From: Arachnia rubra
GTDB lineage: Bacteria; Actinomycetota; Actinomycetes; Propionibacteriales; Propionibacteriaceae
Reading direction: 5' to 3'
Length of the DNA: 64,000 bases
Assembly (NCBI RefSeq): GCF_019973735.1
Contig: NZ_AP024463.1
Location: forward strand, 1 to 64,000
A model generated the notes under the pieces. It ran no database searches. It had not been told where the DNA came from and was given only the letters and a program-made list of their open reading frames with translations. The position numbers were made by a program, and so were the translations under genes. Below are positions 1 through 64,000 of this stretch, piece after piece (position 1 is the stretch's first letter; each line of letters opens with the position of its first letter).

Positions 1-19
1 TGCCGGTTTTTGGTTTCGA

Positions 20-55
20 ATTTTGAGAACTCAACAGCGTGCTTTAAGTCAATGC
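20..55 (+). promoter_or_regulatory. rrn leader motif upstream of 16S
   Basis: The stretch TTTTGAGAACTCAACAG followed by a T-rich run resembles the boxA-like leader element found before actinobacterial rRNA genes. The rest of the leader to about 295 is very G/T-rich and holds no gene. The rrn promoters are probably partly or wholly left of the window. The assignment rests on motif resemblance only. Confidence 0.5.
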
Positions 56-295
56 CAATTTTTTTTTGCAGTGTCTGCTGGGGTGATGCTCTGCCTGGTT
101 TGTGGTGGGGTGTTGTTTTGGTGGGTGTTGTTTTTGGGGAATGGATCCTTTTTTGGGTTTGTTTCTTGTTTTTTCCTTTGATTGATGGCCCCTGATTGTG
201 TGTTGGGGGTTTGTTGGTGATTGGGTTCTTTGTTGATTTTTTGGTGCCTGGTGGGTTTGGCCTGTTGTGGGTTGGGTTTTGCTGGGTGTTGTTTT

Positions 296-5145
<4,850 letters not shown>

Positions 5146-5174
5146 ACAACACACACCCACAACTGTGCACTAAC

Positions 5175-5208
5175 CGCATCCACTATAAGGTATCCCAAGA
5201 AACACACC
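5175..5208 (+). other. 3' arm of the 23S precursor processing stem
   Basis: Reverse complement, with small bulges, of 1979-2011 in the 16S-23S spacer. It lies between 23S and 5S, where the 3' arm of the precursor helix is expected. Confidence 0.75.
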
Positions 5209-5265
5209 ACCCCCAACCCAAAAAGGCAGGGGGGCTACAACTTCACACTATAGACTTGGTTGCCG

Positions 5266-5387
5266 GTTTGTGACGGTGGTCATAGCGAACAGGGAAACAC
5301 CCGGACCCATCCCGAACCCGGAAGTTAAGCCTTTCAGCGCTGATGGTACTGCACACGCCAGTGTGTGGGAGAGTAAGACACCGCCGA
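5266..5387 (+). rRNA. rrf: 5S ribosomal RNA
   Basis: About 120 bases with conserved 5S blocks: GGTGGTCATAGCG at the 5' side, ACCCGGACCCATCCCGAAC, GGAAGTTAAG, and a 3' side AAGACACCGCCGAAC that pairs with the 5' end. It sits about 120 bases after 23S, as in a standard rrn operon. Ends are approximate. Confidence 0.93.
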
Positions 5388-5412
5388 ACAACCACAACCA
5401 CAAAATTTCATC

Positions 5413-5450
5413 GAAGCGGTCCCCATACCTCCGGGTATGGGGACCGCTTC
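5413..5450 (+). terminator. rrn operon terminator hairpin
   Basis: A perfect 17-bp stem GAAGCGGTCCCCATACC with a loop of about 4 bases, followed by TCATTTCTAT. It lies just after 5S and is a convincing intrinsic terminator for the rRNA operon. Confidence 0.9.
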
Positions 5451-6417
5451 TCATTTCTATGAGGCTTATGACCAAAATCTAGGGCCAAGAAATAGTCTCA
5501 CGAACCCTCACCCGCCAGGACCCGGAGGCTTATTCAGCAATGCTGCTGAGTCCTTGCAACCTACGGCTGACAAGGGGAGATGTCGCGGATGGAGCGATTC
5601 ATAAATAACCCTCCCGGAACATCCAGACGCCACCACAATTCAGGCTTCGGCAAAACCGCGAGCAGCGCATCGTACATCAAAGACGACTCCTGGCTGGGGT
5701 CTGCGCCTCGATCCTTCACTAGATCTCTCAGCCCTGACGGCGGAGACTCGACGAGCAGTGGGTAGCCTGCTGCGGCAAGGCAGTTCTCGGCGGCGCAGGA
5801 GTCTTGGACTTAGGGGATTGTCACAAGCACGGACAACTTGGCGTTGACAACGAGTCTCGTCACGGCAGAAACCGCCTATTTGTCGCCGGTCCTAGCCTGT
5901 ATCTCATCCTGGGGTCGGGGAGCTTGATCGCGGCGTCGGTGCGTGCGTGTTCGGATGCTTCTGTGAAGCCGCTGGACAGCCTGGGACTGTGCACGCGATG
6001 GCCTGGGTCGTGTTTTGCCTGGTGTCTACACAGCCTGTATCCGGTGGGGTTGCTTCCCGCCTTGGTTTGCATTCGTCGTGAGGCCGACATCCTGGGCAGG
6101 CATACCACCGCCGCCGCCTGATTTCCTGCCGTGCTGCCTCTGACCATGGCTGACCCGATGCCGGGATCCTGTAAGCCTGGATCTTGTAAACTACATACCC
6201 AAAAGGGATGGAATCTCCTGAAAACCTCTATAGACTTAAAGCCCAGGCATACAGGATGTCTGGGACGCGGTTAGGCAAGGGAGCCTCGTATGGATTTGGT
6301 CTCTGGCCCTGGGGAGGGTGCCGCATCGATAGCATTGCTTCGCGCGCTGAAAGCGGGCGATCTCTTGGCGTGGGGGGCCGGGGAGCCTGAGCTTCGCCAC
6401 TTTGACGAGGAGAGACG
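5451..6417. other. Long intergenic region without a supported gene
   Basis: Nearly 1 kb between the rrn terminator and the kinase-like gene at 6418. Both strands have only short open frames with no recognisable motif, no ribosome-binding site and no consistent codon bias. I see no tRNA, IS end or long repeat. It may hold decayed sequence or the promoter of the following gene. Confidence 0.6.
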
Positions 6418-7224
6418 ATGAGCTTCCACAAGACCGGCAGTCCAGCGGCCATCGCTACGGAGGTCACAGGTCTGTTCTGGCTGGCAGAGGCCCCCAAGGG
6501 GGCTGCTGTGGCTGAGGTGGTGAACCGTGGGCAGTCGTGGCTGGAGACTCGCCGGCTCACCCCTGGGATTCCCGACATTGAGGACGCCGCCCGTTTCGGA
6601 CGCGGACTCGCCTACACGCATGCCGCTGGCGCCCCGCACTGGGGAGCGCCCCCACCGGGGCTGAGAGAGACGGATGCGCGCCTGGCGGAGCTTCCCGCGC
6701 CGGTCAGCACCACCCCGCGTTGGGAGTGCTGGGGCGAGTTTTACGCCGAGGCCAGGCTCCGTCCCTACCTGCGGCTGGCCGATGTGCCCCGCGAGGCCAG
6801 GCTGGTGCTGCACCGCGCCATCGACCTGGTCGCGGAGGGTCGTTTCGACGCCCCGCAGCCGGCGCTGGTCGGAGACGTCGCCAGGATCCACGGTGACCTT
6901 TGGGCGGGGAATGTGATGTGGGCGGTCACACCTACCGGCACTAGGGGAACGCTGATCGATCCGTCAGCTCACGGCGGGCATGCTGAGACCGACCTGGCTG
7001 AGCTGGCTCTCTTCGGCGCCTCGAACCTGGACGCCATCATCGCCGGGTATCAGGAGGTCAGTCCCCTGGCCGACGGGTGGCGGCAGCGGATCGCGGTGCA
7101 CCAGTTCCACATGATCCTGGTGCATGCGGCCCTTTACGCCGGCAACTACGTGCACCAGGCACTCACCCTGGCTCGTCGCCTGCGTGGCGACGCAGAGCGG
7201 AACAGACGCGATCTCGCGAGCTGA
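6418..7224 (+). CDS. Fructosamine/ketosamine-3-kinase family protein
   Basis: A 268-residue aminoglycoside-phosphotransferase-fold kinase of the fructosamine-kinase family. These enzymes phosphorylate sugars attached to amines on glycated proteins or small molecules, leading to deglycation in the cytoplasm. The catalytic loop IHGDLWAGNVMW is present. The following metal-binding stretch IDPSAHGGHAETDLAELALF keeps the family pattern DP..GG..E.D.A. The start is well set by GAGGAGAGACG before ATG 6418. The gene stands alone and converges with the large gene on the other strand across a shared hairpin. The family is clear; the exact substrate is not. Confidence 0.85.
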   Translation: MSFHKTGSPAAIATEVTGLFWLAEAPKGAAVAEVVNRGQSWLETRRLTPGIPDIEDAARFGRGLAYTHAAGAPHWGAPPPGLRETDARLAELPAPVSTTPRWECWGEFYAEARLRPYLRLADVPREARLVLHRAIDLVAEGRFDAPQPALVGDVARIHGDLWAGNVMWAVTPTGTRGTLIDPSAHGGHAETDLAELALFGASNLDAIIAGYQEVSPLADGWRQRIAVHQFHMILVHAALYAGNYVHQALTLARRLRGDAERNRRDLAS

Positions 7225-7240
7225 TCGCTCACAGTCGTGA

Positions 7241-7268
7241 CTCCCGCGGGTCAGCCGACCCGCGGGAG
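7241..7268. terminator. Hairpin between convergent genes
   Basis: A 12-bp GC-rich stem (CTCCCGCGGGTC and its complement) with a 4-base loop, 16 bases after the kinase stop and 9 bases beyond the stop of the gene on the other strand. It has no U-run on either side, so it probably works as a bidirectional hairpin terminator. Confidence 0.6.
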
Positions 7269-7277
7269 GGGGCGTGA

Positions 7278-10200
7278 TCACCGGGCCTGAGGATAATCCT
7301 CAGGGGGGATGCGTACGCTGGCGGGATAATCGTCATCTGGGTCCATGACGGCGATGTTGTCGTCGATGGGGTCGACGTCGGTGTAGTCGTCTTCGAGACT
7401 GATCGAGAGCTGCTGGTTCCTCGGCTCAAGGGGACTGCGCATCACCCCGTCACGCTGCTCCGGCATTCTCAGGCGGGCGGCAGTGGCCAGGTGTCCGGCA
7501 TGCATGTCCAGCCTCAGAGTTTGCTCTGCCGCGGATGGCTCGTCGACCTCGGTTTCGTCGTTCAGTTCTGCCGGAAGCGGCTCGCCTGCATCAATGAAAT
7601 GAGGTGTCGCATGGGGCACGGGGCTGCCGGCCCATGACCCGGGGCGGGCGGGGTCGTGGTGTTCCGCGGCCTCGTCGGCAGATGGTGGGGCAGTGCGCGC
7701 GGTGGTCGACTCGTTGTGAGTCACCACGGGGTACACCTCACTGGTGGGGATGTGGTGCTCCATCTCGGGTTCGGCGATGGGAGCGGTGCGGGGCGCCAGG
7801 TCACGGAACACCGCCGTCAAAGGGGTGTAGTGGGCCATGGGCTGCGCACCATTCACAGCCGGTGAGGGTTTGAGGGGGTCGGCTGCCAGCTCAGTGGGCT
7901 CCGCGGTGCGGTGTGCCGCCTCGTAGATCGCGACCGGTGGAGCAACCTTCCGCGGCGTCTCGGGGGCCTCGCCGGGGTCCTTGATCGCGGGAATCAGGCG
8001 GGTCTCGGTCTGCTCCTCGAAATCCGGGAAGACATGCTCGCGGGTTTCCTCCTCGCGAGCGGCCGCCGCCTCTGCGGCCTCCCGGTACTCGGCCCGCTGT
8101 GCCACGAACTCTGAGAACTCGGTGAAGACGGGCTCCGGGATTAAAGGCACCAGGCGAGGCCCGGTCTGTTCCTCAGGTCTCGGGCCAGCCGGGTCCTGGT
8201 GGGTCACCGCCGGGATCTCGTGGGTTGGGCGCTTGACGCCGGGGGCCGCCTGCCCGGTCTTCTCCGCCTGTCCGGCCTCCTCAGCGGCCGATTCCCCAGG
8301 ATCCCCGGATTCCCCAAATTCTGTGGGATCCGCGGGTTCTGCTGTCGTGACCACGTCCTCAGGTCCGGCAGGGGCTGTGGGGACGGACTGCTCTCCGGTC
8401 TTGGGCTCCTCGGTCTCCGGGGCCGCTGCTGCGTCCTGGTGCTCATCAGGCCTGGGATCGGCGGACGACGTGGCAGCGTCCGCCTTGCCGGTGTTCTCCG
8501 CGTTCTCCGCGCGTTGGCTGGCGTCGTGCTCTGTGATGCTGTCCGGCTGCCCGGCGGTGTCCTTGGCTCGCTTCTGCACGGCCTGTGCATTGGCGACCGC
8601 CTTGGCGGGTGCCTCCTCGGGTGACGGTGCAGCCTGCTGCTCGCCGCCCTCCTTAGCCACCTCGTTCCCGGTGGTCTCTGCTCCAGTGTTTTCGGGGCTG
8701 TTTTCCTCGGCTTTCTCAGCAGTTTCGAGATCGCCTACCCCTGCTTCCTCACATGGGGCCGCCTCGGGCTTTTCGGCGTGGCTGGTTTCCCCGTCCTCAT
8801 GCTGTCCGGCCGGGGCTGCCTCGGATTCCACGACGCCAGTCCCGGAGCCTTCAGACTCGGTGTCCTCAAGCTCTGCGCTGTCTTTGTCCTCGCGGTTTTC
8901 GTCCCTGGCCGCCTCGGCTTTCTCAGTCTCCCCTGAATCAGATTTCCCGGATTCGGCAGCCTCGGGTTTCTCAGCCTCAGAATCCTTCGTTCCCGATTCC
9001 CTGAGGCCGGTCACATCGGTCTTCTCGGACTCACCGGAATCCTGGCCGGTGATGATTTCGCCTGACTCCTCGGCGGTGTCGGGGACTTCTGGTTTCTCTT
9101 CCGCGGACTTCTGCCTCTCGGAATTCCTGGAATCCTCAGCAGCTGTCCTGGATTCCTCGGTCTCCTCCGGAGCCTCAGGCTCGGGAGCCTCGTCCTGCTG
9201 GGCGGGTGCCTCCTGCGCAGCCTGCTCCCGCTGTTCCTCCTGCTGCGTGCCCGGGAGAGCATCGGAGGCGGATCCGATCGGCATGTCAGCAGCCTCGTTT
9301 TCGCTGCCGATTGCCTGCCAGGGTTCCTCTTTGATGACTGTGGTGGTCTCTGGGACGCTCTCCTGTGCGGTGTCCTCGGTGTCTTGAGTCTGTGGTTCGG
9401 GTGCATGCTCGTCGGCTGTGATCGGCATTTCGGTTCCGCTGCCGATTGCCTGCCAAGGCTCTTCCTTGATGACTGCGCTGGTTTCTGGGACGCTCTCCTG
9501 CGCGGTATCCCCGGCCTGCTCCTCGGGCGCGGATTCCCCGGCCTCCGGCGTCGTGCCGGCTTTGGCCTGCTCACGCTCGGCATCGATTCGGGCCTGGCGT
9601 TCTTCGTGCTCGGCGTCAAGTAGCGCCTGGAGTTCTGCGGTTTCGCGGCGGGCCTGCGAGAGCTCGTCCTCCAGGGATTCAATCCGGTCGAAAAGACCCG
9701 GCATCGTCTTGTCCCAGGCCGCGGTGGCGCGGTTCTCCAGACGGGCCATGTCGATTTCCTGCTTGTTGATCTGCTCCTCAAGCTCGACGACCTGGCGGTG
9801 GGCTTCCTCCGCCCTGGTGATGTGCTGTTCGGCCTCCTGGGCCTTCGCCTCGGCTTGGGTGGCGCGGTCCTCGGCTTCGCGGGCGATCTGGCTGGCCTCG
9901 GCAGCCCGGCTCTCTGCCTCCGAGAAGCGCTGACCGGCCTCTTCGGCCTTCGCCTCGGCCTGGGTGAGACGCTCCTCGGCCTGGGTGACGCGCTGACTAG
10001 CTTCCTCGGCCTTCGCCTCGGCCTCGTGGGCGCGCTGGTTCGCTTCCTCAAGTTTCGCCTCGGCCTCACGGACCCGAGCTTCGGCCTCGTTGGCCCGCGA
10101 CTGCGCCTCCAGCAGCCGCGAGTCCAGGGCAGGCTGGGGAGTTGGAGCCGGGGTGTCGTTGATGATCCGCGGGATCATATGCGTCTCGATGGTGGACTCG

Positions 10201-10763
10201 TCCGAGACGGTCTGGTCGTTCAGATAGTCGGGCCGCTGGGCGTTGTCCTCTGCGTCCTCTGCCCTGGCCGCCACGGGGGCTGCGATGTCCTGAGCCGCCG
10301 GCGATAGCTCGTCCGGCTCACCCGAGATGGTGTCATCGCTCAGGGGATCCGGCATCGACCTCGCCGGGACGGCCTGGGGCGCTGCCGCCGGATCGGCTGA
10401 TGTGGCCGGGGCGGTGTACAGCGCCGGATCAGGCGCGAAGGGCGACGAGTTCGACTGCGGCGCCATCTCCTGCGCCTCAGCCACTGGCTGGGCTCCCGGC
10501 GTGGCGGCCACCATGAGGGGGGCCGTCTGGGTCGCGGTGAGCGGAGACTCCTGTTCCTCCAGCTTGCGGGCGGCGAGCGATTCCGGCTGTGAGCCGGCGG
10601 CCCCCGGCGCGGCGGTGGATGGTGTCGCCGCCTCAGCGGCTGCCTTGGCTGCTTTTGCCCGGGCGGAGCGTTTTCCGAGCATCCAGCCCAGGAACAAAGC
10701 CAAACCCGTGCATACGAGCAGTATTGCCGCCAGCTGAATAATTAGCGAAATATGTCCGTTCAT
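7278..10763 (-). CDS. Membrane-anchored coiled-coil and acidic low-complexity protein
   Basis: About 1161 residues, not assigned to a known family. A single N-terminal membrane segment (residues about 6-28, ending GWMLGKRSAR) is followed by an Ala/Pro-rich linker. Residues about 220-400 form a long coiled coil of heptad-like EAEAKAEEA repeats. Several hundred residues dominated by Glu, Ala, Ser and Pro follow, probably disordered. A unit around VIKEEPWQAIGS occurs twice. ATG 10763 is preferred over GTG 10769 because AAAGG lies 5 bases before it. The start is coupled to the OmpA-domain gene just upstream, so the two probably act together at the envelope. Function unknown; a scaffold or polar organiser is a guess. 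Confidence 0.75.
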   Translation of the reverse strand: MNGHISLIIQLAAILLVCTGLALFLGWMLGKRSARAKAAKAAAEAATPSTAAPGAAGSQPESLAARKLEEQESPLTATQTAPLMVAATPGAQPVAEAQEMAPQSNSSPFAPDPALYTAPATSADPAAAPQAVPARSMPDPLSDDTISGEPDELSPAAQDIAAPVAARAEDAEDNAQRPDYLNDQTVSDESTIETHMIPRIINDTPAPTPQPALDSRLLEAQSRANEAEARVREAEAKLEEANQRAHEAEAKAEEASQRVTQAEERLTQAEAKAEEAGQRFSEAESRAAEASQIAREAEDRATQAEAKAQEAEQHITRAEEAHRQVVELEEQINKQEIDMARLENRATAAWDKTMPGLFDRIESLEDELSQARRETAELQALLDAEHEERQARIDAEREQAKAGTTPEAGESAPEEQAGDTAQESVPETSAVIKEEPWQAIGSGTEMPITADEHAPEPQTQDTEDTAQESVPETTTVIKEEPWQAIGSENEAADMPIGSASDALPGTQQEEQREQAAQEAPAQQDEAPEPEAPEETEESRTAAEDSRNSERQKSAEEKPEVPDTAEESGEIITGQDSGESEKTDVTGLRESGTKDSEAEKPEAAESGKSDSGETEKAEAARDENREDKDSAELEDTESEGSGTGVVESEAAPAGQHEDGETSHAEKPEAAPCEEAGVGDLETAEKAEENSPENTGAETTGNEVAKEGGEQQAAPSPEEAPAKAVANAQAVQKRAKDTAGQPDSITEHDASQRAENAENTGKADAATSSADPRPDEHQDAAAAPETEEPKTGEQSVPTAPAGPEDVVTTAEPADPTEFGESGDPGESAAEEAGQAEKTGQAAPGVKRPTHEIPAVTHQDPAGPRPEEQTGPRLVPLIPEPVFTEFSEFVAQRAEYREAAEAAAAREEETREHVFPDFEEQTETRLIPAIKDPGEAPETPRKVAPPVAIYEAAHRTAEPTELAADPLKPSPAVNGAQPMAHYTPLTAVFRDLAPRTAPIAEPEMEHHIPTSEVYPVVTHNESTTARTAPPSADEAAEHHDPARPGSWAGSPVPHATPHFIDAGEPLPAELNDETEVDEPSAAEQTLRLDMHAGHLATAARLRMPEQRDGVMRSPLEPRNQQLSISLEDDYTDVDPIDDNIAVMDPDDDYPASVRIPPEDYPQAR

Positions 10764-10765
10764 GA

Positions 10766-11488
10766 TCACCTTTCCCCTCGACGCACGAACGTCACTCGCC
10801 GGTTCGCTTCCTGGCCTTCTTCTGTTGCATTTGATTGTGTCGGCTCTGTGTCGGCTTTCCCGACGGGCACCAATTGATCGCGATTGGCCCCCGCTGCGAC
10901 GAGGGCATCGACCACACGCTGAGCGCGTTTTTCTGACAGCTCTTTACGGAAAGCCGGGGAGCGGCCATTGTCGGTATGCCCGTCGACCTCAATGGTGACA
11001 TCCGGATTGGCCTGGAGCCAGAGTGCCAGCTCAACAATTTTGGAGCGCTGACCAGATGGGACATCGGCCTCCCCACCCTCGAAATGCACCACCGGGTTGG
11101 GCATCTCGCCGGTGGTCGGGGTCGGCGAGGGACTGGGCGACGGGGTCGGTGACGCCGTCGCTTCCGGGGTGTCTGCGGTGGTTGGCGTGGGCGCCGGGGT
11201 GCTCTGTGAGGGCGACGCCGCGGGCAGTGAGGCCGCGTCTGCCTCGACCCGGACCACTCCTGGTACGTCGAGCACCAGGTTCACTGCCTTTCTCAGCTGT
11301 TCCTGGTTGCTGGAGGCGACGGTGGCGCTGAGACCTGAGAAGGTGACGGTGGCGTCCACGCCCTCGGCGGCCAGGACCCGGCTGGCCTCCTGAGTGAGTG
11401 TGTGCTCCACCAGCAGAGTGCCTCCCACGGCGCTGATGGCCACGAGCGCGGTCAATCCTGCGGCCACGGCCACTACAGTTCCCTTCAC
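10766..11488 (-). CDS. OmpA-domain envelope protein
   Basis: 240 residues. Order: N-terminal membrane anchor (about 3-25), a short alpha/beta segment that resembles a BON-type domain (about 35-90), a Pro/Thr/Ser-rich linker (about 95-125), and a C-terminal OmpA-like peptidoglycan-binding domain. The domain is recognised by VEVDGHTDNGRSPAFRKELS-like residues and by RAQRVVDALVAAG and NRRVTFVRR. The architecture recalls the mycobacterial ArfA-type proteins. It likely sits outside the membrane and contacts peptidoglycan. Its stop is at the start codon of the coiled-coil gene, so the two are translated together. Confidence 0.85.
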   Translation of the reverse strand: MKGTVVAVAAGLTALVAISAVGGTLLVEHTLTQEASRVLAAEGVDATVTFSGLSATVASSNQEQLRKAVNLVLDVPGVVRVEADAASLPAASPSQSTPAPTPTTADTPEATASPTPSPSPSPTPTTGEMPNPVVHFEGGEADVPSGQRSKIVELALWLQANPDVTIEVDGHTDNGRSPAFRKELSEKRAQRVVDALVAAGANRDQLVPVGKADTEPTQSNATEEGQEANRRVTFVRRGER

Positions 11489-11596
11489 GGCACCTCCGAT
11501 GCTCTTGCGGACCCGACCTTAATCCCTTGTCGCCTCATCTTAGGTATCCAAGGCAGTTTCGCTGAACGTTTTTCTGGTCGCACACTAACTTTCGTC

Positions 11597-11616
11597 TGGA
11601 ATCATCTAGTATTCCA
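11597..11616. promoter_or_regulatory. Imperfect palindrome between divergent operons
   Basis: TGGAAT and ATTCCA flank an 8-base centre in the 250-base gap between the OmpA-domain gene and the roadblock gene. The centre includes a TAGTAT that could be part of a -10 element. It is a possible shared operator, with weak support. Confidence 0.3.
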
Positions 11617-11737
11617 CTTCGAGGGAAGAGCCACAAAGGGGATAACATGTCCGCCAGTGTGATCAGCCAAGGACTCAGCATGGAGGCGCTCTAGCGTGAC
11701 ATATCCAACGACGCCGGAAGAACCGGAAGGAAGCGCA

Positions 11738-12127
11738 ATGGACGGAAAATACGGCAGCAGCAAGCACGGCGACCTCCAGCTGGTGCTCAGTTCCATCAGG
11801 CGTGCCATCCCCGAGCTCCACGGCGTCATGATCGCCTCGCAGGACGGTCTCGCCATCGCCCACGACTTTCCCGAGGCCGATGCGGAGCGCGTCGCTGCCA
11901 TGGCTGCCACCGCCCTGGGTCTCGGCAAGCGCATCACGGAACGCACCAACATGGGCGAGCTGGCGGAGTCCGTGATCCGCGGCAGGGAGGGATACCTGGT
12001 GGTCTATGGCGCCGGCGACGACGCGGTGCTGGTGATGAAGGGTCCGATAGACGCCAACCTCGGCCTGATGCGCGTCGAGGCCCGGGTGGCGGCGGTGGAG
12101 ATCAAACAGCTGCTGACCAGGGCCTGA
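11738..12127 (+). CDS. Roadblock/LC7-domain protein
   Basis: 129 residues forming one roadblock/LC7 domain. The family includes MglB and actinobacterial regulators of small Ras-like GTPases. Typical features are the LQLVLSSIRRAIPELHGVMI opening helix and strand, a central GLAIAH, a helix rich in A and M (AERVAAMAATALGLGKRI), and the closing hydrophobic strand DDAVLVMKG. ATG 11738 is preferred over an in-frame GTG at 11696 because GGAAGG lies 7 bases upstream. It precedes the globin-like gene by 2 bases, so they are co-transcribed. No GTPase gene of the usual partner type is adjacent, which is unusual. Confidence 0.85.
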   Translation: MDGKYGSSKHGDLQLVLSSIRRAIPELHGVMIASQDGLAIAHDFPEADAERVAAMAATALGLGKRITERTNMGELAESVIRGREGYLVVYGAGDDAVLVMKGPIDANLGLMRVEARVAAVEIKQLLTRA

Positions 12128-12129
12128 GT

Positions 12130-12711
12130 ATGCAGTCGATGCTTCAGATCGCGCAGGAGGCGATCAGCCAGATCCCGTTGCAGCGGCGTCTTCGCGACGA
12201 CGACCATGAGATCATCCAGCGCCACCACCAGGAGCTGCTGGCCCTCGGGCCCGCGGTTGCGCAGTCCTTCGAGGAGGTTCTCTACTCCCAGCTCACCTCA
12301 GGGGCGGGGATGCCGCGGGAGAGCCTGGAGCGCTGGTGGCGGCGGACGATCGACGGACCACTTGGCGACGACTACTTCTCCCGGATGGCCTTCACCGGTC
12401 TCGTGCACGTGACCCAGGGGGTCACGAACCCGATGATGCTGGCGATGTCGGACCACGTGGTCCAGCTGGTCGCCGACGCGGCCGCGTCCTTCCAGCCCTC
12501 CGACGCGGAACGCCGCGAGCTGCTCGCCGCCGTCGGGAGGGTCGCGGGCACCGTCCGCGCGGTCGTCGCCTGGAGCTACGAGCAGGCCGTCAGCGCCGCG
12601 CTCTACGAGGTGGCGGGCATACCCGCGGCGCTGCTGACCCGCCTGCGCGACCAGGAGGTCACCGCCGTGCTCGGGAAGGCCCGCGCTGAGCTTGGGACGC
12701 TTGGGACGTGA
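12130..12711 (+). CDS. Protoglobin/globin-coupled-sensor-like protein
   Basis: 193 residues, all-helical, with the layout of a protoglobin sensor domain. A long helix contains EEVLYSQL. Then come a W-rich turn (LERWWRRTIDGPLGDDYFSR) and a helix GLVHVTQGVTNPMML whose His is at the place of the proximal haem ligand. Further helices follow, and no output domain is attached. It would bind haem and sense oxygen or redox state, possibly signalling through the roadblock protein encoded 2 bases upstream. The globin assignment is by pattern only and moderate in strength; haem binding is inferred. Confidence 0.6.
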   Translation: MQSMLQIAQEAISQIPLQRRLRDDDHEIIQRHHQELLALGPAVAQSFEEVLYSQLTSGAGMPRESLERWWRRTIDGPLGDDYFSRMAFTGLVHVTQGVTNPMMLAMSDHVVQLVADAAASFQPSDAERRELLAAVGRVAGTVRAVVAWSYEQAVSAALYEVAGIPAALLTRLRDQEVTAVLGKARAELGTLGT

Positions 12712-12762
12712 GGGCCGCCGCCCAAGGTTCCCCCGCCGGCGCCGAGGGGGTAATTTGATGCC

Positions 12763-13545
12763 ATGCGAGTGCGATCCGATGTGCATGCCTGGCTGACCGA
12801 CATGGACGGTGTCCTGGTGCATGAGGAGCAGGCGCTCCCGGGGGCGCAGGAGCTGATCGAGCAGTGGACCCGCTCAGAGACGCCGTTCCTGGTGCTCACC
12901 AACAACTCGACCTTCACCCCCCGCGACCTGTCCGCGCGGCTGCGGGACTCCGGGCTTGTGGTGCCGGAGGACCACATCTGGACCTCAGCGCTGGCCACGG
13001 CCACCTTCCTGGAGCAGCAACAACCCGGCGCATCGGTGTACGTAATCGGCGAGGCCGGCACCATCACCGCGCTGCACGAGGCTGGTTTCGTGCTCACCGA
13101 CCGGAACCCGGACTTCGTGGTCATCGGGGAGACCCGGACCTACTCCTTCGAGTCCATCACCCGCGCCATCCGGCTGATCGACGCGGGGGCACGGTTCATC
13201 ATCACCAACCCCGACGCCACCGGCCCGAGCACCGACGGGGTGCTGCCCGCCACCGGCGCCATCGCGGCCCTCATCAGCGAGGCCACGCAGAGGAAGCCCT
13301 ACGTGGTGGGCAAACCCAACCCGATGATGTTCCGCTCCGCCCTGAACCGCCTCGGCGTGCACAGCGAGCACACGGGCATGATCGGCGACCGGATGGACAC
13401 CGACATCGTCGCCGGGATGGAGGCTGGGCTGCATACAGTCCTGGTGCTCACCGGGATCTCCACCCGCGAGTCCGTCAAGAGGTTTCCCTTCCGGCCCAGC
13501 GAGATCGTCGCGGGCGTGCACGAGCTGGTCGGTGAGGTGTCCTGA
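12763..13545 (+). CDS. HAD-IIA family phosphatase (NagD-like)
   Basis: 260 residues of a class IIA haloacid-dehalogenase hydrolase. Motif I is DMDGVL with nucleophile D13 and acid D15. Motif II is LTNNST, the motif III lysine lies in VGKPNPMMF, and motif IV is GDRMDTDI. The region between motifs II and III is the large C2-type cap. Relatives dephosphorylate small sugar or nucleotide phosphates, often as housecleaning enzymes; the substrate cannot be read here. The start ATG is set by the DMDGVL spacing. The gene stands 50 bases after the globin-like gene and may be read through from it. Confidence 0.88.
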   Translation: MRVRSDVHAWLTDMDGVLVHEEQALPGAQELIEQWTRSETPFLVLTNNSTFTPRDLSARLRDSGLVVPEDHIWTSALATATFLEQQQPGASVYVIGEAGTITALHEAGFVLTDRNPDFVVIGETRTYSFESITRAIRLIDAGARFIITNPDATGPSTDGVLPATGAIAALISEATQRKPYVVGKPNPMMFRSALNRLGVHSEHTGMIGDRMDTDIVAGMEAGLHTVLVLTGISTRESVKRFPFRPSEIVAGVHELVGEVS

Positions 13546-13587
13546 CCCCGGCTCTTCACACCCCAGTTTTTCAAGTGCCCTAGTTTT

Positions 13588-15951
13588 TCAACCTGTGACG
13601 AGCGGGACCGCCAGCAGCGCGATGGCGGCCGCCGCCAGGAGGGTGTCGCGCCAGGACCAGGACAGGTCGTGCAGGCGGGTGGGGTGCCGGGTGATGCCGT
13701 AGCCGCGGGATACCATCGCGGCGGCCAGGTCCTCTGACATGCGGATTCCGCTGGTCAGCAGCGGAATCATGACCGTGGCGTGGGCCTTGATGCGGCGCAC
13801 GAGGCCACCCGAGCTGATGCGTGCGCCCCGGACCTGTTGCGCGTCGGTGATTTGACGGGCACGCTGCCGCAGCGTCGGGACGAACCGCAGCGCCGTCGTG
13901 CACATGAACACCAGTGCGTTCGGCAGCCGGAGTGTGCGCATCAGGGTGGTGAACTGCTCGGTGGGGGTGGACGCCAGCACCGCCGCCGACCCGCACACCA
14001 TGGCCACCAGCCGCAGCACCAGGTTCGCGGCGTGGCGCAGTCCGCCTGCGGTCACCGGTAGCGCGCCGGGCCACAGCCGGGTCACGACGTCCGGATCAGC
14101 CCCCGGCGGCGGGGCGAGGACCGCGAAGGCGAATACCAGGAACAGCACGGGCAACAGCGGCGCCAGGAGGCCCCGGAGCCGCCGCAACCCATCCGTCCCG
14201 GAACCGCCTCCCACTGATGAACCACCGGAAGACACCAGAGCCCCGGCCGTCACCGCGGCCAGGACGAGATTCGCCAGCGGATCTAAGGCCAGCAGGGTCG
14301 CGGCCACGACGGCTGCTAGGGCCAGCAGCTTTGACCGCACGTCGGCCCTGCTGAGCAGCGATGCCTGGCCCTGGGGCCGTGTGGGCTCGCCGGTGGTCTT
14401 TGGCGGTTCGCCGGGATCCGGGGCCTGGCTGCCGGGCTTGCCGGTGGAGGCCAGGTGCAGCTCCGCGAGCCGGGCCTCGTCGTCGAAAAGCCTTGTCATG
14501 GGGATATCCAGGGCCAGGCGGCCCTCGTCGAGCACCACTGCGCGCGTGGCATACCGGGCGGCCAGCTGGAGGTCGTGGGTGATCAGGACGACGGTGGCAC
14601 CGGCCCGGTGCAGGCCGGAGACCAGCTCCATCAGCGCCTGCGTGTCCCGCCAGTCCTGGCCGGTGGTGGGCTCGTCGAGAATGAGGATCCCAGGGGCGCG
14701 GACGAGCACCGACGCGACCGCGAGCCGCTGTCGCTCAGCCCGGCTGAGCCGCAGCGGATGGGTCCCGGCGGCGTCGCCCAGCCCCACCTGGCCGAGCACT
14801 CGCCCGACGCGTTCCGCCACCTGCTCCTGAGATACGTTTGTATTGCGCAGGCCGAAGGCGGCCTCGTCGAAGACGGTGTTCGCGAAGATCTGGTGGTCGG
14901 GATTCTGGAAGACGAACCCCACCTCGCCCGCCAGGTCACCGGCGTCGCGGCCCCCGGCGTCACTGCCGCTCACCCGCACCATTCCCGAAGTGGGGCTCAG
15001 GAGTCCGGTGAAATGCCTGGCCAGAGTGCTTTTGCCTGCACCGTTGCCGCCCAGCAGCGCGACGAACTCGCCGCGATAGATGGCGAGATCCACGCTGTCG
15101 AGTGCCAGCGCCCCCGAGGGGTACCGGTGGGTCAGGGCGATCGTCTCCAGGACTGGTGTGCGGGTGGACGCCTGAGGCGGGGTGCTGCGCGGGGCCTGAG
15201 GAGATCGGGGCCTGGGGCCGGCCGCCGGCCGTAGCCCCGCCGCCGCCATGCGCTCCGCGTCCCGGAGGAAGGGGCCTGGCGGGCCGAAGTAGCTGACCCG
15301 GCCGCCGGCCAGCACCAGGAGCAGATCGGCCCAGGTGGCGACGGCGTCCGGGTCATGCTCCACCAATACTATCGTATTGCCAGCGTCGCTGAGGGTTCGT
15401 ATGATGCTGCGGACCGCCGCCGCGCCCTCCGGGTCGAGTGCCGAGGCCGGCTCGTCGAGGACCAGCAGCTGCGGTTCCATCGCGAGGACCCCGGCGATCG
15501 CGAGCCGCTGGAGCTGCCCGCCGGACAGGGTGGTGGTCTCGCGGCAGGCCAGGTCCGCCAGGCCGACTGCGGCCAGGGCCCGGCGCGCCCGCGAGATCAC
15601 CTCGTCCCGCGGCAGGCCCAGGTTCGCGGGACCGGCGGCGGCGTCGTCGAGCACCAGGCGCTCCATCACCTGAGCCTGGGGATCCTGTGACACCAGGCCG
15701 GCGACGCGCACCAGCTGGGGCAGCGACGCCTCGTGGGTGGCCATGCCCGCCACCCGCAGCTGCCCGTAGAGGTCGCCGGGGTGGTGGTGGGGAACCAGGC
15801 CGTTCAGGGCCATCGCGAGAGTCGACTTGCCTGCCCCCGTCGCGCCCATCACCGCGACCCGGCTCCCGGCGGGGATCTCGCAGGTGACGTCCTGGAGCTG
15901 GCGCCGACCGGTGCCGCGGTGGGAGAAACCGAACCGGCGGGCCTCGATCAC
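13588..15951 (-). CDS. Fused ECF transporter energy module EcfA-EcfA'-EcfT
   Basis: 787 residues carrying a complete energy-coupling module in one chain. The first ATPase (1-235) has Walker A GATGAGKST at 36-44, LSGGQ and LVLDEPASALD. The second (about 268-500) has GGNGAGKST, a Q-loop FQNPDHQIF and LILDEPTTGQD, but its signature reads LSRAERQRLA instead of LSGGQ. After a linker comes an EcfT-like membrane domain (about 530-787) with several hydrophobic segments and the ARISSGG and ARG-type coupling helix region (QQVRGA, VSRGYG). It would power uptake through the S component encoded two genes upstream. The GTG start overlaps the upstream stop (GTGA). Confidence 0.92.
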   Translation of the reverse strand: MIEARRFGFSHRGTGRRQLQDVTCEIPAGSRVAVMGATGAGKSTLAMALNGLVPHHHPGDLYGQLRVAGMATHEASLPQLVRVAGLVSQDPQAQVMERLVLDDAAAGPANLGLPRDEVISRARRALAAVGLADLACRETTTLSGGQLQRLAIAGVLAMEPQLLVLDEPASALDPEGAAAVRSIIRTLSDAGNTIVLVEHDPDAVATWADLLLVLAGGRVSYFGPPGPFLRDAERMAAAGLRPAAGPRPRSPQAPRSTPPQASTRTPVLETIALTHRYPSGALALDSVDLAIYRGEFVALLGGNGAGKSTLARHFTGLLSPTSGMVRVSGSDAGGRDAGDLAGEVGFVFQNPDHQIFANTVFDEAAFGLRNTNVSQEQVAERVGRVLGQVGLGDAAGTHPLRLSRAERQRLAVASVLVRAPGILILDEPTTGQDWRDTQALMELVSGLHRAGATVVLITHDLQLAARYATRAVVLDEGRLALDIPMTRLFDDEARLAELHLASTGKPGSQAPDPGEPPKTTGEPTRPQGQASLLSRADVRSKLLALAAVVAATLLALDPLANLVLAAVTAGALVSSGGSSVGGGSGTDGLRRLRGLLAPLLPVLFLVFAFAVLAPPPGADPDVVTRLWPGALPVTAGGLRHAANLVLRLVAMVCGSAAVLASTPTEQFTTLMRTLRLPNALVFMCTTALRFVPTLRQRARQITDAQQVRGARISSGGLVRRIKAHATVMIPLLTSGIRMSEDLAAAMVSRGYGITRHPTRLHDLSWSWRDTLLAAAAIALLAVPLVTG

Positions 15952-16697
15952 CGGGCCGTCAGCTCCGCCACCGGATGCCAGGGGACGTGCCCGGGGACCA
16001 GTCCCCGCAGGTCCGCCGCGGAGTTGGGGTCGCAGGCGATCAGCACGCAGCTCGCGGGGCCGCCGGAGGCGTCGAGGGGCAGGGGATGGGTCAGCCAGTT
16101 AAGGCCAAGACCCGCGGAGGAGGCGAGCTGCCCGGTCTCGTAGCCGATGCCCCGCGACCCGACCGGCAGGGCGTCGTGGACCAGGCCGCTCCCGACGAGG
16201 TCCTGGACGGTGGGTAGCGGCACGATGTCCGGGTGGCCGATGAAGATCTCGTCGTGCGGGGCGGATCGCGGCCAGCCTGCGCACACCACCAGGTCGCCGG
16301 GCCGGCCGCCGGCGGTCAGAAGCTCGCCGGTGACAGTCCCGATGGCCGTCACCCCGACCCCCGTCGCTGGCGACGGCACGTTCTCCTCGGTGCTGCCCGT
16401 CACCGCCTCGGGTGGGATGCCGACGTTAGCCGCGACCTCCCGGAACATGTCGATGAAGGGCGCGGCGTCGGCCAGGTCGTGGCACAGGGTGTTGATCAGC
16501 GCGACGGGACGCGCCCCGGCACACAGCACCTCCAGCAGCGGCACCCGGGCCGCGAAGTGCGCCACCAGCTCCGCGGGCACCCGCACTGGATCGGCGGGGC
16601 GCGGGCCGATGCCGCCCACCGAGTCGCATGCGACCACCAGGCGCGGGGAGCCGTCGATGACCAGCAGGTCGCGGACGGGGCGCACGGGGCTCGTCAT
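15948..16697 (-). CDS. cblS: PurM-like kinase, probable alpha-ribazole kinase
   Basis: 249 residues resembling AIR-synthase (PurM)-fold proteins. The N-terminal VACDSVGGIG, the EVLCAGARPVALINTL segment and the GSTEENVPSP loop fit the CblS family. In Firmicutes CblS phosphorylates alpha-ribazole taken up by CblT, so that the lower ligand of cobalamin can be salvaged. The start ATG 16697 overlaps the TGA of the S-component gene (ATGA). An open frame extends far upstream but overlaps that gene, so it is not used. Gene order S component, kinase, ECF module supports the assignment. Family recognition is from memory of motifs and should be treated as probable. Confidence 0.75.
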   Translation of the reverse strand: MTSPVRPVRDLLVIDGSPRLVVACDSVGGIGPRPADPVRVPAELVAHFAARVPLLEVLCAGARPVALINTLCHDLADAAPFIDMFREVAANVGIPPEAVTGSTEENVPSPATGVGVTAIGTVTGELLTAGGRPGDLVVCAGWPRSAPHDEIFIGHPDIVPLPTVQDLVGSGLVHDALPVGSRGIGYETGQLASSAGLGLNWLTHPLPLDASGGPASCVLIACDPNSAADLRGLVPGHVPWHPVAELTAR

Positions 16698-17266
16698 CGC
16701 CGCCCGGGACCGGTGATCCCGACGGGATGGTCGGCGAGCCCGGCCGCGGCCAGCGCGACCCCGGCCACTGCCGCCACCACGATGTTGATGGCCGACCCGG
16801 CGAGCAGCGGCACCACCTGCGCGACGTACATTCCGAGGCCGCCGACGGGGATCAGGATCGCCGGGGCCAGCAAGCCGTTCAGCAGCGCCGCCGCCACGCC
16901 ACCCGCCAGGAGGCCTACGCGGCGGCTCAGCCACCCGAAGACCCAGGCGAAAAGGAACATCTCGGCCGCGACGATGAGGTGGACCGGCAGGCCCAGCGGG
17001 AGACCAGCAGTCGCTGCGGAGATCAGGTGCCCGAGCGCCCCGACGATGCCGCCCTCAAGCGGGGAGAACACGGCGGCGGCCAGGTATCCGGGGGCTGAGT
17101 CCAGCGCGACGGTGCCCGTCGGGCTGGGGATCTTGATGAAGGCCCCAGCCCCCGACAGCGCCACCAGGATCGCGATCCGCGCCACCCGGCGCGGGGTGAG
17201 GAACCCGTGCGGGCCAGAGGTGGAGAAGGTGACCTCGTCCTGCGGGGCCGGGGGCTGCTCGCTCAT
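16694..17266 (-). CDS. cblT: ECF transporter S component, probable alpha-ribazole transporter
   Basis: 190 residues with about six hydrophobic helices and no ATPase, as in S components. The motif IPSPTGTVALDSAPGYLAA after the first helix and GHLISAATAGLPLGLP in the middle fit CblT-like substrate-binding proteins. ATG 17266 is chosen because GAGGAAAG precedes it, and an in-frame extension would run into the divergent neighbour's promoter. The stop overlaps the next start. The substrate is inferred from the kinase beside it; another vitamin precursor is possible. Confidence 0.75.
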   Translation of the reverse strand: MSEQPPAPQDEVTFSTSGPHGFLTPRRVARIAILVALSGAGAFIKIPSPTGTVALDSAPGYLAAAVFSPLEGGIVGALGHLISAATAGLPLGLPVHLIVAAEMFLFAWVFGWLSRRVGLLAGGVAAALLNGLLAPAILIPVGGLGMYVAQVVPLLAGSAINIVVAAVAGVALAAAGLADHPVGITGPGRR

Positions 17267-17425
17267 GTGACTTTCCTCGTATCGGTGCTGGTGGGGCCGC
17301 GCCGGCGCGCGGACCACCACCGCAATGTACCGGAAGCTGCCCGGAGGGCCGCGCCACGGTCCAGGACACTCCCCGGCCAGGATGCCTGGGCAGTGCGGCT
17401 TGACCCCTGTGGTGGGATTGGGCGC

Positions 17426-18028
17426 ATGACCACGCAAGTTGATTTCTGGTTCGACCCGACGTGCCCCTGGGCCTGGATGACCTCCCGCTGGATCCTGGAG
17501 GTGGAGAAGGTCCGGGACGTCAAGGCCGTCTTCCACCCCATGAGCCTGTTCATCCTCAACGAGGGGCGCGACCTCGACCCCGGCTACCGGGCGCACATCG
17601 ACGAGACCCTCATCGCCTCCCGCGCCGCGGCGGCCGTCATGAAACTCTACGGGCACGACCAGGTCCGCGACTTCTACACCGCCCTTGGTACCCGCCTGCA
17701 CCCGAAGGGCGAGCCCATCACGGTGGAAACCATCGCTGCTGCCCTGCAGGAGGCCGGGCTCGATGCCGGCATCGCCCAGCGCGTGACCACCGACGAGTTC
17801 GACGCCGACCTGCGCGCCTACCAGAAGGTGGCGCAGGACCTCGTCGGCACGGACGTCGGCACTCCGATCATCCGCATCAACGGCATGGCCCTGTTCGGCC
17901 CGGTCATCTCGCCAGCCCCGAAGGGCGAGGCCGCGGGCGAGCTGTTCGACGGCGTGGCCAAGGTGACGGCCTACCCGGGCTTCTTCGAGCTGAAGCGGTC
18001 CCGTGACGTCGGACCAATCTTCGACTGA
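17426..18028 (+). CDS. Mycothiol-dependent nitroreductase Rv2466c-like protein (DsbA family)
   Basis: 200 residues, thioredoxin fold with helical insertion, closely following the Rv2466c (Mrx3) pattern: DFWFDPTCPWAWMTSRWIL, then VMSLFILNE-like residues, GTPIIRINGMALFGPV with the cis-proline, and a C-terminal ELKRSRD. Rv2466c reduces substrates with mycothiol. The usual active site is CPWC; here residues 13-16 are C-P-W-A, so the second cysteine is missing. That suits a monothiol mechanism or loss of function. It is transcribed away from the cblT operon and followed by a hairpin. Confidence 0.85.
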   Translation: MTTQVDFWFDPTCPWAWMTSRWILEVEKVRDVKAVFHPMSLFILNEGRDLDPGYRAHIDETLIASRAAAAVMKLYGHDQVRDFYTALGTRLHPKGEPITVETIAAALQEAGLDAGIAQRVTTDEFDADLRAYQKVAQDLVGTDVGTPIIRINGMALFGPVISPAPKGEAAGELFDGVAKVTAYPGFFELKRSRDVGPIFD

Positions 18029-18056
18029 GGGGCTTCGCTGCTCCCTACCCGGGCGA

Positions 18057-18083
18057 GAGGACCGGCCACCCCGGCCGGTCCTC
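18057..18083 (+). terminator. Terminator hairpin after the Rv2466c-like gene
   Basis: An 11-bp stem GAGGACCGGCC with a 5-base loop and its exact complement, 28 bases after the stop codon. No long U-run follows. Confidence 0.65.
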
Positions 18084-18102
18084 GATCCCAGTGAGACTCC
18101 AG

Positions 18103-18119
18103 GTAGGACATGTAGGACA
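18103..18119 (+). promoter_or_regulatory. Direct repeat upstream of the toxin-antitoxin operon
   Basis: GTAGGACA occurs twice with a 9-base period, 18-33 bases before the antitoxin ATG. Antitoxins of this kind repress their own operon by binding short repeats at the promoter, so this is a candidate operator. Confidence 0.4.
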
Positions 18120-18136
18120 AGGCGTATCGTGGAGGC

Positions 18137-18466
18137 ATGAACGCTCAGCCCGCCGACATACCCACGCCTTACCCGGACAGCGTCAGCCTGCGTGAACTCA
18201 ACCAGCGCTCGGGACGCATCATCGCCCAGGTAACCGAGTCTGGCCGGCCAGTGACGGTCACCGACCGCGGCCGCCCAGTAGCCCAGATCGTCCCCATCCG
18301 TCCCGACGAAACTCCCCGCGAGCGGCTCCTTCGCGAGGGCAAACTCCGGCCCGCCACGGGGCCATTCCGGCTCCCTAAGGTTCTAGGCAAGCTGCCCGAA
18401 GGCATGACAATCGAGCAGCTTCTGGCTGAAGACCGGGAGGAGATCGACCTCGATGCTCTACGTTGA
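18137..18466 (+). CDS. Phd/YefM-type antitoxin
   Basis: 109 residues. The N-terminal half is a Phd/YefM DNA-binding domain: VSLRELNQRSGRIIAQVTES, then GRPVTVTDRGRPVAQIVPI. The C-terminal half (GMTIEQLLAEDREEIDLDAL) is the acidic toxin-neutralising tail. It overlaps the PIN-domain toxin gene by 14 bases, the usual arrangement in which antitoxin comes first. It probably also represses its own promoter. Confidence 0.9.
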   Translation: MNAQPADIPTPYPDSVSLRELNQRSGRIIAQVTESGRPVTVTDRGRPVAQIVPIRPDETPRERLLREGKLRPATGPFRLPKVLGKLPEGMTIEQLLAEDREEIDLDALR

Positions 18467-18854
18467 CACATCGTGTATGGCTCTTCTCCTCCTTGGGCAG
18501 GATGGGGCTGGCAAGGTTGAGAACCTACTGGAGCAAGGGGACCGTTGGCATTCAGTGAATTCCTCGGTTCTGCTGGAGATCGAACTCATCCGCGTGGCGC
18601 GCCGCACACGCACTCCAGTGGAGAGTGCGCGGACGCTCTTGACCAACATAGAACTGCTGGAGATCTCCCGCGAGGTGGTCGATGGCGCCTGTGCGCTGAC
18701 CGGGGAACTGAAGTCCCTCGACGCGATTCACCTGGCCAGTGCCCTGATCCTGCACAGCGACGCTGACCCCGTCACCGTCCTCACCCACGATGCCCGCTTG
18801 GCCGAGGCGGCGCGGGCGCGGGGCTTGGCCGTCGCGGATCCGCTAACCCCGTAG
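18453..18854 (+). CDS. vapC: VapC-type PIN-domain toxin
   Basis: 133 residues of a PIN-domain ribonuclease. Conserved acids are visible in LYVDTSCM (first Asp), in LLEIELIRV (Glu), in LKSLDAIHLASAL (Asp) and near VLTHDARLAEAA (Asp). Such toxins cut tRNA or rRNA when freed from the antitoxin. Here the partner is Phd/YefM-like, a known pairing. All four acids seem intact, so the toxin is likely active. Confidence 0.9.
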   Translation: MLYVDTSCMALLLLGQDGAGKVENLLEQGDRWHSVNSSVLLEIELIRVARRTRTPVESARTLLTNIELLEISREVVDGACALTGELKSLDAIHLASALILHSDADPVTVLTHDARLAEAARARGLAVADPLTP

Positions 18855-18888
18855 CCCGCCTGTCCTGCTGATCCTGCTGATCGCCGAG

Positions 18889-20016
18889 TTAGTCCCCGAG
18901 GCCGGTGCCGACGGCGCGTGCGGTCTGGATCCACGGATGGTCTGGCGGCACCAGCGCCAGGTTTCCCGCGACCTTCCTCAGGTCGACGGGCGCGGTGCCG
19001 TCACCCTTGCTGGCGACCATGACGCCACTGACGCCGTCGGCGATCAGGTCGGCGGCGGCGGTGCCGATCCGCGACCCCAGCAGCCGGTCCTCCGCGCAAG
19101 GCGTCCCGCCGCGCTGTACGTAGCCCAGGATCGTGACGCGGGTCTCCAGGCCGGTCGCGGCCTCCAGCTCGCGGGCCAGCTGGAAGGTGTGCTCGCGGTG
19201 GTCGTCGAGGACCCGGGCGAGATGGTCCTTGGCCGCGGCCTTGGCCTCGGGCGTGGTGGCGGACTTCTTGAGCGACTCGGCGGCGGCGATGGCCTGCGCG
19301 GTCTTGACGTCGGTGGCGCCCTCGGCCACCGCGATCACGCTGAAGTTGGTGCCGCGGGCCTGTCGCGCCCGGATGGTCTCGGTGATGGCGTCCACCGAGT
19401 ACGGGATCTCGGGGATCAGGATGACGTCGGCGCCACCCGAGATGCCCGCCCCCAGCGCCAGCCAGCCGGCTTTGTGCCCCATGATCTCCGCCAGGATCAC
19501 GCGGTGGTGGCTATGGGCGGTGGAGTGGAGGCGGTCGATGGCGTCCGTCGCGATCTCCAGGGCCGTGGAGAAGCCGAAGGTGTTGTCGGTGTGGGCGACG
19601 TCGCGGTCGATGGTCTTGGGCAGGTGCATCACCGGGATGCCCGCCTCGGACAGCCGTAGCGCGTTCTTTGCGGTCCCGCCGCCGCCGAGCATCACCAGGC
19701 AGTCCAGCTCGTTGCGCTCCACCACCTCCCTGATGGTGGGGATGGCGTCGACGGTCTCGCCATTCAGCCGCATGCGATGCACCTTGTCGCGGCTGGTCCC
19801 GAGAATGGTGCCGCCGACGGTGAGGATCCCGGACAGCGCCTCCGGTCCGAGCGTGAAACTGCGGTCCTCAGCGAGTCCGCGCACGCCGTCGCGGAAGCCG
19901 ATCAGCTCCATGCCGTGCCGGCCGATGGCGGCCTTGCCGAGCCCGCGGATGGCGGCGTTGAGGCCGGGGGAGTCGCCGCCAGCCGTGAGCACCCCGACGC
20001 GCTTTGCATTGCCCAT
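18889..20016 (-). CDS. pfkA: 6-phosphofructokinase
   Basis: 375 residues. Family motifs: [15 protein letters not shown] at the N terminus, the substrate loop [17 protein letters not shown], and [14 protein letters not shown]. The effector/C-terminal part contains [19 protein letters not shown]. It phosphorylates fructose 6-phosphate in glycolysis. The K in PKTID is the residue found in pyrophosphate-linked and actinobacterial enzymes, whereas E. coli has Gly. The nucleotide loop reads GGGGTAKN, with Gly where many family members have Asp, so the phosphoryl donor cannot be predicted with confidence. The ATG follows a clear GGAGG. Confidence 0.9.
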
Positions 20017-20075
20017 GTGAACCTCCCTGCTCCGTGCCCGAGCCTACCTGGGTGTCGACGAGCACGGAATACACG

Positions 20076-20151
20076 AGAAGCCTGCTTTTGCGTCTCGACT
20101 TGCCGTTGAGAGTGATCTCATAGGCAACTTCAGACGCAAAAGCAGGCTTCT
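20076..20151. repeat. Inverted repeat with 20-bp perfect arms
   Basis: AGAAGCCTGCTTTTGCGTCT at 20076-20095 is the exact reverse complement of 20132-20151, separated by 36 bases in which TTGCC and GGCAA can extend the pairing. It lies in the gap between divergent genes, 60 bases upstream of the pfkA start. It could be a miniature mobile element, a hairpin in the pfkA leader, or a bipartite operator. Confidence 0.75.
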
Positions 20152-20179
20152 GCCTATAGATGCCGCTTGGTCCTCGCAA

Positions 20180-20203
20180 TAACACAAATGGCCATTTGTG
20201 TTA
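20180..20203. promoter_or_regulatory. 24-bp perfect palindrome, candidate operator
   Basis: TAACACAAATGG is followed at once by its exact reverse complement, ending 33 bases before the ATG of the SnoaL-like gene. Its position and perfect dyad symmetry fit a repressor operator overlapping the promoter. The regulator is not encoded next to it. Confidence 0.65.
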
Positions 20204-20236
20204 CGGTGCGGGCAGCCGACCTGGAAGGACAATCCC

Positions 20237-20590
20237 ATGACCTACGACAGCGCCTACGACATCGTGAAGAAGTACCACCACGCCTGGACGAGCGGTGATG
20301 TCGAGCAGGCGATGGAGTGCGTCGCTGATGACATCATCTGCCATGCCCCCGGTGGTGACCTGGAGGGCAAGGACGTCTACCAGGAGTTCATCGGAGCCTT
20401 TGCGCCATCGCTCATCGGCATTGGCGATATCGCCGAGTTCGCCGCCGGGGATCGCGTCGCCTTGTTTTACTACCCGCAGACCGCGGCCACCTCAACCGTC
20501 CCGGCTGCTGAGCTCTTCACGGTCCGGGAGGGGAAGATCGTTGAGAGCGTGCTGATCTTCGACCGGCTCTCCTACAGTCCTCCGCAGTGA
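20237..20590 (+). CDS. SnoaL/NTF2-like protein
   Basis: 117 residues in the cone-shaped NTF2 fold. The opening helix YDSAYDIVKKYHHAWTSGD is followed by VADDIICHAPGGDLEGKDVY, then strands with VALFYYP and AAELFTVREGKIVESVLIFD. This is the typical pattern of the SnoaL-like group of small enzymes and binding proteins, whose substrates vary. ATG 20237 is chosen over an upstream in-frame codon because GGAAGGAC precedes it. Probably repressed through the palindrome just upstream. Confidence 0.8.
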   Translation: MTYDSAYDIVKKYHHAWTSGDVEQAMECVADDIICHAPGGDLEGKDVYQEFIGAFAPSLIGIGDIAEFAAGDRVALFYYPQTAATSTVPAAELFTVREGKIVESVLIFDRLSYSPPQ

Positions 20591-20802
20591 TGACGCCCGG
20601 GCAGACGGCTCTCGTTGAACGCCTTCGCGTGCTCCTCGCCGGGGAGGCAGTGGTGCGGGAGGTGTCGATGTTCGGGGCAGGTCGTTTTGGCGTCCGCGTC
20701 TTTGCCGATGGTGGGGCCGGCGGTTCCGCGGCATTCCGGCTGACCAGTACAGGCCGTCCGGAAAACGACGCGCTTCGCACGATGTCCCAGCTACCGGTGT
20801 GA
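20590..20802 (+). CDS. Small TfoX-N-like protein
   Basis: About 70 residues. The segment VERLRVLLAGEAVVREVSMFGAG looks like the start of a TfoX/Sxy N-terminal domain (helix, then MFG). The domain is then shorter than usual and ends after LRTMSQLPV, so it may be a truncated relative. GTG 20587 and ATG 20590 are both possible starts; either overlaps the stop of the SnoaL-like gene, so the two are coupled. Function unknown. Confidence 0.55.
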   Translation: MTPGQTALVERLRVLLAGEAVVREVSMFGAGRFGVRVFADGGAGGSAAFRLTSTGRPENDALRTMSQLPV

Positions 20803-20826
20803 ACCTGGAGGCACTAGCGTTGGCGC

Positions 20827-21333
20827 ATGGTTAGAGTTCTGGTGGGATATGCGACGCGGGCAGGCTCCACGGCTGAGGTGGCCGGGATCATCGCCGATGA
20901 GCTGCGTGCCCGGGGCTGTGACGTCGACGTGAGGGACCTGCGTGACGCCCCCGACCCGGCCGGATTCGGCCTCTACGTGCTGGGCAGCGCCATCCAGACC
21001 ATGACCTGGCTGCCGGAGGCGCTGGACTGGTTGCGCAAGCACGGGCAGCAGGTAGGGCGCGCTGCCCTATTCAACGTCTCCATCACCGCCGTCGACCCCA
21101 CCAAGAACGACGAGGCCCTCAGGTGCAACAAGGCCGCGGCCGAGCTGGTCGAAGCGACCTCGCAGGCTGCGTTCGCAGGCCGCTACGCCCCCGAGAAGGT
21201 CGGTTTCCTCAAGCGGCTGCTGTTCTGGGTGCTCGCCAAGAAACCCGGCGACCACGTCGATCCTCCCGTCATCCGGGCCTGGGCCAGGGCCCTGACGCTG
21301 GATCCAGCCGCGCCTCCCGGCTCAGCTGGCTGA
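20827..21333 (+). CDS. Flavodoxin-domain protein
   Basis: 168 residues. VLVGYATRAGSTAEVAGIIADEL is the FMN phosphate-binding loop and first helix of a flavodoxin fold, and LYVLGSAIQTMTWLPEALDW the second flavin contact, as in HemG-type menaquinone-dependent protoporphyrinogen oxidases and related reductases. The C-terminal part is longer than in plain flavodoxins and contains KRLLFWVLAKK. It likely transfers electrons via FMN. The role is not further defined by neighbours. Confidence 0.8.
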   Translation: MVRVLVGYATRAGSTAEVAGIIADELRARGCDVDVRDLRDAPDPAGFGLYVLGSAIQTMTWLPEALDWLRKHGQQVGRAALFNVSITAVDPTKNDEALRCNKAAAELVEATSQAAFAGRYAPEKVGFLKRLLFWVLAKKPGDHVDPPVIRAWARALTLDPAAPPGSAG

Positions 21334-23007
21334 GACGGACCGGAACACGTCGAGGAACCGGGAGGCCCACTCTTGGCGTCTCTTGTGGGAGCTGATGGCT
21401 TTCTCGTATTTGTCGGCCGCAACCCTGGCGGTGTGCTCGATCTTGTCGCCCAGGGCACGTTTGCTGGCCTCGATGGCCAGACGCTGGTTTTTGACATCCT
21501 GCAGGAGGAAGTACCCGGTTGCCGCCGTTCCCAATCCGGCGATGATGAGCAGCAGCGCCAGCGCTGAGCGCGATGTGACCAGAATCACGACCGCCAGGAG
21601 GCACAGTCCCACCCCAGCCCACATGACCCCGTTGCCGCGCACAGCCAGGCCGTGGGGGTCCTGCGCCTCGTAGCGGCGCATCAGGGCGTGCACCTTGGAG
21701 CGGTCGTGCACGCCGTTGGGGTCCACGGTGAGGTCGCCATAGCCAAGGACCTGCTCGCGCGGCATCGCGGGACGCTGCTCCGCCAGGAAGTCCTGGGCCA
21801 TGGGCACGAAGACCTCACCGAACAGCACCCAGAGCCGACGACGGTCCTGCCGGCTGACCTGGTCATCGAGGGCGCTCTGGCGCAGCACATCGAGTACCGC
21901 ATGACGTTTCTCAGGCACCTCATCAGGGACCTCGCTGGCGCCTAGGGGGTTGTTGAACTGCTCCTCCAGGACCTCCGCGCGGGCCAGCAGCGCGCGCTCG
22001 TCCTCGCTGCCATCGCGGATGCGTAGCTGCAGCACCTGGATGAGCAGAGCCTGGCCGACCTCCTCGGCATCCGGCTCAGCCGTCTCCCCGGACTCCCCGG
22101 GAAGGCTGCTCGTCGCCGGGGCTGCCTCCTCAGGCTCGATCACCGGCGCAGCGGGGATGGACGCAGGTCGCCTGGAGCTGTCCTGGCTGGGATCGGAATC
22201 CGGCATCGTGAAGTCGGGACGTCCCGGGGCATCCGGTGCCCGGCTGGTTTCCCCAGGGACCTCCTGCGGGTTGAGGTCCGCGAGTCTGCCGGTCACCCAG
22301 TCCAGGACGTCGCCCTCGTTATTGGTCCCGGCGTTGGTTTTCGCCCACTCCAGCCAGTCCGCGGCGTCGGGAAGCAAGGGCTGGAAGGTGGGCTGCAGCG
22401 TCGCTAGCGCCGCCGCCCCGAAGGCTCCGTGCAGCACTGCGCCCCAGACCAGCAGCTGCCACGTCGCCCACGTGCCGTCCTCGTCGGGGGCCAGGAGTCC
22501 TGGCAGTTTGGCGGCGACGGTGCTGCCCGCCCCCAGCGCGGCCTGGGCGATGGTGAGGAAAACGGGCGCAGCGCCGGGGTCGCGCTGGGAGGCGACGGCG
22601 GCGAGGTCCGGGTCGACGGAGCCGTCGGGACGCAGCGCGGCCATCGCCGGGGGCAGCCAGTACCCCTCGACGTCCGGACGCTGCGGGGGAGATTCGCCAT
22701 CGAGAAGCACCCCGAGATCCTGGAACGCGAAACGCCGCGCCTCGGCTTGCTGGGGGAAGGCCGCGAGCTGTGTGCGGATGCCATCGAGCTCCACGAACGC
22801 GACGAAGGCGTTGGTCAGCGCATTCAGCCTGGTTTCCAGTGAGCCGCGCATGTTCTTCAGGTCGGACCGGAGCTTGGAGGTCTCACGCCGCTGGCGTGCG
22901 CTGCTGACCGCCGTCACCTCGGCCTGTTGTTTCAGCTCTTTCACCTGCTTCTGCAGGCCCCGCACGGTGGCGTCGGCATGTTGCCAGAGCCAGAATGTCT
23001 CACTCAC
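21322..23007 (-). CDS. Coiled-coil protein with C-terminal membrane hairpin, unknown function
   Basis: About 561 residues from GTG 23007 (VSETFWLWQHADATVRG). I do not recognise the family. Residues about 15-65 form a coiled coil (LQKQVKELKQQAEV). A hydrophobic helical region follows at about 150-215, then an acidic Pro/Ser-rich linker. The C-terminal part has two adjacent membrane segments (GVMWAGVGLCLLAVVILV and ALALLLIIAGLGTAATGYF) before a basic tail. An open frame extends to 23172 but overlaps the divergent gene and lacks a ribosome-binding site, so the later start is preferred. The 3' end overlaps the flavodoxin gene by 12 bases on the other strand. Confidence 0.7.
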   Translation of the reverse strand: MSETFWLWQHADATVRGLQKQVKELKQQAEVTAVSSARQRRETSKLRSDLKNMRGSLETRLNALTNAFVAFVELDGIRTQLAAFPQQAEARRFAFQDLGVLLDGESPPQRPDVEGYWLPPAMAALRPDGSVDPDLAAVASQRDPGAAPVFLTIAQAALGAGSTVAAKLPGLLAPDEDGTWATWQLLVWGAVLHGAFGAAALATLQPTFQPLLPDAADWLEWAKTNAGTNNEGDVLDWVTGRLADLNPQEVPGETSRAPDAPGRPDFTMPDSDPSQDSSRRPASIPAAPVIEPEEAAPATSSLPGESGETAEPDAEEVGQALLIQVLQLRIRDGSEDERALLARAEVLEEQFNNPLGASEVPDEVPEKRHAVLDVLRQSALDDQVSRQDRRRLWVLFGEVFVPMAQDFLAEQRPAMPREQVLGYGDLTVDPNGVHDRSKVHALMRRYEAQDPHGLAVRGNGVMWAGVGLCLLAVVILVTSRSALALLLIIAGLGTAATGYFLLQDVKNQRLAIEASKRALGDKIEHTARVAADKYEKAISSHKRRQEWASRFLDVFRSVSAS

Positions 23008-23161
23008 CTTCGCAATACTGCTACCGCACGGGGTCACCCGCGGTCTCTGCCCGGTGCCCGGCACCGGGTGAGGGGATTCCCGCCACCGGGGCCAGCGGTC
23101 CCGCTCACAGCACGTGATGGGCGGCTTCACGCCGCCTCGCGGCGGCTGGCAGGATGGGGCC

Positions 23162-24178
23162 ATGTACCCCACCTATGTGCCTGACCCGGACCGCTACGAC
23201 GGTCGCATGCCCTACCGCCGCTGCGGCCGCTCAGGCCTGCTGCTGCCTGCCCTCTCGCTCGGCTTCTGGCAGAACTTCGGCGATGACAAGCCCCTTGGGG
23301 TGCAGCGCGAGATCGTCCGCCGCGCCTTCGACGCAGGCATCACGCACTTCGACCTGGCCAACAACTACGGCCCGCCCTACGGTCAAGCGGAGGTCAACTT
23401 CGGGACCATCCTCCGCCAGGACCTCGCCCCGTTCCGCGACGAGCTGGTGATCTCCACCAAAGCCGGCTACGAGATGTGGCCAGGACCCTACGGGCAGCGC
23501 GGTGGGTCGCGGAAGTACCTTCTCGCCTCCCTCGACCAGTCGCTGCGGCGCATGGGCCTGGACTACGTCGACATCTTCTACTCGCACTGCTTCGACCCGG
23601 ACACCCCCCTGGAGGAGACCGTCACGGCCCTCGACCACGCGGTCCGCTCCGGAAAGGCGCTCTACGTCGGGATCTCGTCCTACTCGGACGACGAGACGCG
23701 GCAAGCCGCTCGTATTGCCCGTGAGCTCGGCACTCCGCTGCTGATCCACCAGCCGCTGTACAACATGTTCAACCGCTGGATCGAACCCCGCCTGGTGGAG
23801 GCCTGCGAGTCCGAGGGCATGGGGATCATCTCCTTCACCGCCCTGGCGCAGGGGCTGCTCACCGACCGCTACCTGGACGGCATCCCCGGCGACTCGCGGG
23901 CCGCCCGGGGCGGGTCGCTGTCCCGGGAGACCTTGAGCGACGAGGTCCTCAGCCGCATCCGGGGCCTGAACGAGATCGCCCGGGAGCGCGGGCAGTCGCT
24001 GGCGCAGATGGCGCTCGCCTGGGTGCTGCGGGACCCGCGGGTCACGTCCACGCTGATCGGGGTCTCGTCGCTGAGACAGCTCGACACCAACCTCGGAGCC
24101 CTCGACAACCTGACATTCACCGACGACGAGCTGGCCGCCATCGACCAGTACGCCGCCGCTCCCGGAACCGAGCTCTGA
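23162..24178 (+). CDS. Aldo-keto reductase, YghZ/L-glyceraldehyde-3-phosphate reductase type
   Basis: 338 residues of the AKR14 type, similar throughout to E. coli YghZ: YRRCGRSGLLLPALSLGFW, ITHFDLANNYGPPYGQAE, ISTKAGYEMWPGPYG, GGSRKYLLASLDQSLRRMGL, YVDIFYSHCFD, YVGISSYSDD, and IHQPLYNMFNRWIEP. The catalytic tetrad is present (Asp and Tyr in DLANNYG, Lys in STKAG, His in YSHCF). It reduces aldehydes such as L-glyceraldehyde 3-phosphate with NADPH. ATG 23162 matches the family's start. It is a single gene. Confidence 0.93.
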   Translation: MYPTYVPDPDRYDGRMPYRRCGRSGLLLPALSLGFWQNFGDDKPLGVQREIVRRAFDAGITHFDLANNYGPPYGQAEVNFGTILRQDLAPFRDELVISTKAGYEMWPGPYGQRGGSRKYLLASLDQSLRRMGLDYVDIFYSHCFDPDTPLEETVTALDHAVRSGKALYVGISSYSDDETRQAARIARELGTPLLIHQPLYNMFNRWIEPRLVEACESEGMGIISFTALAQGLLTDRYLDGIPGDSRAARGGSLSRETLSDEVLSRIRGLNEIARERGQSLAQMALAWVLRDPRVTSTLIGVSSLRQLDTNLGALDNLTFTDDELAAIDQYAAAPGTEL

Positions 24179-24191
24179 CCACTGCAGGGGC

Positions 24192-25853
24192 TCACACCCG
24201 TAGGTCGCGTCTGGTGAACAACGGGAAGGACGCTGCCAGCAGGACTGCGGCGGCCGCCAGGAGGACCGCGATGCCGCCCCAGTCCGGGCCGTTCTCCAGG
24301 GGGTGGGAGGCGCCGTACCAGTGGAACGGGGAGATCTTGGCCCAGTCGGCCAGGTTGGGGTTCATGGGCAGGGTCACGTTGATGAAGTAGCCGACCAGGC
24401 CGACCCCGGTCGCCGTCCAGGCCGCGGCTGCTGGGGTTCCTACGGCGGCCACTGCCAGTGTCGCCGTCGCGCTGACGAACAGTCCCAGCGCCATCAGGTG
24501 CAGCGCGGCTCCCGCGATGTTCCCGGCCGGCAGGCTGACATCGCCCAGGAGCGTCCCGCCCCAGATGCCGAGCCCAGTCAGGATGGCGATGGCGGTCACG
24601 ACGATTGCCTGCGCCGTGATGGTGTAGGCCAGGACCCGCCACCTGGGTAGCCCGGCCGCCAGCAATAGGCCGAGGCATCCCGACCGCTCGTCGCTGCCCA
24701 GTGCCGTGGCGATGGCCGCGCCGGCCACGGTGACGGTGGCGGGTGCCATCAGGCTCATGGTCTCACCCCAGTAGAAACCGGCTGGGGAGGCCATGTCGGT
24801 GGCGCCCCACATCTGGAGGAGCGCGGATGGCATCGACTGGGACACCGTCACCAGCTGCGGCGCCATCTGGTCGTACACCGGGCCCATCGACACCCCCATG
24901 ACGGCGAACATCACCATACCCAGCACCAGCAGTAGGCCGGTGTGACGGGAGATCGCGAGCCCGGTGAGTCCGGGAGCCCGGACGGTGGTCGCCACGCGGT
25001 TGTCTGCCAGCCGCTGGGTGCCCGCCCGCTCCGGCGTCTGCCGCCTATGGGGCCAGGACAGGCGCAGTGGTGTGCTGCGCAGGTCGCGGACCATTACGCC
25101 GACGACCCCAGCCGCCAGCAGCGTCGCCGCCACCCCCAGCATCAGCGCCAGGTAGCCGCCGTCGAGGCCGTTCACCAGCACCACCGGTTTGCTGTACCAG
25201 TACCAGGGGATGAACTGAGCCAGGTCGCGGGTCTGCGACCACTGAGGCAGCAGGCTCGCGAGCAGCCAGCCGAAGCCCAGCACCACCGAGGCGACCCCGG
25301 TCGCCAGGCCCCGGCTCCCCGTCACACCCCCGACGGCGAATGCGACGGACCCGCACAGCAGCGCATTCGCACCCAGCGCGAGACAAAGCTCCCCGAGGTG
25401 GGCATTCCCGAGGGCGAGGTTGAAGGGCAGCGCCGCCACCTGGGCTGCGCCCCACAGTCCCAGCGACATGATGCCGGCGGTCGCCACCAGCACCCCGGCC
25501 TTGGCGATTCCGACCCCCAGCCGGGAGACAGGATGGCTGAGCAGCAGCGGCAGCGTGCGGTCCTGCTCCTCGCCCGCTATCACCTGTGCACCTACCGCGA
25601 CGGCGAATCCCGCCGCCGTGATCGCGCCCAGGAAACCGAGCATCTGCGCATAGGCCATCACGGACGTCGCGGCGCCGGCCGGTATCCCGGCGAGGCTCAG
25701 CATCGCGGGCGGCAGCGAGTCGTAGATGTTGGAGTCCATCGAGTCCACCACCTCGATCCCCATCAGCAGGAAGGCGAGGATCGTCACGGCGATGATGGCG
25801 ATGACCTTCCAGCGCGAGCCGAGCCCGCGTTCCAGGACGATGAGTGCGTTCAT
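24192..25853 (-). CDS. ABC-2 type exporter permease
   Basis: 553 residues with about twelve hydrophobic helices arranged as two similar halves, each beginning with a membrane segment followed by a long extracellular loop. GEEQDRTLPLLLSHPVSR and GSDERSGCLGLLLAAGLPR are the cytoplasmic contact segments typical of ABC-2 permeases acting with an ATPase. The start overlaps the ATPase stop (ATGA), and the two form an exporter with the TetR gene in front. The substrate is unknown, though this layout is common for drug or peptide efflux. Confidence 0.88.
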   Translation of the reverse strand: MNALIVLERGLGSRWKVIAIIAVTILAFLLMGIEVVDSMDSNIYDSLPPAMLSLAGIPAGAATSVMAYAQMLGFLGAITAAGFAVAVGAQVIAGEEQDRTLPLLLSHPVSRLGVGIAKAGVLVATAGIMSLGLWGAAQVAALPFNLALGNAHLGELCLALGANALLCGSVAFAVGGVTGSRGLATGVASVVLGFGWLLASLLPQWSQTRDLAQFIPWYWYSKPVVLVNGLDGGYLALMLGVAATLLAAGVVGVMVRDLRSTPLRLSWPHRRQTPERAGTQRLADNRVATTVRAPGLTGLAISRHTGLLLVLGMVMFAVMGVSMGPVYDQMAPQLVTVSQSMPSALLQMWGATDMASPAGFYWGETMSLMAPATVTVAGAAIATALGSDERSGCLGLLLAAGLPRWRVLAYTITAQAIVVTAIAILTGLGIWGGTLLGDVSLPAGNIAGAALHLMALGLFVSATATLAVAAVGTPAAAAWTATGVGLVGYFINVTLPMNPNLADWAKISPFHWYGASHPLENGPDWGGIAVLLAAAAVLLAASFPLFTRRDLRV

Positions 25854-26734
25854 GCCTGCTCCTCATAGAAGGCTAGGAAGATTTCCTCAAGGTCGGCGTC
25901 ACGGGAGGCCAGGTCGACGATGCCGTACGTGGCTGTGACGGCGTGCAGCAGCGATCCCAGTTCCCCGTCGAAGGCCAGCTGCGCCGTGTTCTCGTGCACA
26001 GTGACGTCGTGGGCTCCGGGGATGCCGGTGAAGTCGTGTGGTTCGGCGTCGCGGTCCAGGACCAGCTCCACGCGGCGCATGGCCCGCAGGTCGGCGACGT
26101 TCTCGATGGCGACGAGCTGGCCGCGGCGGATGATGCCGACCCGGTCCGCGACGCGCTGCACCTCCGAGAGGGTGTGGGAGGACAGGAACACCGTGCGGCC
26201 CTCGGCCGCCGTCTCGCGCAGCATCTGGTGGAACTCGTGCTGGACGAGGGGGTCCAGGCCGGTGTTGGGCTCGTCCATGATCAGCAGCTCGGGCTGGTGC
26301 ATCAGGGCGGCCATCAGCCCGATCTTCTGCCGGTTGCCCGACGACAGCTCCCCGACTCTCTTGCTCAGGTTCGCGTCGAGACGCTCGCGCAGCTGGTTCA
26401 CGTAGGGCCAGTCGACGCCGCCGTGCAGGCGTCCGAAGAACCGCAGCGTCTGCGCGCCGGTCAGCTTCGGGTAGAGGGCCAGGTCGCTGGGCAGATAGCC
26501 GAGGCGGCGGTGGATGGCGACGGCGTCGCGGCGCGAGTCGAGGCCGAAGATGTGGGCGGTGCCTAGGGTGGCGCGGATCTCGTCGAGCAGGATCCGGATG
26601 GTGGTGGACTTGCCTGCGCCGTTGGGTCCGAGGAAGCCGAAGACCTCACCCGTGCCGACCTCCAGGTCGATGCCCTTCAGGGCCGTGAAGCTGCCGTAGC
26701 GTTTCGTGAGCTCGTGGGTGCGGATCGCGCTCAT
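25850..26734 (-). CDS. ABC transporter ATP-binding protein
   Basis: 294 residues. Walker A GPNGAGKST, Q-loop, signature LSSGNRQKIGLMAAL, Walker B LLIMDEPNTGLDPLV, and the H-loop in FLSSHTLSEV. The C-terminal extension of about 80 residues is typical of exporter ATPases of the CcmA/DrrA group. It energises the permease encoded next, with overlapping stop and start on both sides. Confidence 0.93.
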   Translation of the reverse strand: MSAIRTHELTKRYGSFTALKGIDLEVGTGEVFGFLGPNGAGKSTTIRILLDEIRATLGTAHIFGLDSRRDAVAIHRRLGYLPSDLALYPKLTGAQTLRFFGRLHGGVDWPYVNQLRERLDANLSKRVGELSSGNRQKIGLMAALMHQPELLIMDEPNTGLDPLVQHEFHQMLRETAAEGRTVFLSSHTLSEVQRVADRVGIIRRGQLVAIENVADLRAMRRVELVLDRDAEPHDFTGIPGAHDVTVHENTAQLAFDGELGSLLHAVTATYGIVDLASRDADLEEIFLAFYEEQA

Positions 26735-27348
26735 TTCTCCTCCAGCTGGGTTTCCATCTGCTCTGCCAGGCTGGGCGAGAAGAGGCTTGAGAAGAGTGTG
26801 AGCTGGGCCTGCACGTAGGCGCTGACACCGGGTTCGGCGGCCAAGTCCTTGGCGGTGATGTCGATGCCGAGGAGGCGTTTCATGTGGCTGCTGAGCACCA
26901 TCGAGCCAAGCGCGTAGATGGTCAGCATCCGCGCCGCGACGCCGACGTCGGGGATGGGGTTGAGCAGGCCGGCGTCGATGGCCCGCTGCATGTATCCGGT
27001 GGCGTCTTCAGCCATCTGGTCGACGAGAGCGTCGATGGTGGGACTGGGATCGGTGAGGCGATGCGCGAGGTAGCCGAGGATCTGGGCCTGGCCGGTCTCC
27101 CGTAGCGAGGACAGCACGTCGGGTATGGGGCCGCGGATGGCGTCGTTCTTAGCGTCGCGGACGAGGGAGGCGACGTGGTCGTCGCAGCTCAGGAGCATTC
27201 CCTCCATCGTCCCGAAGTGGTGCCGGATCAACCCGATGGAGACATCTGCTCTAGCCGCGACGGTTCTGGCAGAGGGTTTATGGCCCTCCGCGACGAGTGC
27301 GATGGTGGCGTCCCGAAGACGCGCCCGGCTGGTTAAGTCAGTAGTCAT
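26731..27348 (-). CDS. TetR family transcriptional regulator
   Basis: 205 residues. The N-terminal helix-turn-helix is RARLRDATIALVAEGHKPS followed by ARTVAARADVSIGLIRHHFG, the TetR signature. The ligand domain is alpha-helical. Its stop overlaps the ATPase start, so regulator and exporter are one operon, and it probably represses itself through the two ATAC/GTAT sites directly upstream. It is a likely sensor of the exporter's substrate. Confidence 0.92.
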   Translation of the reverse strand: MTTDLTSRARLRDATIALVAEGHKPSARTVAARADVSIGLIRHHFGTMEGMLLSCDDHVASLVRDAKNDAIRGPIPDVLSSLRETGQAQILGYLAHRLTDPSPTIDALVDQMAEDATGYMQRAIDAGLLNPIPDVGVAARMLTIYALGSMVLSSHMKRLLGIDITAKDLAAEPGVSAYVQAQLTLFSSLFSPSLAEQMETQLEEK

Positions 27349-27349
27349 G

Positions 27350-27381
27350 ATACGAGTGTATAAGAAATTATATGAATGTAT
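27350..27381. promoter_or_regulatory. Candidate TetR operator: two ATAC...GTAT sites
   Basis: ATACGAGTGTAT at 27350-27361 and ATATGAATGTAT at 27370-27381 are two 12-base dyads with a 20-base period, starting 2 bases upstream of the regulator start. Both differ in only a few positions, and they sit in an AT-rich patch of a GC-rich genome. Two-turn spacing suits binding of two dimers on one DNA face. Confidence 0.6.
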
Positions 27382-27449
27382 AGGGAGATGTGTGGCGAAC
27401 TCGTGGTCTACGGGTTATGAGAGCGCTTTCAATCATCATAGGCCGCGTA

Positions 27450-28106
27450 TCAGCTGTGCGGGTCAAAACCGTTGCGATACGCCCAGACCACCGTCTGCAC
27501 CCGGTCCCGGGCGCCGATCTTCGTCATCAGCCGGGTCAGGTGGGACTTGACGGTGCTGGTCTCGACGACCAGCTGGGCGGCGATCTCCGCGTTGGACATG
27601 CCCTGTGCGAGGAGCTGCACGATCTCGCGTTCCCGGACGGTGAGCTGGGCCGCTTCCTGGGTGACGGGCTCGGGGGCGCGGCGGCGGGCGAACTCGGCGA
27701 TCACCCGGCGCGTGACGCTCTGATCCACCAGGCCATAGCCGGCGGCCAGGCGGCGTACCGCGCGGACCAGCTCGTCGGGGTCGCAGTCCTTGAGGATGAA
27801 CCCGTCGGCCCCGGCCTCCAGGGCTCCGAACACGTCGGAGTCCAGGTTGAAGGTGGTCACCACCAGCACCGCGGGCACCCCGTCCCGGCGGTTGGCGACG
27901 ATCTCCTGGGTGGCGGTCAGGCCGTCACCGGACGGCATCCGCAGGTCCATGCACACCACGTCGGGCTGCTCCCGGGCCACCACCGCGATGGCCTCGCGGC
28001 CGCCGGACGCCTGGCCGACCACTGTGATGTCGTCGTGTTGTTCCAGCAGGACGGTGAAGCCGGTGCGGACCACCGCCTGGTCGTCGACGAGCACTACCTT
28101 GATCAT
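27450..28106 (-). CDS. LuxR/NarL family response regulator
   Basis: 218 residues. Receiver domain with acidic pocket D8-D9 and phospho-acceptor D54 (CMDLRMPSGDG). The NarL-type helix-turn-helix (LTVREREIVQLLAQGMSNAE, then TVKSHLTRLMTKIGARDRVQ) is at about 150-210. Partner kinase is encoded directly upstream with a 4-base overlap. It activates or represses unknown targets when phosphorylated. Confidence 0.95.
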   Translation of the reverse strand: MIKVVLVDDQAVVRTGFTVLLEQHDDITVVGQASGGREAIAVVAREQPDVVCMDLRMPSGDGLTATQEIVANRRDGVPAVLVVTTFNLDSDVFGALEAGADGFILKDCDPDELVRAVRRLAAGYGLVDQSVTRRVIAEFARRRAPEPVTQEAAQLTVREREIVQLLAQGMSNAEIAAQLVVETSTVKSHLTRLMTKIGARDRVQTVVWAYRNGFDPHS

Positions 28107-29335
28107 GCTTCTCCTCGTGTCATCGCGGGCATCGGCAGGTCGAGGCAGACCCGCCAGCCGCCCTCCGTGGTGGGTCCGGCGTCGAACCGGGCTCCGATCA
28201 GGGTGGCACGCTCCCGCATCGCCGCCAACCCGGTGCCGCTGAACTGGGTGTTGGTGTGGGCCGGTGTGGTCAGGGCCCGTCGCGGTGCCGGGCTGTTGAC
28301 GATCTCAAGTCGCGGATAGTCGCCGATGGTGATCACCTCGATCTGCACCGCCGACCCGGGGGCGTGCTGGAGCGCGTTGCTCAGCGCCTGCTGGGCTACC
28401 CGGTACACGGTGGCGTCGACGACCGGAGCCAGCCTGGGCAGCGTCAGCGGCTGCAGCAGCTCGACCTGCACGCCCAGCTCCCGGGTGGACTCGACGAGTG
28501 CGGGCAGGTCGTTCAGGCCGGCGACGGGGCTGGTGTCCTCGTCCTCGCGCAGCATCCCCACCACCGACCGCAGTCCTTCGAGGGTCTCCTTGCTCTGCGA
28601 CCGCAGCTGGGCCGCGGCCTCCTTGGCGGCGGCGGGTTCCTTGTCGATGAGCACGCCGACGGCGGAGGCCTGGACGACGATCCCGGCCAGGTGGTGGGCG
28701 GCGACGTCGTGCAGCTCCCGGGCGATCCGGCGTCGCTCCTGGATCAGGGCCAGCTCCAGCTGCTGTTCGTGCTCCCGCCGGGTGTGCTTCAGCACCAGCA
28801 GCCGGTTCTGGGCCCGGGTGGCGACCACAATCCCGCCCACCAGCGGCAGCAGGGAGTTCATGAAGACAGTAACTGCCGCTTTCAGCAGCGACGTCCAGAT
28901 GTCCTGACCTAGCGTTGAGAGCTTCAGGGTCCAGGCCGCCGTCAGCACGATGGCGGCTGTCGAGACTAGCACCAGCGCCCGGGAGAGCTGGAGCCGGGTG
29001 CCTATCCGGTAGCAGATGAGAGCCAGTGGTATCCCTGTCATGGCAAGGTCTCCTGGGGACACTGCCCAGAGCATGAGCACAAGGGCGACCACCAGTACCA
29101 GGCACAGCACCGGCCGGGCATTCCACAGCACGAGCGCGAGTCCCTGCAGCGCAAGCAGGAGCGTGATCAGCTGCAACTGCTCCTGGCTGAACCTGAGCCA
29201 GGTCTCAGGTACGACCAGCACTGATAAGAGCACGAGCAGCACCGAGCCGGCGGCGACCGCGACCGCCAGCAGTACGTCGGCTTTCCGGACCGGTCCCCCC
29301 GGGACGGAGGGACCGGTCACGTCGGAGATTCTCAT
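28103..29335 (-). CDS. Sensor histidine kinase (HisKA_3 family)
   Basis: About 410 residues from ATG 29335, which has GAGAAG upstream. Order: a set of about six membrane helices (roughly 20-165), a coiled linker, the dimerisation helix with phospho-acceptor His (RRRIARELHDVAAHHLAGI), and a C-terminal HATPase_c domain (QQALSNALQHAPGS, GTGLAAMRERATLIGA). No large extracellular domain is present, so it probably senses a membrane or envelope signal. It lies 22 bases after the serine-hydrolase lipoprotein gene and is likely co-transcribed with it. Confidence 0.9.
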   Translation of the reverse strand: MRISDVTGPSVPGGPVRKADVLLAVAVAAGSVLLVLLSVLVVPETWLRFSQEQLQLITLLLALQGLALVLWNARPVLCLVLVVALVLMLWAVSPGDLAMTGIPLALICYRIGTRLQLSRALVLVSTAAIVLTAAWTLKLSTLGQDIWTSLLKAAVTVFMNSLLPLVGGIVVATRAQNRLLVLKHTRREHEQQLELALIQERRRIARELHDVAAHHLAGIVVQASAVGVLIDKEPAAAKEAAAQLRSQSKETLEGLRSVVGMLREDEDTSPVAGLNDLPALVESTRELGVQVELLQPLTLPRLAPVVDATVYRVAQQALSNALQHAPGSAVQIEVITIGDYPRLEIVNSPAPRRALTTPAHTNTQFSGTGLAAMRERATLIGARFDAGPTTEGGWRVCLDLPMPAMTRGEA

Positions 29336-29357
29336 ACCGGGTATCTTCTCGCAGCCC

Positions 29358-31326
29358 TCAGTAGCTGATGTCGAGGGAGAGCAGGTGGAAGGCGAAGGCC
29401 ACCCACGCCAGACCGGCCAGCCCGGCCAGCAGGAGGGAAGCGCCAATGATGCGCCGGACTCCTGCCTTGTGGCGGATCACGTGGATGAGGTCCATGGCGG
29501 CTGGGATGATCGCCAGCACACCGAGCAGGCTCAGGGCCTGTATTCCCCGAATGGTCAACGGGGATGGTTGCAGCAGAGGCGATATGTTCATCATGAATGA
29601 CGCCATGATGACGGCAGCTGCCAGGTTTGCCAGGGAACCAGCGCGGGCCAGGTGGCCCTTCCAAGTGAGTGGGCCGCCGCCCAGCACGGCCTGCCCCTGG
29701 CGAGTGGTCCACCAGCGCCGGATGCCGCCCACGGGCCAGGCGATGATGAGCAGCAGCAGGACCGCGCCCGAGGCCAGCACCACCGGGACGAGGGCCGCCT
29801 GGGCCGGGCTGACCGGGGCGATGGACATGGCGGGAGCGATGCCAATACGCACGACTTTGCCGTCCTCGACCTGCACAGGGAGGCGTTTGGAACCGCCGAC
29901 CTCACGCCAGACCCAGGGTTCGATCTCCTCATACTCGGTCGTGGCGCTCCCTGACTTCACCAGCAGGTGGCCATTGGGCAGCGCCGAGATATTCGTCCAG
30001 CTGCTGGAAAGCCCGTTGACGGCGCTCACGAAGGTGGTGTAGGACCAGCGGGTGCTTGCGTAGTTGCCTGCCACGGTGGTGGCGTGCTGCTGCGACTCCT
30101 CGGCGGTGGGCGCCTTCCCGGCGTCCGTCTGTTCGCCGGGGAAGTAGCGGTCGGAGAAGGCGCGCATCAGGTCTTTGCGGATTGTGTCGGGTGCCCCGTT
30201 CTTGCCGGCGGCGTTCATGGAGATGAAGATGCCCGTATTGTCGTCGGGGTAGATCTCAAGCATCGTGCGGAAGGCCGGAGTGTCGCCGCCGTGTCCGACG
30301 ATGCGGTGGCCGTTGCGGCTGAGGTCCCAGTAGACCAGGCCCATGTGGTCGCCGTGGGCGAGAGTCCCGAGGGGTTCGGTGTAGGAGGCCTGCGACTGCA
30401 TCTGCTGCCACGTGCTGTCCTGCAGCAGCGGGCTGCCCTGCGACTGGCCTAGCTGGGCGAGCATGAATCGGGCCGCATCCGCCCCGGAGGTGGTCATGGC
30501 GCCGGCCGGAGAGGAGACGACCACCTCAAAAGGCTGCGCCGGGCCACCGTTGGTCTGATAGCCGTGGGCCATTCGGTCGGCAAGTTCTGCAGGGAGCGGC
30601 TGCTGGAAGGTGGAGGATGTCATGCCGGCGGGCTCGAAGACGTGCTTGTCGAGGTAGTCCTCGAATTTCTCGCCGCTGACCTGCTGCACGATGTATCCGG
30701 CCAGGGAGATGCCGTAGTTCGAGTAGGCGGGGGTGGTGCCGGGAGCGAACACCTGCACTGGCGGATCCTGCAGAATATGTTCCTCCAGATCGGGCTCCCG
30801 CTGTTCCTGGGTAAACGTCCCCCTGACTCTCCTCTCGAATCCGGCGGTGTGGGTTAGGAGATTGCGCATGGTGATGTCACCGGGGAAACGGCGGTCGATC
30901 TTCACGTCTACGTAGGTGCTGATGTCGGCGTCGAGGTCGATCTTGCCCTGCTCCACCAGCTGCATCACAGCGATGCCGGTGGCCAGCTTCGACGTCGACC
31001 CGATGCGGAACAGCGTCCGCTCCGGATCCACCGGCTGGGGCTCCTCCCCATCGGCCCCGGTTGCGGCGTAGCCGTAGCCGCGGTTGGTCAGGACCTGGCC
31101 GTTGTGGACCACTGTCACCACCGCACCCGGGATTTCGCCCTGCTGCAGGGCGTCGGGGAGCTGGCCGTCGAGCCAGGCATCGACGTCCTGCTTGGTGAGC
31201 TCGTGCGCCTCCTGAGGAGCTGCCACCCTGGGGCCTGGGCGCTGGGGGGGGGGTCGATGAGCAGGCGCTGAGCAGCCCGATGACCAACACGACGAGCAGC
31301 GCCGCCGCTCGTTTCATGACTTTCAT
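29358..31326 (-). pseudogene. Serine-hydrolase lipoprotein, frame broken at a poly-C tract (possibly phase-variable)
   Basis: The gene starts at ATG 31326 after AAGGAG with a lipoprotein signal (MKVMKRAAALL..., lipobox LLSAC). It runs into ten cytosines at 31244-31253, after which the frame is wrong. The body continues one frame over, from about 31226, for 622 residues. A class C beta-lactamase-like domain has the nucleophile in IGSTSKLATG, a YSN at AYSNYG and HGG at VGHGGDTP. Four membrane helices lie at the C terminus. Nine or twelve cytosines would join signal and body. Such proteins act on cell-wall peptides or esters outside the cell. It precedes the two-component genes. A sequencing error in the run is the main alternative. 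Confidence 0.85.
31244..31253 (-). repeat. Run of ten cytosines (coding strand) in the lipoprotein gene
   Basis: A ten-base homopolymer just after the lipobox cysteine. Removing one base restores a continuous frame from signal peptide to hydrolase domain. Runs of this length are prone to slippage. Confidence 0.95.
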
Positions 31327-31342
31327 AATGAATCTCCTTCAG

Positions 31343-31462
31343 CCCCCGGAATCTCGGTTGCCCGGAGACGTCTTCAGACTTCCGTCACCGGCCTGGTTGC
31401 TGCTACGGCCGCAGGATGGAACCTGGATTGCGACCTTTGGGGGAACCCGGGTCGACGAAGGT
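31343..31462 (-). promoter_or_regulatory. Upstream region shared with the third S33 peptidase gene
   Basis: This block matches 37441-37559 in order and orientation: CTCGGTT, CCGGAGAC, CAGACTTCC, GCAGGATGGAAC, and GATTGCGACCTTTG. Both lie directly upstream of exported-protein genes on the minus strand, so they are probably copies of one promoter region and would put the two genes under common control. Confidence 0.65.
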
Positions 31463-31666
31463 ATGAAGTGGCCTGGTCGGTATCCGGGGTGATGCTTCTT
31501 TTGCTTTCAACTTCTGTGGTTCAGCCAACCACGAAAAATAGACGGTGTCAATCGATGGGGGCTTGAGTCCCCCACATTCCTTGTTTCATCGGCAGGTTTG
31601 GCAGCCTGAACCGGTGTGGCAGTGCGCTTCGGCGGTGCGGAGAGCTGATCTTTGGATGCCCCGGGG

Positions 31667-31693
31667 TGGCCCTGCCGGGGTCCGGCAGGGCCA
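31667..31693 (-). terminator. Hairpin after the first S33 peptidase gene
   Basis: 12-bp stem TGGCCCTGCCGG with a 3-base loop, 12 bases past the stop codon at 31705. No U-run follows in the direction of transcription. Confidence 0.65.
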
Positions 31694-31704
31694 CGGGGTG
31701 GGGG

Positions 31705-33312
31705 TTAGTTGGTGCACACGAGGTTGTCTTGTGGCAGTTGGCCGTCCAGGAGGAAGCCGTCAACAGCCTTGGTGATGCAGGAGCTGCCGCGTCCGTAGGC
31801 GCAGTGACCCTCGCCCTTCCAGGTCAGCAGCTGGGCGGAGTCGAGCTGCTCGGCCAGGGCCTGGGCCCAGTGGTAGGGGGTGGCGGGGTCGCCGGTGGTG
31901 CCCACCACCAGGATCGGAGCCGCGCCCTTGGCATGCACGTTCTGCGGGATGGGGTCGGTCTCGGAGTAGTGACCCCACGCCGCACAGATCATGTCAAAAC
32001 CGCCACCAGCCGCAAAGGTGGGAGCGATCTCCTGGGCCTTCTCATACTGGGCCCTCCAGGCATCCACCCCGCCCTGCGTGGGACGATCCTGGCACAGGAC
32101 AGCCAGGGCTGCCATCACGTTGAGACCACCCGAGGACTGCTTGAGGGCCTCGGTGAAGCCGGAGGCATCGCCTTGGGTGATGACCGGCGTGAGGGCTGTG
32201 GTCAGCTGCTGCCACTGGCCAACGTGCAGATAACCCTTGATGGCCTCCTTGAGCTGGGCTCCGGTGATCTTCACATCGGGGTCGGAGGTTTTCAGCGGCG
32301 ATGCGTCGGCGGAGGCGATGAGGTCGCGGATCTGCTGCACCCCGTGCTTCACATCACCGGTCAGGGGGCAGGTGTCGCCGGCTTTTCCTTCCAGACAGGC
32401 CTGGACGTAGCTGTGCAGGGCATTCTCATACCCCTCAGCCCTGTCGAGGTCGAAGTCCTGGTGAGAGATGGTGGAATCTATTGCACCGTCGAGCACCAGG
32501 CGGCCGGTGTTGTGGGGGAAGAGCTCGGCATAGGTGTAGCCCAGTTCGGTGCCATAGGAGTAGCCGAGGTAGTTCAGGGACTTCTCCCCTGATATCGCTC
32601 TCAGCACGTCCAAGTCTTTTGCCACCGAGACTGTGTTCATGTGGTCCAGCAGGCCCGGTTCGGAGTGGGCTTCGCACTGTTCCCGGACCTCGCGGACCTG
32701 TGTGAGGTAGTTCGCTGCCCAGGTCTCGAAGAATTCACCTGGCTGCGGTTTATCCGTAGCGGTTAGCTGGGCGTCCCCGCACTCGATGGGAGTGGACGAG
32801 CCGACGCCGCGCGGGTCGAAGCCGACCACGTCGTAGCCGGCCAGCAACTCCTTCGAGAATCTCTGCTCGGCTCTCTCAACCAACTGGATGCCGGAGCCGC
32901 CTGGGCCGCCGGGGTTGATGAACAGCGGTCCGCGGGAGTCGCCATCGGCGGCGCGTTTTTTCATTGCGATCTGGATGGTCTTACCGTCGGGTTGGTTGTA
33001 GTCCATTGGGACGGTCACCGTCGCGCAGGAGAATTTGCCCTGCTCCTCGGTCCTGTCCATGCCTCCGGTGTCACCACACGGATACCACGACACTTCTTGG
33101 TTATAGAACGCCTCCAACCCCTCCGGTATTGCCGTATTGTCCCCTGGGTCATCCGGGGCAGAGGCATGAGAGCCGGATCCCTGCGGTGCTGCATAGGCGG
33201 GCAGAGCCGACACCACCGGCCCCACCAGCAGCGCACCCCCTAGCAGCACCGCGGCCAGGGACTGCCTCCGCTGCCTCCTTGAATGAATGAGATCAGTTCT
33301 CCTCATAACCAT
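31705..33312 (-). CDS. Secreted S33 family tripeptidyl aminopeptidase (copy 1)
   Basis: 535 residues. A Sec signal (RRQSLAAVLLGGALLVGPVVSALPAYA, cut after AYA) leads to an alpha/beta-hydrolase of the S33 peptidase family with the TAP-like C-terminal domain. Oxyanion region NPGGPGGSG, nucleophile elbow GYSYGTE, acid in VVGTTGDPATPY, His in GEGHCAYG. Relatives remove tripeptides from the N termini of proteins outside the cell. Cysteines pair up around the catalytic His (HCAYGRGSSC). RBS AAAGGAAA supports ATG 33312. First of three tandem paralogues, each with its own hairpin. Confidence 0.92.
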   Translation of the reverse strand: MVMRRTDLIHSRRQRRQSLAAVLLGGALLVGPVVSALPAYAAPQGSGSHASAPDDPGDNTAIPEGLEAFYNQEVSWYPCGDTGGMDRTEEQGKFSCATVTVPMDYNQPDGKTIQIAMKKRAADGDSRGPLFINPGGPGGSGIQLVERAEQRFSKELLAGYDVVGFDPRGVGSSTPIECGDAQLTATDKPQPGEFFETWAANYLTQVREVREQCEAHSEPGLLDHMNTVSVAKDLDVLRAISGEKSLNYLGYSYGTELGYTYAELFPHNTGRLVLDGAIDSTISHQDFDLDRAEGYENALHSYVQACLEGKAGDTCPLTGDVKHGVQQIRDLIASADASPLKTSDPDVKITGAQLKEAIKGYLHVGQWQQLTTALTPVITQGDASGFTEALKQSSGGLNVMAALAVLCQDRPTQGGVDAWRAQYEKAQEIAPTFAAGGGFDMICAAWGHYSETDPIPQNVHAKGAAPILVVGTTGDPATPYHWAQALAEQLDSAQLLTWKGEGHCAYGRGSSCITKAVDGFLLDGQLPQDNLVCTN

Positions 33313-33330
33313 CGATTTCCTTTCATGTAC

Positions 33331-33435
33331 AGTCCCCGCTTGCCTGGGACTTCCACCATCCCGGAACCAGACGCCCGTATCGACCCTGCTGGCCTCACAA
33401 ATTAGGTAGGGAAAACCCTCCCCTTAAGGGCTGAG
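33331..33435 (-). promoter_or_regulatory. Upstream region shared by S33 copies 1 and 2
   Basis: The blocks ACAGTCCCCG, CGGAACCAGACGCCCGTATC, AGGTAGGGAAAACCCTCC and TTAAGGGCTGA occur here and again at 35207-35335 in the same order. This is a duplicated promoter/leader region. Confidence 0.65.
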
Positions 33436-33455
33436 TCGCCCCATCTCTTGGGGGG

Positions 33456-33491
33456 CGTGTTGTCTCCGCGTAGCTACGCGGAGACAACACG
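33456..33491 (-). terminator. 36-base perfect palindrome after S33 copy 2
   Basis: 18-base arm CGTGTTGTCTCCGCGTAG followed at once by its exact complement, about 25 bases past the stop of the second peptidase gene. The outer stem CGTGTTGTCTCC is also used by the hairpin after copy 3. There is no U-run. Confidence 0.7.
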
Positions 33492-33515
33492 ACCGGGTCA
33501 GGGATATCTGGCGTG

Positions 33516-35171
33516 TTAGTTGGTGCAGACGAGGTTGTCTTGTGGCATCTTGCCGTCGAGGAGGAAGCCGTCAACAGCTGTGGTGATGCACTTGTTGCCG
33601 CGTGGGTAGGCGACGTGGGCGTTGCCTTCCCAGGTGATCAGCTGTGCGGAGTCGAGCTGCTCAGCCAGGGCCTGGGACCACTTGTAGGGGGTGGCGGCGT
33701 CACCGGTGGCTCCCACCACCAGGATCGGCGGGGCTCCCTCGGCGTGGACGTCCTGCGGGATGGGGTCGGTCTCGGAGTAGTGACCCCACGCCGCACAGGT
33801 CATGTCGAAGTTGAGGGTCTTAGGGCCGAAGGTTGGGGACAGCTCCTGGGCCTGCTGGTACTGGCCCTTCCATGCCTCTATATCACCCTGCGAAGGACGG
33901 TCTTGGCAGCTGATGGCCAGTGTTGTAGCCACATCGGAGACCTTGGAGGATTGATTGGTCTGCTTGACGACCTCAGCGATTCCGGAGACGTCTTTCTGGG
34001 TGATGGACGTGAGGGTTGTGGTCAGCTGCTGCCACTGGCCGCCGCCCAGGTAGCTCTGGATGATCTGTGTGATGTGGGTTCCGGTGATCTTTAGATCGGG
34101 GTCGGAGGTGGCCATGGGTGATGCGTCGGCGGAGGCGATCAGGTCGCGGATCTGCTGCACTCCGTCTTCAACGCTGCCGGTCAAGGGACAGGTGTCGCCG
34201 GCTTTTCCTTCCTGGCAGGCCTGCACATAGCTGTGCAGGGCATTCTCGAAGGCCTCAGCCCTGTCCAGGTCGAATTTCTCGTGGGTGACGGTGGAGTCCA
34301 CCCCGCCGTCGAGCACCAACCGCCCCGCGTTCTTGGGGAAGAGCTCGGCGTAGGTGTAGCCCAGCTCGGTGCCATAGGACATGCCGAGATAGTTCAAGGT
34401 CTTCTCCCCGGAGACCGCGCGGAGCACGTCCAGGTCGCGCGCCACTGAGACGGTGTTCACGTGGTCCAGGAGGCCCGGTTCGGAGTGTTCCTGGCATTTC
34501 TTTGACAGCTCGGAGATCTTGCCCATGTAGCCCTGGGCCCAGTCCTCAAAAGACTGGCCTTCTTGAGGCTGTCCCGGGGTGAGACCCCATTCAAAGGGGG
34601 ATGCGGCATCGCCGCATTTGATGGCGGTGGAGGACCCGACCCCGCGGGGGTCGAAACCGACCGCGTCATACCCGGCTAGCAGCTCCTTCGACGCCCCTCC
34701 AATCTGCTCGGTACCCTCAATCTGCTCGACCGTTTGGACACCGGAGCCGCCCGGGCCGCCGGGGTTGATGAACAGCGGGCCGCGGGACTCGCCATCGGCG
34801 ACGCGTTTCTTCATTGCGATCTGGATGGTTTTACCGTCTGGGTTGTTGTAGTCCATTGGGACGGTCACCATGGCGCAGGAGAATTTGCCCTGCTCATCGG
34901 TCCTGTCCATGCCACCGGTATCACCGCAGGGATACCACGACACTTCTTGGTTATAGAACGCCTCCAGCCCCTTCGGCACCCCACGACCATGACCATGCTT
35001 ATGACCATGACTGTTGCCGTGATCGTGTCCGGAGCCCTGTGGAAGATCATTGGCCGGCAGGGCTGACGCTGCTGGTCCCGCCGCCAGCAGTGCACAGCCC
35101 ACCAGCGCCGCAGCAACAGACCTTCTCTTATGCTTCCTTGAATGAATGAGATCAGTTTTCTTCATTGTCAT
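33516..35171 (-). CDS. Secreted S33 family tripeptidyl aminopeptidase (copy 2, His-rich N terminus)
   Basis: 551 residues, similar over the whole length to copies 1 and 3. Signal peptide (SVAAALVGCALLAAGPAASALPA), NPGGPGGSG, nucleophile GMSYGTE, acid GATGDAATPY, His GNAHVAYPRG. A histidine- and glycine-rich stretch (HDHGNSHGHKHGHGRG, about residues 49-64) follows the signal peptide and is absent from the other copies; it looks like a metal-binding tail. The leader carries a 20-base tandem duplication that copies the ribosome-binding site and creates a seven-codon open frame just before the start. Confidence 0.92.
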   Translation of the reverse strand: MTMKKTDLIHSRKHKRRSVAAALVGCALLAAGPAASALPANDLPQGSGHDHGNSHGHKHGHGRGVPKGLEAFYNQEVSWYPCGDTGGMDRTDEQGKFSCAMVTVPMDYNNPDGKTIQIAMKKRVADGESRGPLFINPGGPGGSGVQTVEQIEGTEQIGGASKELLAGYDAVGFDPRGVGSSTAIKCGDAASPFEWGLTPGQPQEGQSFEDWAQGYMGKISELSKKCQEHSEPGLLDHVNTVSVARDLDVLRAVSGEKTLNYLGMSYGTELGYTYAELFPKNAGRLVLDGGVDSTVTHEKFDLDRAEAFENALHSYVQACQEGKAGDTCPLTGSVEDGVQQIRDLIASADASPMATSDPDLKITGTHITQIIQSYLGGGQWQQLTTTLTSITQKDVSGIAEVVKQTNQSSKVSDVATTLAISCQDRPSQGDIEAWKGQYQQAQELSPTFGPKTLNFDMTCAAWGHYSETDPIPQDVHAEGAPPILVVGATGDAATPYKWSQALAEQLDSAQLITWEGNAHVAYPRGNKCITTAVDGFLLDGKMPQDNLVCTN

Positions 35172-35211
35172 TGTTTTCCTTTCTCGGTCATTGTTTTCCT
35201 TTCTCGTACAG
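35172..35211 (-). repeat. Tandem 20-base duplication of the RBS-start region
   Basis: GAGAAAGGAAAACAATGAC occurs twice in tandem on the minus strand directly before the copy 2 start. The upstream ATG opens a mini-frame encoding MTEKGKQ whose TGA overlaps the ATG of the peptidase gene. Confidence 0.85.
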
Positions 35212-35339
35212 TCCCCGCCAGATCGCCAGCTGCCTAAGGACCTTCACCATCCCGGAACCAGACGCCCGTATCGATCCTGCTGGCCCCACACCCCAGGTAG
35301 GGAAAACCCTCCCTTAAGGGCTGAAATAGGCACCCCTCA

Positions 35340-35697
35340 GGTGGTTATCTGTGTTCCCGCAGGCTTCACGCCGACGCGGGATGACCGGCTGGGATCACTG
35401 CCTCGTGGAAGCGCTCCCAGACCAGAGGTATCCAAGGAACTCAGGATCCTCACGCCCTCACCCTCCGACAGACGTGCTCCCTGTTGCAATCACCTTGGCG
35501 GGAAGTCGGGGTAAGAACAGGGACAACCCCCACAGCGACACCACCACACCCGCACAGTCATCAACCACATCACTACATCCAGGGCAAGAACCTCCCAGAA
35601 CCGCACAACTCGACAGCAGGAAGGAACCCGTCCCATCACACAGACTGGCGACCGCCGACCGGAAAGCGAGCAAGTCGCATACGCTTCCCGGTGCAAA
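35340..35697. other. Intergenic region between S33 copies 2 and 3
   Basis: About 360 bases upstream of the copy 2 leader and beyond the copy 3 terminator. Only short frames on either strand; I see no gene, RNA or repeat in it. Confidence 0.5.
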
Positions 35698-35739
35698 AGT
35701 CGTGTTGCCTCCGCGCGAGCAGGTGGAGACAACACGACT
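35698..35739 (-). terminator. Hairpin after S33 copy 3
   Basis: Arms AGTCGTGTTG-CCTCC and GGAG-ACAACACGACT with one mismatch and a loop of about 12 bases, 24 bases past the stop codon. The stem core is the same as in 33456-33491, so the terminators were duplicated with the genes. Confidence 0.65.
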
Positions 35740-35762
35740 CGATAAGGGGTAAACGCCCAGAT

Positions 35763-37379
35763 TCAGCTGGTGCACACGAGGTTGTCTTGTGGCATCTGGC
35801 CGTCCAGGAGGAAGCCGTCGACGGCTGTGGTGATGCACTTGTTGCCGCGGATGTAGGCGACATGGGCATTACCGTCCCAGGTCAGCAGCTGGGCGGAGTC
35901 GAGCTGCTTGGCTAGCGCCTGGGCCCAGTGGTACGGGGTGGCGGGGTCGCCGGTGGTGCCGACCACCAGGATTGGGGCCGCACCCTTGGCATGCACGTTC
36001 TGCGGGATGGGATCAGTCTCGGAGTAGTGGCCCCAGGCGGTGCAGGTCATGTCGAGGCCGGCGCCACCCGCGAAGGTGGGGGCGACCTTCTGAGCCTCCT
36101 CATACTGGGCCTGCCAGAGGTCCCCATTGGCTTGCGCGGGACGGTCCTGGCACATAACCCCCGTATGTACTGCTGTCGTGTTTGAGCTATTCGGGTCCTG
36201 CTTGAGGATCTTGGTGAAGCCGGAGGCATCGCCCTGGGTGATGGCGGGGGCCAGGGCCGCGGTCAGTTGCGGCCAAGCGCCGATACCCAGGTATGACTGA
36301 ATACCCTGGCTGAGCTGGGCTCCGGTGATGGTCACGTCGGGGTCGGAGGTTGCCATGGGTGATTCGTTGGCGGAGGCGATGAGGTCGCGGATCTGCCGCA
36401 CCCCGTCCTCGACGCTGCCGGTCAGGGGGCAATTGTCACCGGCTGTGCCGTCTTGGCAGGCCTGGACGTAGCTGTGGAGGGCTTTCTCATACCCTTCGGC
36501 TGTTTCCACGGTCAGTCTGTGGTTGGTTGAGGTGGAGTCCATGGCACCATCGAGCACCAGTCGGCCGGTGTTGTGGGGGAAGAGCTCGGCGTAGGTGTAG
36601 CCGATTTCGGTGCCGTAGGACATGCCGAGATAGTCCAGGGTTTTCTGTCCGGAGACGGCGCGGAGGACGTCGAGGTCGCGGGCCACTGATGCGGTGCCTA
36701 TGTGGTCCAGGAGGCCGGGTTCGGAATGGGCCTCGCACTGCTCCCGGAACTCGCGGACCTGTGTGAGGTAGTGCGCACTCCAGACCTCGAAGAACTCACC
36801 CGGTTGCGGCTTATCCGTAGCGGTTAGCTGAGCATCGCCGCAGTCGATGGGGGTGGAGGACCCGACGCCGCGGGGGTCGAAGCCGATCGCGTCGTAGCCG
36901 GCCAGCATCTCTTTCGAGGAGTACTGCTCCACCCTCTCAACTGTCTGGATGCCGGAGCCGCCTGGCCCGCCGGGGTTGATGAACAGTGGTCCGCGGGATT
37001 CGCCGTCGGCGGCGCGTTTCTTCATTGCAATCTGGATGGTCTTACCGTCTGGGTTGTTGTAGTCCATTGGGACGGTCACCATGGCGCACGAGAATTTGCC
37101 CTGCTCCTCGGTCTTCTCCATGCCCCCGGTGTCCCCGCACGGATACCACGAGACCTCCTGGCTATAGAACGACTCCAGCCCTTTAGGCACCGCTGGATTG
37201 CTCCCTGAACCATCCGGGGTAGGAGTGGAGGTGCTGGCGCCGTCCTTCTCCGGCGTCGCATACGCCGGCAGAACCGACACCACCGGACCCGCCAGCAGCG
37301 CACCCCCCACCAGCACCGCCGCCAGGGACCGTCTCCGCTGTTTTCCTAAGCGAATTGAATCTGAAGCTTTTCTCTTCAT
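35763..37379 (-). CDS. Secreted S33 family tripeptidyl aminopeptidase (copy 3)
   Basis: 538 residues from ATG 37379 (MKRKASDSIRLGKQRRRS), set by AGGAAGGAAAT upstream; a longer in-frame extension has no ribosome-binding site. Signal peptide to AYA, then the same catalytic set as copy 1: NPGGPGGSG, GMSYGTE, GTTGDPATPY, GNAHVAYIRG. Its promoter region is unlike those of copies 1 and 2 and instead matches the one before the serine-hydrolase lipoprotein. It is likely an extracellular aminopeptidase feeding peptide uptake. Confidence 0.92.
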   Translation of the reverse strand: MKRKASDSIRLGKQRRRSLAAVLVGGALLAGPVVSVLPAYATPEKDGASTSTPTPDGSGSNPAVPKGLESFYSQEVSWYPCGDTGGMEKTEEQGKFSCAMVTVPMDYNNPDGKTIQIAMKKRAADGESRGPLFINPGGPGGSGIQTVERVEQYSSKEMLAGYDAIGFDPRGVGSSTPIDCGDAQLTATDKPQPGEFFEVWSAHYLTQVREFREQCEAHSEPGLLDHIGTASVARDLDVLRAVSGQKTLDYLGMSYGTEIGYTYAELFPHNTGRLVLDGAMDSTSTNHRLTVETAEGYEKALHSYVQACQDGTAGDNCPLTGSVEDGVRQIRDLIASANESPMATSDPDVTITGAQLSQGIQSYLGIGAWPQLTAALAPAITQGDASGFTKILKQDPNSSNTTAVHTGVMCQDRPAQANGDLWQAQYEEAQKVAPTFAGGAGLDMTCTAWGHYSETDPIPQNVHAKGAAPILVVGTTGDPATPYHWAQALAKQLDSAQLLTWDGNAHVAYIRGNKCITTAVDGFLLDGQMPQDNLVCTS

Positions 37380-37440
37380 CGTTGATTTCCTTCCTGTGGA
37401 GTCGGCGATCTCAGGGGTTTCCTGATGCTTTTCCTTCGGG

Positions 37441-37559
37441 CTCCGGGATCTCGGTTCCGGAGACATTCCCAGACTTCCCGCAGAGGGCTCTTCGCCGCTA
37501 CCAACGCAGGATGGAACTTCGATTGCGACCTTTGTGGGAGTCCGAATCGACCAAGGTCG
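37441..37559 (-). promoter_or_regulatory. Upstream region of S33 copy 3, shared with the lipoprotein gene
   Basis: Counterpart of 31343-31462, with the blocks CTCGGTT, CCGGAGAC, CAGACTTCCC, GCAGGATGGAAC and GATTGCGACCTTTG in the same order. CGAATCGACCAAGGT is then repeated once more directly after, a local direct repeat at about 37541-37578. Confidence 0.65.
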
Positions 37560-37590
37560 AAGGCCGAATCGACCAAGGTGTAAAACCCAA

Positions 37591-37667
37591 ACGGTTTGCT
37601 GGCCTTATGTGCGTTTGCCTGTGCTGTGAGGCCAGCGAACCGGCATTAAGGCCAGCGAAAACGGGGG
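37591..37667. repeat. Dispersed GGCCAGC repeat, copy A
   Basis: Contains TTTGCTGGCCTTAT, the core GTTTGCCTGTGCTGTGAGGC and two AGGCCAGCGAA units, closing with GAAAACGGGGG. It is shared with copies at 38084-38179 and 63272-63400. It supplies the 3' end of the truncated toxin frame. Confidence 0.8.
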
Positions 37668-37777
37668 CGCTGCGGGTTCTCGTCATCCAGTGGCCCGGCT
37701 GCGAGTACTGAATGCGCGGCAGCGACCGCGTCCTCGTCGCTGATCCCGTGCTTGCGCGCAGACGGGGCGACGATCAT
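37646..37777 (-). pseudogene. Truncated toxin-like frame coupled to the RHH antitoxin
   Basis: 43 codons beginning at ATG 37777, which overlaps the antitoxin stop (ATGA). The opening MIVAPSARKHGISDEDAVAA resembles the start of small toxins partnered with ribbon-helix-helix antitoxins, which have a KHGIS-DED segment. The frame then runs into dispersed repeat copy A and stops (PRFRWP), where a full toxin would have several more strands. It is most likely a toxin gene cut by the repeat; the family is inferred from the short N terminus. Confidence 0.55.
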
Positions 37778-38040
37778 GCGCGTGCCCACTCGTGCACGGC
37801 AGCCCGGATTGCTGCGGAGCGATCCAGTCCCTCGCGGTCGGCGCGGGCCATCAGCTCGGCCAGCTCTTCATCAGAGAACCGCGTTGCCACCACCCGGGAG
37901 GCACTCCCTGCCCGGGGAGGACGTCCCCACCGTTTCCGCAGCTCGTCAACGTCATAGCCCGCCTCAGCTTCATCCGCCCACGCCTGCACCTGGGCATCCG
38001 AGATCTCGCGTCCTTGAATCGTCCGCTTTCCCACAACCAA
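37774..38040 (-). CDS. Ribbon-helix-helix antitoxin-like protein
   Basis: 88 residues. The C-terminal half, ASRVVATRFSDEELAELMAR followed by GLDRSAAIRAAVHEWARA, is a CopG/MetJ-type ribbon-helix-helix DNA-binding domain. The N-terminal part (ISDAQVQAWADEAEAGYDVDE) is the pattern of actinobacterial antitoxins of this class. A perfect palindrome lies directly upstream and a truncated toxin-like frame directly downstream. Orphaned antitoxins can stay on as regulators. Confidence 0.8.
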   Translation of the reverse strand: MVVGKRTIQGREISDAQVQAWADEAEAGYDVDELRKRWGRPPRAGSASRVVATRFSDEELAELMARADREGLDRSAAIRAAVHEWARA

Positions 38041-38041
38041 A

Positions 38042-38059
38042 GCGTATTACGTAATACGC
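38042..38059. promoter_or_regulatory. 18-bp perfect palindrome before the RHH antitoxin
   Basis: GCGTATTACGTAATACGC begins 2 bases upstream of the antitoxin start codon. Ribbon-helix-helix antitoxins bind such dyads and repress their own operon, so this is a likely operator. Confidence 0.7.
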
Positions 38060-38083
38060 AATGACTCAATTCCAGGCCACCCG

Positions 38084-38179
38084 ACGGTTTGCTGGCCTTA
38101 TTCGCGTTTGCCTGTGCTGTGAGGCCAGCAAACACACATAAGGCCAGCAAACCAGGATTAAGGCCAGCGAAAACGGGGG
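38084..38179. repeat. Dispersed GGCCAGC repeat, copy B
   Basis: Same organisation as copy A: TTTGCTGGCCTTAT, core GTTTGCCTGTGCTGTGAGGC, then three AGGCCAGC units, two followed by AAA and one by GAAAA, ending GAAAACGGGGG. Together with copy A it brackets the antitoxin/toxin pair. Confidence 0.8.
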
Positions 38180-38280
38180 TGGGGTGGGGCGGGTCCGGGA
38201 TCTCCGTGGTTCCTCACCGCCTCCACGAGCTTTTACCGTTCCCTCGGTCCCTCACCACCTCCGCTGGTTCCCTCGGTCCC

Positions 38281-39273
38281 TCACCGCGACTGGACCTGCC
38301 CGATGGTTTCCAGGGGGTGGCGGCGCATGCGGTGGGGTAGGACCAGGTGGGCTGCCTGGCTGAGGTCGTCGGGGACGATCTCCGTCCGGGCATTCCAGGC
38401 GGCCAGGGCGCGGGCTGCCCGGACCATGGTGATGTCGGCGCGGTGGCCGTCGACGCCGGCTTCCATGCAGGTCTGTGCGACCTGCCGCAGCACCCCGTGG
38501 CCGGCCTCGACCTGCGGCAGCAGGTCAATGGCCGATGCGATCTGCTGCGCCAGCTCGTCGCTCTGGCAGCGCCACTGGCCGGCGAACCCGGCCGGGTCGG
38601 CCTCGAACGCCAGCCGCCGCTCGATGATCTGCACCCGGGCATCGGGGTCGGTCTCGCCCGTGACCGTGACGCACAGCCCGAACCGGTCGAGGAGCTGCGG
38701 CCGCAACTCGCCCTCCTCCGGGTTCATCGTGCCGACCAGCGAGAACCGGGCCGGGTGGGTGAGGCTGATGCCCTCCCGCTCGACGGTGTTCACGCCCATC
38801 GCGGCGGAGTCGAGCAGCAGGTCGACGACGTGGTCGTCCAGGAGGTTCACCTCGTCGACGTACAGGATCCCGCGATGCGCTGCCGCCAGCAGCCCCGGCT
38901 CGAACCGTTTGCGACCCGCCGTCAGCGCCGTCTCCAAGTCGAGCGTACCGGCGACCCGGTCTTCCGTTGCCCCGACCGGCAGCTCCACCACCGGCACCCG
39001 GGTGCGGCGGGTCTCGGGTTCGGCCTCGGGCAGGTCCAGCTCCTCGCGGTACTCGCGATACTCCCCGGGCGACAGGTGATAGGGCGTGCCCGCGGCCTCG
39101 GCGCGCTCCGGCAGCAGCTCCGCCAGGCCACGCACCGCCGTGGACTTCGCGGTCCCCTTGTCGCCGCGGATCAGCACCCCGGAGACCTGCGGGCTGATCA
39201 CCGTCAGGATCAGGGCGAGCTTCATCTCGTCCTGCCCGACGATGGCGGCGAACGGATACTGGGGTCGGCTCAT
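38281..39273 (-). CDS. Magnesium-chelatase subunit I-like AAA+ ATPase
   Basis: 330 residues. Walker A GDKGTAKST, Walker B ILYVDEVNLLDDH, the sensor GTMNPEEGELRPQLLDRFGL and the arginine-containing MRRHPLE end are the marks of the ChlI/BchI family. These ATPases form a ring with a D subunit and drive metal insertion by an H or CobN subunit. It is the last gene of the CobN operon. ATG 39273 (AAGGAAGGAA upstream) overlaps the stop of the D-like gene; the longer open frame lies antiparallel to nothing functional and is not used. Confidence 0.92.
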   Translation of the reverse strand: MSRPQYPFAAIVGQDEMKLALILTVISPQVSGVLIRGDKGTAKSTAVRGLAELLPERAEAAGTPYHLSPGEYREYREELDLPEAEPETRRTRVPVVELPVGATEDRVAGTLDLETALTAGRKRFEPGLLAAAHRGILYVDEVNLLDDHVVDLLLDSAAMGVNTVEREGISLTHPARFSLVGTMNPEEGELRPQLLDRFGLCVTVTGETDPDARVQIIERRLAFEADPAGFAGQWRCQSDELAQQIASAIDLLPQVEAGHGVLRQVAQTCMEAGVDGHRADITMVRAARALAAWNARTEIVPDDLSQAAHLVLPHRMRRHPLETIGQVQSR

Positions 39274-41198
39274 CGGCGTTCCTTCCTTGAATTCCCCGAG
39301 TCTTGCAGGTCGCGCACCACCGAGACGAGGTCGTCGGCGCGCAGCTCCTCGATCGCGAACCGGCGGGCTCCGAGCGCTGCGGCCAGCTCGACGCTGTGGC
39401 CGCGGGCCATCGGACCGGCCGGTTCGGTGTCGACGATCACCCATGTGACGCGGTCGTCGCGGGCCAGCTGCCCAGCGACCTGCACCGCCTCCGCGCTGGC
39501 GGCTCGCGAGACCCGGCCCTCCAGGCCGACATTGCCGCGCCCGTCGGTGACCACGATCACCAGGGGCCGCAGCGCCGGGTCGCGCAGCAGGGCGCGCCGC
39601 AGCAGCTCCGAGACCCGCACCAGGCCCGCGGCCAGGGGGGTGCGGCCCCCAACCGGCAGCTCCCGCAGCCGCCGCTCCGCCGTCTCGATGGAGGAGGTCG
39701 GCTCCACCAGCACCTGCGCGCCGGTGCCGCGGAAGCTGACCAGCGACACCTGGTCGCGTTTGACGTAGGCGTCCAGCAGCAGGCTCAGGACCGCGCCCTT
39801 GCTGGCTGCCATCCGGCCCCGCGCTCCCATCGAGCCGGAGGCGTCCACGCACAGCACCACCAGCGACCCGGCCTGCCGGATCCGCACCTTGCGACGCCAG
39901 TCGCCGGGCTCGATGATCACCGCCAGATCGCGGCGCGGATCGCCCAGCTCGGCGGCGCGCCGGCGGCGGCTGCGCTGGTGCACCGCGCCCGCGCGCAGCG
40001 TCGCGTCCAAGGCCAGGTCCACCGACTGCGGCGTCGGCCGGGAGCGGATGTAGCGGCCCCGCGCGTCGTCGCTGACGGTGGTGGTGCGGCGGCCCGACCC
40101 GGAGCGGCCGTGCCGGGACGCGGCCAGGTCGAGGGGACGCACCCGGAACGGCTCCCCGACGCCCGCGACCTGGTCCGGGGCCGGCTCCCCGGCCGGTCCC
40201 GGCGGCTCGGAGAGCTCGGACGGCTCGGAGTGCGGTTCGGAAGACCGCGGCGGGGCCGGGTCGGTGGGAGGTGGCTGTGTCGTCTCTCCCTGCCGTGTCG
40301 CCTCGCTCTGCCGTCCCGGCGACGGTTCCGCGGGTGCCTGCGGCGGTGGGGGGATGTGACGCCGCCGGTGGGCCAGCACCAGCTCCGCCACCGCGTCGAC
40401 GTCCTGACGGGTCACCCCGGACCGGCCGCACCAGGCGGCGTGGGCGCGGGCGGCGCGGCCCATCACCAGCTCCGCGCGGTGCCCGGCTGCCTGCGCGTCC
40501 ATCGCCAGCTCTGCGATCTGCTCGCTGAATCCACGTCCGAGCACCACCCCTGGCACCGCCGCCCGGGCCTGCCGGAGCCGGCCGGCCAGCCTGGTCTCCG
40601 CAGCCGCCCAGGATGCGGCGAAACCCGTCGGGTCGGCGTCGAAGGCGAGGCGGCGGGCCATGATCTCGACCCGCTCGTCCACGTCCCAAGCCCCCGTCAC
40701 CTCGACGCACAGCCCAAACCGGTCGAGGAGCTGGGGCCGCAGCGCCCCCTCCTCTGGGTTCATGGTCCCCACCAGCGCGAACCGGGCCGGCTGGGTGCGG
40801 GAGAAGCCCTCCCGCTCGATGGCCACCACCCCGCTGGCAGCGGCGTCCAGCACCAGATCCACGAGATGGTCGTCGAGGAGGTTGACCTCGTCGACGTACA
40901 GGATGCCGCCGTCGGTCTCGGCTAGCAGTCCCGGCTGGAAGCGCGGAGCCCCGCCGGTCAGGGTGGCCTCCAGGTCCAGGCCGCCGACGAGACGGTCCTC
41001 CGTCGTCCCCAGCGCGAGGGTCCGCAGCCGGCCCGACGGCAGCAGCGCCGCCAGCGACCGCACAATCGTGGACTTCGCCGTGCCCTTGGCGCCCTGGATC
41101 AGCACCCCGCCAATCGCCGGGTCGACGGCGGCCAGCAGCAGGGCCAGCCGCATCTGCGGCTGCCCCACCACGGCCGTGAACGGGAAGAGCGCGGGCAC
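39270..41198 (-). CDS. Magnesium-chelatase subunit D-like protein (AAA+ plus VWA)
   Basis: 642 residues. An intact AAA+ domain (Walker A GAKGTAKST, ILYVDEVNLLDDH, GTMNPEEGALRPQLLDRFGL) is followed by a Pro/Glu-rich linker at about 285-345. The C-terminal von Willebrand A domain has the metal-binding DASGSMG and VVTDGRGN. In ChlD/BchD this domain links the ATPase ring to the large chelatase subunit. GTG 41198 lies one base after the lipoprotein stop. Unlike many D subunits the Walker A is complete. Confidence 0.92.
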   Translation of the reverse strand: MPALFPFTAVVGQPQMRLALLLAAVDPAIGGVLIQGAKGTAKSTIVRSLAALLPSGRLRTLALGTTEDRLVGGLDLEATLTGGAPRFQPGLLAETDGGILYVDEVNLLDDHLVDLVLDAAASGVVAIEREGFSRTQPARFALVGTMNPEEGALRPQLLDRFGLCVEVTGAWDVDERVEIMARRLAFDADPTGFAASWAAAETRLAGRLRQARAAVPGVVLGRGFSEQIAELAMDAQAAGHRAELVMGRAARAHAAWCGRSGVTRQDVDAVAELVLAHRRRHIPPPPQAPAEPSPGRQSEATRQGETTQPPPTDPAPPRSSEPHSEPSELSEPPGPAGEPAPDQVAGVGEPFRVRPLDLAASRHGRSGSGRRTTTVSDDARGRYIRSRPTPQSVDLALDATLRAGAVHQRSRRRRAAELGDPRRDLAVIIEPGDWRRKVRIRQAGSLVVLCVDASGSMGARGRMAASKGAVLSLLLDAYVKRDQVSLVSFRGTGAQVLVEPTSSIETAERRLRELPVGGRTPLAAGLVRVSELLRRALLRDPALRPLVIVVTDGRGNVGLEGRVSRAASAEAVQVAGQLARDDRVTWVIVDTEPAGPMARGHSVELAAALGARRFAIEELRADDLVSVVRDLQDSGNSRKERR

Positions 41199-41199
41199 G

Positions 41200-41766
41200 T
41201 CAGGCGGTCGCAGCTTCCTCGATGGTCTTGCCGTAACGCTCCTTGAACCAGGCCTCCAGGTCTTTCTGCTCCTTGACGCGGTCGCTCTGCGCCTTGTCGA
41301 AACGCCCCATCTGCTTCAGGCCCGGGATCGCGTCGGCCCCATCGTCGCCGACCACGGCGGTCAGCTCGCCCGTCTCCAGGCTCACCGTGTAGTCGAAGGC
41401 CTTCTGCATGGCGGAGACGAAACGATGGCAGGACATCGTCTTGGCGGTGTAGTCGAAGGTGTAGTGGTCGGTGAAGTTCTCGCCGCTGTTCGGGTCGACC
41501 AGCTGGAAGGCTGCGGTCTTCGCCGCGGGATCGATCGTGACCTTCAAGCCGGAGTCCTTGAAGACCTTGGCCTGCAGGTCGGTGTCGACCAGCTTGCCGC
41601 CCTCCGGGGTGAGGCTCGGGGCGGCGGCCGGGCTGCTGGCGGCAGGCGACGACGCCGGCGACTGCCCGGTGCTGCCGCCCGAGCAGCCCGCCAGGACCAG
41701 GCCGGCCGCCAGGCAGGCGCTGAGCGTCGCGGTGAGCTTCCTCATGGGCGTGGGTGTGATGGTCAT
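41200..41766 (-). CDS. Lipoprotein of the CobN operon, unknown function
   Basis: 188 residues. Lipoprotein signal MRKLTATLSACLAAGLVLAGC, then a Ser/Pro/Ala linker and a compact domain with SGENFTDHYTFDYTAKTMSC, HRFVSAMQKAFDYTV and a charged helical C terminus (KDLEAWFKERYGKTIEEA). I do not recognise the family. AAGGAG 8 bases before ATG 41766 favours this start over ATG 41745. It lies between cobN and the ChlD-like gene with 1- and 23-base gaps, so it belongs to the same operon although it acts outside the membrane. It could bind the metal or tetrapyrrole that the operon handles. Confidence 0.8.
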   Translation of the reverse strand: MTITPTPMRKLTATLSACLAAGLVLAGCSGGSTGQSPASSPAASSPAAAPSLTPEGGKLVDTDLQAKVFKDSGLKVTIDPAAKTAAFQLVDPNSGENFTDHYTFDYTAKTMSCHRFVSAMQKAFDYTVSLETGELTAVVGDDGADAIPGLKQMGRFDKAQSDRVKEQKDLEAWFKERYGKTIEEAATA

Positions 41767-41789
41767 GGCTGTGCTCCTTGTCGTGGGGG

Positions 41790-44700
41790 TCAGGCGCCGT
41801 CCTCGCCGGCGCCCTCCAGGGCGGTGTCGATGTCGAATTGGACGTCCTCCAGGGTCTCGATGCGCTCGTCGCTTGCCTGCCACAGGTCACGACGGCTGGC
41901 TTCCAGCAGCCGGCTCGCGATCGCGGCGGTGGCGTGCGGGTTCGCGTCGCGGAGCCTGCCCAGCATTTCGGGGTCGCCCATGAACCGGTCGCAGACGGCG
42001 TCGAACATCCAGTCCGGCATCTCGCCGGTCGTGGCGGCCAGGCCCAGCAGGTTCGTGGTGCGGTCGGAGATCTCGCCGACGCCCTGGTGCCCGTGGGCGA
42101 GCATCGCATCGACCCACTTCGGATTCAGCAGCTGCGCGTACAGGCCCGCCCGGGCCGCATCCCCGGCCGTCGCGGTGTGCACGCGCCGCCCGGTGGTGTC
42201 GGTGACCAGCGTCGGCACGGACTCGCCGCGGGCCGCCGCCACCGACGCGCTCATCCCGCCGAGGAACTCGAAGAAGTGGTCGAGGTCGGTGATGTGGTGC
42301 TCGTTCGACGAGCGGCACTGCGCGACCAGCTGCACATCCGCCAGGTGCCCGCGGTACAGCTCCGGCACCTTGTCGCCGTGCCGGTGCCGGGAGTAGACGT
42401 GCTGGGAGCCGTTGGTGAAATGCTCGGCCAGCTCGGCGGTGGCGTCCCAGTTCCCGGCGTCGATCACGTCGGTCAGCCCGGTGGCGTACAGCTCCGGCGG
42501 CGGTCCGAAAACCCTCACGTGGCTCAGCTCCCCGGCCTGGCGTTCGTCCATGCCGCCGGCGACGAGCTGGTCATGGGTGGCGCGGGTGCGCGCAGCGACC
42601 GGATTGACCTCGGCGGGCTCGTCCAGGGCCGCGACCGCCGCGAACATGTCGTCCAGCTCCTCGACGAGCGTGCCGAACAGGTCGCGGAAGAAACCCGAGA
42701 TCGTGACCACGACGTCCACGCGGGGACGTCCCAGCTCGGCGGCGGGGATCACCTCCCAGCCGGGCTGCCCGGGACGCCTGGCCCGGGCCCGCCGCACCCC
42801 GATCAGCGACATCACCTGCGCGTAGGTCTCGCCGTGGGTGCGGGTGGTCTCCAGCCCCCACAGCACCAGGCCGACGCAGCCCGGCCAGGCACCGCCGTGA
42901 CCCTCCCGGTAAGCGTCGGTGATCTGCCGCGCCATCTCCTCGCCGCGCCGGGCCGCGAGGGCGCTCGGGACCTGGCGGGGGTCGAACTGGTACAGCGACG
43001 CCCCGCTGGGCAGCACCTCCGGGTTGCGGATCGCGTCGCCGCCGAGCCGCGCCTCGACGTGGCGTCCCGATAACGCCTTGTGCAGGAAGTCCCACTCCTG
43101 GTTGCCCGCGAACCGGGCCGCCAGCTCGCGGGAGCGGACGATGATCGCCTGCGACGTCTCGTCGCCGGCCAGCTGCTCGGCCGGTGTGTCGCTGGCCAGG
43201 GCCAGCTCGACGAGGTCCCGGGCGGCGTCGGCGTAGCGGGCCATGCTCGCCTCGTCGAGCTGCCGGACCTGCTCGGTATCGAGGCCGTCGGCGGCCGCCA
43301 TCAGCTCGTAGCCGGGCGCCAGCTCGTCGACGCCGTTGCCGATCACTCCGCTGACCATGTAGGCGACCTCGTCCGGGCTCCAGCGGCTGCCGAAGACGTG
43401 CAGGCCGAGGGGGATCAGCTGGGCGCGCAGTCGTTCCAGTTCGCCCTCCAGCTCGTCGGGGTCGGTGGGCAGGTGCGCCTGCGCGGCCCGTTCCTGGAGC
43501 TCCGCCAGCTGGTCGTCGCTGGTCTGCGGCGCCGCGGCCAGGGTGCGCTGGTAGGCGGCCAGCAGGTCCGCGACCTCCTCAAGGTCGTCGTGCAGGCCGC
43601 CGGGGGTCATCACCGGCGACTGGTAGCTGACCATGGTTGCGTGCGAACGCCGCCGCGCCAGGAGCGCCTCGGCGGGGTTGCCGACGTAGTACAGGTAGAC
43701 GTGGGGCACGTCGCCGATCATCAGGTCCGGGAAGTCGTGCCGGCTGACGGCGTTCTCCTTCGACTTGAGGAACTCGAACGTCCCGTGCGTTCCGACGTGC
43801 ACGATCACGTCGGCCCGCCACACGTGCTGCAGCCACGTGTAGTAGGCCAGGTACTGCGGGTGCGGCGGGACGGTGTTGTCGTGGGCCAGGGAGCCGTCGG
43901 CCTCGGGGGCGCGGCCCGGCTGGATCCCGACCAGGACGTTGCCGTAGGCGACGTGCGGAATGAGGTAGTCGCCGGCCGCGTCGGTCATGAGCTGCGGGCC
44001 GTCGGCGGGCCAGGCCTGCTCCACGTCCCGCCATGCCTGGTCGTCGCCCAGGTCGGCGTGCGCCTGCCCGCGGGGGTAGACGGCCGGCTGCACCTGAGTG
44101 AGGTAGCTGGGGGAGTTGACCTGCCCGGCCATCAGGTCGGCGCGCAGCCGCTCGGCGCTCACCGGCTCGGTGCGGTAGCCGTGCTGGCTGAGGTCGTCCA
44201 GGATCGCGGAGATCGACGCCGCCACGTCGAGCTGCGACGCCGCCAGGAGACTGCCCTCGCCCGCCGGGTAGTCGTAGCCGATCACCGCCACCCGCTTGTC
44301 CTGGTTCGCCAGCCGCCGCAGCCGCAGCAGCCCCGCGACCCGCCCGGCGAGCCGGTCGAGCTGCTCGGCGATGACCTGCAGCTCGGAGGTGTCCACCCGG
44401 TGGCGTTCGTCATGCTCGGGCGAGGTCATGGCGGCGACCGGGATCTGGTTAATGGCGCCGTCGAACTCGGGCAGCATCACCGAGACCAGCACCTCCGACG
44501 GCCCCAGCCCGTGACTTTCGTGCAGCCACTGATCGGCGGTGGTGCGGGTCAGCAGGATCGGCGACAGGTAGGGCGCGCCCAGCCGGTTGAGGGCCTGGAT
44601 GCCGTGCTCGGCGTCGCCGCCGGTGGGTCCTGCGCCGAACCGGAAGCTCATCAGCGTGACTATCAGCTCCGGTTCGAGGCCGGCGGTGGTGCAGATCTCG

Positions 44701-45509
44701 ACGATCGAGTCGACGGCGGTCGCGGCGTCTGTCTCGATGGCGACCGGCAGCACCCGCGCCTGCCTTCCGAGGACCTCGGCGACCTGCGCGGCGACGGGTT
44801 CGGGGTCGGTGGGGTAGCTGTAGCCGTTGTACAGCAGCGCCACCACGGGACGGCCATCCGGGCCGCCGTGCGCCGCGAGGTAGTCGGCGACGCTGGTGTA
44901 GCGCACCCGGGTCGCCGGGTCGGCCAGGTACGCCCCCGGCTGCTGGACGCTGGGCTCGGGCACCTCAAGGTCCGCGTGTCCGCCGTAGTCGCGCAGCAGG
45001 GTGCCGAGCACGAACTGGGCGTCGCTGCCGTGCATCTTCCGGTACGCGCGGGCCAGGCGCGAGTACATCATCGCGTCGTGCCGCGCCCGGGGGTCCTCGG
45101 GGCCGTCGGCTCCCGGCCTGGGGGGCTTGCCGGCGGGGTGGGCGTCCTCCGGCTGGCCGGAGTCGGCGAGGAGCATGCCGGGCATGGCGCCCTGGGGCAT
45201 CCGGAACCTGCCCAGGCGGGTCTGCTCCGCGAACTGCAGTCCGAAGGCCAGCAGGTGCCCGTGGTAGCCGGCCAGCACCGGGACCAGGACGTCGTACCAC
45301 TCCGGACCCGAGCGCATCAGGTCCACGACCACCACGTCGGCCGCCTCGACGGCGGCGCGCATGGCGTCGGCGTCGGCATCGCGCAGCTCCTGCGACGCGT
45401 TGAACAGGGCCAGCTCGCCCCAGCCGGGGGCTTGCCGGTCGTAGTGCGCGGCGGCGGCGATGAAGCCACGCAGCGCCCCGGGGTAGTGGGTGATCACGAC
45501 GACTCTCAT
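41790..45509 (-). CDS. cobN: CobN-type cobaltochelatase/Mg-chelatase H-like subunit
   Basis: 1239 residues, full length for CobN. N-terminal MRVVVITHYPGALRG, a central HVGTHGTFEFLKSKENAVSR (consensus HxGTHGTxE), DLMIGDVPHVYLYYVGNPAEA, and a C-terminal RVFGPPPELYATGLTD with HVYSRHRHGDKVPELYRGHLADVQ. This subunit binds the tetrapyrrole and the metal. In the aerobic cobalamin route CobN inserts cobalt into hydrogenobyrinate diamide with CobS and CobT; here the helpers are ChlI/ChlD-like. Its start overlaps the ABC ATPase stop (ATGA). Substrate uncertain because of the iron-type operator upstream. Confidence 0.92.
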   Translation of the reverse strand: MRVVVITHYPGALRGFIAAAAHYDRQAPGWGELALFNASQELRDADADAMRAAVEAADVVVVDLMRSGPEWYDVLVPVLAGYHGHLLAFGLQFAEQTRLGRFRMPQGAMPGMLLADSGQPEDAHPAGKPPRPGADGPEDPRARHDAMMYSRLARAYRKMHGSDAQFVLGTLLRDYGGHADLEVPEPSVQQPGAYLADPATRVRYTSVADYLAAHGGPDGRPVVALLYNGYSYPTDPEPVAAQVAEVLGRQARVLPVAIETDAATAVDSIVEICTTAGLEPELIVTLMSFRFGAGPTGGDAEHGIQALNRLGAPYLSPILLTRTTADQWLHESHGLGPSEVLVSVMLPEFDGAINQIPVAAMTSPEHDERHRVDTSELQVIAEQLDRLAGRVAGLLRLRRLANQDKRVAVIGYDYPAGEGSLLAASQLDVAASISAILDDLSQHGYRTEPVSAERLRADLMAGQVNSPSYLTQVQPAVYPRGQAHADLGDDQAWRDVEQAWPADGPQLMTDAAGDYLIPHVAYGNVLVGIQPGRAPEADGSLAHDNTVPPHPQYLAYYTWLQHVWRADVIVHVGTHGTFEFLKSKENAVSRHDFPDLMIGDVPHVYLYYVGNPAEALLARRRSHATMVSYQSPVMTPGGLHDDLEEVADLLAAYQRTLAAAPQTSDDQLAELQERAAQAHLPTDPDELEGELERLRAQLIPLGLHVFGSRWSPDEVAYMVSGVIGNGVDELAPGYELMAAADGLDTEQVRQLDEASMARYADAARDLVELALASDTPAEQLAGDETSQAIIVRSRELAARFAGNQEWDFLHKALSGRHVEARLGGDAIRNPEVLPSGASLYQFDPRQVPSALAARRGEEMARQITDAYREGHGGAWPGCVGLVLWGLETTRTHGETYAQVMSLIGVRRARARRPGQPGWEVIPAAELGRPRVDVVVTISGFFRDLFGTLVEELDDMFAAVAALDEPAEVNPVAARTRATHDQLVAGGMDERQAGELSHVRVFGPPPELYATGLTDVIDAGNWDATAELAEHFTNGSQHVYSRHRHGDKVPELYRGHLADVQLVAQCRSSNEHHITDLDHFFEFLGGMSASVAAARGESVPTLVTDTTGRRVHTATAGDAARAGLYAQLLNPKWVDAMLAHGHQGVGEISDRTTNLLGLAATTGEMPDWMFDAVCDRFMGDPEMLGRLRDANPHATAAIASRLLEASRRDLWQASDERIETLEDVQFDIDTALEGAGEDGA

Positions 45510-46336
45510 GATGGATCCTTACCTTCCGGCCCTTCCGGCGAGACCTGGCCGGACACCCGGCGACGCGGCACGATCACAGGATGCCCCGATCCGGGGTCGG
45601 TTGTAACCCAGGCGTCGACGGCGAAGTTGCGTTCGACCTCCCCGGCCGACAGTGCCTCGGACGGGACGCCGTCGGCCTCGATCCGGCCCTGCCCCATGAC
45701 CACGCAGCGGTCACAGTAGCGGGCCGCCTGCCCCAGGTCGTGCAGGACGGCGATCACCGTCAGCCCGGAACGCTCGTTGAGGCCGCGGACCAGGTCGAGG
45801 ACGTCCAGCTGGTGGGCGATGTCGAGGTGGGTGGTCGGCTCGTCCAGCAGCAGGATCCTCGGCTCCTGCGCCAGGGCGGTGGCGATCCAGACCCGCTGCC
45901 GCTCACCACCGGACAGCGAAGCCACCCGCCGGTGTGCCAGATGCCCCACCCCGGTGGCCTCCATCGCCCGTTCGACCGCGGAGTCGTGGCGCGGCGGACC
46001 TGGCTGCCACCACGGCAGGTGCGCGTAGCGGCCGTAGCCGACCAGCCGCTCCACGGTGACGTCGCCGTCGGCCTGGCCACCCTGCCACACCACCGCCATC
46101 ACCCGCGCGATCCGCGCCGGGGAGAGGTCCTGGACCAGACGGTCGTCGAGCAGCACCCGGCCGGCATCGGGACGCAGTGCCCCGCAGAGTGTGCGCAGCA
46201 GCGTCGTCTTGCCGCAGCCGTTCGGCCCCAGGACCCCATGCAGCGCGCCGGGGGTGAAGTCGACGTCGATGCCGTCGAGGATCCGCCTGCCGCCCAGGCT
46301 GACCTGGAGACCACGCGCGCTGAGCCCGGCCGGCAT
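45506..46336 (-). CDS. FecE/BtuD-type ABC transporter ATP-binding protein
   Basis: 276 residues. Walker A GPNGCGKTT, signature LSGGERQRVWIATAL, Walker B ILLLDEPTTHLDIAHQ, H-loop VLHDLGQAARY: the classic import ATPase for iron-siderophore, haem or cobalamin. ATG 46336 shares one base with the permease stop (TGATG). It acts with the permease and binding lipoprotein encoded just upstream. Confidence 0.93.
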   Translation of the reverse strand: MPAGLSARGLQVSLGGRRILDGIDVDFTPGALHGVLGPNGCGKTTLLRTLCGALRPDAGRVLLDDRLVQDLSPARIARVMAVVWQGGQADGDVTVERLVGYGRYAHLPWWQPGPPRHDSAVERAMEATGVGHLAHRRVASLSGGERQRVWIATALAQEPRILLLDEPTTHLDIAHQLDVLDLVRGLNERSGLTVIAVLHDLGQAARYCDRCVVMGQGRIEADGVPSEALSAGEVERNFAVDAWVTTDPGSGHPVIVPRRRVSGQVSPEGPEGKDPS

Positions 46337-47349
46337 CACAGGGCCCTCCGCAGCAGGAAGAGGAAGAACGGCACCCCGAGCACCGCCATCATGATGCCCA
46401 CCGGGATCTCGATGGGGCTGAACAGCGTCCGGGAGATCGTGTCGCTGATCATCACCAGCGCGGCCCCGAAGACGATCGCGCCCGGCACCAGTAACTGGTG
46501 CCTGGTGCCCAGCACCAGGCGCATGATGTGCGGGACGATCAACCCGACGAAACCCAGCAGCCCGACCACGCTGACGGCACTGGCCGCCAGCAGCGCCGCG
46601 ATCGCCGTCAGCAGGAGCCGGTTGGCCTGCACGTTCATGCCGACGCCACGCGCCACGTCGTCGCCGAGCACGATCACGTCGAGCTGCCGCGTGACCAGCA
46701 GCGACGCCAGCAATGTCGCCAGCGAGTAGGGCCACAGCTGGCCGAACTCCGACCAGCCCTTCAACGTCATGGCGCCGTTCATGAACAGCAACGCGCCCTG
46801 GAGACGGTCGGAGAACAGCACCATCACCGCGCTGATGCCCGCGCCGCACAGCGCCGAGACCGCTACCCCGGCCAGGATCACCCGCATGGGACGGATGCCG
46901 CCCCGCCACGCCAGGGCGTAGATGACCACGGCCGCCAGCATGGCCCCGCAGAACGCCACCGGCGTGACGAGCGCCTGATGCTGGGGCAGCGCCAGCAGCA
47001 CCACCATCCCGGCCAGCCCGGCACCCGACGAGACCCCGATGATCCCGGGGTCGGCCAGGGGATTGCCCATCACGGCCTGGAGGATCACGCCCGAGGTGGC
47101 GAGGTTCATGCCGACCAGAGCGCCTACCAGCACCCGCGGCAGCCGGATGTCCCACACCACCCCATGCCACTGGTACCCGGTCTCGCCGAACAGGGCGTTC
47201 AGCACCTGGCCCGGGTGGAGCGCCAGGGTGCCGCTTCCCAGGGCGAAGACGGCCCCGCCCAGCAGCAGCACCCCGAGGGCCGCGAACACCAAAGCCTGGT
47301 ACCAGCCCTGTTCCCGAAGATCTCTGCCCGCCAGCGGCTGACTGGTCAA
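46336..47349 (-). CDS. FecCD/BtuC-type ABC transporter permease
   Basis: About 337 residues, ten hydrophobic helices, with FecCD family motifs: RLPRVLVGALVGMNLATSGV, ILQAVMGNPLADPGIIGVSS, GAGLAG and GFVGLIVPHIMRLVLGTRH. TTG 47349 is the most likely start because it overlaps the binding-protein stop (TTGA). A longer open frame runs antiparallel-free but overlaps the whole binding-protein gene and is not used. It forms the membrane channel for an iron chelate, haem or corrinoid. Confidence 0.9.
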   Translation of the reverse strand: MTSQPLAGRDLREQGWYQALVFAALGVLLLGGAVFALGSGTLALHPGQVLNALFGETGYQWHGVVWDIRLPRVLVGALVGMNLATSGVILQAVMGNPLADPGIIGVSSGAGLAGMVVLLALPQHQALVTPVAFCGAMLAAVVIYALAWRGGIRPMRVILAGVAVSALCGAGISAVMVLFSDRLQGALLFMNGAMTLKGWSEFGQLWPYSLATLLASLLVTRQLDVIVLGDDVARGVGMNVQANRLLLTAIAALLAASAVSVVGLLGFVGLIVPHIMRLVLGTRHQLLVPGAIVFGAALVMISDTISRTLFSPIEIPVGIMMAVLGVPFFLFLLRRAL

Positions 47350-48380
47350 GGCTCCACCGGTGCCCCGAAGACGTCGGGATGGATGGTCGCGGCCAGGTAG
47401 GCCAGGGCGTCGCCGTAGTACGGTCCGGCGTTGAACAGGAAGTATTGCTGCGGCAGGTAGTGGATCCGGCCCTCGCGCACCGCGTCGATCGTCTGCCAGG
47501 CCGGGTTCGTCTCCAGCTGCGCCTGGAGGGTCTCGCGGGCCTGCTCGTTGCTGCCCATCATCGACGTCACGAGGACGTGGTCGGGCTGCTTGCTGACGAT
47601 GTATTCGATGTCGAGGGGCGTGGTCTCCGAGCCGGGATTGTCGGGGGTGGAGCCGGAGGCGATGTTCGTCAGCCCCAGCTGCAGCGACATCTGCCCGGCG
47701 ATGCTGTTGTCGCGTTTGACGGCCAGGCTCTGGGCGGTGACGAACAGGATCACCACGGACGCCTTTCGTCCCGGCACCTGGGAGAGCACCTGCTGGCACT
47801 GCGCGTCGATGGCGGCGATGCGCTGCCGGGCGGTCTCGGGGGATCCGGCCAGGGTCCCGAAGGCCTGGTAGGTCTGCCTCAGGTCGTCCAGGGACCGGAT
47901 CTTCACCAGGATGGAGTTGATGCCCAGCTTCTGATAGGCCTCGACGGCTGCGTCGTGCGGCCCCTCGACGCCGACCACCAGGTCCGGTTGCAGGCCAGCG
48001 ACGGCCTCCGAGTCGGTGGCGTAGGGCATACCGACCGACGGTAGCGCCATGATCGTGCCGGCGTAGTCCGCGCCCAGCCGGATGTTGTCGGTCAGCTCGG
48101 GACGCCCGACGGCGCTGCCTCCGGCGTCGTACCAGACGTTCAGCGGGGTGCCCGACAGGAAGACCACCCGTTCGGGCCGCCTTTCGAGGCTCACTTGCCG
48201 GCCGGTGGTGTCGGTGACGGTCAGCGGGAAGGACTCCGACGAGAGCGAGATGGCGGGGCTGGCGCTGGCCGACGGAGCCACCGAGGGCGCTGGGGACTCG
48301 GCGTCGGGGGCTGGCGTCCCACACCCGGAGACCACGACGAGCAGGCCTGCGATCAGGAACCCCAGGAAGCGTCGCAGCAT
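47346..48380 (-). CDS. FecB/BtuF-type substrate-binding lipoprotein
   Basis: 344 residues. Lipoprotein signal MLRRFLGFLIAGLLVVVSGC, then a Ser/Ala/Pro linker and a periplasmic-binding domain of the FecB/BtuF type: TVTDTTGRQVSLERRPERVVFL, QPDLVVGVEGP, and a long connecting helix. The strong RBS GGAGGAGGACG sets ATG 48380 rather than an upstream in-frame ATG. It captures the imported ligand at the outer membrane face. First gene of the seven-gene operon, immediately behind a DtxR/IdeR-like box. Confidence 0.9.
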   Translation of the reverse strand: MLRRFLGFLIAGLLVVVSGCGTPAPDAESPAPSVAPSASASPAISLSSESFPLTVTDTTGRQVSLERRPERVVFLSGTPLNVWYDAGGSAVGRPELTDNIRLGADYAGTIMALPSVGMPYATDSEAVAGLQPDLVVGVEGPHDAAVEAYQKLGINSILVKIRSLDDLRQTYQAFGTLAGSPETARQRIAAIDAQCQQVLSQVPGRKASVVILFVTAQSLAVKRDNSIAGQMSLQLGLTNIASGSTPDNPGSETTPLDIEYIVSKQPDHVLVTSMMGSNEQARETLQAQLETNPAWQTIDAVREGRIHYLPQQYFLFNAGPYYGDALAYLAATIHPDVFGAPVEP

Positions 48381-48415
48381 CGTCCTCCTCCTCGGCGCGG
48401 TCCGGTCCAAATAGG

Positions 48416-48434
48416 AAACGTCAGCCTAGTCTAA
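48416..48434 (-). promoter_or_regulatory. DtxR/IdeR-like iron box before the CobN operon
   Basis: On the minus strand TTAGACTAGGCTGACGTTT matches 13 of 19 positions of the DtxR/IdeR consensus TTAGGTTAGGCTAACCTAA, including the central TAGGCT. It lies 36-54 bases before the start codon, where a metal-dependent repressor would block the promoter. The consensus is from memory; the match is partial. Confidence 0.5.
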
Positions 48435-48448
48435 TTGGGGCCGCGGGC

Positions 48449-50179
48449 CTAGGGGTCGACGGGAGTGGGGGTCTCGGCCTGGGGGCGGCACCAGGCGATC
48501 ACGTCCCGGCTGCGTAGGAAGACGATCAGCAGGATCGAAAGTATCAGCAGGGCGAGCAGCGGCATGATCATCAGGAACGTGTCGGTGAACTCTGTATCCA
48601 TGGAGAAATCCCATTCTGCAATCAGGTATGAATACATGAAGACGATGAACCCGATCTCCAGCGCCGCGAGCACTGACTGCGCGGCTCCTGCTACCAGCAG
48701 GACGGTGCGATTCTTCTTCTTGAGAAACCGGATGCTGTAGACCAGCATGGCCACTGCGATTCCGCACGTGAGGATCTTCTCCGTATAGCTCAGGCCGTGG
48801 AGCCAGGCAATGAGGGTTGAATAGTCTTTGCCGGGTATCCTGTTCCCCGAGGAGTCGAATGTGTAGTCCAACGTGAGGCTATCGAACCTTTCGATGAACC
48901 AGGCGATCGAGATATTCGGGACGAGAATCCGGATAATGGCCAGGATGCCGATGGTGATTCCCAGGGTGGCTGCGGTGGTCACCTTGGCGGGAGCTGGGTC
49001 GGGGCGTGACGGCTGGTCGTTGATGGCTCTCTGGGGGGTGGTGTCCTCTGATGTCTGAGAGGTGGTGTGCTCTAGGGCCGTGTGCTGGGGTGCCGTCTTC
49101 TTCCTGAGTAGGAGGAGGATCAAGACCGGCAGTGCCAGGCCAACGAATTGCATGAAGGGGAAGGGGAAAGCGTACAAGAGGGAAGCGTACGAGGGAGAAT
49201 AGATGATAAGAAGGAGAACAGATTCCAGTATTACTACTGGAGCCTGAATGAAACTGGCAACCAGTAGGGCGGTGCGCTTTCCGCTCTTACGAAGCCGGAG
49301 GCCCCCACGCAGCATGATCACTGCGATTCCGAGAGTGCAAATCGTATCGATACCGAGCACCAGAAGATGAGGTCTACCATATTCCCTGAAGCCGGCATCA
49401 ACAAAGGAGCTTATGGCCATGCTAAGCATGACTGTACCCCGGATAATGCCCAGGAAGCCGGTGGTGATTCCCAGGGCGGCTGCGGCGGTCACCCGGGTGG
49501 GGGCCAGCTCAGGGCGTGGTGGCTGGTCGCCGACAGCCCCCTGAGGGGTGGCGTCAGCTGCGGTCGTGTGCTGCGGTGCCCGGTTCTTCCTGAGCAGGAA
49601 GATGACGATGAGGGTCGGCAATACTAGACCAATGGATTGCATCAAGGGGAAGGGTAAAGCGTACAAGGAAGCGGGCCCCATAGCCAAGGGCATTAAGAAG
49701 GCAGACTCCAATGACACCATTGCAATTTGAATAAACCCAGCAACCAGTAGAGAGTCGCGCCTTCCGCCTTTGCGAAGCTGGAGGCCGCCACGCAGCATGG
49801 TCACTGCGATCCAGAGAGGGCAGCCTACCTCGATGCAAGCCAGTAAATAAATGTGAATAAATGACTGCCAGTTATCAGCAGACCTGAAGAAGGGAACGAT
49901 GAAAATAAGCGTGGCGGCGACCCGGAGAATGCCCAGGATGCCGTTGACGGTAGCGAGGGTGGCCGCGGCAGTAACCTTGGTGGGGACTTGCGGGGGTGGC
50001 GCTGTGGGCAGGGGGTGTTCTTGGTGGGCTGCTGCGTGGTGGGACGCCCCAGGTTGCCCGGCGTCGGTGGATGCCTGGTCGTCGCTGGCGCGCTTGGGCT
50101 CGTCCTGGGAAGGTGTCAGTGGCTCTGGGGTGTAGTATGTTTCTTCATGAGGTGTGGGGCTGGATTGCTGGTCGCTCAT
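48449..50179 (-). CDS. Membrane protein with three tandem internal repeats
   Basis: 576 residues from ATG 50179 (MSDQQSSPTPHEETYY). After a Pro-rich, hydrophilic N terminus come three copies of a unit of about 160 residues. Each opens with a KVTAAATLG-like or RVTAAAALG-like segment and has four hydrophobic helices with a central LGIAV-MLRGGL-RLRK and a closing run such as LPVLILLLLRKK. Linkers between units are Pro/Thr-rich with QHTT and DQPPRP. Each unit resembles one small four-helix membrane protein, so the gene arose by internal triplication. The family is unknown to me. A partial second copy of the gene lies further right. Confidence 0.8.
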   Translation of the reverse strand: MSDQQSSPTPHEETYYTPEPLTPSQDEPKRASDDQASTDAGQPGASHHAAAHQEHPLPTAPPPQVPTKVTAAATLATVNGILGILRVAATLIFIVPFFRSADNWQSFIHIYLLACIEVGCPLWIAVTMLRGGLQLRKGGRRDSLLVAGFIQIAMVSLESAFLMPLAMGPASLYALPFPLMQSIGLVLPTLIVIFLLRKNRAPQHTTAADATPQGAVGDQPPRPELAPTRVTAAAALGITTGFLGIIRGTVMLSMAISSFVDAGFREYGRPHLLVLGIDTICTLGIAVIMLRGGLRLRKSGKRTALLVASFIQAPVVILESVLLLIIYSPSYASLLYAFPFPFMQFVGLALPVLILLLLRKKTAPQHTALEHTTSQTSEDTTPQRAINDQPSRPDPAPAKVTTAATLGITIGILAIIRILVPNISIAWFIERFDSLTLDYTFDSSGNRIPGKDYSTLIAWLHGLSYTEKILTCGIAVAMLVYSIRFLKKKNRTVLLVAGAAQSVLAALEIGFIVFMYSYLIAEWDFSMDTEFTDTFLMIMPLLALLILSILLIVFLRSRDVIAWCRPQAETPTPVDP

Positions 50180-50436
50180 ATGGGTGTCTCTTCTCTGAGT
50201 TGGTGAAAACAGCACCCTAACCCGGCTCCTGGCAGTTGGGGAACACGTATCTGAGCGTGTTGGGGTTCAAAGTGACCAGATGATGGGAGCGCTTACAGCA
50301 TCCATCTAAAAATCCTGGTGCATCACGTCACCCGTGCGCCCCTGACCTTCCCGCGTTCCGCCACTCAGACGGATTTGGCCTCGCAGCTGCAGGTCAGAGC
50401 GGGATCGCGTGACTGAGCGTCGCATGCTGGAGTCGG

Positions 50437-50515
50437 GCCTCCGGCGGCCGGAGACCACGGCGGGCAGGAATCCCAGGAAACCTTGCAGCATCTTCTCGGT
50501 GCGATCCGCTCCAGG
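50437..50515 (-). pseudogene. Remnant of the binding-lipoprotein gene start
   Basis: MLQGFLGFLPAVVSG on the minus strand (ATG 50491) parallels MLRRFLGFLIAGLLVVVSG of the binding lipoprotein at 48380, and the DNA around it (GGAGACCACGGCGGGCAGGA, CCCAGGAA, GCAGCATC) matches too. The frame then loses similarity. It marks a duplication that included the operon's first codons and the adjacent membrane-protein gene. Confidence 0.65.
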
Positions 50516-50518
50516 GTC

Positions 50519-50990
50519 TCAGTGCTGGGTGCGGCACCAGGTGGTCACGTCCCGGCTGCGGAGGAAGACGATGATCACAATCGGCAGTATCGCCATGACG
50601 AGCAGCACCATGATCATCACAAACATCTCGATGAATGGCACATCCATATAGGAACCTAGTTCTATAGTCAAGTAGGAATGTACGATAAGAAAGAAGACAA
50701 TCTCCAGCGCCATGATCAGTGACTGTGCGGCTCCCGCTATCACCAGGGCGGTGCGCTTCTTGCTTTTGATGAGCCGGGTGCTGTAGATCAGCATGATCAC
50801 TGCGATTCCGCACGTGAGAATCTTATCCCCGTAGTTCACGCCGTGGAGCCAAGCGATAAGAGCTGAAAACTCTTTGCCGGATATAAGATCTCCGGCGGAG
50901 TTAAACTTGTAGTGCGGGAAGGGGGTTCCATCGAGCACGCTGAGGAACCGGATGAATAAGATATTTGGGACGATGGCCCGGAATATACCC
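50519..50990 (-). pseudogene. 3' fragment of the duplicated repeat membrane protein
   Basis: The minus-strand frame ending at 50519 (LRSRDVTTWCRTQH) matches the third unit of the 576-residue protein: ALIAWLHGVNYGDKILTCGI, RTALVIAGAAQS and IVIIVFLRSRD. The match begins at FRAIVPNILFIRF, exactly where the inverted repeat of the IS starts at about 50991. The frame continues into the IS, but those residues are not part of the gene. The missing front half lies at 58476-58925. Confidence 0.8.
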
Positions 50991-52288
50991 CAGGGCCTCG
51001 GCAAAGTCGTGGTGTCTGGGGTGTGGCTAGGTGTGATGGGGGCGTGGAGCCTGTGGATTCTGGGATGATGAGGGTTCCTACACACCTTGTCATCACCGAG
51101 AAATCACGAGGCCCCACGCGTGTGCTCATCATCCCTCACCATGCCTGTCTGCGGCCAGTCGCTGCTGGGCGTGTTCGCCACCATCGCTGACCCTCGGGGA
51201 CGTCGTGGTCGCCGCCACGACCTGGCCGGGGTTCTTGCCATCGCTACAGCGGCGGTGTGTGCCGGTGCGAGCAGCCTGGTCGCGATCGCCGAGTGGGCCG
51301 CTGATGTTGGCCGCGATCTCCTGGCCACGTCGGGGCTGCTGCGCCCGGGGCGTCGAGTACCGTCGGAATCCACGATCCGCCGAATCCTCCAAGCCCTCGA
51401 CGCCGACGAACTGTCCGCGATGGTCGGGGCGTGGCTGCTGGCCCGTGACGCCACCCGATGGAAGGGTCGCATGGTGGTGGCGGTCGACGGTAAAACCTTG
51501 CGTGGAGCGAAAACTCGTGACATGGCCGCGCCGCATCTGCTGGCCGCTGTCACCCGCGGCGGGATCGTGGCCGCACAACACCAGCTCCCCGCGAAGACCG
51601 GCGAGATCGCCGCCCTGCCGGTTCTGCTGGAATCCCTGCCACGCAGCAAGATCGTTGTCACCGCTGATGCGTTGCACACCCAGCGCTCCACTGCCTGCAC
51701 CCTTACCGGGCAGGGTCATGACTACGTGCTGACGGTGAAAGGCAACCAGCCCCGCCTACGGACCGCGCTCAAGGCCTTGCCCTGGAAGAACATCCCCGCC
51801 CACCACAGCACGACCACCGGTCATGGCCGGCGCGTGAGGCGCACGATCAAGGTCTGTCAGGTCCCTGACTGGATCGACTGGCCGGGTGCCCGTCAGGTCG
51901 CACAGTTGCGCCGTACTCGCACCATCGACGGCCGCAAGACCGTGTGGGGGTGGTTTACCTGATCACCTCCCTCGATGCCCGCCAGACCAGCCCCGCTGAC
52001 CTCGCTGACCTCATCCAGAGTCATTGGGGTATCGAGAACCGGCTGCACTGGGTCAGGGATGTGACCTTCGACGAGGACCGTCACCAGCTCCACACCGGGC
52101 ACGGCCCCGCCGTGATGGCCACGCTACGCAACACCGCGATCAGCCTCCATCGCCTGGCCGGAGCTGTCAGCATCGCCGCAGCCCTCAGACACCACTCTAG
52201 AGACCCTCTGCGACCACTCCAACTCATCACCCAACCCCGACAAATCCCCTAGCCAACACGAAGAATGAAAGACTTTGCCGAGGCCCTG
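50991..52288 (+). mobile_element. ISAs1-family insertion sequence
   Basis: About 1.3 kb bounded by perfect 18-bp inverted repeats, CAGGGCCTCGGCAAAGTC at 50991-51008 and its complement at 52271-52288. It contains one transposase gene. The flanks (ATATACCC left, GGGGCTCT right) show no target-site duplication, so the element has probably recombined or caused a deletion since insertion. Its left end cuts a membrane-protein gene and its right end cuts a dehydrogenase gene. Confidence 0.9.
51087..52252 (+). pseudogene. ISAs1-family transposase, frameshifted
   Basis: DDE transposase with VVAVDGKTLRGAK (first Asp), VVTADALHTQ (second Asp) and LIQSHWGIENRLHWVRDVTF followed by EDRHQL (catalytic Glu region), typical of ISAs1. 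The frame opened at 51087 (or ATG 51141) stops at 51962 after TVWGWFT. It resumes one frame over from about 51944 as VVYLITSL. The break lies in a run of five G at about 51947-51951. Joined, the protein is about 385 residues, a normal length. A programmed shift is possible, but the family normally has a single frame, so it is probably inactive. Confidence 0.85.
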
Positions 52289-53198
52289 GGGGCTCTGTGG
52301 TTCCGACTTGGAGCTTTATCACGGAACATCAAAGTACTTGAGAGCCGGACAGACTACTTACCCACACCACTTTGGCCACGAGTGGGTCGGCACTATTGAG
52401 AAGCCCCCGCAGGACCCCAGCGCAGGGCATCTCACGCCCGGCGCAATCGTCACGGGGAGCACCATGCTGTCATGCCAGACCTGCGTTGCCTGCCAATCTG
52501 GTCACAAGAACCTTTGCCTCCGCGTCAGAGAGGTCGGCCTGTACGACCACCCAGGCGCTGCGGCAGGGCTACTCAATATGCCGGCATCTGCGCTAATGCT
52601 TCTCGACGACGCTGCCACTTCCGAACCACATCCAGCCCAAGTTCTCATCGAACCACTAGTCACTGTTCTTGAAGGAGTCGCGAAATGGTGTCCCTCACCC
52701 GGCAACCGCATCCTGATTGTCGGCGGAGGAACTATGGGTAGCCTAGCCGCGTTGGTGCTCTCGTACTATCCAGTTGAGGTTACGGTCTTTGAACCGGTGT
52801 CCTCTTCTCATTTAATTGACCTCGGTATAAATACCGTCACCGATCCAGAGGATATCAGCAGCGAATTCTATGATGTGGTTTGGGAGTGTTCAGGGGCTCG
52901 TAGCGCAACGGAAGACATGCTATCGCATCTCAAGGTCGGTGGAATTATACTACTTATAGGAGTTCCGTCTGCAGACACGCGACTTGACATCTCCGAGCTT
53001 GCGCTTAACGGACAAGCCATCTTCGGCGTCCGACACGGAGTAGATCACTATCCTGCAGCTGCTGAGTTCCTCCATCAACATTCACAGCAGGTCAATCACC
53101 TCGTGGATCGTATCTACCCAATTTCCGAGGTCAGAGCGGCATTTGAACGGCTCGAAGAACCTCGTGAACACCCGAAGGTTGTGTTGAAGATTGCCTGA
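52289..53198 (+). pseudogene. Zinc-type MDR alcohol dehydrogenase, 5' end removed by the IS
   Basis: About 300 residues remain. The frame starts inside the IS end; gene-like residues begin at LCGSDLELYHG. Catalytic zinc ligands C (CGSD) and H-E (FGHEW) are present, as are the structural-zinc cysteines CQTCVACQSGHKNLC and the cofactor site IVGGGTMGS. About 30-35 N-terminal residues are missing compared with family members. It is the first gene of the AT-richer operon and overlaps the SDR gene by 8 bases. A frame from within the IS could still allow some expression, but the natural start is gone. Confidence 0.8.
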
Positions 53199-54006
53199 GA
53201 CAAGTACAGCCCTCGTCACAGGGGCGAGCAGCGGAATCGGAAGCGCCATTGCGCGGCGACTTACCAACGACGGCATCCGAGTGCTGATCGGCTTCCACTC
53301 TGGGAGGTTGCGCGCGGAAAGGCTCTGCAGTTCCCTGAATTCAATGGGAAAAGAGAAAGCAATTCCCGTGCATATCGACTTGAGTGATCCGCACAGTATT
53401 CCTGATCGATTCGACGAGCTCGCCAAGGATTTTGGACCAATTTACTATCTCGTTAACAATGCGGGAATAAATGATCGATCTTCAGGACTGACTCTCGACC
53501 CTATTCGCCTCGAAGAGATAATCGCAATCAACCTTTCATCGCCGTTATTGCTATCATCGGCAGCTGCATCTTATTTTGCTACGAATGATCTCCACGGCTC
53601 TATCGTCAATATCACCTCGGTGCATGATCAGATACCAATAACGGGAGGAGCGCAGTACTGCGCCTCCAAAGGAGGACTAGCCGTAGCTTCTCGCGCACTG
53701 GCCCTTGAGTTTGCTCAGTACGGCATCCGCTTAAACCTAGTAGCACCAGGTGAAACGGCGACCCCTATGAACGGAGTTCTTCATGGCTCTGACTCAGAGA
53801 TTATCAGACGTCCGGCAATCCCGATGGGACGAGCTGCTCAACCAGCTGAGATTGCCAGCGCAGTCGCGTGGCTCCTCGGCTCGGAGGCGTCATACATGAC
53901 GGGAGCAACGCTCTACATTGATGGGGGTCTCATGCTCACTGCTGCCGAAGAAAATGCTAAAGCAGCATACAATACCAGCCACATCCGTGAAAGGACACAC
54001 TCATGA
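53191..54006 (+). CDS. Short-chain dehydrogenase/reductase
   Basis: 271 residues. Cofactor motif TGASSGIG, NNAG, and the catalytic Ser-Tyr-Lys set in ITSVHDQIPITGGAQYCASKGG. C-terminal LVAPGETATPMN and MTGATLYIDGG are as in classical SDRs. TTG 53191 is the likely start, overlapping the upstream stop. It reduces or oxidises a hydroxyl group with NAD(P)H; position in the operon suggests a sugar or cyclitol substrate. It overlaps the next gene by 4 bases. DNA is clearly less GC-rich than in the flanking genes (26 of 60 bases at 53401-53460). Confidence 0.9.
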   Translation: MPETSTALVTGASSGIGSAIARRLTNDGIRVLIGFHSGRLRAERLCSSLNSMGKEKAIPVHIDLSDPHSIPDRFDELAKDFGPIYYLVNNAGINDRSSGLTLDPIRLEEIIAINLSSPLLLSSAAASYFATNDLHGSIVNITSVHDQIPITGGAQYCASKGGLAVASRALALEFAQYGIRLNLVAPGETATPMNGVLHGSDSEIIRRPAIPMGRAAQPAEIASAVAWLLGSEASYMTGATLYIDGGLMLTAAEENAKAAYNTSHIRERTHS

Positions 54007-54905
54007 AAGCAGCAATAATCAATCGTACGGGACCTGCATCAGAACTCCGGGTCAGCGATGTCCCGATACCAGAGCCAGAGTCTGGGGAGATCCGGGTGAA
54101 GGTTGCGGCGGCGGCCGTCAACCCAGTCGATATCAAGACTCGTTCTGGGTTCCTGAAAATTGACCTCAATTTTCCTGCCATTCTTGGTTGGGACGTGGCT
54201 GGGGCTGTTGATGCCATCGGCGCTGATGTCTCACGATTCCACGTAGGAGACCAAGTTATGGGCATGGTTGCACAACCAGTACGCGGCCAAGGAACGTACG
54301 CAGAATATGTGTGCGCACCCGAGGAGCTATTTGCCTCCGTGCCTACAGGCCTTGGTATCCAAGAGGCTGCAGCCGTGCCTCTGACTGTGCTCACGGCTGC
54401 TCAGATGCTGAGCAAGCTCAATTTACCTGATGACAACACGCCTGTTCTTGTTACTGGAGCGGCTGGAGCAGTCGGGCGAGTTGCCGTGCAGTGGCTTCTG
54501 CAAGCCGGGCATCGGGTGGCAGGCCTGGCTCGGCTCAGTGATACCGATGACCTTGTTGCTCTTGGCGTCGAAACTGTCTATGATTCAACGACAGAAATCC
54601 CCGTAGCAGCATTCGATGCAGTCATTGACACCGCTGGAATCCCGGAAGCCATCTCTAACGTGAGGGATGATGGCAAGTTTGTATCGATCACAGATAACAC
54701 TCAGCCTCAACCTGAACGTGGAATAATTCCGATGAAAAGCTATGTGCAAGAAAATGGACAACAGCTCGCTGAGATCGCGGATCAAGTGGCACAGGGTAAA
54801 CTTTCTGTGCCAGCGGGTCCCGTCTACCCACTCACCCAAGTTGCCAATGCCCACGCTGATTTTGAGTACGGAGGCATCCGCGGAAAGGTGCTACTGATCC
54901 CATGA
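54003..54905 (+). CDS. Quinone-oxidoreductase-like MDR protein
   Basis: 300 residues of the zinc-free MDR branch: MKAAIINRTGPASELRV, GWDVAGAVDAIGADVSRFHV and VGDQVMGM. The nucleotide site VLVTGAAGAVGRVAVQWLLQ is followed by a C-terminal FEYGGIRGKVLLIP. The zinc ligands of alcohol dehydrogenases are absent. Relatives reduce quinones or enones with NADPH. Overlaps of 4 bases on both sides make it part of the coupled operon. Its substrate is unknown. Confidence 0.9.
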   Translation: MKAAIINRTGPASELRVSDVPIPEPESGEIRVKVAAAAVNPVDIKTRSGFLKIDLNFPAILGWDVAGAVDAIGADVSRFHVGDQVMGMVAQPVRGQGTYAEYVCAPEELFASVPTGLGIQEAAAVPLTVLTAAQMLSKLNLPDDNTPVLVTGAAGAVGRVAVQWLLQAGHRVAGLARLSDTDDLVALGVETVYDSTTEIPVAAFDAVIDTAGIPEAISNVRDDGKFVSITDNTQPQPERGIIPMKSYVQENGQQLAEIADQVAQGKLSVPAGPVYPLTQVANAHADFEYGGIRGKVLLIP

Positions 54906-55678
54906 CCCAACCACAACAGATTACGTTAGCCGTTCCTGACGTTGAGACAGCCGCTGCATGGCTGTCGTCTATCATCGGTAAGCCCACAGGCAGTGACTTA
55001 CTCTTCACCTTCGATCCAGGCGTGGAGCTTAAGCTCAAAGCATGCAGTCCTGAGCCTCGAAAACCGCCATCGATCACCGACCTGGGAACGCTTCACATAT
55101 GTTTTCGTGTCGATGGGATCCACGAAGTGGTAGACCGGATAAATGAGCTCCCTAGAACCAAAGCACTTGGTGACATCATTGAGATACCAAATGGGCCAAT
55201 CCAAGGGAACAAATGGATCTATTTCCAGTCGCCTTGGGGGAGTCTCTTTGAACTTCAGGAGTGGCCTGATCCTCCTGCTTACACTAGTGGGAGCAACAAA
55301 CGCCTATATCATGAGCATCCACGACAGAAGCCAGGAGCGCTTCCTGGCATCCGTGGCCTCGATCATGTGGGTTACAGTGTCGCAGATCTTGACTCAACCA
55401 TCGCGAATCTGACAAAAAAGGCCGGTGCCCAGTATGTACTTGGTACCGAGCTGACAGTTGATGAAATATTCACTCGTCGTCAGTTTGGTATCGATGTGGC
55501 CTGCACATCAACCATGGCCATGGTTGTTGCGAATGGCCTCAATATTGAATTATTCAAGCATGGGGTTTTTAAGCAGGAATTACCCCGCAGCATCGATGAA
55601 TTAGGTGGACACTCGCTGGCGCTCTCCGGTATTCAGTGGGCATCTGATATCTCAGACATAAAGGAGTCCCATCACTGA
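54902..55678 (+). CDS. Two-domain vicinal-oxygen-chelate (VOC) protein
   Basis: 258 residues with two glyoxalase-like domains. Domain 1 (about 5-125): ITLAVPDVETAAAWL to WGSLFELQEWP. Domain 2 (about 150-245): IRGLDHVGYSVADLDSTIAN to NGLNIELFKHG. Metal ligands are plausible in both (His in GLDHVGYS, Glu in NIELF, Glu in FELQEW). VOC enzymes include glyoxalases, epimerases and dioxygenases; in C7-cyclitol clusters a VOC enzyme epimerises 2-epi-5-epi-valiolone. That role is suggested only by the neighbours. It overlaps the genes on both sides. Confidence 0.8.
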   Translation: MTQPQQITLAVPDVETAAAWLSSIIGKPTGSDLLFTFDPGVELKLKACSPEPRKPPSITDLGTLHICFRVDGIHEVVDRINELPRTKALGDIIEIPNGPIQGNKWIYFQSPWGSLFELQEWPDPPAYTSGSNKRLYHEHPRQKPGALPGIRGLDHVGYSVADLDSTIANLTKKAGAQYVLGTELTVDEIFTRRQFGIDVACTSTMAMVVANGLNIELFKHGVFKQELPRSIDELGGHSLALSGIQWASDISDIKESHH

Positions 55679-56331
55679 TGGTAACTCTAGAGTGCTCTGC
55701 GCTGCTATTCGACTTGGACGATACGTTGGTCCTCTCGACGCCATCAATTGAGGCATCGTGGCATGAGTTTACAGACCGGTATGGTATCGATTTTGACAAG
55801 GTCCGTAAGCTATTGCCTGGGCGACGTGGACGTGACATTTTATCCACTATCATGCCTGAGCTGACTGCGGAGCAAGTGGCCGATGAGCTCAAAACTATCC
55901 GCTGCAATGAGATCGCTGCGGCAACGACCATAATGCCAGTACCCGGAGCAGCGACCTTGATTCATTCACTTCCAAGGCATCGCTGGGCCGTCGTGACTGC
56001 AGCGCCAAGGAAAGTAATGGAATCCCGCCTCTATGGAGCGGGCCTGCCTATTCCTGCGGTCGCGGTCTGTGCGGAGAACGTCCGAGAGGGGAAGCCATCG
56101 CCAGAAGGATTCCTCGTAGCTGCGCAAGAATTGGCGGCCGACCCGGCCCACTGTTTGGCATTCGAAGATTCGGCGGTCGGCTTCAGAGCACTCAAGGAGG
56201 CGAAAATTATGACAGTCGCAATCGGGAAAAGTCCACATGTGCATGGCTGCGATATCATTGCCTCCATCCCTGATTATGAGGGGATTATGATCAAGGAAAT
56301 GGACAGTTGCATACGGATCGTAGTTCCATGA
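55678..56331 (+). CDS. HAD-superfamily sugar phosphatase
   Basis: 217 residues. Motif I FDLDDTL with nucleophile D12 and acid D14, motif II VVTAAP, motif III GKPSPEGF, motif IV FEDSAVG. The cap is the small helical type between motifs I and II (residues about 20-90). Enzymes of this subgroup remove phosphate from sugar and polyol phosphates. It shares one base with the VOC gene stop (TGATG) and overlaps the kinase gene by 4 bases, so it is a step in the same pathway. It would dephosphorylate a late intermediate. Confidence 0.9.
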   Translation: MVTLECSALLFDLDDTLVLSTPSIEASWHEFTDRYGIDFDKVRKLLPGRRGRDILSTIMPELTAEQVADELKTIRCNEIAAATTIMPVPGAATLIHSLPRHRWAVVTAAPRKVMESRLYGAGLPIPAVAVCAENVREGKPSPEGFLVAAQELAADPAHCLAFEDSAVGFRALKEAKIMTVAIGKSPHVHGCDIIASIPDYEGIMIKEMDSCIRIVVP

Positions 56332-57272
56332 ATGCCTTCCTTGTTGACATCGGAGGCACTTGGACGCGGTTCAGATATGGTGGCCAGGTTGAGCGTATCT
56401 CAACACCCAGCAGGTTGCATCATCCGCTGAAGTCTAGCGATGCTCTTATCCAGGAGCTGGTTTACCTCGTCGCAGAGCGAGCTCCAGCGTGCGTGGATGC
56501 ATATATTTCTCTCGGCGCAGCCTACGATCCTGAAGTAGATATTGCCTATGGTTCAGGGCCTCTCTGGGGAGCGGGACGCTATGAGGTTCCCTTTCGCAGA
56601 CTTCTCGAAAAGCGGCGGCCTGATGTGCACTGGTCGGTATCTAATGACATAACAGCTGGTCTTGCACATTTCGCTAAGCAGTACGCTCGATCCGAAGATC
56701 GATATGTGATGTACATTACAATCAGTAGTGGTATTGCACTTCGAACTGCGCACCTCCCTACGGGGCAGATTGATGTCGATTCGGAGGGCCTTCAAGGAGA
56801 AGTCGGACATTTGCCAGCTACCTCAAGTGCAGCTGACGCAGTGCGTGGTCTAGCGTGTGAATGCGGTGGAGTGGGGCACATCGCCTCGATCTCTGCGGGT
56901 CCTGCCATACCGTATGTCGCCGAACGGCTCGGCATTACAAGGAACAGCCAGGAGATATACTTGGATGATGGGTCGCCTTCTAGGACGTGTGAAAGCTTGC
57001 TCCGAGTCATAATTGAGCCGATTGCGAACCTCATCCGTACGGTACGCGTCCTCCAACCGCACGTCGATCTGATCGGCATCGGTGGTGGCGTTCCCTCTGG
57101 AATTGGAACTCCATACAAGCGCGAGCTTAATCGTCAGCTATCTGCTGTCCAGTCGTATTCGGACGGTCACTTCAAGGAACACCCAAGATTACATGTGGTT
57201 TCTTTTGACCAAGTCTGCCCCGAGATCGGTGCCGAGCTTATGGCGCAGGGATATCTCAGAAATATAAGATAG
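56328..57272 (+). CDS. ROK-family kinase
   Basis: 314 residues from ATG 56328 (MNAFLVDIGGTWTRF). The phosphate-binding start DIGGTWTR, SNDITAGLAHF (catalytic Asp), GEVGH, the cysteine region CECGGVGHIASI and GIGGGV near the C terminus follow the ROK fold. The usual motif has two further residues (Cys and Glu after GxxG) that are not seen, so the zinc site is incomplete. YGSGPLWG is unusual among glucokinases and recalls the cyclitol kinases AcbM/ValC, by memory only. It would phosphorylate a sugar or cyclitol. Its start overlaps the HAD stop. Confidence 0.85.
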   Translation: MNAFLVDIGGTWTRFRYGGQVERISTPSRLHHPLKSSDALIQELVYLVAERAPACVDAYISLGAAYDPEVDIAYGSGPLWGAGRYEVPFRRLLEKRRPDVHWSVSNDITAGLAHFAKQYARSEDRYVMYITISSGIALRTAHLPTGQIDVDSEGLQGEVGHLPATSSAADAVRGLACECGGVGHIASISAGPAIPYVAERLGITRNSQEIYLDDGSPSRTCESLLRVIIEPIANLIRTVRVLQPHVDLIGIGGGVPSGIGTPYKRELNRQLSAVQSYSDGHFKEHPRLHVVSFDQVCPEIGAELMAQGYLRNIR

Positions 57273-57289
57273 AAAAAGAGGATGATTAT

Positions 57290-58381
57290 ATGGATAAGCA
57301 TAAAGCTGTTGTTCGACGTGGAGATCGTTGTGCAATTGACTATCTGAACAAGGACGAGGCGGAGGCTGGAGAACTTATTGTAGCTCCGGAGAAAGTTAGC
57401 ATATGCGGTACAGATATGCAGATTCTTCGAAAGTTACGAGATGACCCAGCTTTGGTTGTTGGTCACGAGGGGCTTGCAAAGATTGTTGAAGTTGGGGAGG
57501 GAGTTTCCGGATTTGAGGTTGGCGACCGTGTTACCGTAAATCCCACCCACCCTTCTGATCCGAGTTTTCTTCTGGGACACAATCTAAATGGTCTTTTACA
57601 GCAGCGTGTTCGCATACCTGAAACAGCGGTTTCTGGCGGGTTGGTGTCGCGCATATCATCTTGTATTCCTTCAGCTCGAGGAACGCTTATCGAGCCCTTG
57701 GCTGTGGTTATCTATGCCCTGGAATGCCTCCGTTTCGAGACCCCCGATGCCCTCCTCATCCTTGGCGATGGCCTGATAGGCAATTTGGCGGCGGTCGTCG
57801 CGCCTCAAATACTTGGAGAACAGATTTCTCTTGGTATGGTGCATAGGTCTGAACTGGGAGTTAGATGGACACGGGCCTTTGAGCCGCGTGTTGTCAACGG
57901 CCGCACTGTCGCGGATCTTGAATCTGCCTTAGACGGCCGTATTTCTATGCTGTCTGCTACGCATCGAGCCGGAACGGCGCCAGGCTTGACTGAAGTAGCG
58001 CAAACTTTCGGCGCGCGCCTTACTGCCGTGCATCTCGTGGGAGGACTTTCCCCTCATACTGTAAGTCCAGAGTTTCCTGGTGTTGATCTGTATGGTGTCC
58101 GCGTCGCAAATACAGGTGGCTTATGGCCTCCGTGCCGTGTGACTTTTAGCGATTCTGAGCGATCGATGGTCGTTACTGGAAATCGTGGTGTTTCGAATAC
58201 CAGGCTAGAAGCCGCATCGAAATTACTTGAGGAGCCGGATTTTGGGGGTAAGGTGGACTGTCTTATCACCCATGACCTCCCTTTCGAGAAGGGTGTTGAA
58301 ACTCTTAATGTAATGCTATCGACGGGAACCAGGGTGGTGAATGGTGAGCTAGTAGTTCGCTTGGTGCTCGATATGCTCTGA
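57290..58381 (+). CDS. Zinc-binding MDR dehydrogenase of sugar/cyclitol type
   Basis: 363 residues. Zinc ligands in CGTDMQI and VGHEGLAKI are present. The structural-zinc cysteines of alcohol dehydrogenases are replaced by NPTHPSDPSFLLGHNLNGLL, and the cofactor region is LILGDGLIGNLAAVVA. The C-terminal domain is larger than in simple MDR enzymes, with VHLVGGLSPHTVSPEFPG. GAGGA lies 8 bases before the ATG; the gap to the kinase gene is 17 bases. Gene family and place suggest oxidation or reduction of a polyol or cyclitol phosphate, like AcbL/ValN. Substrate not shown. Confidence 0.85.
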   Translation: MDKHKAVVRRGDRCAIDYLNKDEAEAGELIVAPEKVSICGTDMQILRKLRDDPALVVGHEGLAKIVEVGEGVSGFEVGDRVTVNPTHPSDPSFLLGHNLNGLLQQRVRIPETAVSGGLVSRISSCIPSARGTLIEPLAVVIYALECLRFETPDALLILGDGLIGNLAAVVAPQILGEQISLGMVHRSELGVRWTRAFEPRVVNGRTVADLESALDGRISMLSATHRAGTAPGLTEVAQTFGARLTAVHLVGGLSPHTVSPEFPGVDLYGVRVANTGGLWPPCRVTFSDSERSMVVTGNRGVSNTRLEAASKLLEEPDFGGKVDCLITHDLPFEKGVETLNVMLSTGTRVVNGELVVRLVLDML

Positions 58382-58475
58382 ATTTTGCGAGGGATTCCAT
58401 GGGGGCCATTTATGGCTACCTACAGTCGGGGCCTGGCAAAAATTGCACTGTTCCCGAGGCTCCCATGAATAAGCT

Positions 58476-58925
58476 TCATTGGGGGTTATCTATGAGGAGC
58501 TTTCGATTCAGTAAATGCCCTTGTCGGCGCGGGTTTTCCTGTGGCTGTAAATAAACTTTATTAGTCACGACTTGCAGTACTTTGGTGACGATCAGTAGGG
58601 TAACGGCAATGCCGAGAGTGCAGATTGCCTCAGTGGATACGAGCATGAACCCAGTGTTCTCGTAGGAGCTGCCTGCTGACGCGCGGATCCGGGGGTTGCT
58701 GAATACTACAGCCAGCAAGAGGAACGTGGCTATGGCGCGGAGTATCCCCAGGGACCCATTGACGATTCCCAAGGTAGCTGCCGCGGTTGCTTTGCTAGGG
58801 CGTCCGTTTGGAGTGGGGGTGTAGTAGGGAGAGCCGGGAGGCATTCCCTGGAAAGGCGGCTGCCCATAGAGCTGACCCGGCTGAGTCTGTAGCTGATAGG
58901 TCAGAGAATCGAGGGGGATTTCATG
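58476..58925 (-). pseudogene. 5' fragment of the duplicated repeat membrane protein
   Basis: On the minus strand, SKATAAATLGIVNGSLGILR and AICTLGIAVTLL match the first half of a unit of the 576-residue protein at 48449. The frame ends unlike it, with TKVLQVVTNKVYLQPQENPR and a stop at 58476. A Pro/Gln-rich N terminus precedes it, as in the intact gene. It reads in the same direction as the 3' fragment at 50519-50990, so the two look like halves of one gene split by the IS and the operon. The true 5' end cannot be set; the listed right edge covers the similar part only. Confidence 0.65.
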
Positions 58926-59244
58926 GTGCCGGTCGTATACTGCCGTTTTTCTCGTCGTGAGGACGTCGAGGAGCACGAGGCTCAGGACCAGGATGATAAT
59001 CAGGATGGTGACGCTGGTTTTTGCTCGGTCATTGCTTGATATGTGTCTGCATACTGCGAGAGCTTTTCCATTATTTAGGCCACCCCGTCGGGTTATCGTT
59101 TGAGAAGGCGCGGATGCTACGTCCGCCTTTCCCGTATCGAGGCAGCGGACCTGAATCAGGACGGCGGGGCGGACGGTCCTCTCGGGGTCAGGTCGGGGGT
59201 ACCCCTGCTTGACAGTGTCTGGTGTTTGGGGTTGGGTGTTCCCC

Positions 59245-60237
59245 ATGGATAGTGAAGGTGGGAAGAAACCTCGTTCCAGGCGCTGGCTGCGGCGGCTTGG
59301 TATGGCGGCCGTGGTGCTGGGTGGGGTGAAGGTTGCGGATGTGGTGCTCACGGCGCGGGAGCGGGCGGATCATCCGGCTCCGGGGCAGTTGGTGGATGTC
59401 GACGGCCACAAGATGCACGTCCACACCACTGGTCAGGGTGACACAAGTATTGTTCTGCTTCCAGGTCTTGCCGTCCCGGCTCCGGATTTGGATTTTGAGC
59501 TTTTGGTGAGGGAGCTGTCGGGGTGGGCGACGGTGACGGTGGTGGAGCCCTTCGGCTACGGGTGGAGTGACGTGACCGATTCTTCTATGCTTCCTCGGGA
59601 TATTGCGCGGGATGTTCATACCGCGTTGCATGCCGCTGGGGTGAAAGGCCCCTATGTGCTGATGGGGCATTCCATTAGTGGATTGACCTCCCAGGCCTTT
59701 GCTGATCAGTATCCCGACGAGGTCGCCGGCTATGTCGGTTTGGACCCGACTATTCCCCATGCGAAATTTTTCGACAGCCAGGCGGGTCCCGCGTTTCCCC
59801 GGTTTTATTTATGGGTTTTCAGGCCTATGGTGCAGGCTGGGTGGATGCGTATTATTACGGCTTTCAGTGGTGCTGATCCCTCGTTTATGTTCGGGGCCAG
59901 CTCTGCGGATGGTTATAGCAAAGAGAATCTTGAACAGCAGCGGATGCTGACCAACTGGATGATGCTGAGCGCGAATGTCGACCGGCAGGCGACCGTTCTT
60001 GGTGAAGCTATCGCGCAGACCCGGGATCTCCGGTTTGATGAGAAGCTGCCGGTGTTGGTCTACACCGCTGCGCAGACACGCGATGCCGCATATACGGATG
60101 CGGAGATTGCGGAGTATGTGGGCAGTGGTCCTTGTCGGCGGTCGGTGATCGTCGATGCCAGCCACTTCGTCCATCACACCGAGTACAAACGCATTAGCGA
60201 AGGCACCCGCGCCCTCATGACCGAATGCCACCGATAA
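59245..60237 (+). CDS. Membrane-anchored alpha/beta hydrolase (copy 1)
   Basis: 330 residues. A basic N terminus (MDSEGGKKPRSRRWLRR), a membrane segment, then an alpha/beta-hydrolase domain. Oxyanion/lid part VLLPGLAVPAPDLDFELL, nucleophile elbow MGHSISG, DQYPDEVAGYVGLDP, catalytic His in DASHFVHH. It would hydrolyse a small ester or similar bond at the membrane face. Tandem paralogue of the next gene, about 165 bases apart, with nearly the same C terminus. ATG 59245 is chosen because it fits the paralogue. Confidence 0.85.
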   Translation: MDSEGGKKPRSRRWLRRLGMAAVVLGGVKVADVVLTARERADHPAPGQLVDVDGHKMHVHTTGQGDTSIVLLPGLAVPAPDLDFELLVRELSGWATVTVVEPFGYGWSDVTDSSMLPRDIARDVHTALHAAGVKGPYVLMGHSISGLTSQAFADQYPDEVAGYVGLDPTIPHAKFFDSQAGPAFPRFYLWVFRPMVQAGWMRIITAFSGADPSFMFGASSADGYSKENLEQQRMLTNWMMLSANVDRQATVLGEAIAQTRDLRFDEKLPVLVYTAAQTRDAAYTDAEIAEYVGSGPCRRSVIVDASHFVHHTEYKRISEGTRALMTECHR

Positions 60238-60402
60238 CCGGCGTGCTGGCCGCTTCCGTCTTTGACTGGGGCTTGACGGGTTTGCCCGCCAGGCCCGGCG
60301 CCGCGAGGGGACGTGAGGTGAAGGGGATTGAGGGGCTGGCCCTGGTTGGTTCAGGGGTTGACCCTGATGACGCCGCGCGACCTGTGGGATTGACTGTTCA
60401 CC

Positions 60403-61392
60403 ATGGAAGTTGAAGGTGAAAAGAAACCTCGTCGTAGGCGCTGGCTGCGGCGGCTTGGGGTCGTGGTGTTGGTGCTGGTGGTACTGCTGGCCGGTATCAA
60501 GGTCACCGACATGGCGATGACCGCGTACGAACGCGCGAGCCATCCGGCTCCGGGGCAGTTGGTGGATGTCGACGGCCACAAGATGCACGTCCACACGGTG
60601 GGGGGGGGTGATACGAGTATTGTTCTGCTTCCGGGTCTTGGTGTCCCGGCTCCGGATTTGGATTTTGAGCCCTTGGTGAAGGAGCTCTCGAAGTGGGCGA
60701 CGGTGACGGTGGTGGAGCCCTTCGGCTACGGCTGGAGCGATGTCACGGACTCTCCCATGTTGCCATCGGATATCGCGCGGGATGTTCACACCGCGTTGCA
60801 TGCCGCAGGGGTGAAAGGCCCCTATGTTCTGATGGGGCACTCCATCAGCGGATTGAACTCTCAGGCCTTTGCTGATCAGTATCCCGACGAGGTCGCGGGT
60901 TATGTCGGCCTAGATCCCTCCCTCTCTAATGCGAAGTTCTTCGAGAATCGCACAGAATCTGGTTCTCCCTGGTATTTAAATTTGGCAGTTCAGGCTGGAT
61001 GGACACGGATTTTCCAGGCCTTCCGGGGTACGGATCCCTCTCTGATTGGAGGCAGCAGCGCCGACGGCTACAGCAAGGAGAACCTCGAACTACAGCGAAT
61101 GGTCATCAACTGGAGTGCCCTGAGTGCGAATATCAGGCGGCAGATGGCTGTCGATGCGGAGGCTTTCGCGCAGACCCGGAATCTTCGGTTCGATGAGAAG
61201 CTGCCGGTGTTGGTCTACACCTCTGCGCAGACACGCGATGCCGCATATACGGATGCGGAGATTGCGGAGTATGTGGGCAGTGGTTCTTGTCGGCGGTCGG
61301 TGATCGTCGATGCTAGTCACTTCGTCCATCACACTGAGTACAAGCGTATTAGCGAGGGCACCCGGGCCCTCATGGCCGAGTGCCGCCGCTAG
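60403..61392 (+). CDS. Membrane-anchored alpha/beta hydrolase (copy 2)
   Basis: 329 residues, same layout as copy 1: basic start, membrane segment (VVVLVLVVLLAGIKV), GHSISGL elbow and DASHFVHH histidine. The least similar part is 180-230. Where copy 1 has HTTGQGDT this copy has HTVGGGDT, encoded by nine G in a row (60600-60608), in frame here but prone to slippage. The substrate is unknown. The two copies probably have the same kind of reaction with different specificity. Confidence 0.85.
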   Translation: MEVEGEKKPRRRRWLRRLGVVVLVLVVLLAGIKVTDMAMTAYERASHPAPGQLVDVDGHKMHVHTVGGGDTSIVLLPGLGVPAPDLDFEPLVKELSKWATVTVVEPFGYGWSDVTDSPMLPSDIARDVHTALHAAGVKGPYVLMGHSISGLNSQAFADQYPDEVAGYVGLDPSLSNAKFFENRTESGSPWYLNLAVQAGWTRIFQAFRGTDPSLIGGSSADGYSKENLELQRMVINWSALSANIRRQMAVDAEAFAQTRNLRFDEKLPVLVYTSAQTRDAAYTDAEIAEYVGSGSCRRSVIVDASHFVHHTEYKRISEGTRALMAECRR

Positions 61393-61474
61393 CCTGGGCT
61401 GCGGTGCCCCGGTCTTGGTGAGGGCCTGGTGGGTTCGCCCGCCAGGCCCTCGTGGTCGTGGCAGACTTGCCACC

Positions 61475-61837
61475 ATGGGTTCCACCGCCGGCTTTGCCAC
61501 CTACATCGTCGAACAACTCCGGGACGTCAGGGAGGTCTCGACGCGCCGCATGTTCGGGGAGTTCGCCCTCTACGTCGGCGTGAAGGTGGTGGGTTTCATC
61601 TGCGACGACCAGCTCTTCCTCAAACCCACCCCCGAGGGTCTGGCGGTGCTGGCGGACAACGACCTGGACCCCGAATACGCACCCGCCTACCCGGGATCGA
61701 AGGACTACCTGCTGATCGACATCGACAGCTCCGAGATTCTCTGTGACCTGGTCCGGGCCACCGCTGACGCCCTTCCCGTCCCGCCCCCGAAGAAGCCCCG
61801 GAAACGGCGACGTGCGAAGGACGACGCTGAAAAATAA
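61475..61837 (+). CDS. TfoX/Sxy N-terminal-domain protein
   Basis: 120 residues. TYIVEQLRDVREVSTRRMFG, then LYVGVKVVGFICDDQLFLKP, AYPGSKDYLLID and a C-terminal helix EILCDLVRATADAL match the TfoX N-terminal domain. The tail is basic (KKPRKRRRAK). Sxy/TfoX acts in competence regulation in proteobacteria, but stand-alone N-domain proteins are widespread with no settled role. ATG 61475 was chosen over upstream codons that overlap the hydrolase gene. Confidence 0.85.
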   Translation: MGSTAGFATYIVEQLRDVREVSTRRMFGEFALYVGVKVVGFICDDQLFLKPTPEGLAVLADNDLDPEYAPAYPGSKDYLLIDIDSSEILCDLVRATADALPVPPPKKPRKRRRAKDDAEK

Positions 61838-61918
61838 GTGGGATATGCCTTCTCGGGTCCGGGGAAAGACCGTCATCTGAAACGGGGATCTGGAAGTTAC
61901 GCATGTTAAAATCCGGCC

Positions 61919-62566
61919 ATGGCATTCGTGGAGGCTATCGTCGTCCTGGCTCTCTTGTATTTCATTGGGAGAAGTGTTTATGGCAAACGGACGAATAGAA
62001 AATTCAGTCTGCTTTCCGTCTTGGTGAACTTTTTCATCATCATGGTCACGAACGCCGTGATCATGCTCCTCGTGCTGGCTGTGCTGGCGCTGTTGATTGG
62101 CGGTGTCGGCCTGATGTTTGGGGATAGCGACGAGTTCTTCTTCGTCGGGGTGAACGAGAGGGTCGCCACCGGTCAGCTTCTGCTGCTCACCCTGATTGTT
62201 ATCCTAGCGACGGCGATACTGCAATTCCACCTTCGCAAGAGGCTGCCGCCGAAGGTTCAGACGCTGCTTCATATGAGCGATGAGGACTACGTCATATGTG
62301 AATACTATATCCAGTGGGTGACGTTTTATCTGGTGGTGTATCAGATCGTATTCAACGGCTTCTCATCCGTTCTCAAGGCTTTATTGGAAAATCAGTCGAT
62401 CGAGCACTATTTCTCCGTGATCCTCTCCCCGTCGAACATCAACCTCGTGATGCAGCCGGTCCTGATCGCCTCTTGGGTTGCCGTGGTAATGGAGAAGATC
62501 CACCATGCGCGAACGAAGACCGTAGAAGATGGCGACGACCCTGCTTCAGGCGTAGCGCCCGCGTGA
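61919..62566 (+). CDS. Multi-pass membrane protein, unknown function
   Basis: 215 residues with about five hydrophobic segments: FVEAIVVLALLYFIG, LVNFFIIMVTNAVIMLLVLA, LLLLTLIVILATAILQF, WVTFYLVVYQIVF and a fifth near VLIASWVAVVM. An acidic/aromatic loop lies after the second. I recognise no family. It stands alone between the TfoX-like gene and the convergent GNAT gene. Confidence 0.65.
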   Translation: MAFVEAIVVLALLYFIGRSVYGKRTNRKFSLLSVLVNFFIIMVTNAVIMLLVLAVLALLIGGVGLMFGDSDEFFFVGVNERVATGQLLLLTLIVILATAILQFHLRKRLPPKVQTLLHMSDEDYVICEYYIQWVTFYLVVYQIVFNGFSSVLKALLENQSIEHYFSVILSPSNINLVMQPVLIASWVAVVMEKIHHARTKTVEDGDDPASGVAPA

Positions 62567-62572
62567 CTGCGG

Positions 62573-63241
62573 TCAGCTGACGCCCAGCATGGCCTTGAGG
62601 TCGTCGGTCAGTCCTTCGACCACGACCTCACCGTCGAGACGACGGAACTGTTCCGGCGTGACGGCGACGCGCTGCAGGTCGACGACTCGCCTGCCCAGGA
62701 CCTCGGTGTGGAGGCCATTCAGCTCGTAGCCCGCGCTGCGGGAGACACCCAGCGACGCCTCATTGCCCACCACCGCTTCCGACTCAGCGCTGCGCGCCCC
62801 CAGATGGTCGAACGCGAAGTGCAGCATCAGCTTGCGCATCCATACGCCCCAGCCCTTGCCCTGATGCTCAAGAGCCAGCCACGACCCCGAGTGCACCACA
62901 CGGCGTTTCGCGAAGTCCTCCGCCAGGACGTCCTGGCAGCCGACCAGCACTCCGCCGACATACACTCCGAAGGCCAGGGTCCAGTCCTCCGGCCGGAAGC
63001 TCGCGCGCCAGCCCCAGTGCGCCTGGACGGCGTTGCGGCGCCGCTCCGGCAGCGGCGACTCGTACCAGGGAAAGACCCAGTCAGCGTCCTCGTCGGCGAA
63101 GACCGGGCCGCTCAGCAGGTCCAGGTACTCGGGCAAGTCGGCGTCACGGAACACGCGCAACGTCATGTTGCCGTGACTGATCCGCAGCCCGAACGGCGGG
63201 TAGGCATCGACCAGCGGGTCGAGCGGGTCGGGTGCGGTCAT
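62573..63241 (-). CDS. GNAT family N-acetyltransferase
   Basis: 222 residues. LRISHGNMTLRVFRDADLPE opens a RimJ/RimL-type GNAT domain. The central strand VYVGGVLVGCQDV and the acetyl-CoA loop region LEHQGKGWGVWMRKLMLHFA follow, then NEASLGVSRSAGYELNG, the usual N-x-S and Y-x-x-N-G features. It probably acetylates an amino group on a protein or small molecule. ATG 63241 follows GGAGGACCC. It converges with the membrane-protein gene, with only 6 bases between stops. Confidence 0.88.
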   Translation of the reverse strand: MTAPDPLDPLVDAYPPFGLRISHGNMTLRVFRDADLPEYLDLLSGPVFADEDADWVFPWYESPLPERRRNAVQAHWGWRASFRPEDWTLAFGVYVGGVLVGCQDVLAEDFAKRRVVHSGSWLALEHQGKGWGVWMRKLMLHFAFDHLGARSAESEAVVGNEASLGVSRSAGYELNGLHTEVLGRRVVDLQRVAVTPEQFRRLDGEVVVEGLTDDLKAMLGVS

Positions 63242-63271
63242 GGGTCCTCCATATCTCCGGATCTCCGGGGT

Positions 63272-63400
63272 CAGTTTGCTGGCCCTATATCTCATTCGCT
63301 GGGCTTATTCACGTTTGCCTGTGCTGTGAGGCCAGCAAACGTGAATAAGGCCAGCAAACCGGCGGCAAGGCCAGCGGAAAAGATTAAGGCCAGCGAAAAG
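63272..63400. repeat. Dispersed GGCCAGC repeat, copy C
   Basis: Same elements as copies A and B: TTTGCTGGCC, the core GTTTGCCTGTGCTGTGAGGC and several AGGCCAGC units followed by A/G-rich spacers. Here CTTATTCACGTTTGC (63304-63318) and its exact complement (63335-63349) form a 15-bp stem around the loop CTGTGCTGTGAGGCCA. It lies upstream of the GNAT gene. Confidence 0.8.
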
Positions 63401-63486
63401 CAGAGCAGAAAAGTAGGGAAAAGCAGAAAAGAGAAAGCAGGAAAAAGGCAGGACGGCGGGGTCACAGCCGTAGGGCACGTGGCGTC

Positions 63487-64000
63487 CTACGACTTCACCA
63501 CGAACATGAACTCCCGGCCGTCGGTCAGGCGTGGCAGCTGCTCTGCCAGCAGTCTGACCATCCGGGGCCGCATCGCGGTGGTGTTGCCGCCGATGTGGGG
63601 GCTGATGAAGGCGTTGTCAGCCTGCCACAGGGGGTAGTCGTCGGGCAGCGGTTCCGGGTCGAAGACATCGGAGGCCATTCGCAGCCGGCCGGCGACCACC
63701 TCCGCGGTGATGGCGTCGGTGTCGACGACGGGTCCGCGGGCCATGTTCACCAGCAGTGCGTCGTCGGGCATCAGCGCCAGCTCTTCGGTGCCGATCAGGC
63801 CGCGGGTGGCATCGGTCAGCGGCACGATCAGCACGACGATGTCGGCGTGCGGCAGCAGCTGTGACAGCTCGTCGATGCCGTGGATGTGGCCGTGCTCGTC
63901 GTCGCGGGCGGTGGTCGCGACCCGCGTGATCTCGACCTCGAACGGCGCCAGGCGTGCCCGGATCGCCTCGCCGATGGCACCCGTCCCGACGATCAGCACC
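63487..64000 (-). CDS. D-2-hydroxyacid dehydrogenase, cut by the window edge
   Basis: The C-terminal 170 or so residues of an NAD-dependent 2-hydroxyacid dehydrogenase; the gene continues past 64000. LIVGTGAIGEAIRARL is the NAD-binding motif. DIVVLIVPLTDATRGLIG, LVNMARGPVVDTDAI (the catalytic Arg lies in NMARG), DVFDPEPLPDDYPLW and ISPHIGG (catalytic His) are all family marks. It reduces a 2-keto acid or oxidises the D-hydroxy acid. Substrate not determined by this part. Confidence 0.93.
   Translation of the reverse strand, partial: VLIVGTGAIGEAIRARLAPFEVEITRVATTARDDEHGHIHGIDELSQLLPHADIVVLIVPLTDATRGLIGTEELALMPDDALLVNMARGPVVDTDAITAEVVAGRLRMASDVFDPEPLPDDYPLWQADNAFISPHIGGNTTAMRPRMVRLLAEQLPRLTDGREFMFVVKS

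Follow-up and report, generated by a model that had tools for sequence, protein, structure and literature searches.

C7-cyclitols give rise to glycosidase and trehalase inhibitors, for example acarbose, validamycin and salbostatin. The acarbose pathway is described as a C7-cyclitol route in PMC9200736. In Arachnia rubra, we analysed a stretch of 64,000 nucleotides (the window) and studied a seven-gene operon which, like the validamycin, acarbose and salbostatin systems, encodes a ROK kinase, a two-module VOC protein, dehydrogenases and a HAD phosphatase; an EEVS-type cyclase accompanies these genes in relatives only. A sequence-only reading of the window had offered three options: a truncated cyclitol pathway, a catabolic route for cyclitols, and a different sugar pathway. 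We chose the first, because two relatives carry EEVS before the same genes and an insertion sequence (IS) replaces the front here. With a probability of roughly 0.9, the operon is the rear of a C7-cyclitol biosynthetic cluster of ten genes whose front was lost at an ISAs1 element; what remains most likely makes no product.

The operon and its left border

The open reading frames of a one-strand operon were found at positions 52289-58381 (Table 1), as the sequence-only reading had proposed, and Pfam confirmed the families it had given to the seven genes. The overlaps of 8, 4, 4, 1 and 4 bases and the following 17-base gap were reproduced from the ORF coordinates; for the ROK gene the mechanical start was 56307, and the start at 56328 was used. 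The operon had also been said to differ in composition from its flanks, and this held, with a GC content of 0.53, below the 0.59 of 58.5-62 kb and the 0.71 of 44-48 kb. No tRNA was found in the window, and an Rfam search at 48-62 kb gave no match.

Table 1. Features of the operon and its left flank (identities are to the Nesterenkonia orthologues on contig L002)
Feature	Position	Strand	Evidence
Truncated paralogue of membrane-like protein, N-terminal part missing, far side of IS	50519-50989	-	frame runs into IS
ISAs1-family IS, 1298 bp, ends CAGGGCC...GGCCCTG, transposase in two frames	50991-52288	+	NCBIfam NF033564
Gene 1, zinc MDR dehydrogenase remnant (MDR1), about 35 N-terminal residues missing	52289-53198	+	Pfam
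Gene 2, SDR dehydrogenase	53191-54006	+	PF13561 1.3e-50; 75%
Gene 3, zinc-free MDR (MDR2)	54003-54905	+	PF08240 + PF13602; 76%
Gene 4, two-module VOC protein	54902-55678	+	PF13669; 77%
Gene 5, HAD phosphatase	55678-56331	+	PF00702, PF13419; 65%
Gene 6, ROK kinase	56328-57272	+	PF00480; 70%
Gene 7, MDR dehydrogenase (MDR3)	57290-58381	+	PF08240; 75%

The element before gene 1 was assigned to the ISAs1 family through its matching terminal inverted repeats and its first transposase frame, which scored 143 bits against the NF033564 cut-off of 70 (second frame, 65 bits). The IS end at 52288 is the point where gene 1 loses its N-terminal residues; the open frame of MDR1 begins within this IS end, and the remnant is coding from 52290 (GLCGSD...). 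This damage to gene 1 is not mentioned in the sequence-only reading. The full-length orthologue in Nesterenkonia, a protein of 337 aa (L002:7287-8300), is 72% identical to gene 1. Truncated genes are present on both sides of the element: the protein encoded at 50519-50989 showed 54% identity with the C-terminal part of the protein encoded at 48449-50215, and 46% with a gene at 2364 kb. The IS copies elsewhere in the genome, two full-length and one with an internal deletion, have 10-bp target-site duplications (3/3), and the copy at the operon has none. Because the target duplication is absent and the truncated gene across the IS is a different one, simple insertion of the IS into gene 1 was ruled out. 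We propose that the element marks a deletion, which would have removed the front of the cluster together with the start of MDR1.

The ten-gene cluster in relatives and the missing front

In Nesterenkonia (L002), the same seven genes stand in the same order behind genes for EEVS, a KAS III protein and an MFS protein. The window genes are collinear with these orthologues at 65-77% identity, in the order of an EEVS cluster, and genes 2-7 align over nearly their full length. The same ten genes were found in Propionibacterium acidifaciens on two contigs, the front on L153 and the rear on L003; the break between them falls within MDR1, at an IS5-type element. Loss of the cyclase in P. acidifaciens, suggested by L003 alone, was ruled out by the EEVS and front genes on L153. 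Compared with Nesterenkonia, the L153 proteins showed 62% identity for EEVS, 64% for KAS III, 77% for MFS and 62% for MDR1 residues 1-299. The ten-gene order therefore occurs in two bacterial orders, one of which is that of the window, and our main explanation is strengthened because the order to which the window belongs also shows this arrangement of the front. An intact front was not seen in the window's own species. In Corynebacterium genitalium, we found a kinase at 91% identity.

The Nesterenkonia cyclase is nearer to ValA (4P53, 395 bits) than to DDGS or DHQS (5TPR, 241 bits; next DHQ synthase, 143 bits), and was assigned by sequence to the EEVS type. At two positions shared with ValA, both relatives have D and H, and 5TPR has A and T; we take these two positions to be 2 of the 14 described EEVS fingerprint sites.

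The rest of the A. rubra genome had been named as a place to look for a DHQ-synthase-like cyclase, and the search there returned a single gene of the DHQ synthase family, 31% identical to the Nesterenkonia cyclase. No EEVS relative was found in this genome at the threshold used, in a search that finds the EEVS of both Nesterenkonia and P. acidifaciens. Searches for KAS III and MFS, run without a positive control, gave no relative either, at 0.001 and 1e-20 respectively. Relocation of the front half within the genome was rejected because no relative of EEVS, KAS III or MFS turned up at these thresholds. A metagenome cyclase (P0016) was considered as the partner of the window's lineage because of a similar divergence, and we do not claim it.

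A salvage or detoxification route, by which C7-cyclitols of neighbours are taken up, phosphorylated and dehydrogenated, would need no cyclase of its own. The kinase, epimerase and dehydrogenases fit the needs of such a catabolic route, six genes are open and of full length, and many contigs carry variants of the kinase that are nearly identical (P0131-P0144). However, no importer is among the seven genes, gene 1 is broken, none of the 38 further genomes searched within the genus has a close relative of the VOC protein (two gave weak matches only, of 26 and 29 bits), and both relatives have the same genes behind a cyclase. We consider salvage improbable beside a truncated biosynthetic cluster.

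Cyclase neighbourhoods, the kinase and the VOC protein

Through a tally of 31 neighbourhoods of EEVS-type cyclases, nine of other cyclases and 20 control regions (cut-off for a relative, 70 bits), we found that the families of the cluster gather near EEVS-type cyclases: SDR in 12/31, MDR2 in 9/31, ROK and MDR3 each in 8/31, HAD in 7/31, KAS III, MDR1 and MFS each in 6/31, and VOC in 5/31. Near the other cyclases all families gave 0/9 except SDR (1/9), and in the control regions 0/20 except MFS (1/20). MDR3 was present in all eight of the ROK-bearing EEVS neighbourhoods. At 70 bits, a ROK relative was lacking in 23 of the 31 EEVS-type neighbourhoods and a KAS III relative in 25; ROK and KAS III, which both belong to the ten-gene cluster, occurred together in 0 of the 40 other cyclase neighbourhoods. 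In one locus (L058), ROK and EEVS are in a single open frame. Among 120 ROK rows, 23 were on a contig of exactly the same size as that of an EEVS row, against 0-2 when offset. In the family of G278, the ROK search at 1e-40 gave a match in one of 341 genomes (L121), where ROK lies beside EEVS, MDR3 and HAD; this locus was excluded from the tally of 31.

These counts bear on the reading as an ordinary sugar-catabolic operon which reuses the same enzyme families. Each of these families is widespread in sugar metabolism, their Pfam and NCBIfam names are general only, and the kinase matched five PDB entries by sequence, all of them N-acetylmannosamine kinases. Against this, the orthologues stand in a single run with EEVS in Nesterenkonia and on two contigs in P. 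acidifaciens, the families concentrate near EEVS rather than in the control regions, and kinase relatives share contigs with EEVS. Because of the synteny with EEVS and the neighbourhood counts, ordinary sugar catabolism was rejected as highly improbable.

The sequence-only reading had likened the kinase to AcbM/ValC and the VOC protein to AcbO/ValD. The families are the same, but the likeness is distant: in comparison with a validamycin-like cluster (L091), the kinase showed 28% identity over 190 aa with the ValC-like ROK, and the VOC protein 27% over 222 aa (80 bits) with the ValD-like VOC. At 27-28% identity, the two proteins are remote from this pair and seem unlikely to be orthologues of enzymes of the AcbM/AcbO type. 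Gene 6 nevertheless encodes a ROK kinase of an EEVS-associated group: in the neighbourhoods that we inspected, the genes of its near relatives lie next to those of EEVS cyclases.

For the gene 4 VOC protein, we propose a role as C7-cyclitol(-phosphate) epimerase. Its predicted model (pLDDT 88) has a VOC fold and matches general VOC proteins, which show no function; by sequence, no PDB relative better than E 0.5 was found. Residues H65, E117, H155 and E216 are invariant across 11 sequences. On viral contigs, 41 pattern matches included 0 relatives of the VOC protein. A plasmid search by protein returned 72 records, all below 60% identity, of which four covered 80% of the query at 27-29%; by DNA, plasmids gave no match.

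Proposed pathway and comparison with known systems

The complete cluster would comprise EEVS, a KAS III acyltransferase, an MFS exporter, MDR1, SDR, MDR2, VOC, HAD, ROK and MDR3. Considering the enzyme families, EEVS would form 2-epi-5-epi-valiolone by cyclising sedoheptulose 7-phosphate, with the ROK kinase as the enzyme that would phosphorylate this cyclitol and the VOC protein as its epimerase. The MDR and SDR enzymes may oxidise, reduce or dehydrate the ring, and the HAD protein may take off the phosphate; the KAS III protein may transfer an acyl group to a hydroxyl, and export of the product may fall to the MFS protein. With the front and the MDR1 start deleted, A. rubra would retain a pathway without its first step, and the strain probably cannot make the cluster product. 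Some function may persist in the operon, because six of the seven genes are open and of full length, and a promoter borne on the IS could still transcribe these six. The window illustrates well how a biosynthetic cluster has probably lost its first step at an IS.

More tentatively, we might speculate that an acyl-transferring set (KAS III, VOC, MDR1, SDR and MDR2) and a phosphorylating set (ROK, MDR3 and HAD) were joined into a new kind of C7-cyclitol pathway, leading to an exported acylated carbasugar, and that the cluster moved horizontally among actinobacteria of several orders, with transposons breaking MDR1 in two propionibacterial species; taken as a whole, this is possible and somewhat doubtful. 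The cluster hints at a class of products not yet described; a culturable Nesterenkonia has it unbroken, and P. acidifaciens has it nearly whole, though broken. A literature search of incomplete coverage, by title and start of abstract, found no description of the cluster, and no paper combining valiolone and Nesterenkonia was found.

The cluster differs from those of validamycin, acarbose and salbostatin in its gene content: by Pfam, no nucleotidyltransferase, aminotransferase, glycosyltransferase or pseudoglycosyltransferase is among the ten, either in the seven window genes or in the three extra genes of Nesterenkonia, and a KAS III gene is present instead; in A. rubra the cyclase is also lost. 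The Nesterenkonia KAS III protein resembles CerJ, ChlB3 and daunorubicin-type proteins (PDB 3s3l, 7eqi and 4xs7) at 126-141 bits, against 46 bits for E. coli-type FabH, but unlike in those systems no polyketide synthase is among the ten cluster genes. Six clusters (L106, L108, L109, L110, L041 and L042) share EEVS, ROK (32-48% identical), MDR3 and HAD, but have no KAS III and no window-type VOC at 70 bits within the 20 kb covered. Three others (L092, L100 and L105) have no ROK, MDR3 or HAD of the window type at 70 bits within the 12-20 kb covered, but they share EEVS, MDR1 (34-39% identity), SDR (43-44%), VOC (31-35%) and KAS III (37-39%) with the ten-gene cluster.

The operon and its left edge

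The seven ORFs of the Arachnia rubra operon (MDR1, SDR, MDR2, VOC, HAD, ROK and MDR3) were confirmed with the order, overlaps and families given by the sequence-only reading. The composition shift it described was also found: GC content was 0.53 in the operon versus 0.59 at 58.5–62 kb and 0.71 at 44–48 kb. A tandem pair of paralogous alpha/beta hydrolases (PF00561; GC about 0.59–0.60) is located 3' of the operon.

A word-based search with the VOC protein, run over 5.8 billion proteins, gave 10 matches at 0.001, and scanning genome contigs with two patterns gave two loci. In Nesterenkonia alkaliphila F10 (Micrococcales; locus L002), all seven genes were collinear with the window at 65–77% identity, and genes 2–7 aligned over nearly the whole length. 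The remaining codons of gene 1 (MDR1) start at 52290 with GLCGSD, a motif that the Nesterenkonia orthologue, 337 residues long, has from residue 36 onward. Because the match begins only there, gene 1 is a remnant truncated at its N-terminus.

An ISAs1-family element borders gene 1. Three other copies exist in the genome, one internally deleted, each surrounded by a perfect 10-bp duplication; at the window copy the 10-mers on the two sides differ. To the left of the element lies a membrane-like protein paralogue that retains its C-terminal part (54% to the gene next to it) but lacks the N-terminal one. Since genes are cut on both sides and the duplication is absent, the arrangement fits a deletion ending at the IS.

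Features in the window and in loci (L numbers) of other genomes
Feature	Position	Remark
Membrane-like protein, 588 residues	48449-50215	internal repeats; matches nothing in Pfam; two paralogues (50519-50989; 2364 kb of genome)
ISAs1-family element	50991-52288	left edge of operon
Seven-gene operon	52289-58381	
Hydrolase pair	59209-61392	
Nesterenkonia recombinase and methylase genes	L002:17627-20226	
P. acidifaciens kinase	L003:3592-4540	two reading frames
Split MDR1 of P. acidifaciens	L153:5180-6437 + L003:3-437	appears cut by IS5-type element at contig break
P. acidifaciens ISAs1-family transposase	L153:673-1407	119 bits
Kinase and cyclase in one frame	L058:8239-10452	737 residues
Transaldolase gene	L105:16358-17392	

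Front genes in two relatives

Directly before the seven genes, L002 encodes three proteins: a DHQ-synthase-family cyclase of 434 residues, a KAS III protein of 339 and an MFS protein of 404. The cyclase scored 395 bits to the validamycin enzyme ValA (PDB 4P53), an EEVS giving 2-epi-5-epi-valiolone from sedoheptulose 7-phosphate, 241 to 5TPR and 143 to the next DHQ synthase. 5TPR was deposited under the name 3-dehydroquinate synthase, and we take it to be DDGS. At two aligned positions, presumably sites of a 14-residue fingerprint, the L002 cyclase has D and H as in ValA, whereas 5TPR has A and T. The 14-residue fingerprint is mentioned in PMC4426668. The L002 KAS III scored 126–141 bits to CerJ, ChlB3 and a daunorubicin-pathway protein, and 46 to FabH. 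About 4–7 kb past the cluster lie genes for a recombinase of the phage-integrase family and a DNA methylase.

Locus L003 of Propionibacterium acidifaciens DSM 21887 (Propionibacteriales, like A. rubra) contained SDR-MDR2-VOC-HAD-ROK-MDR3 at 50–66% identity to the window. Its left end holds a transposase-like fragment (PF13613, 25 bits vs cut-off 27), followed by MDR1 from about residue 299 only. The EEVS (63%, genome search) sits on a different contig, L153 (6438 bases), which carries EEVS, KAS III, MFS and MDR1 residues 1–299 at 62–77% identity to L002; the first three are all stop-free (3/3). After the MDR1 part follows an IS5-type transposase fragment (42 bits vs cut-off 140). Directly upstream of the EEVS is an ISAs1-family transposase differing from the window's (38–45% identical). 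We infer that L153 and L003 are neighbouring contigs. The strain thus seems to possess the ten genes of L002 in unchanged order, an IS5-type element lying within MDR1 at the assembly break.

The A. rubra genome (3.317 Mb, single contig) contained one DHQ-synthase-family gene, only 31% identical to the L002 cyclase, and the identical search recovered an EEVS from each of the two relatives. Searches of the genome for relatives of KAS III (at 0.001) and of MFS (at 1e-20) found none. Judging from gene order in the two relatives, the cyclase, KAS III, MFS and the beginning of MDR1 would have been on the stretch that was lost. The first of three options raised earlier, a truncated cyclitol pathway, is supported, because the missing cyclase is present in two relatives and deletion at the IS is the likely mechanism of its loss.

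Distribution among hosts and cyclase neighbourhoods

Two results bear on gene transfer. The kinase of Corynebacterium genitalium ATCC 33030 (P0145) was 91% identical to that of Nesterenkonia, the hosts belonging to different orders. In the window's genus, none of the other 38 genomes had a close VOC relative; across 95 related genomes at every taxonomic rank, the highest score was 57 bits, versus 474 in the A. rubra genome itself. Three of the 10 VOC relatives, and 23 of the best 120 of 152 ROK relatives, were on contigs exactly equal in size to that of an EEVS entry (for ROK, offset sizes gave 0–2).

Within the class, 19 of 394 genomes had cyclases matching that of L002 at 1e-60; within one genus, 32 of 392 genomes had ValA-like cyclases at 1e-100. 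We surveyed 40 neighbourhoods of 12–20 kb (20 of 22 places from the class search, 20 of 34 from the genus search), scoring family presence at 70 bits; 20 stretches 300 kb off (one 700 kb), from 19 of these genomes, served as controls. Around D/H cyclases (n=31) we detected SDR in 12, MDR2 in 9, ROK and MDR3 in 8 each, HAD in 7, KAS III, MDR1 and MFS in 6 each, and VOC in 5. The other cyclases (n=9; seven A/T, one D/T, one N/L) had SDR in one neighbourhood and the controls MFS in one, with none of the remaining families in either group.

In L058, an EEVS-family cyclase shares a single frame with a ROK kinase, next to a phosphoglucomutase gene. In the EEVS/KAS III/VOC cluster of L105, a transaldolase gene adjoins KAS III, which would fit precursor supply.

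ROK occurred with MDR3 in 8/8 neighbourhoods and KAS III with SDR in 6/6; ROK and KAS III together were found in none of the 40. Loci L041 and L042 have MDR1 and MDR2 alongside ROK, so the two sets overlap in part. The Nesterenkonia and P. acidifaciens clusters join the ROK set and the KAS III set, and the window keeps remains of both.
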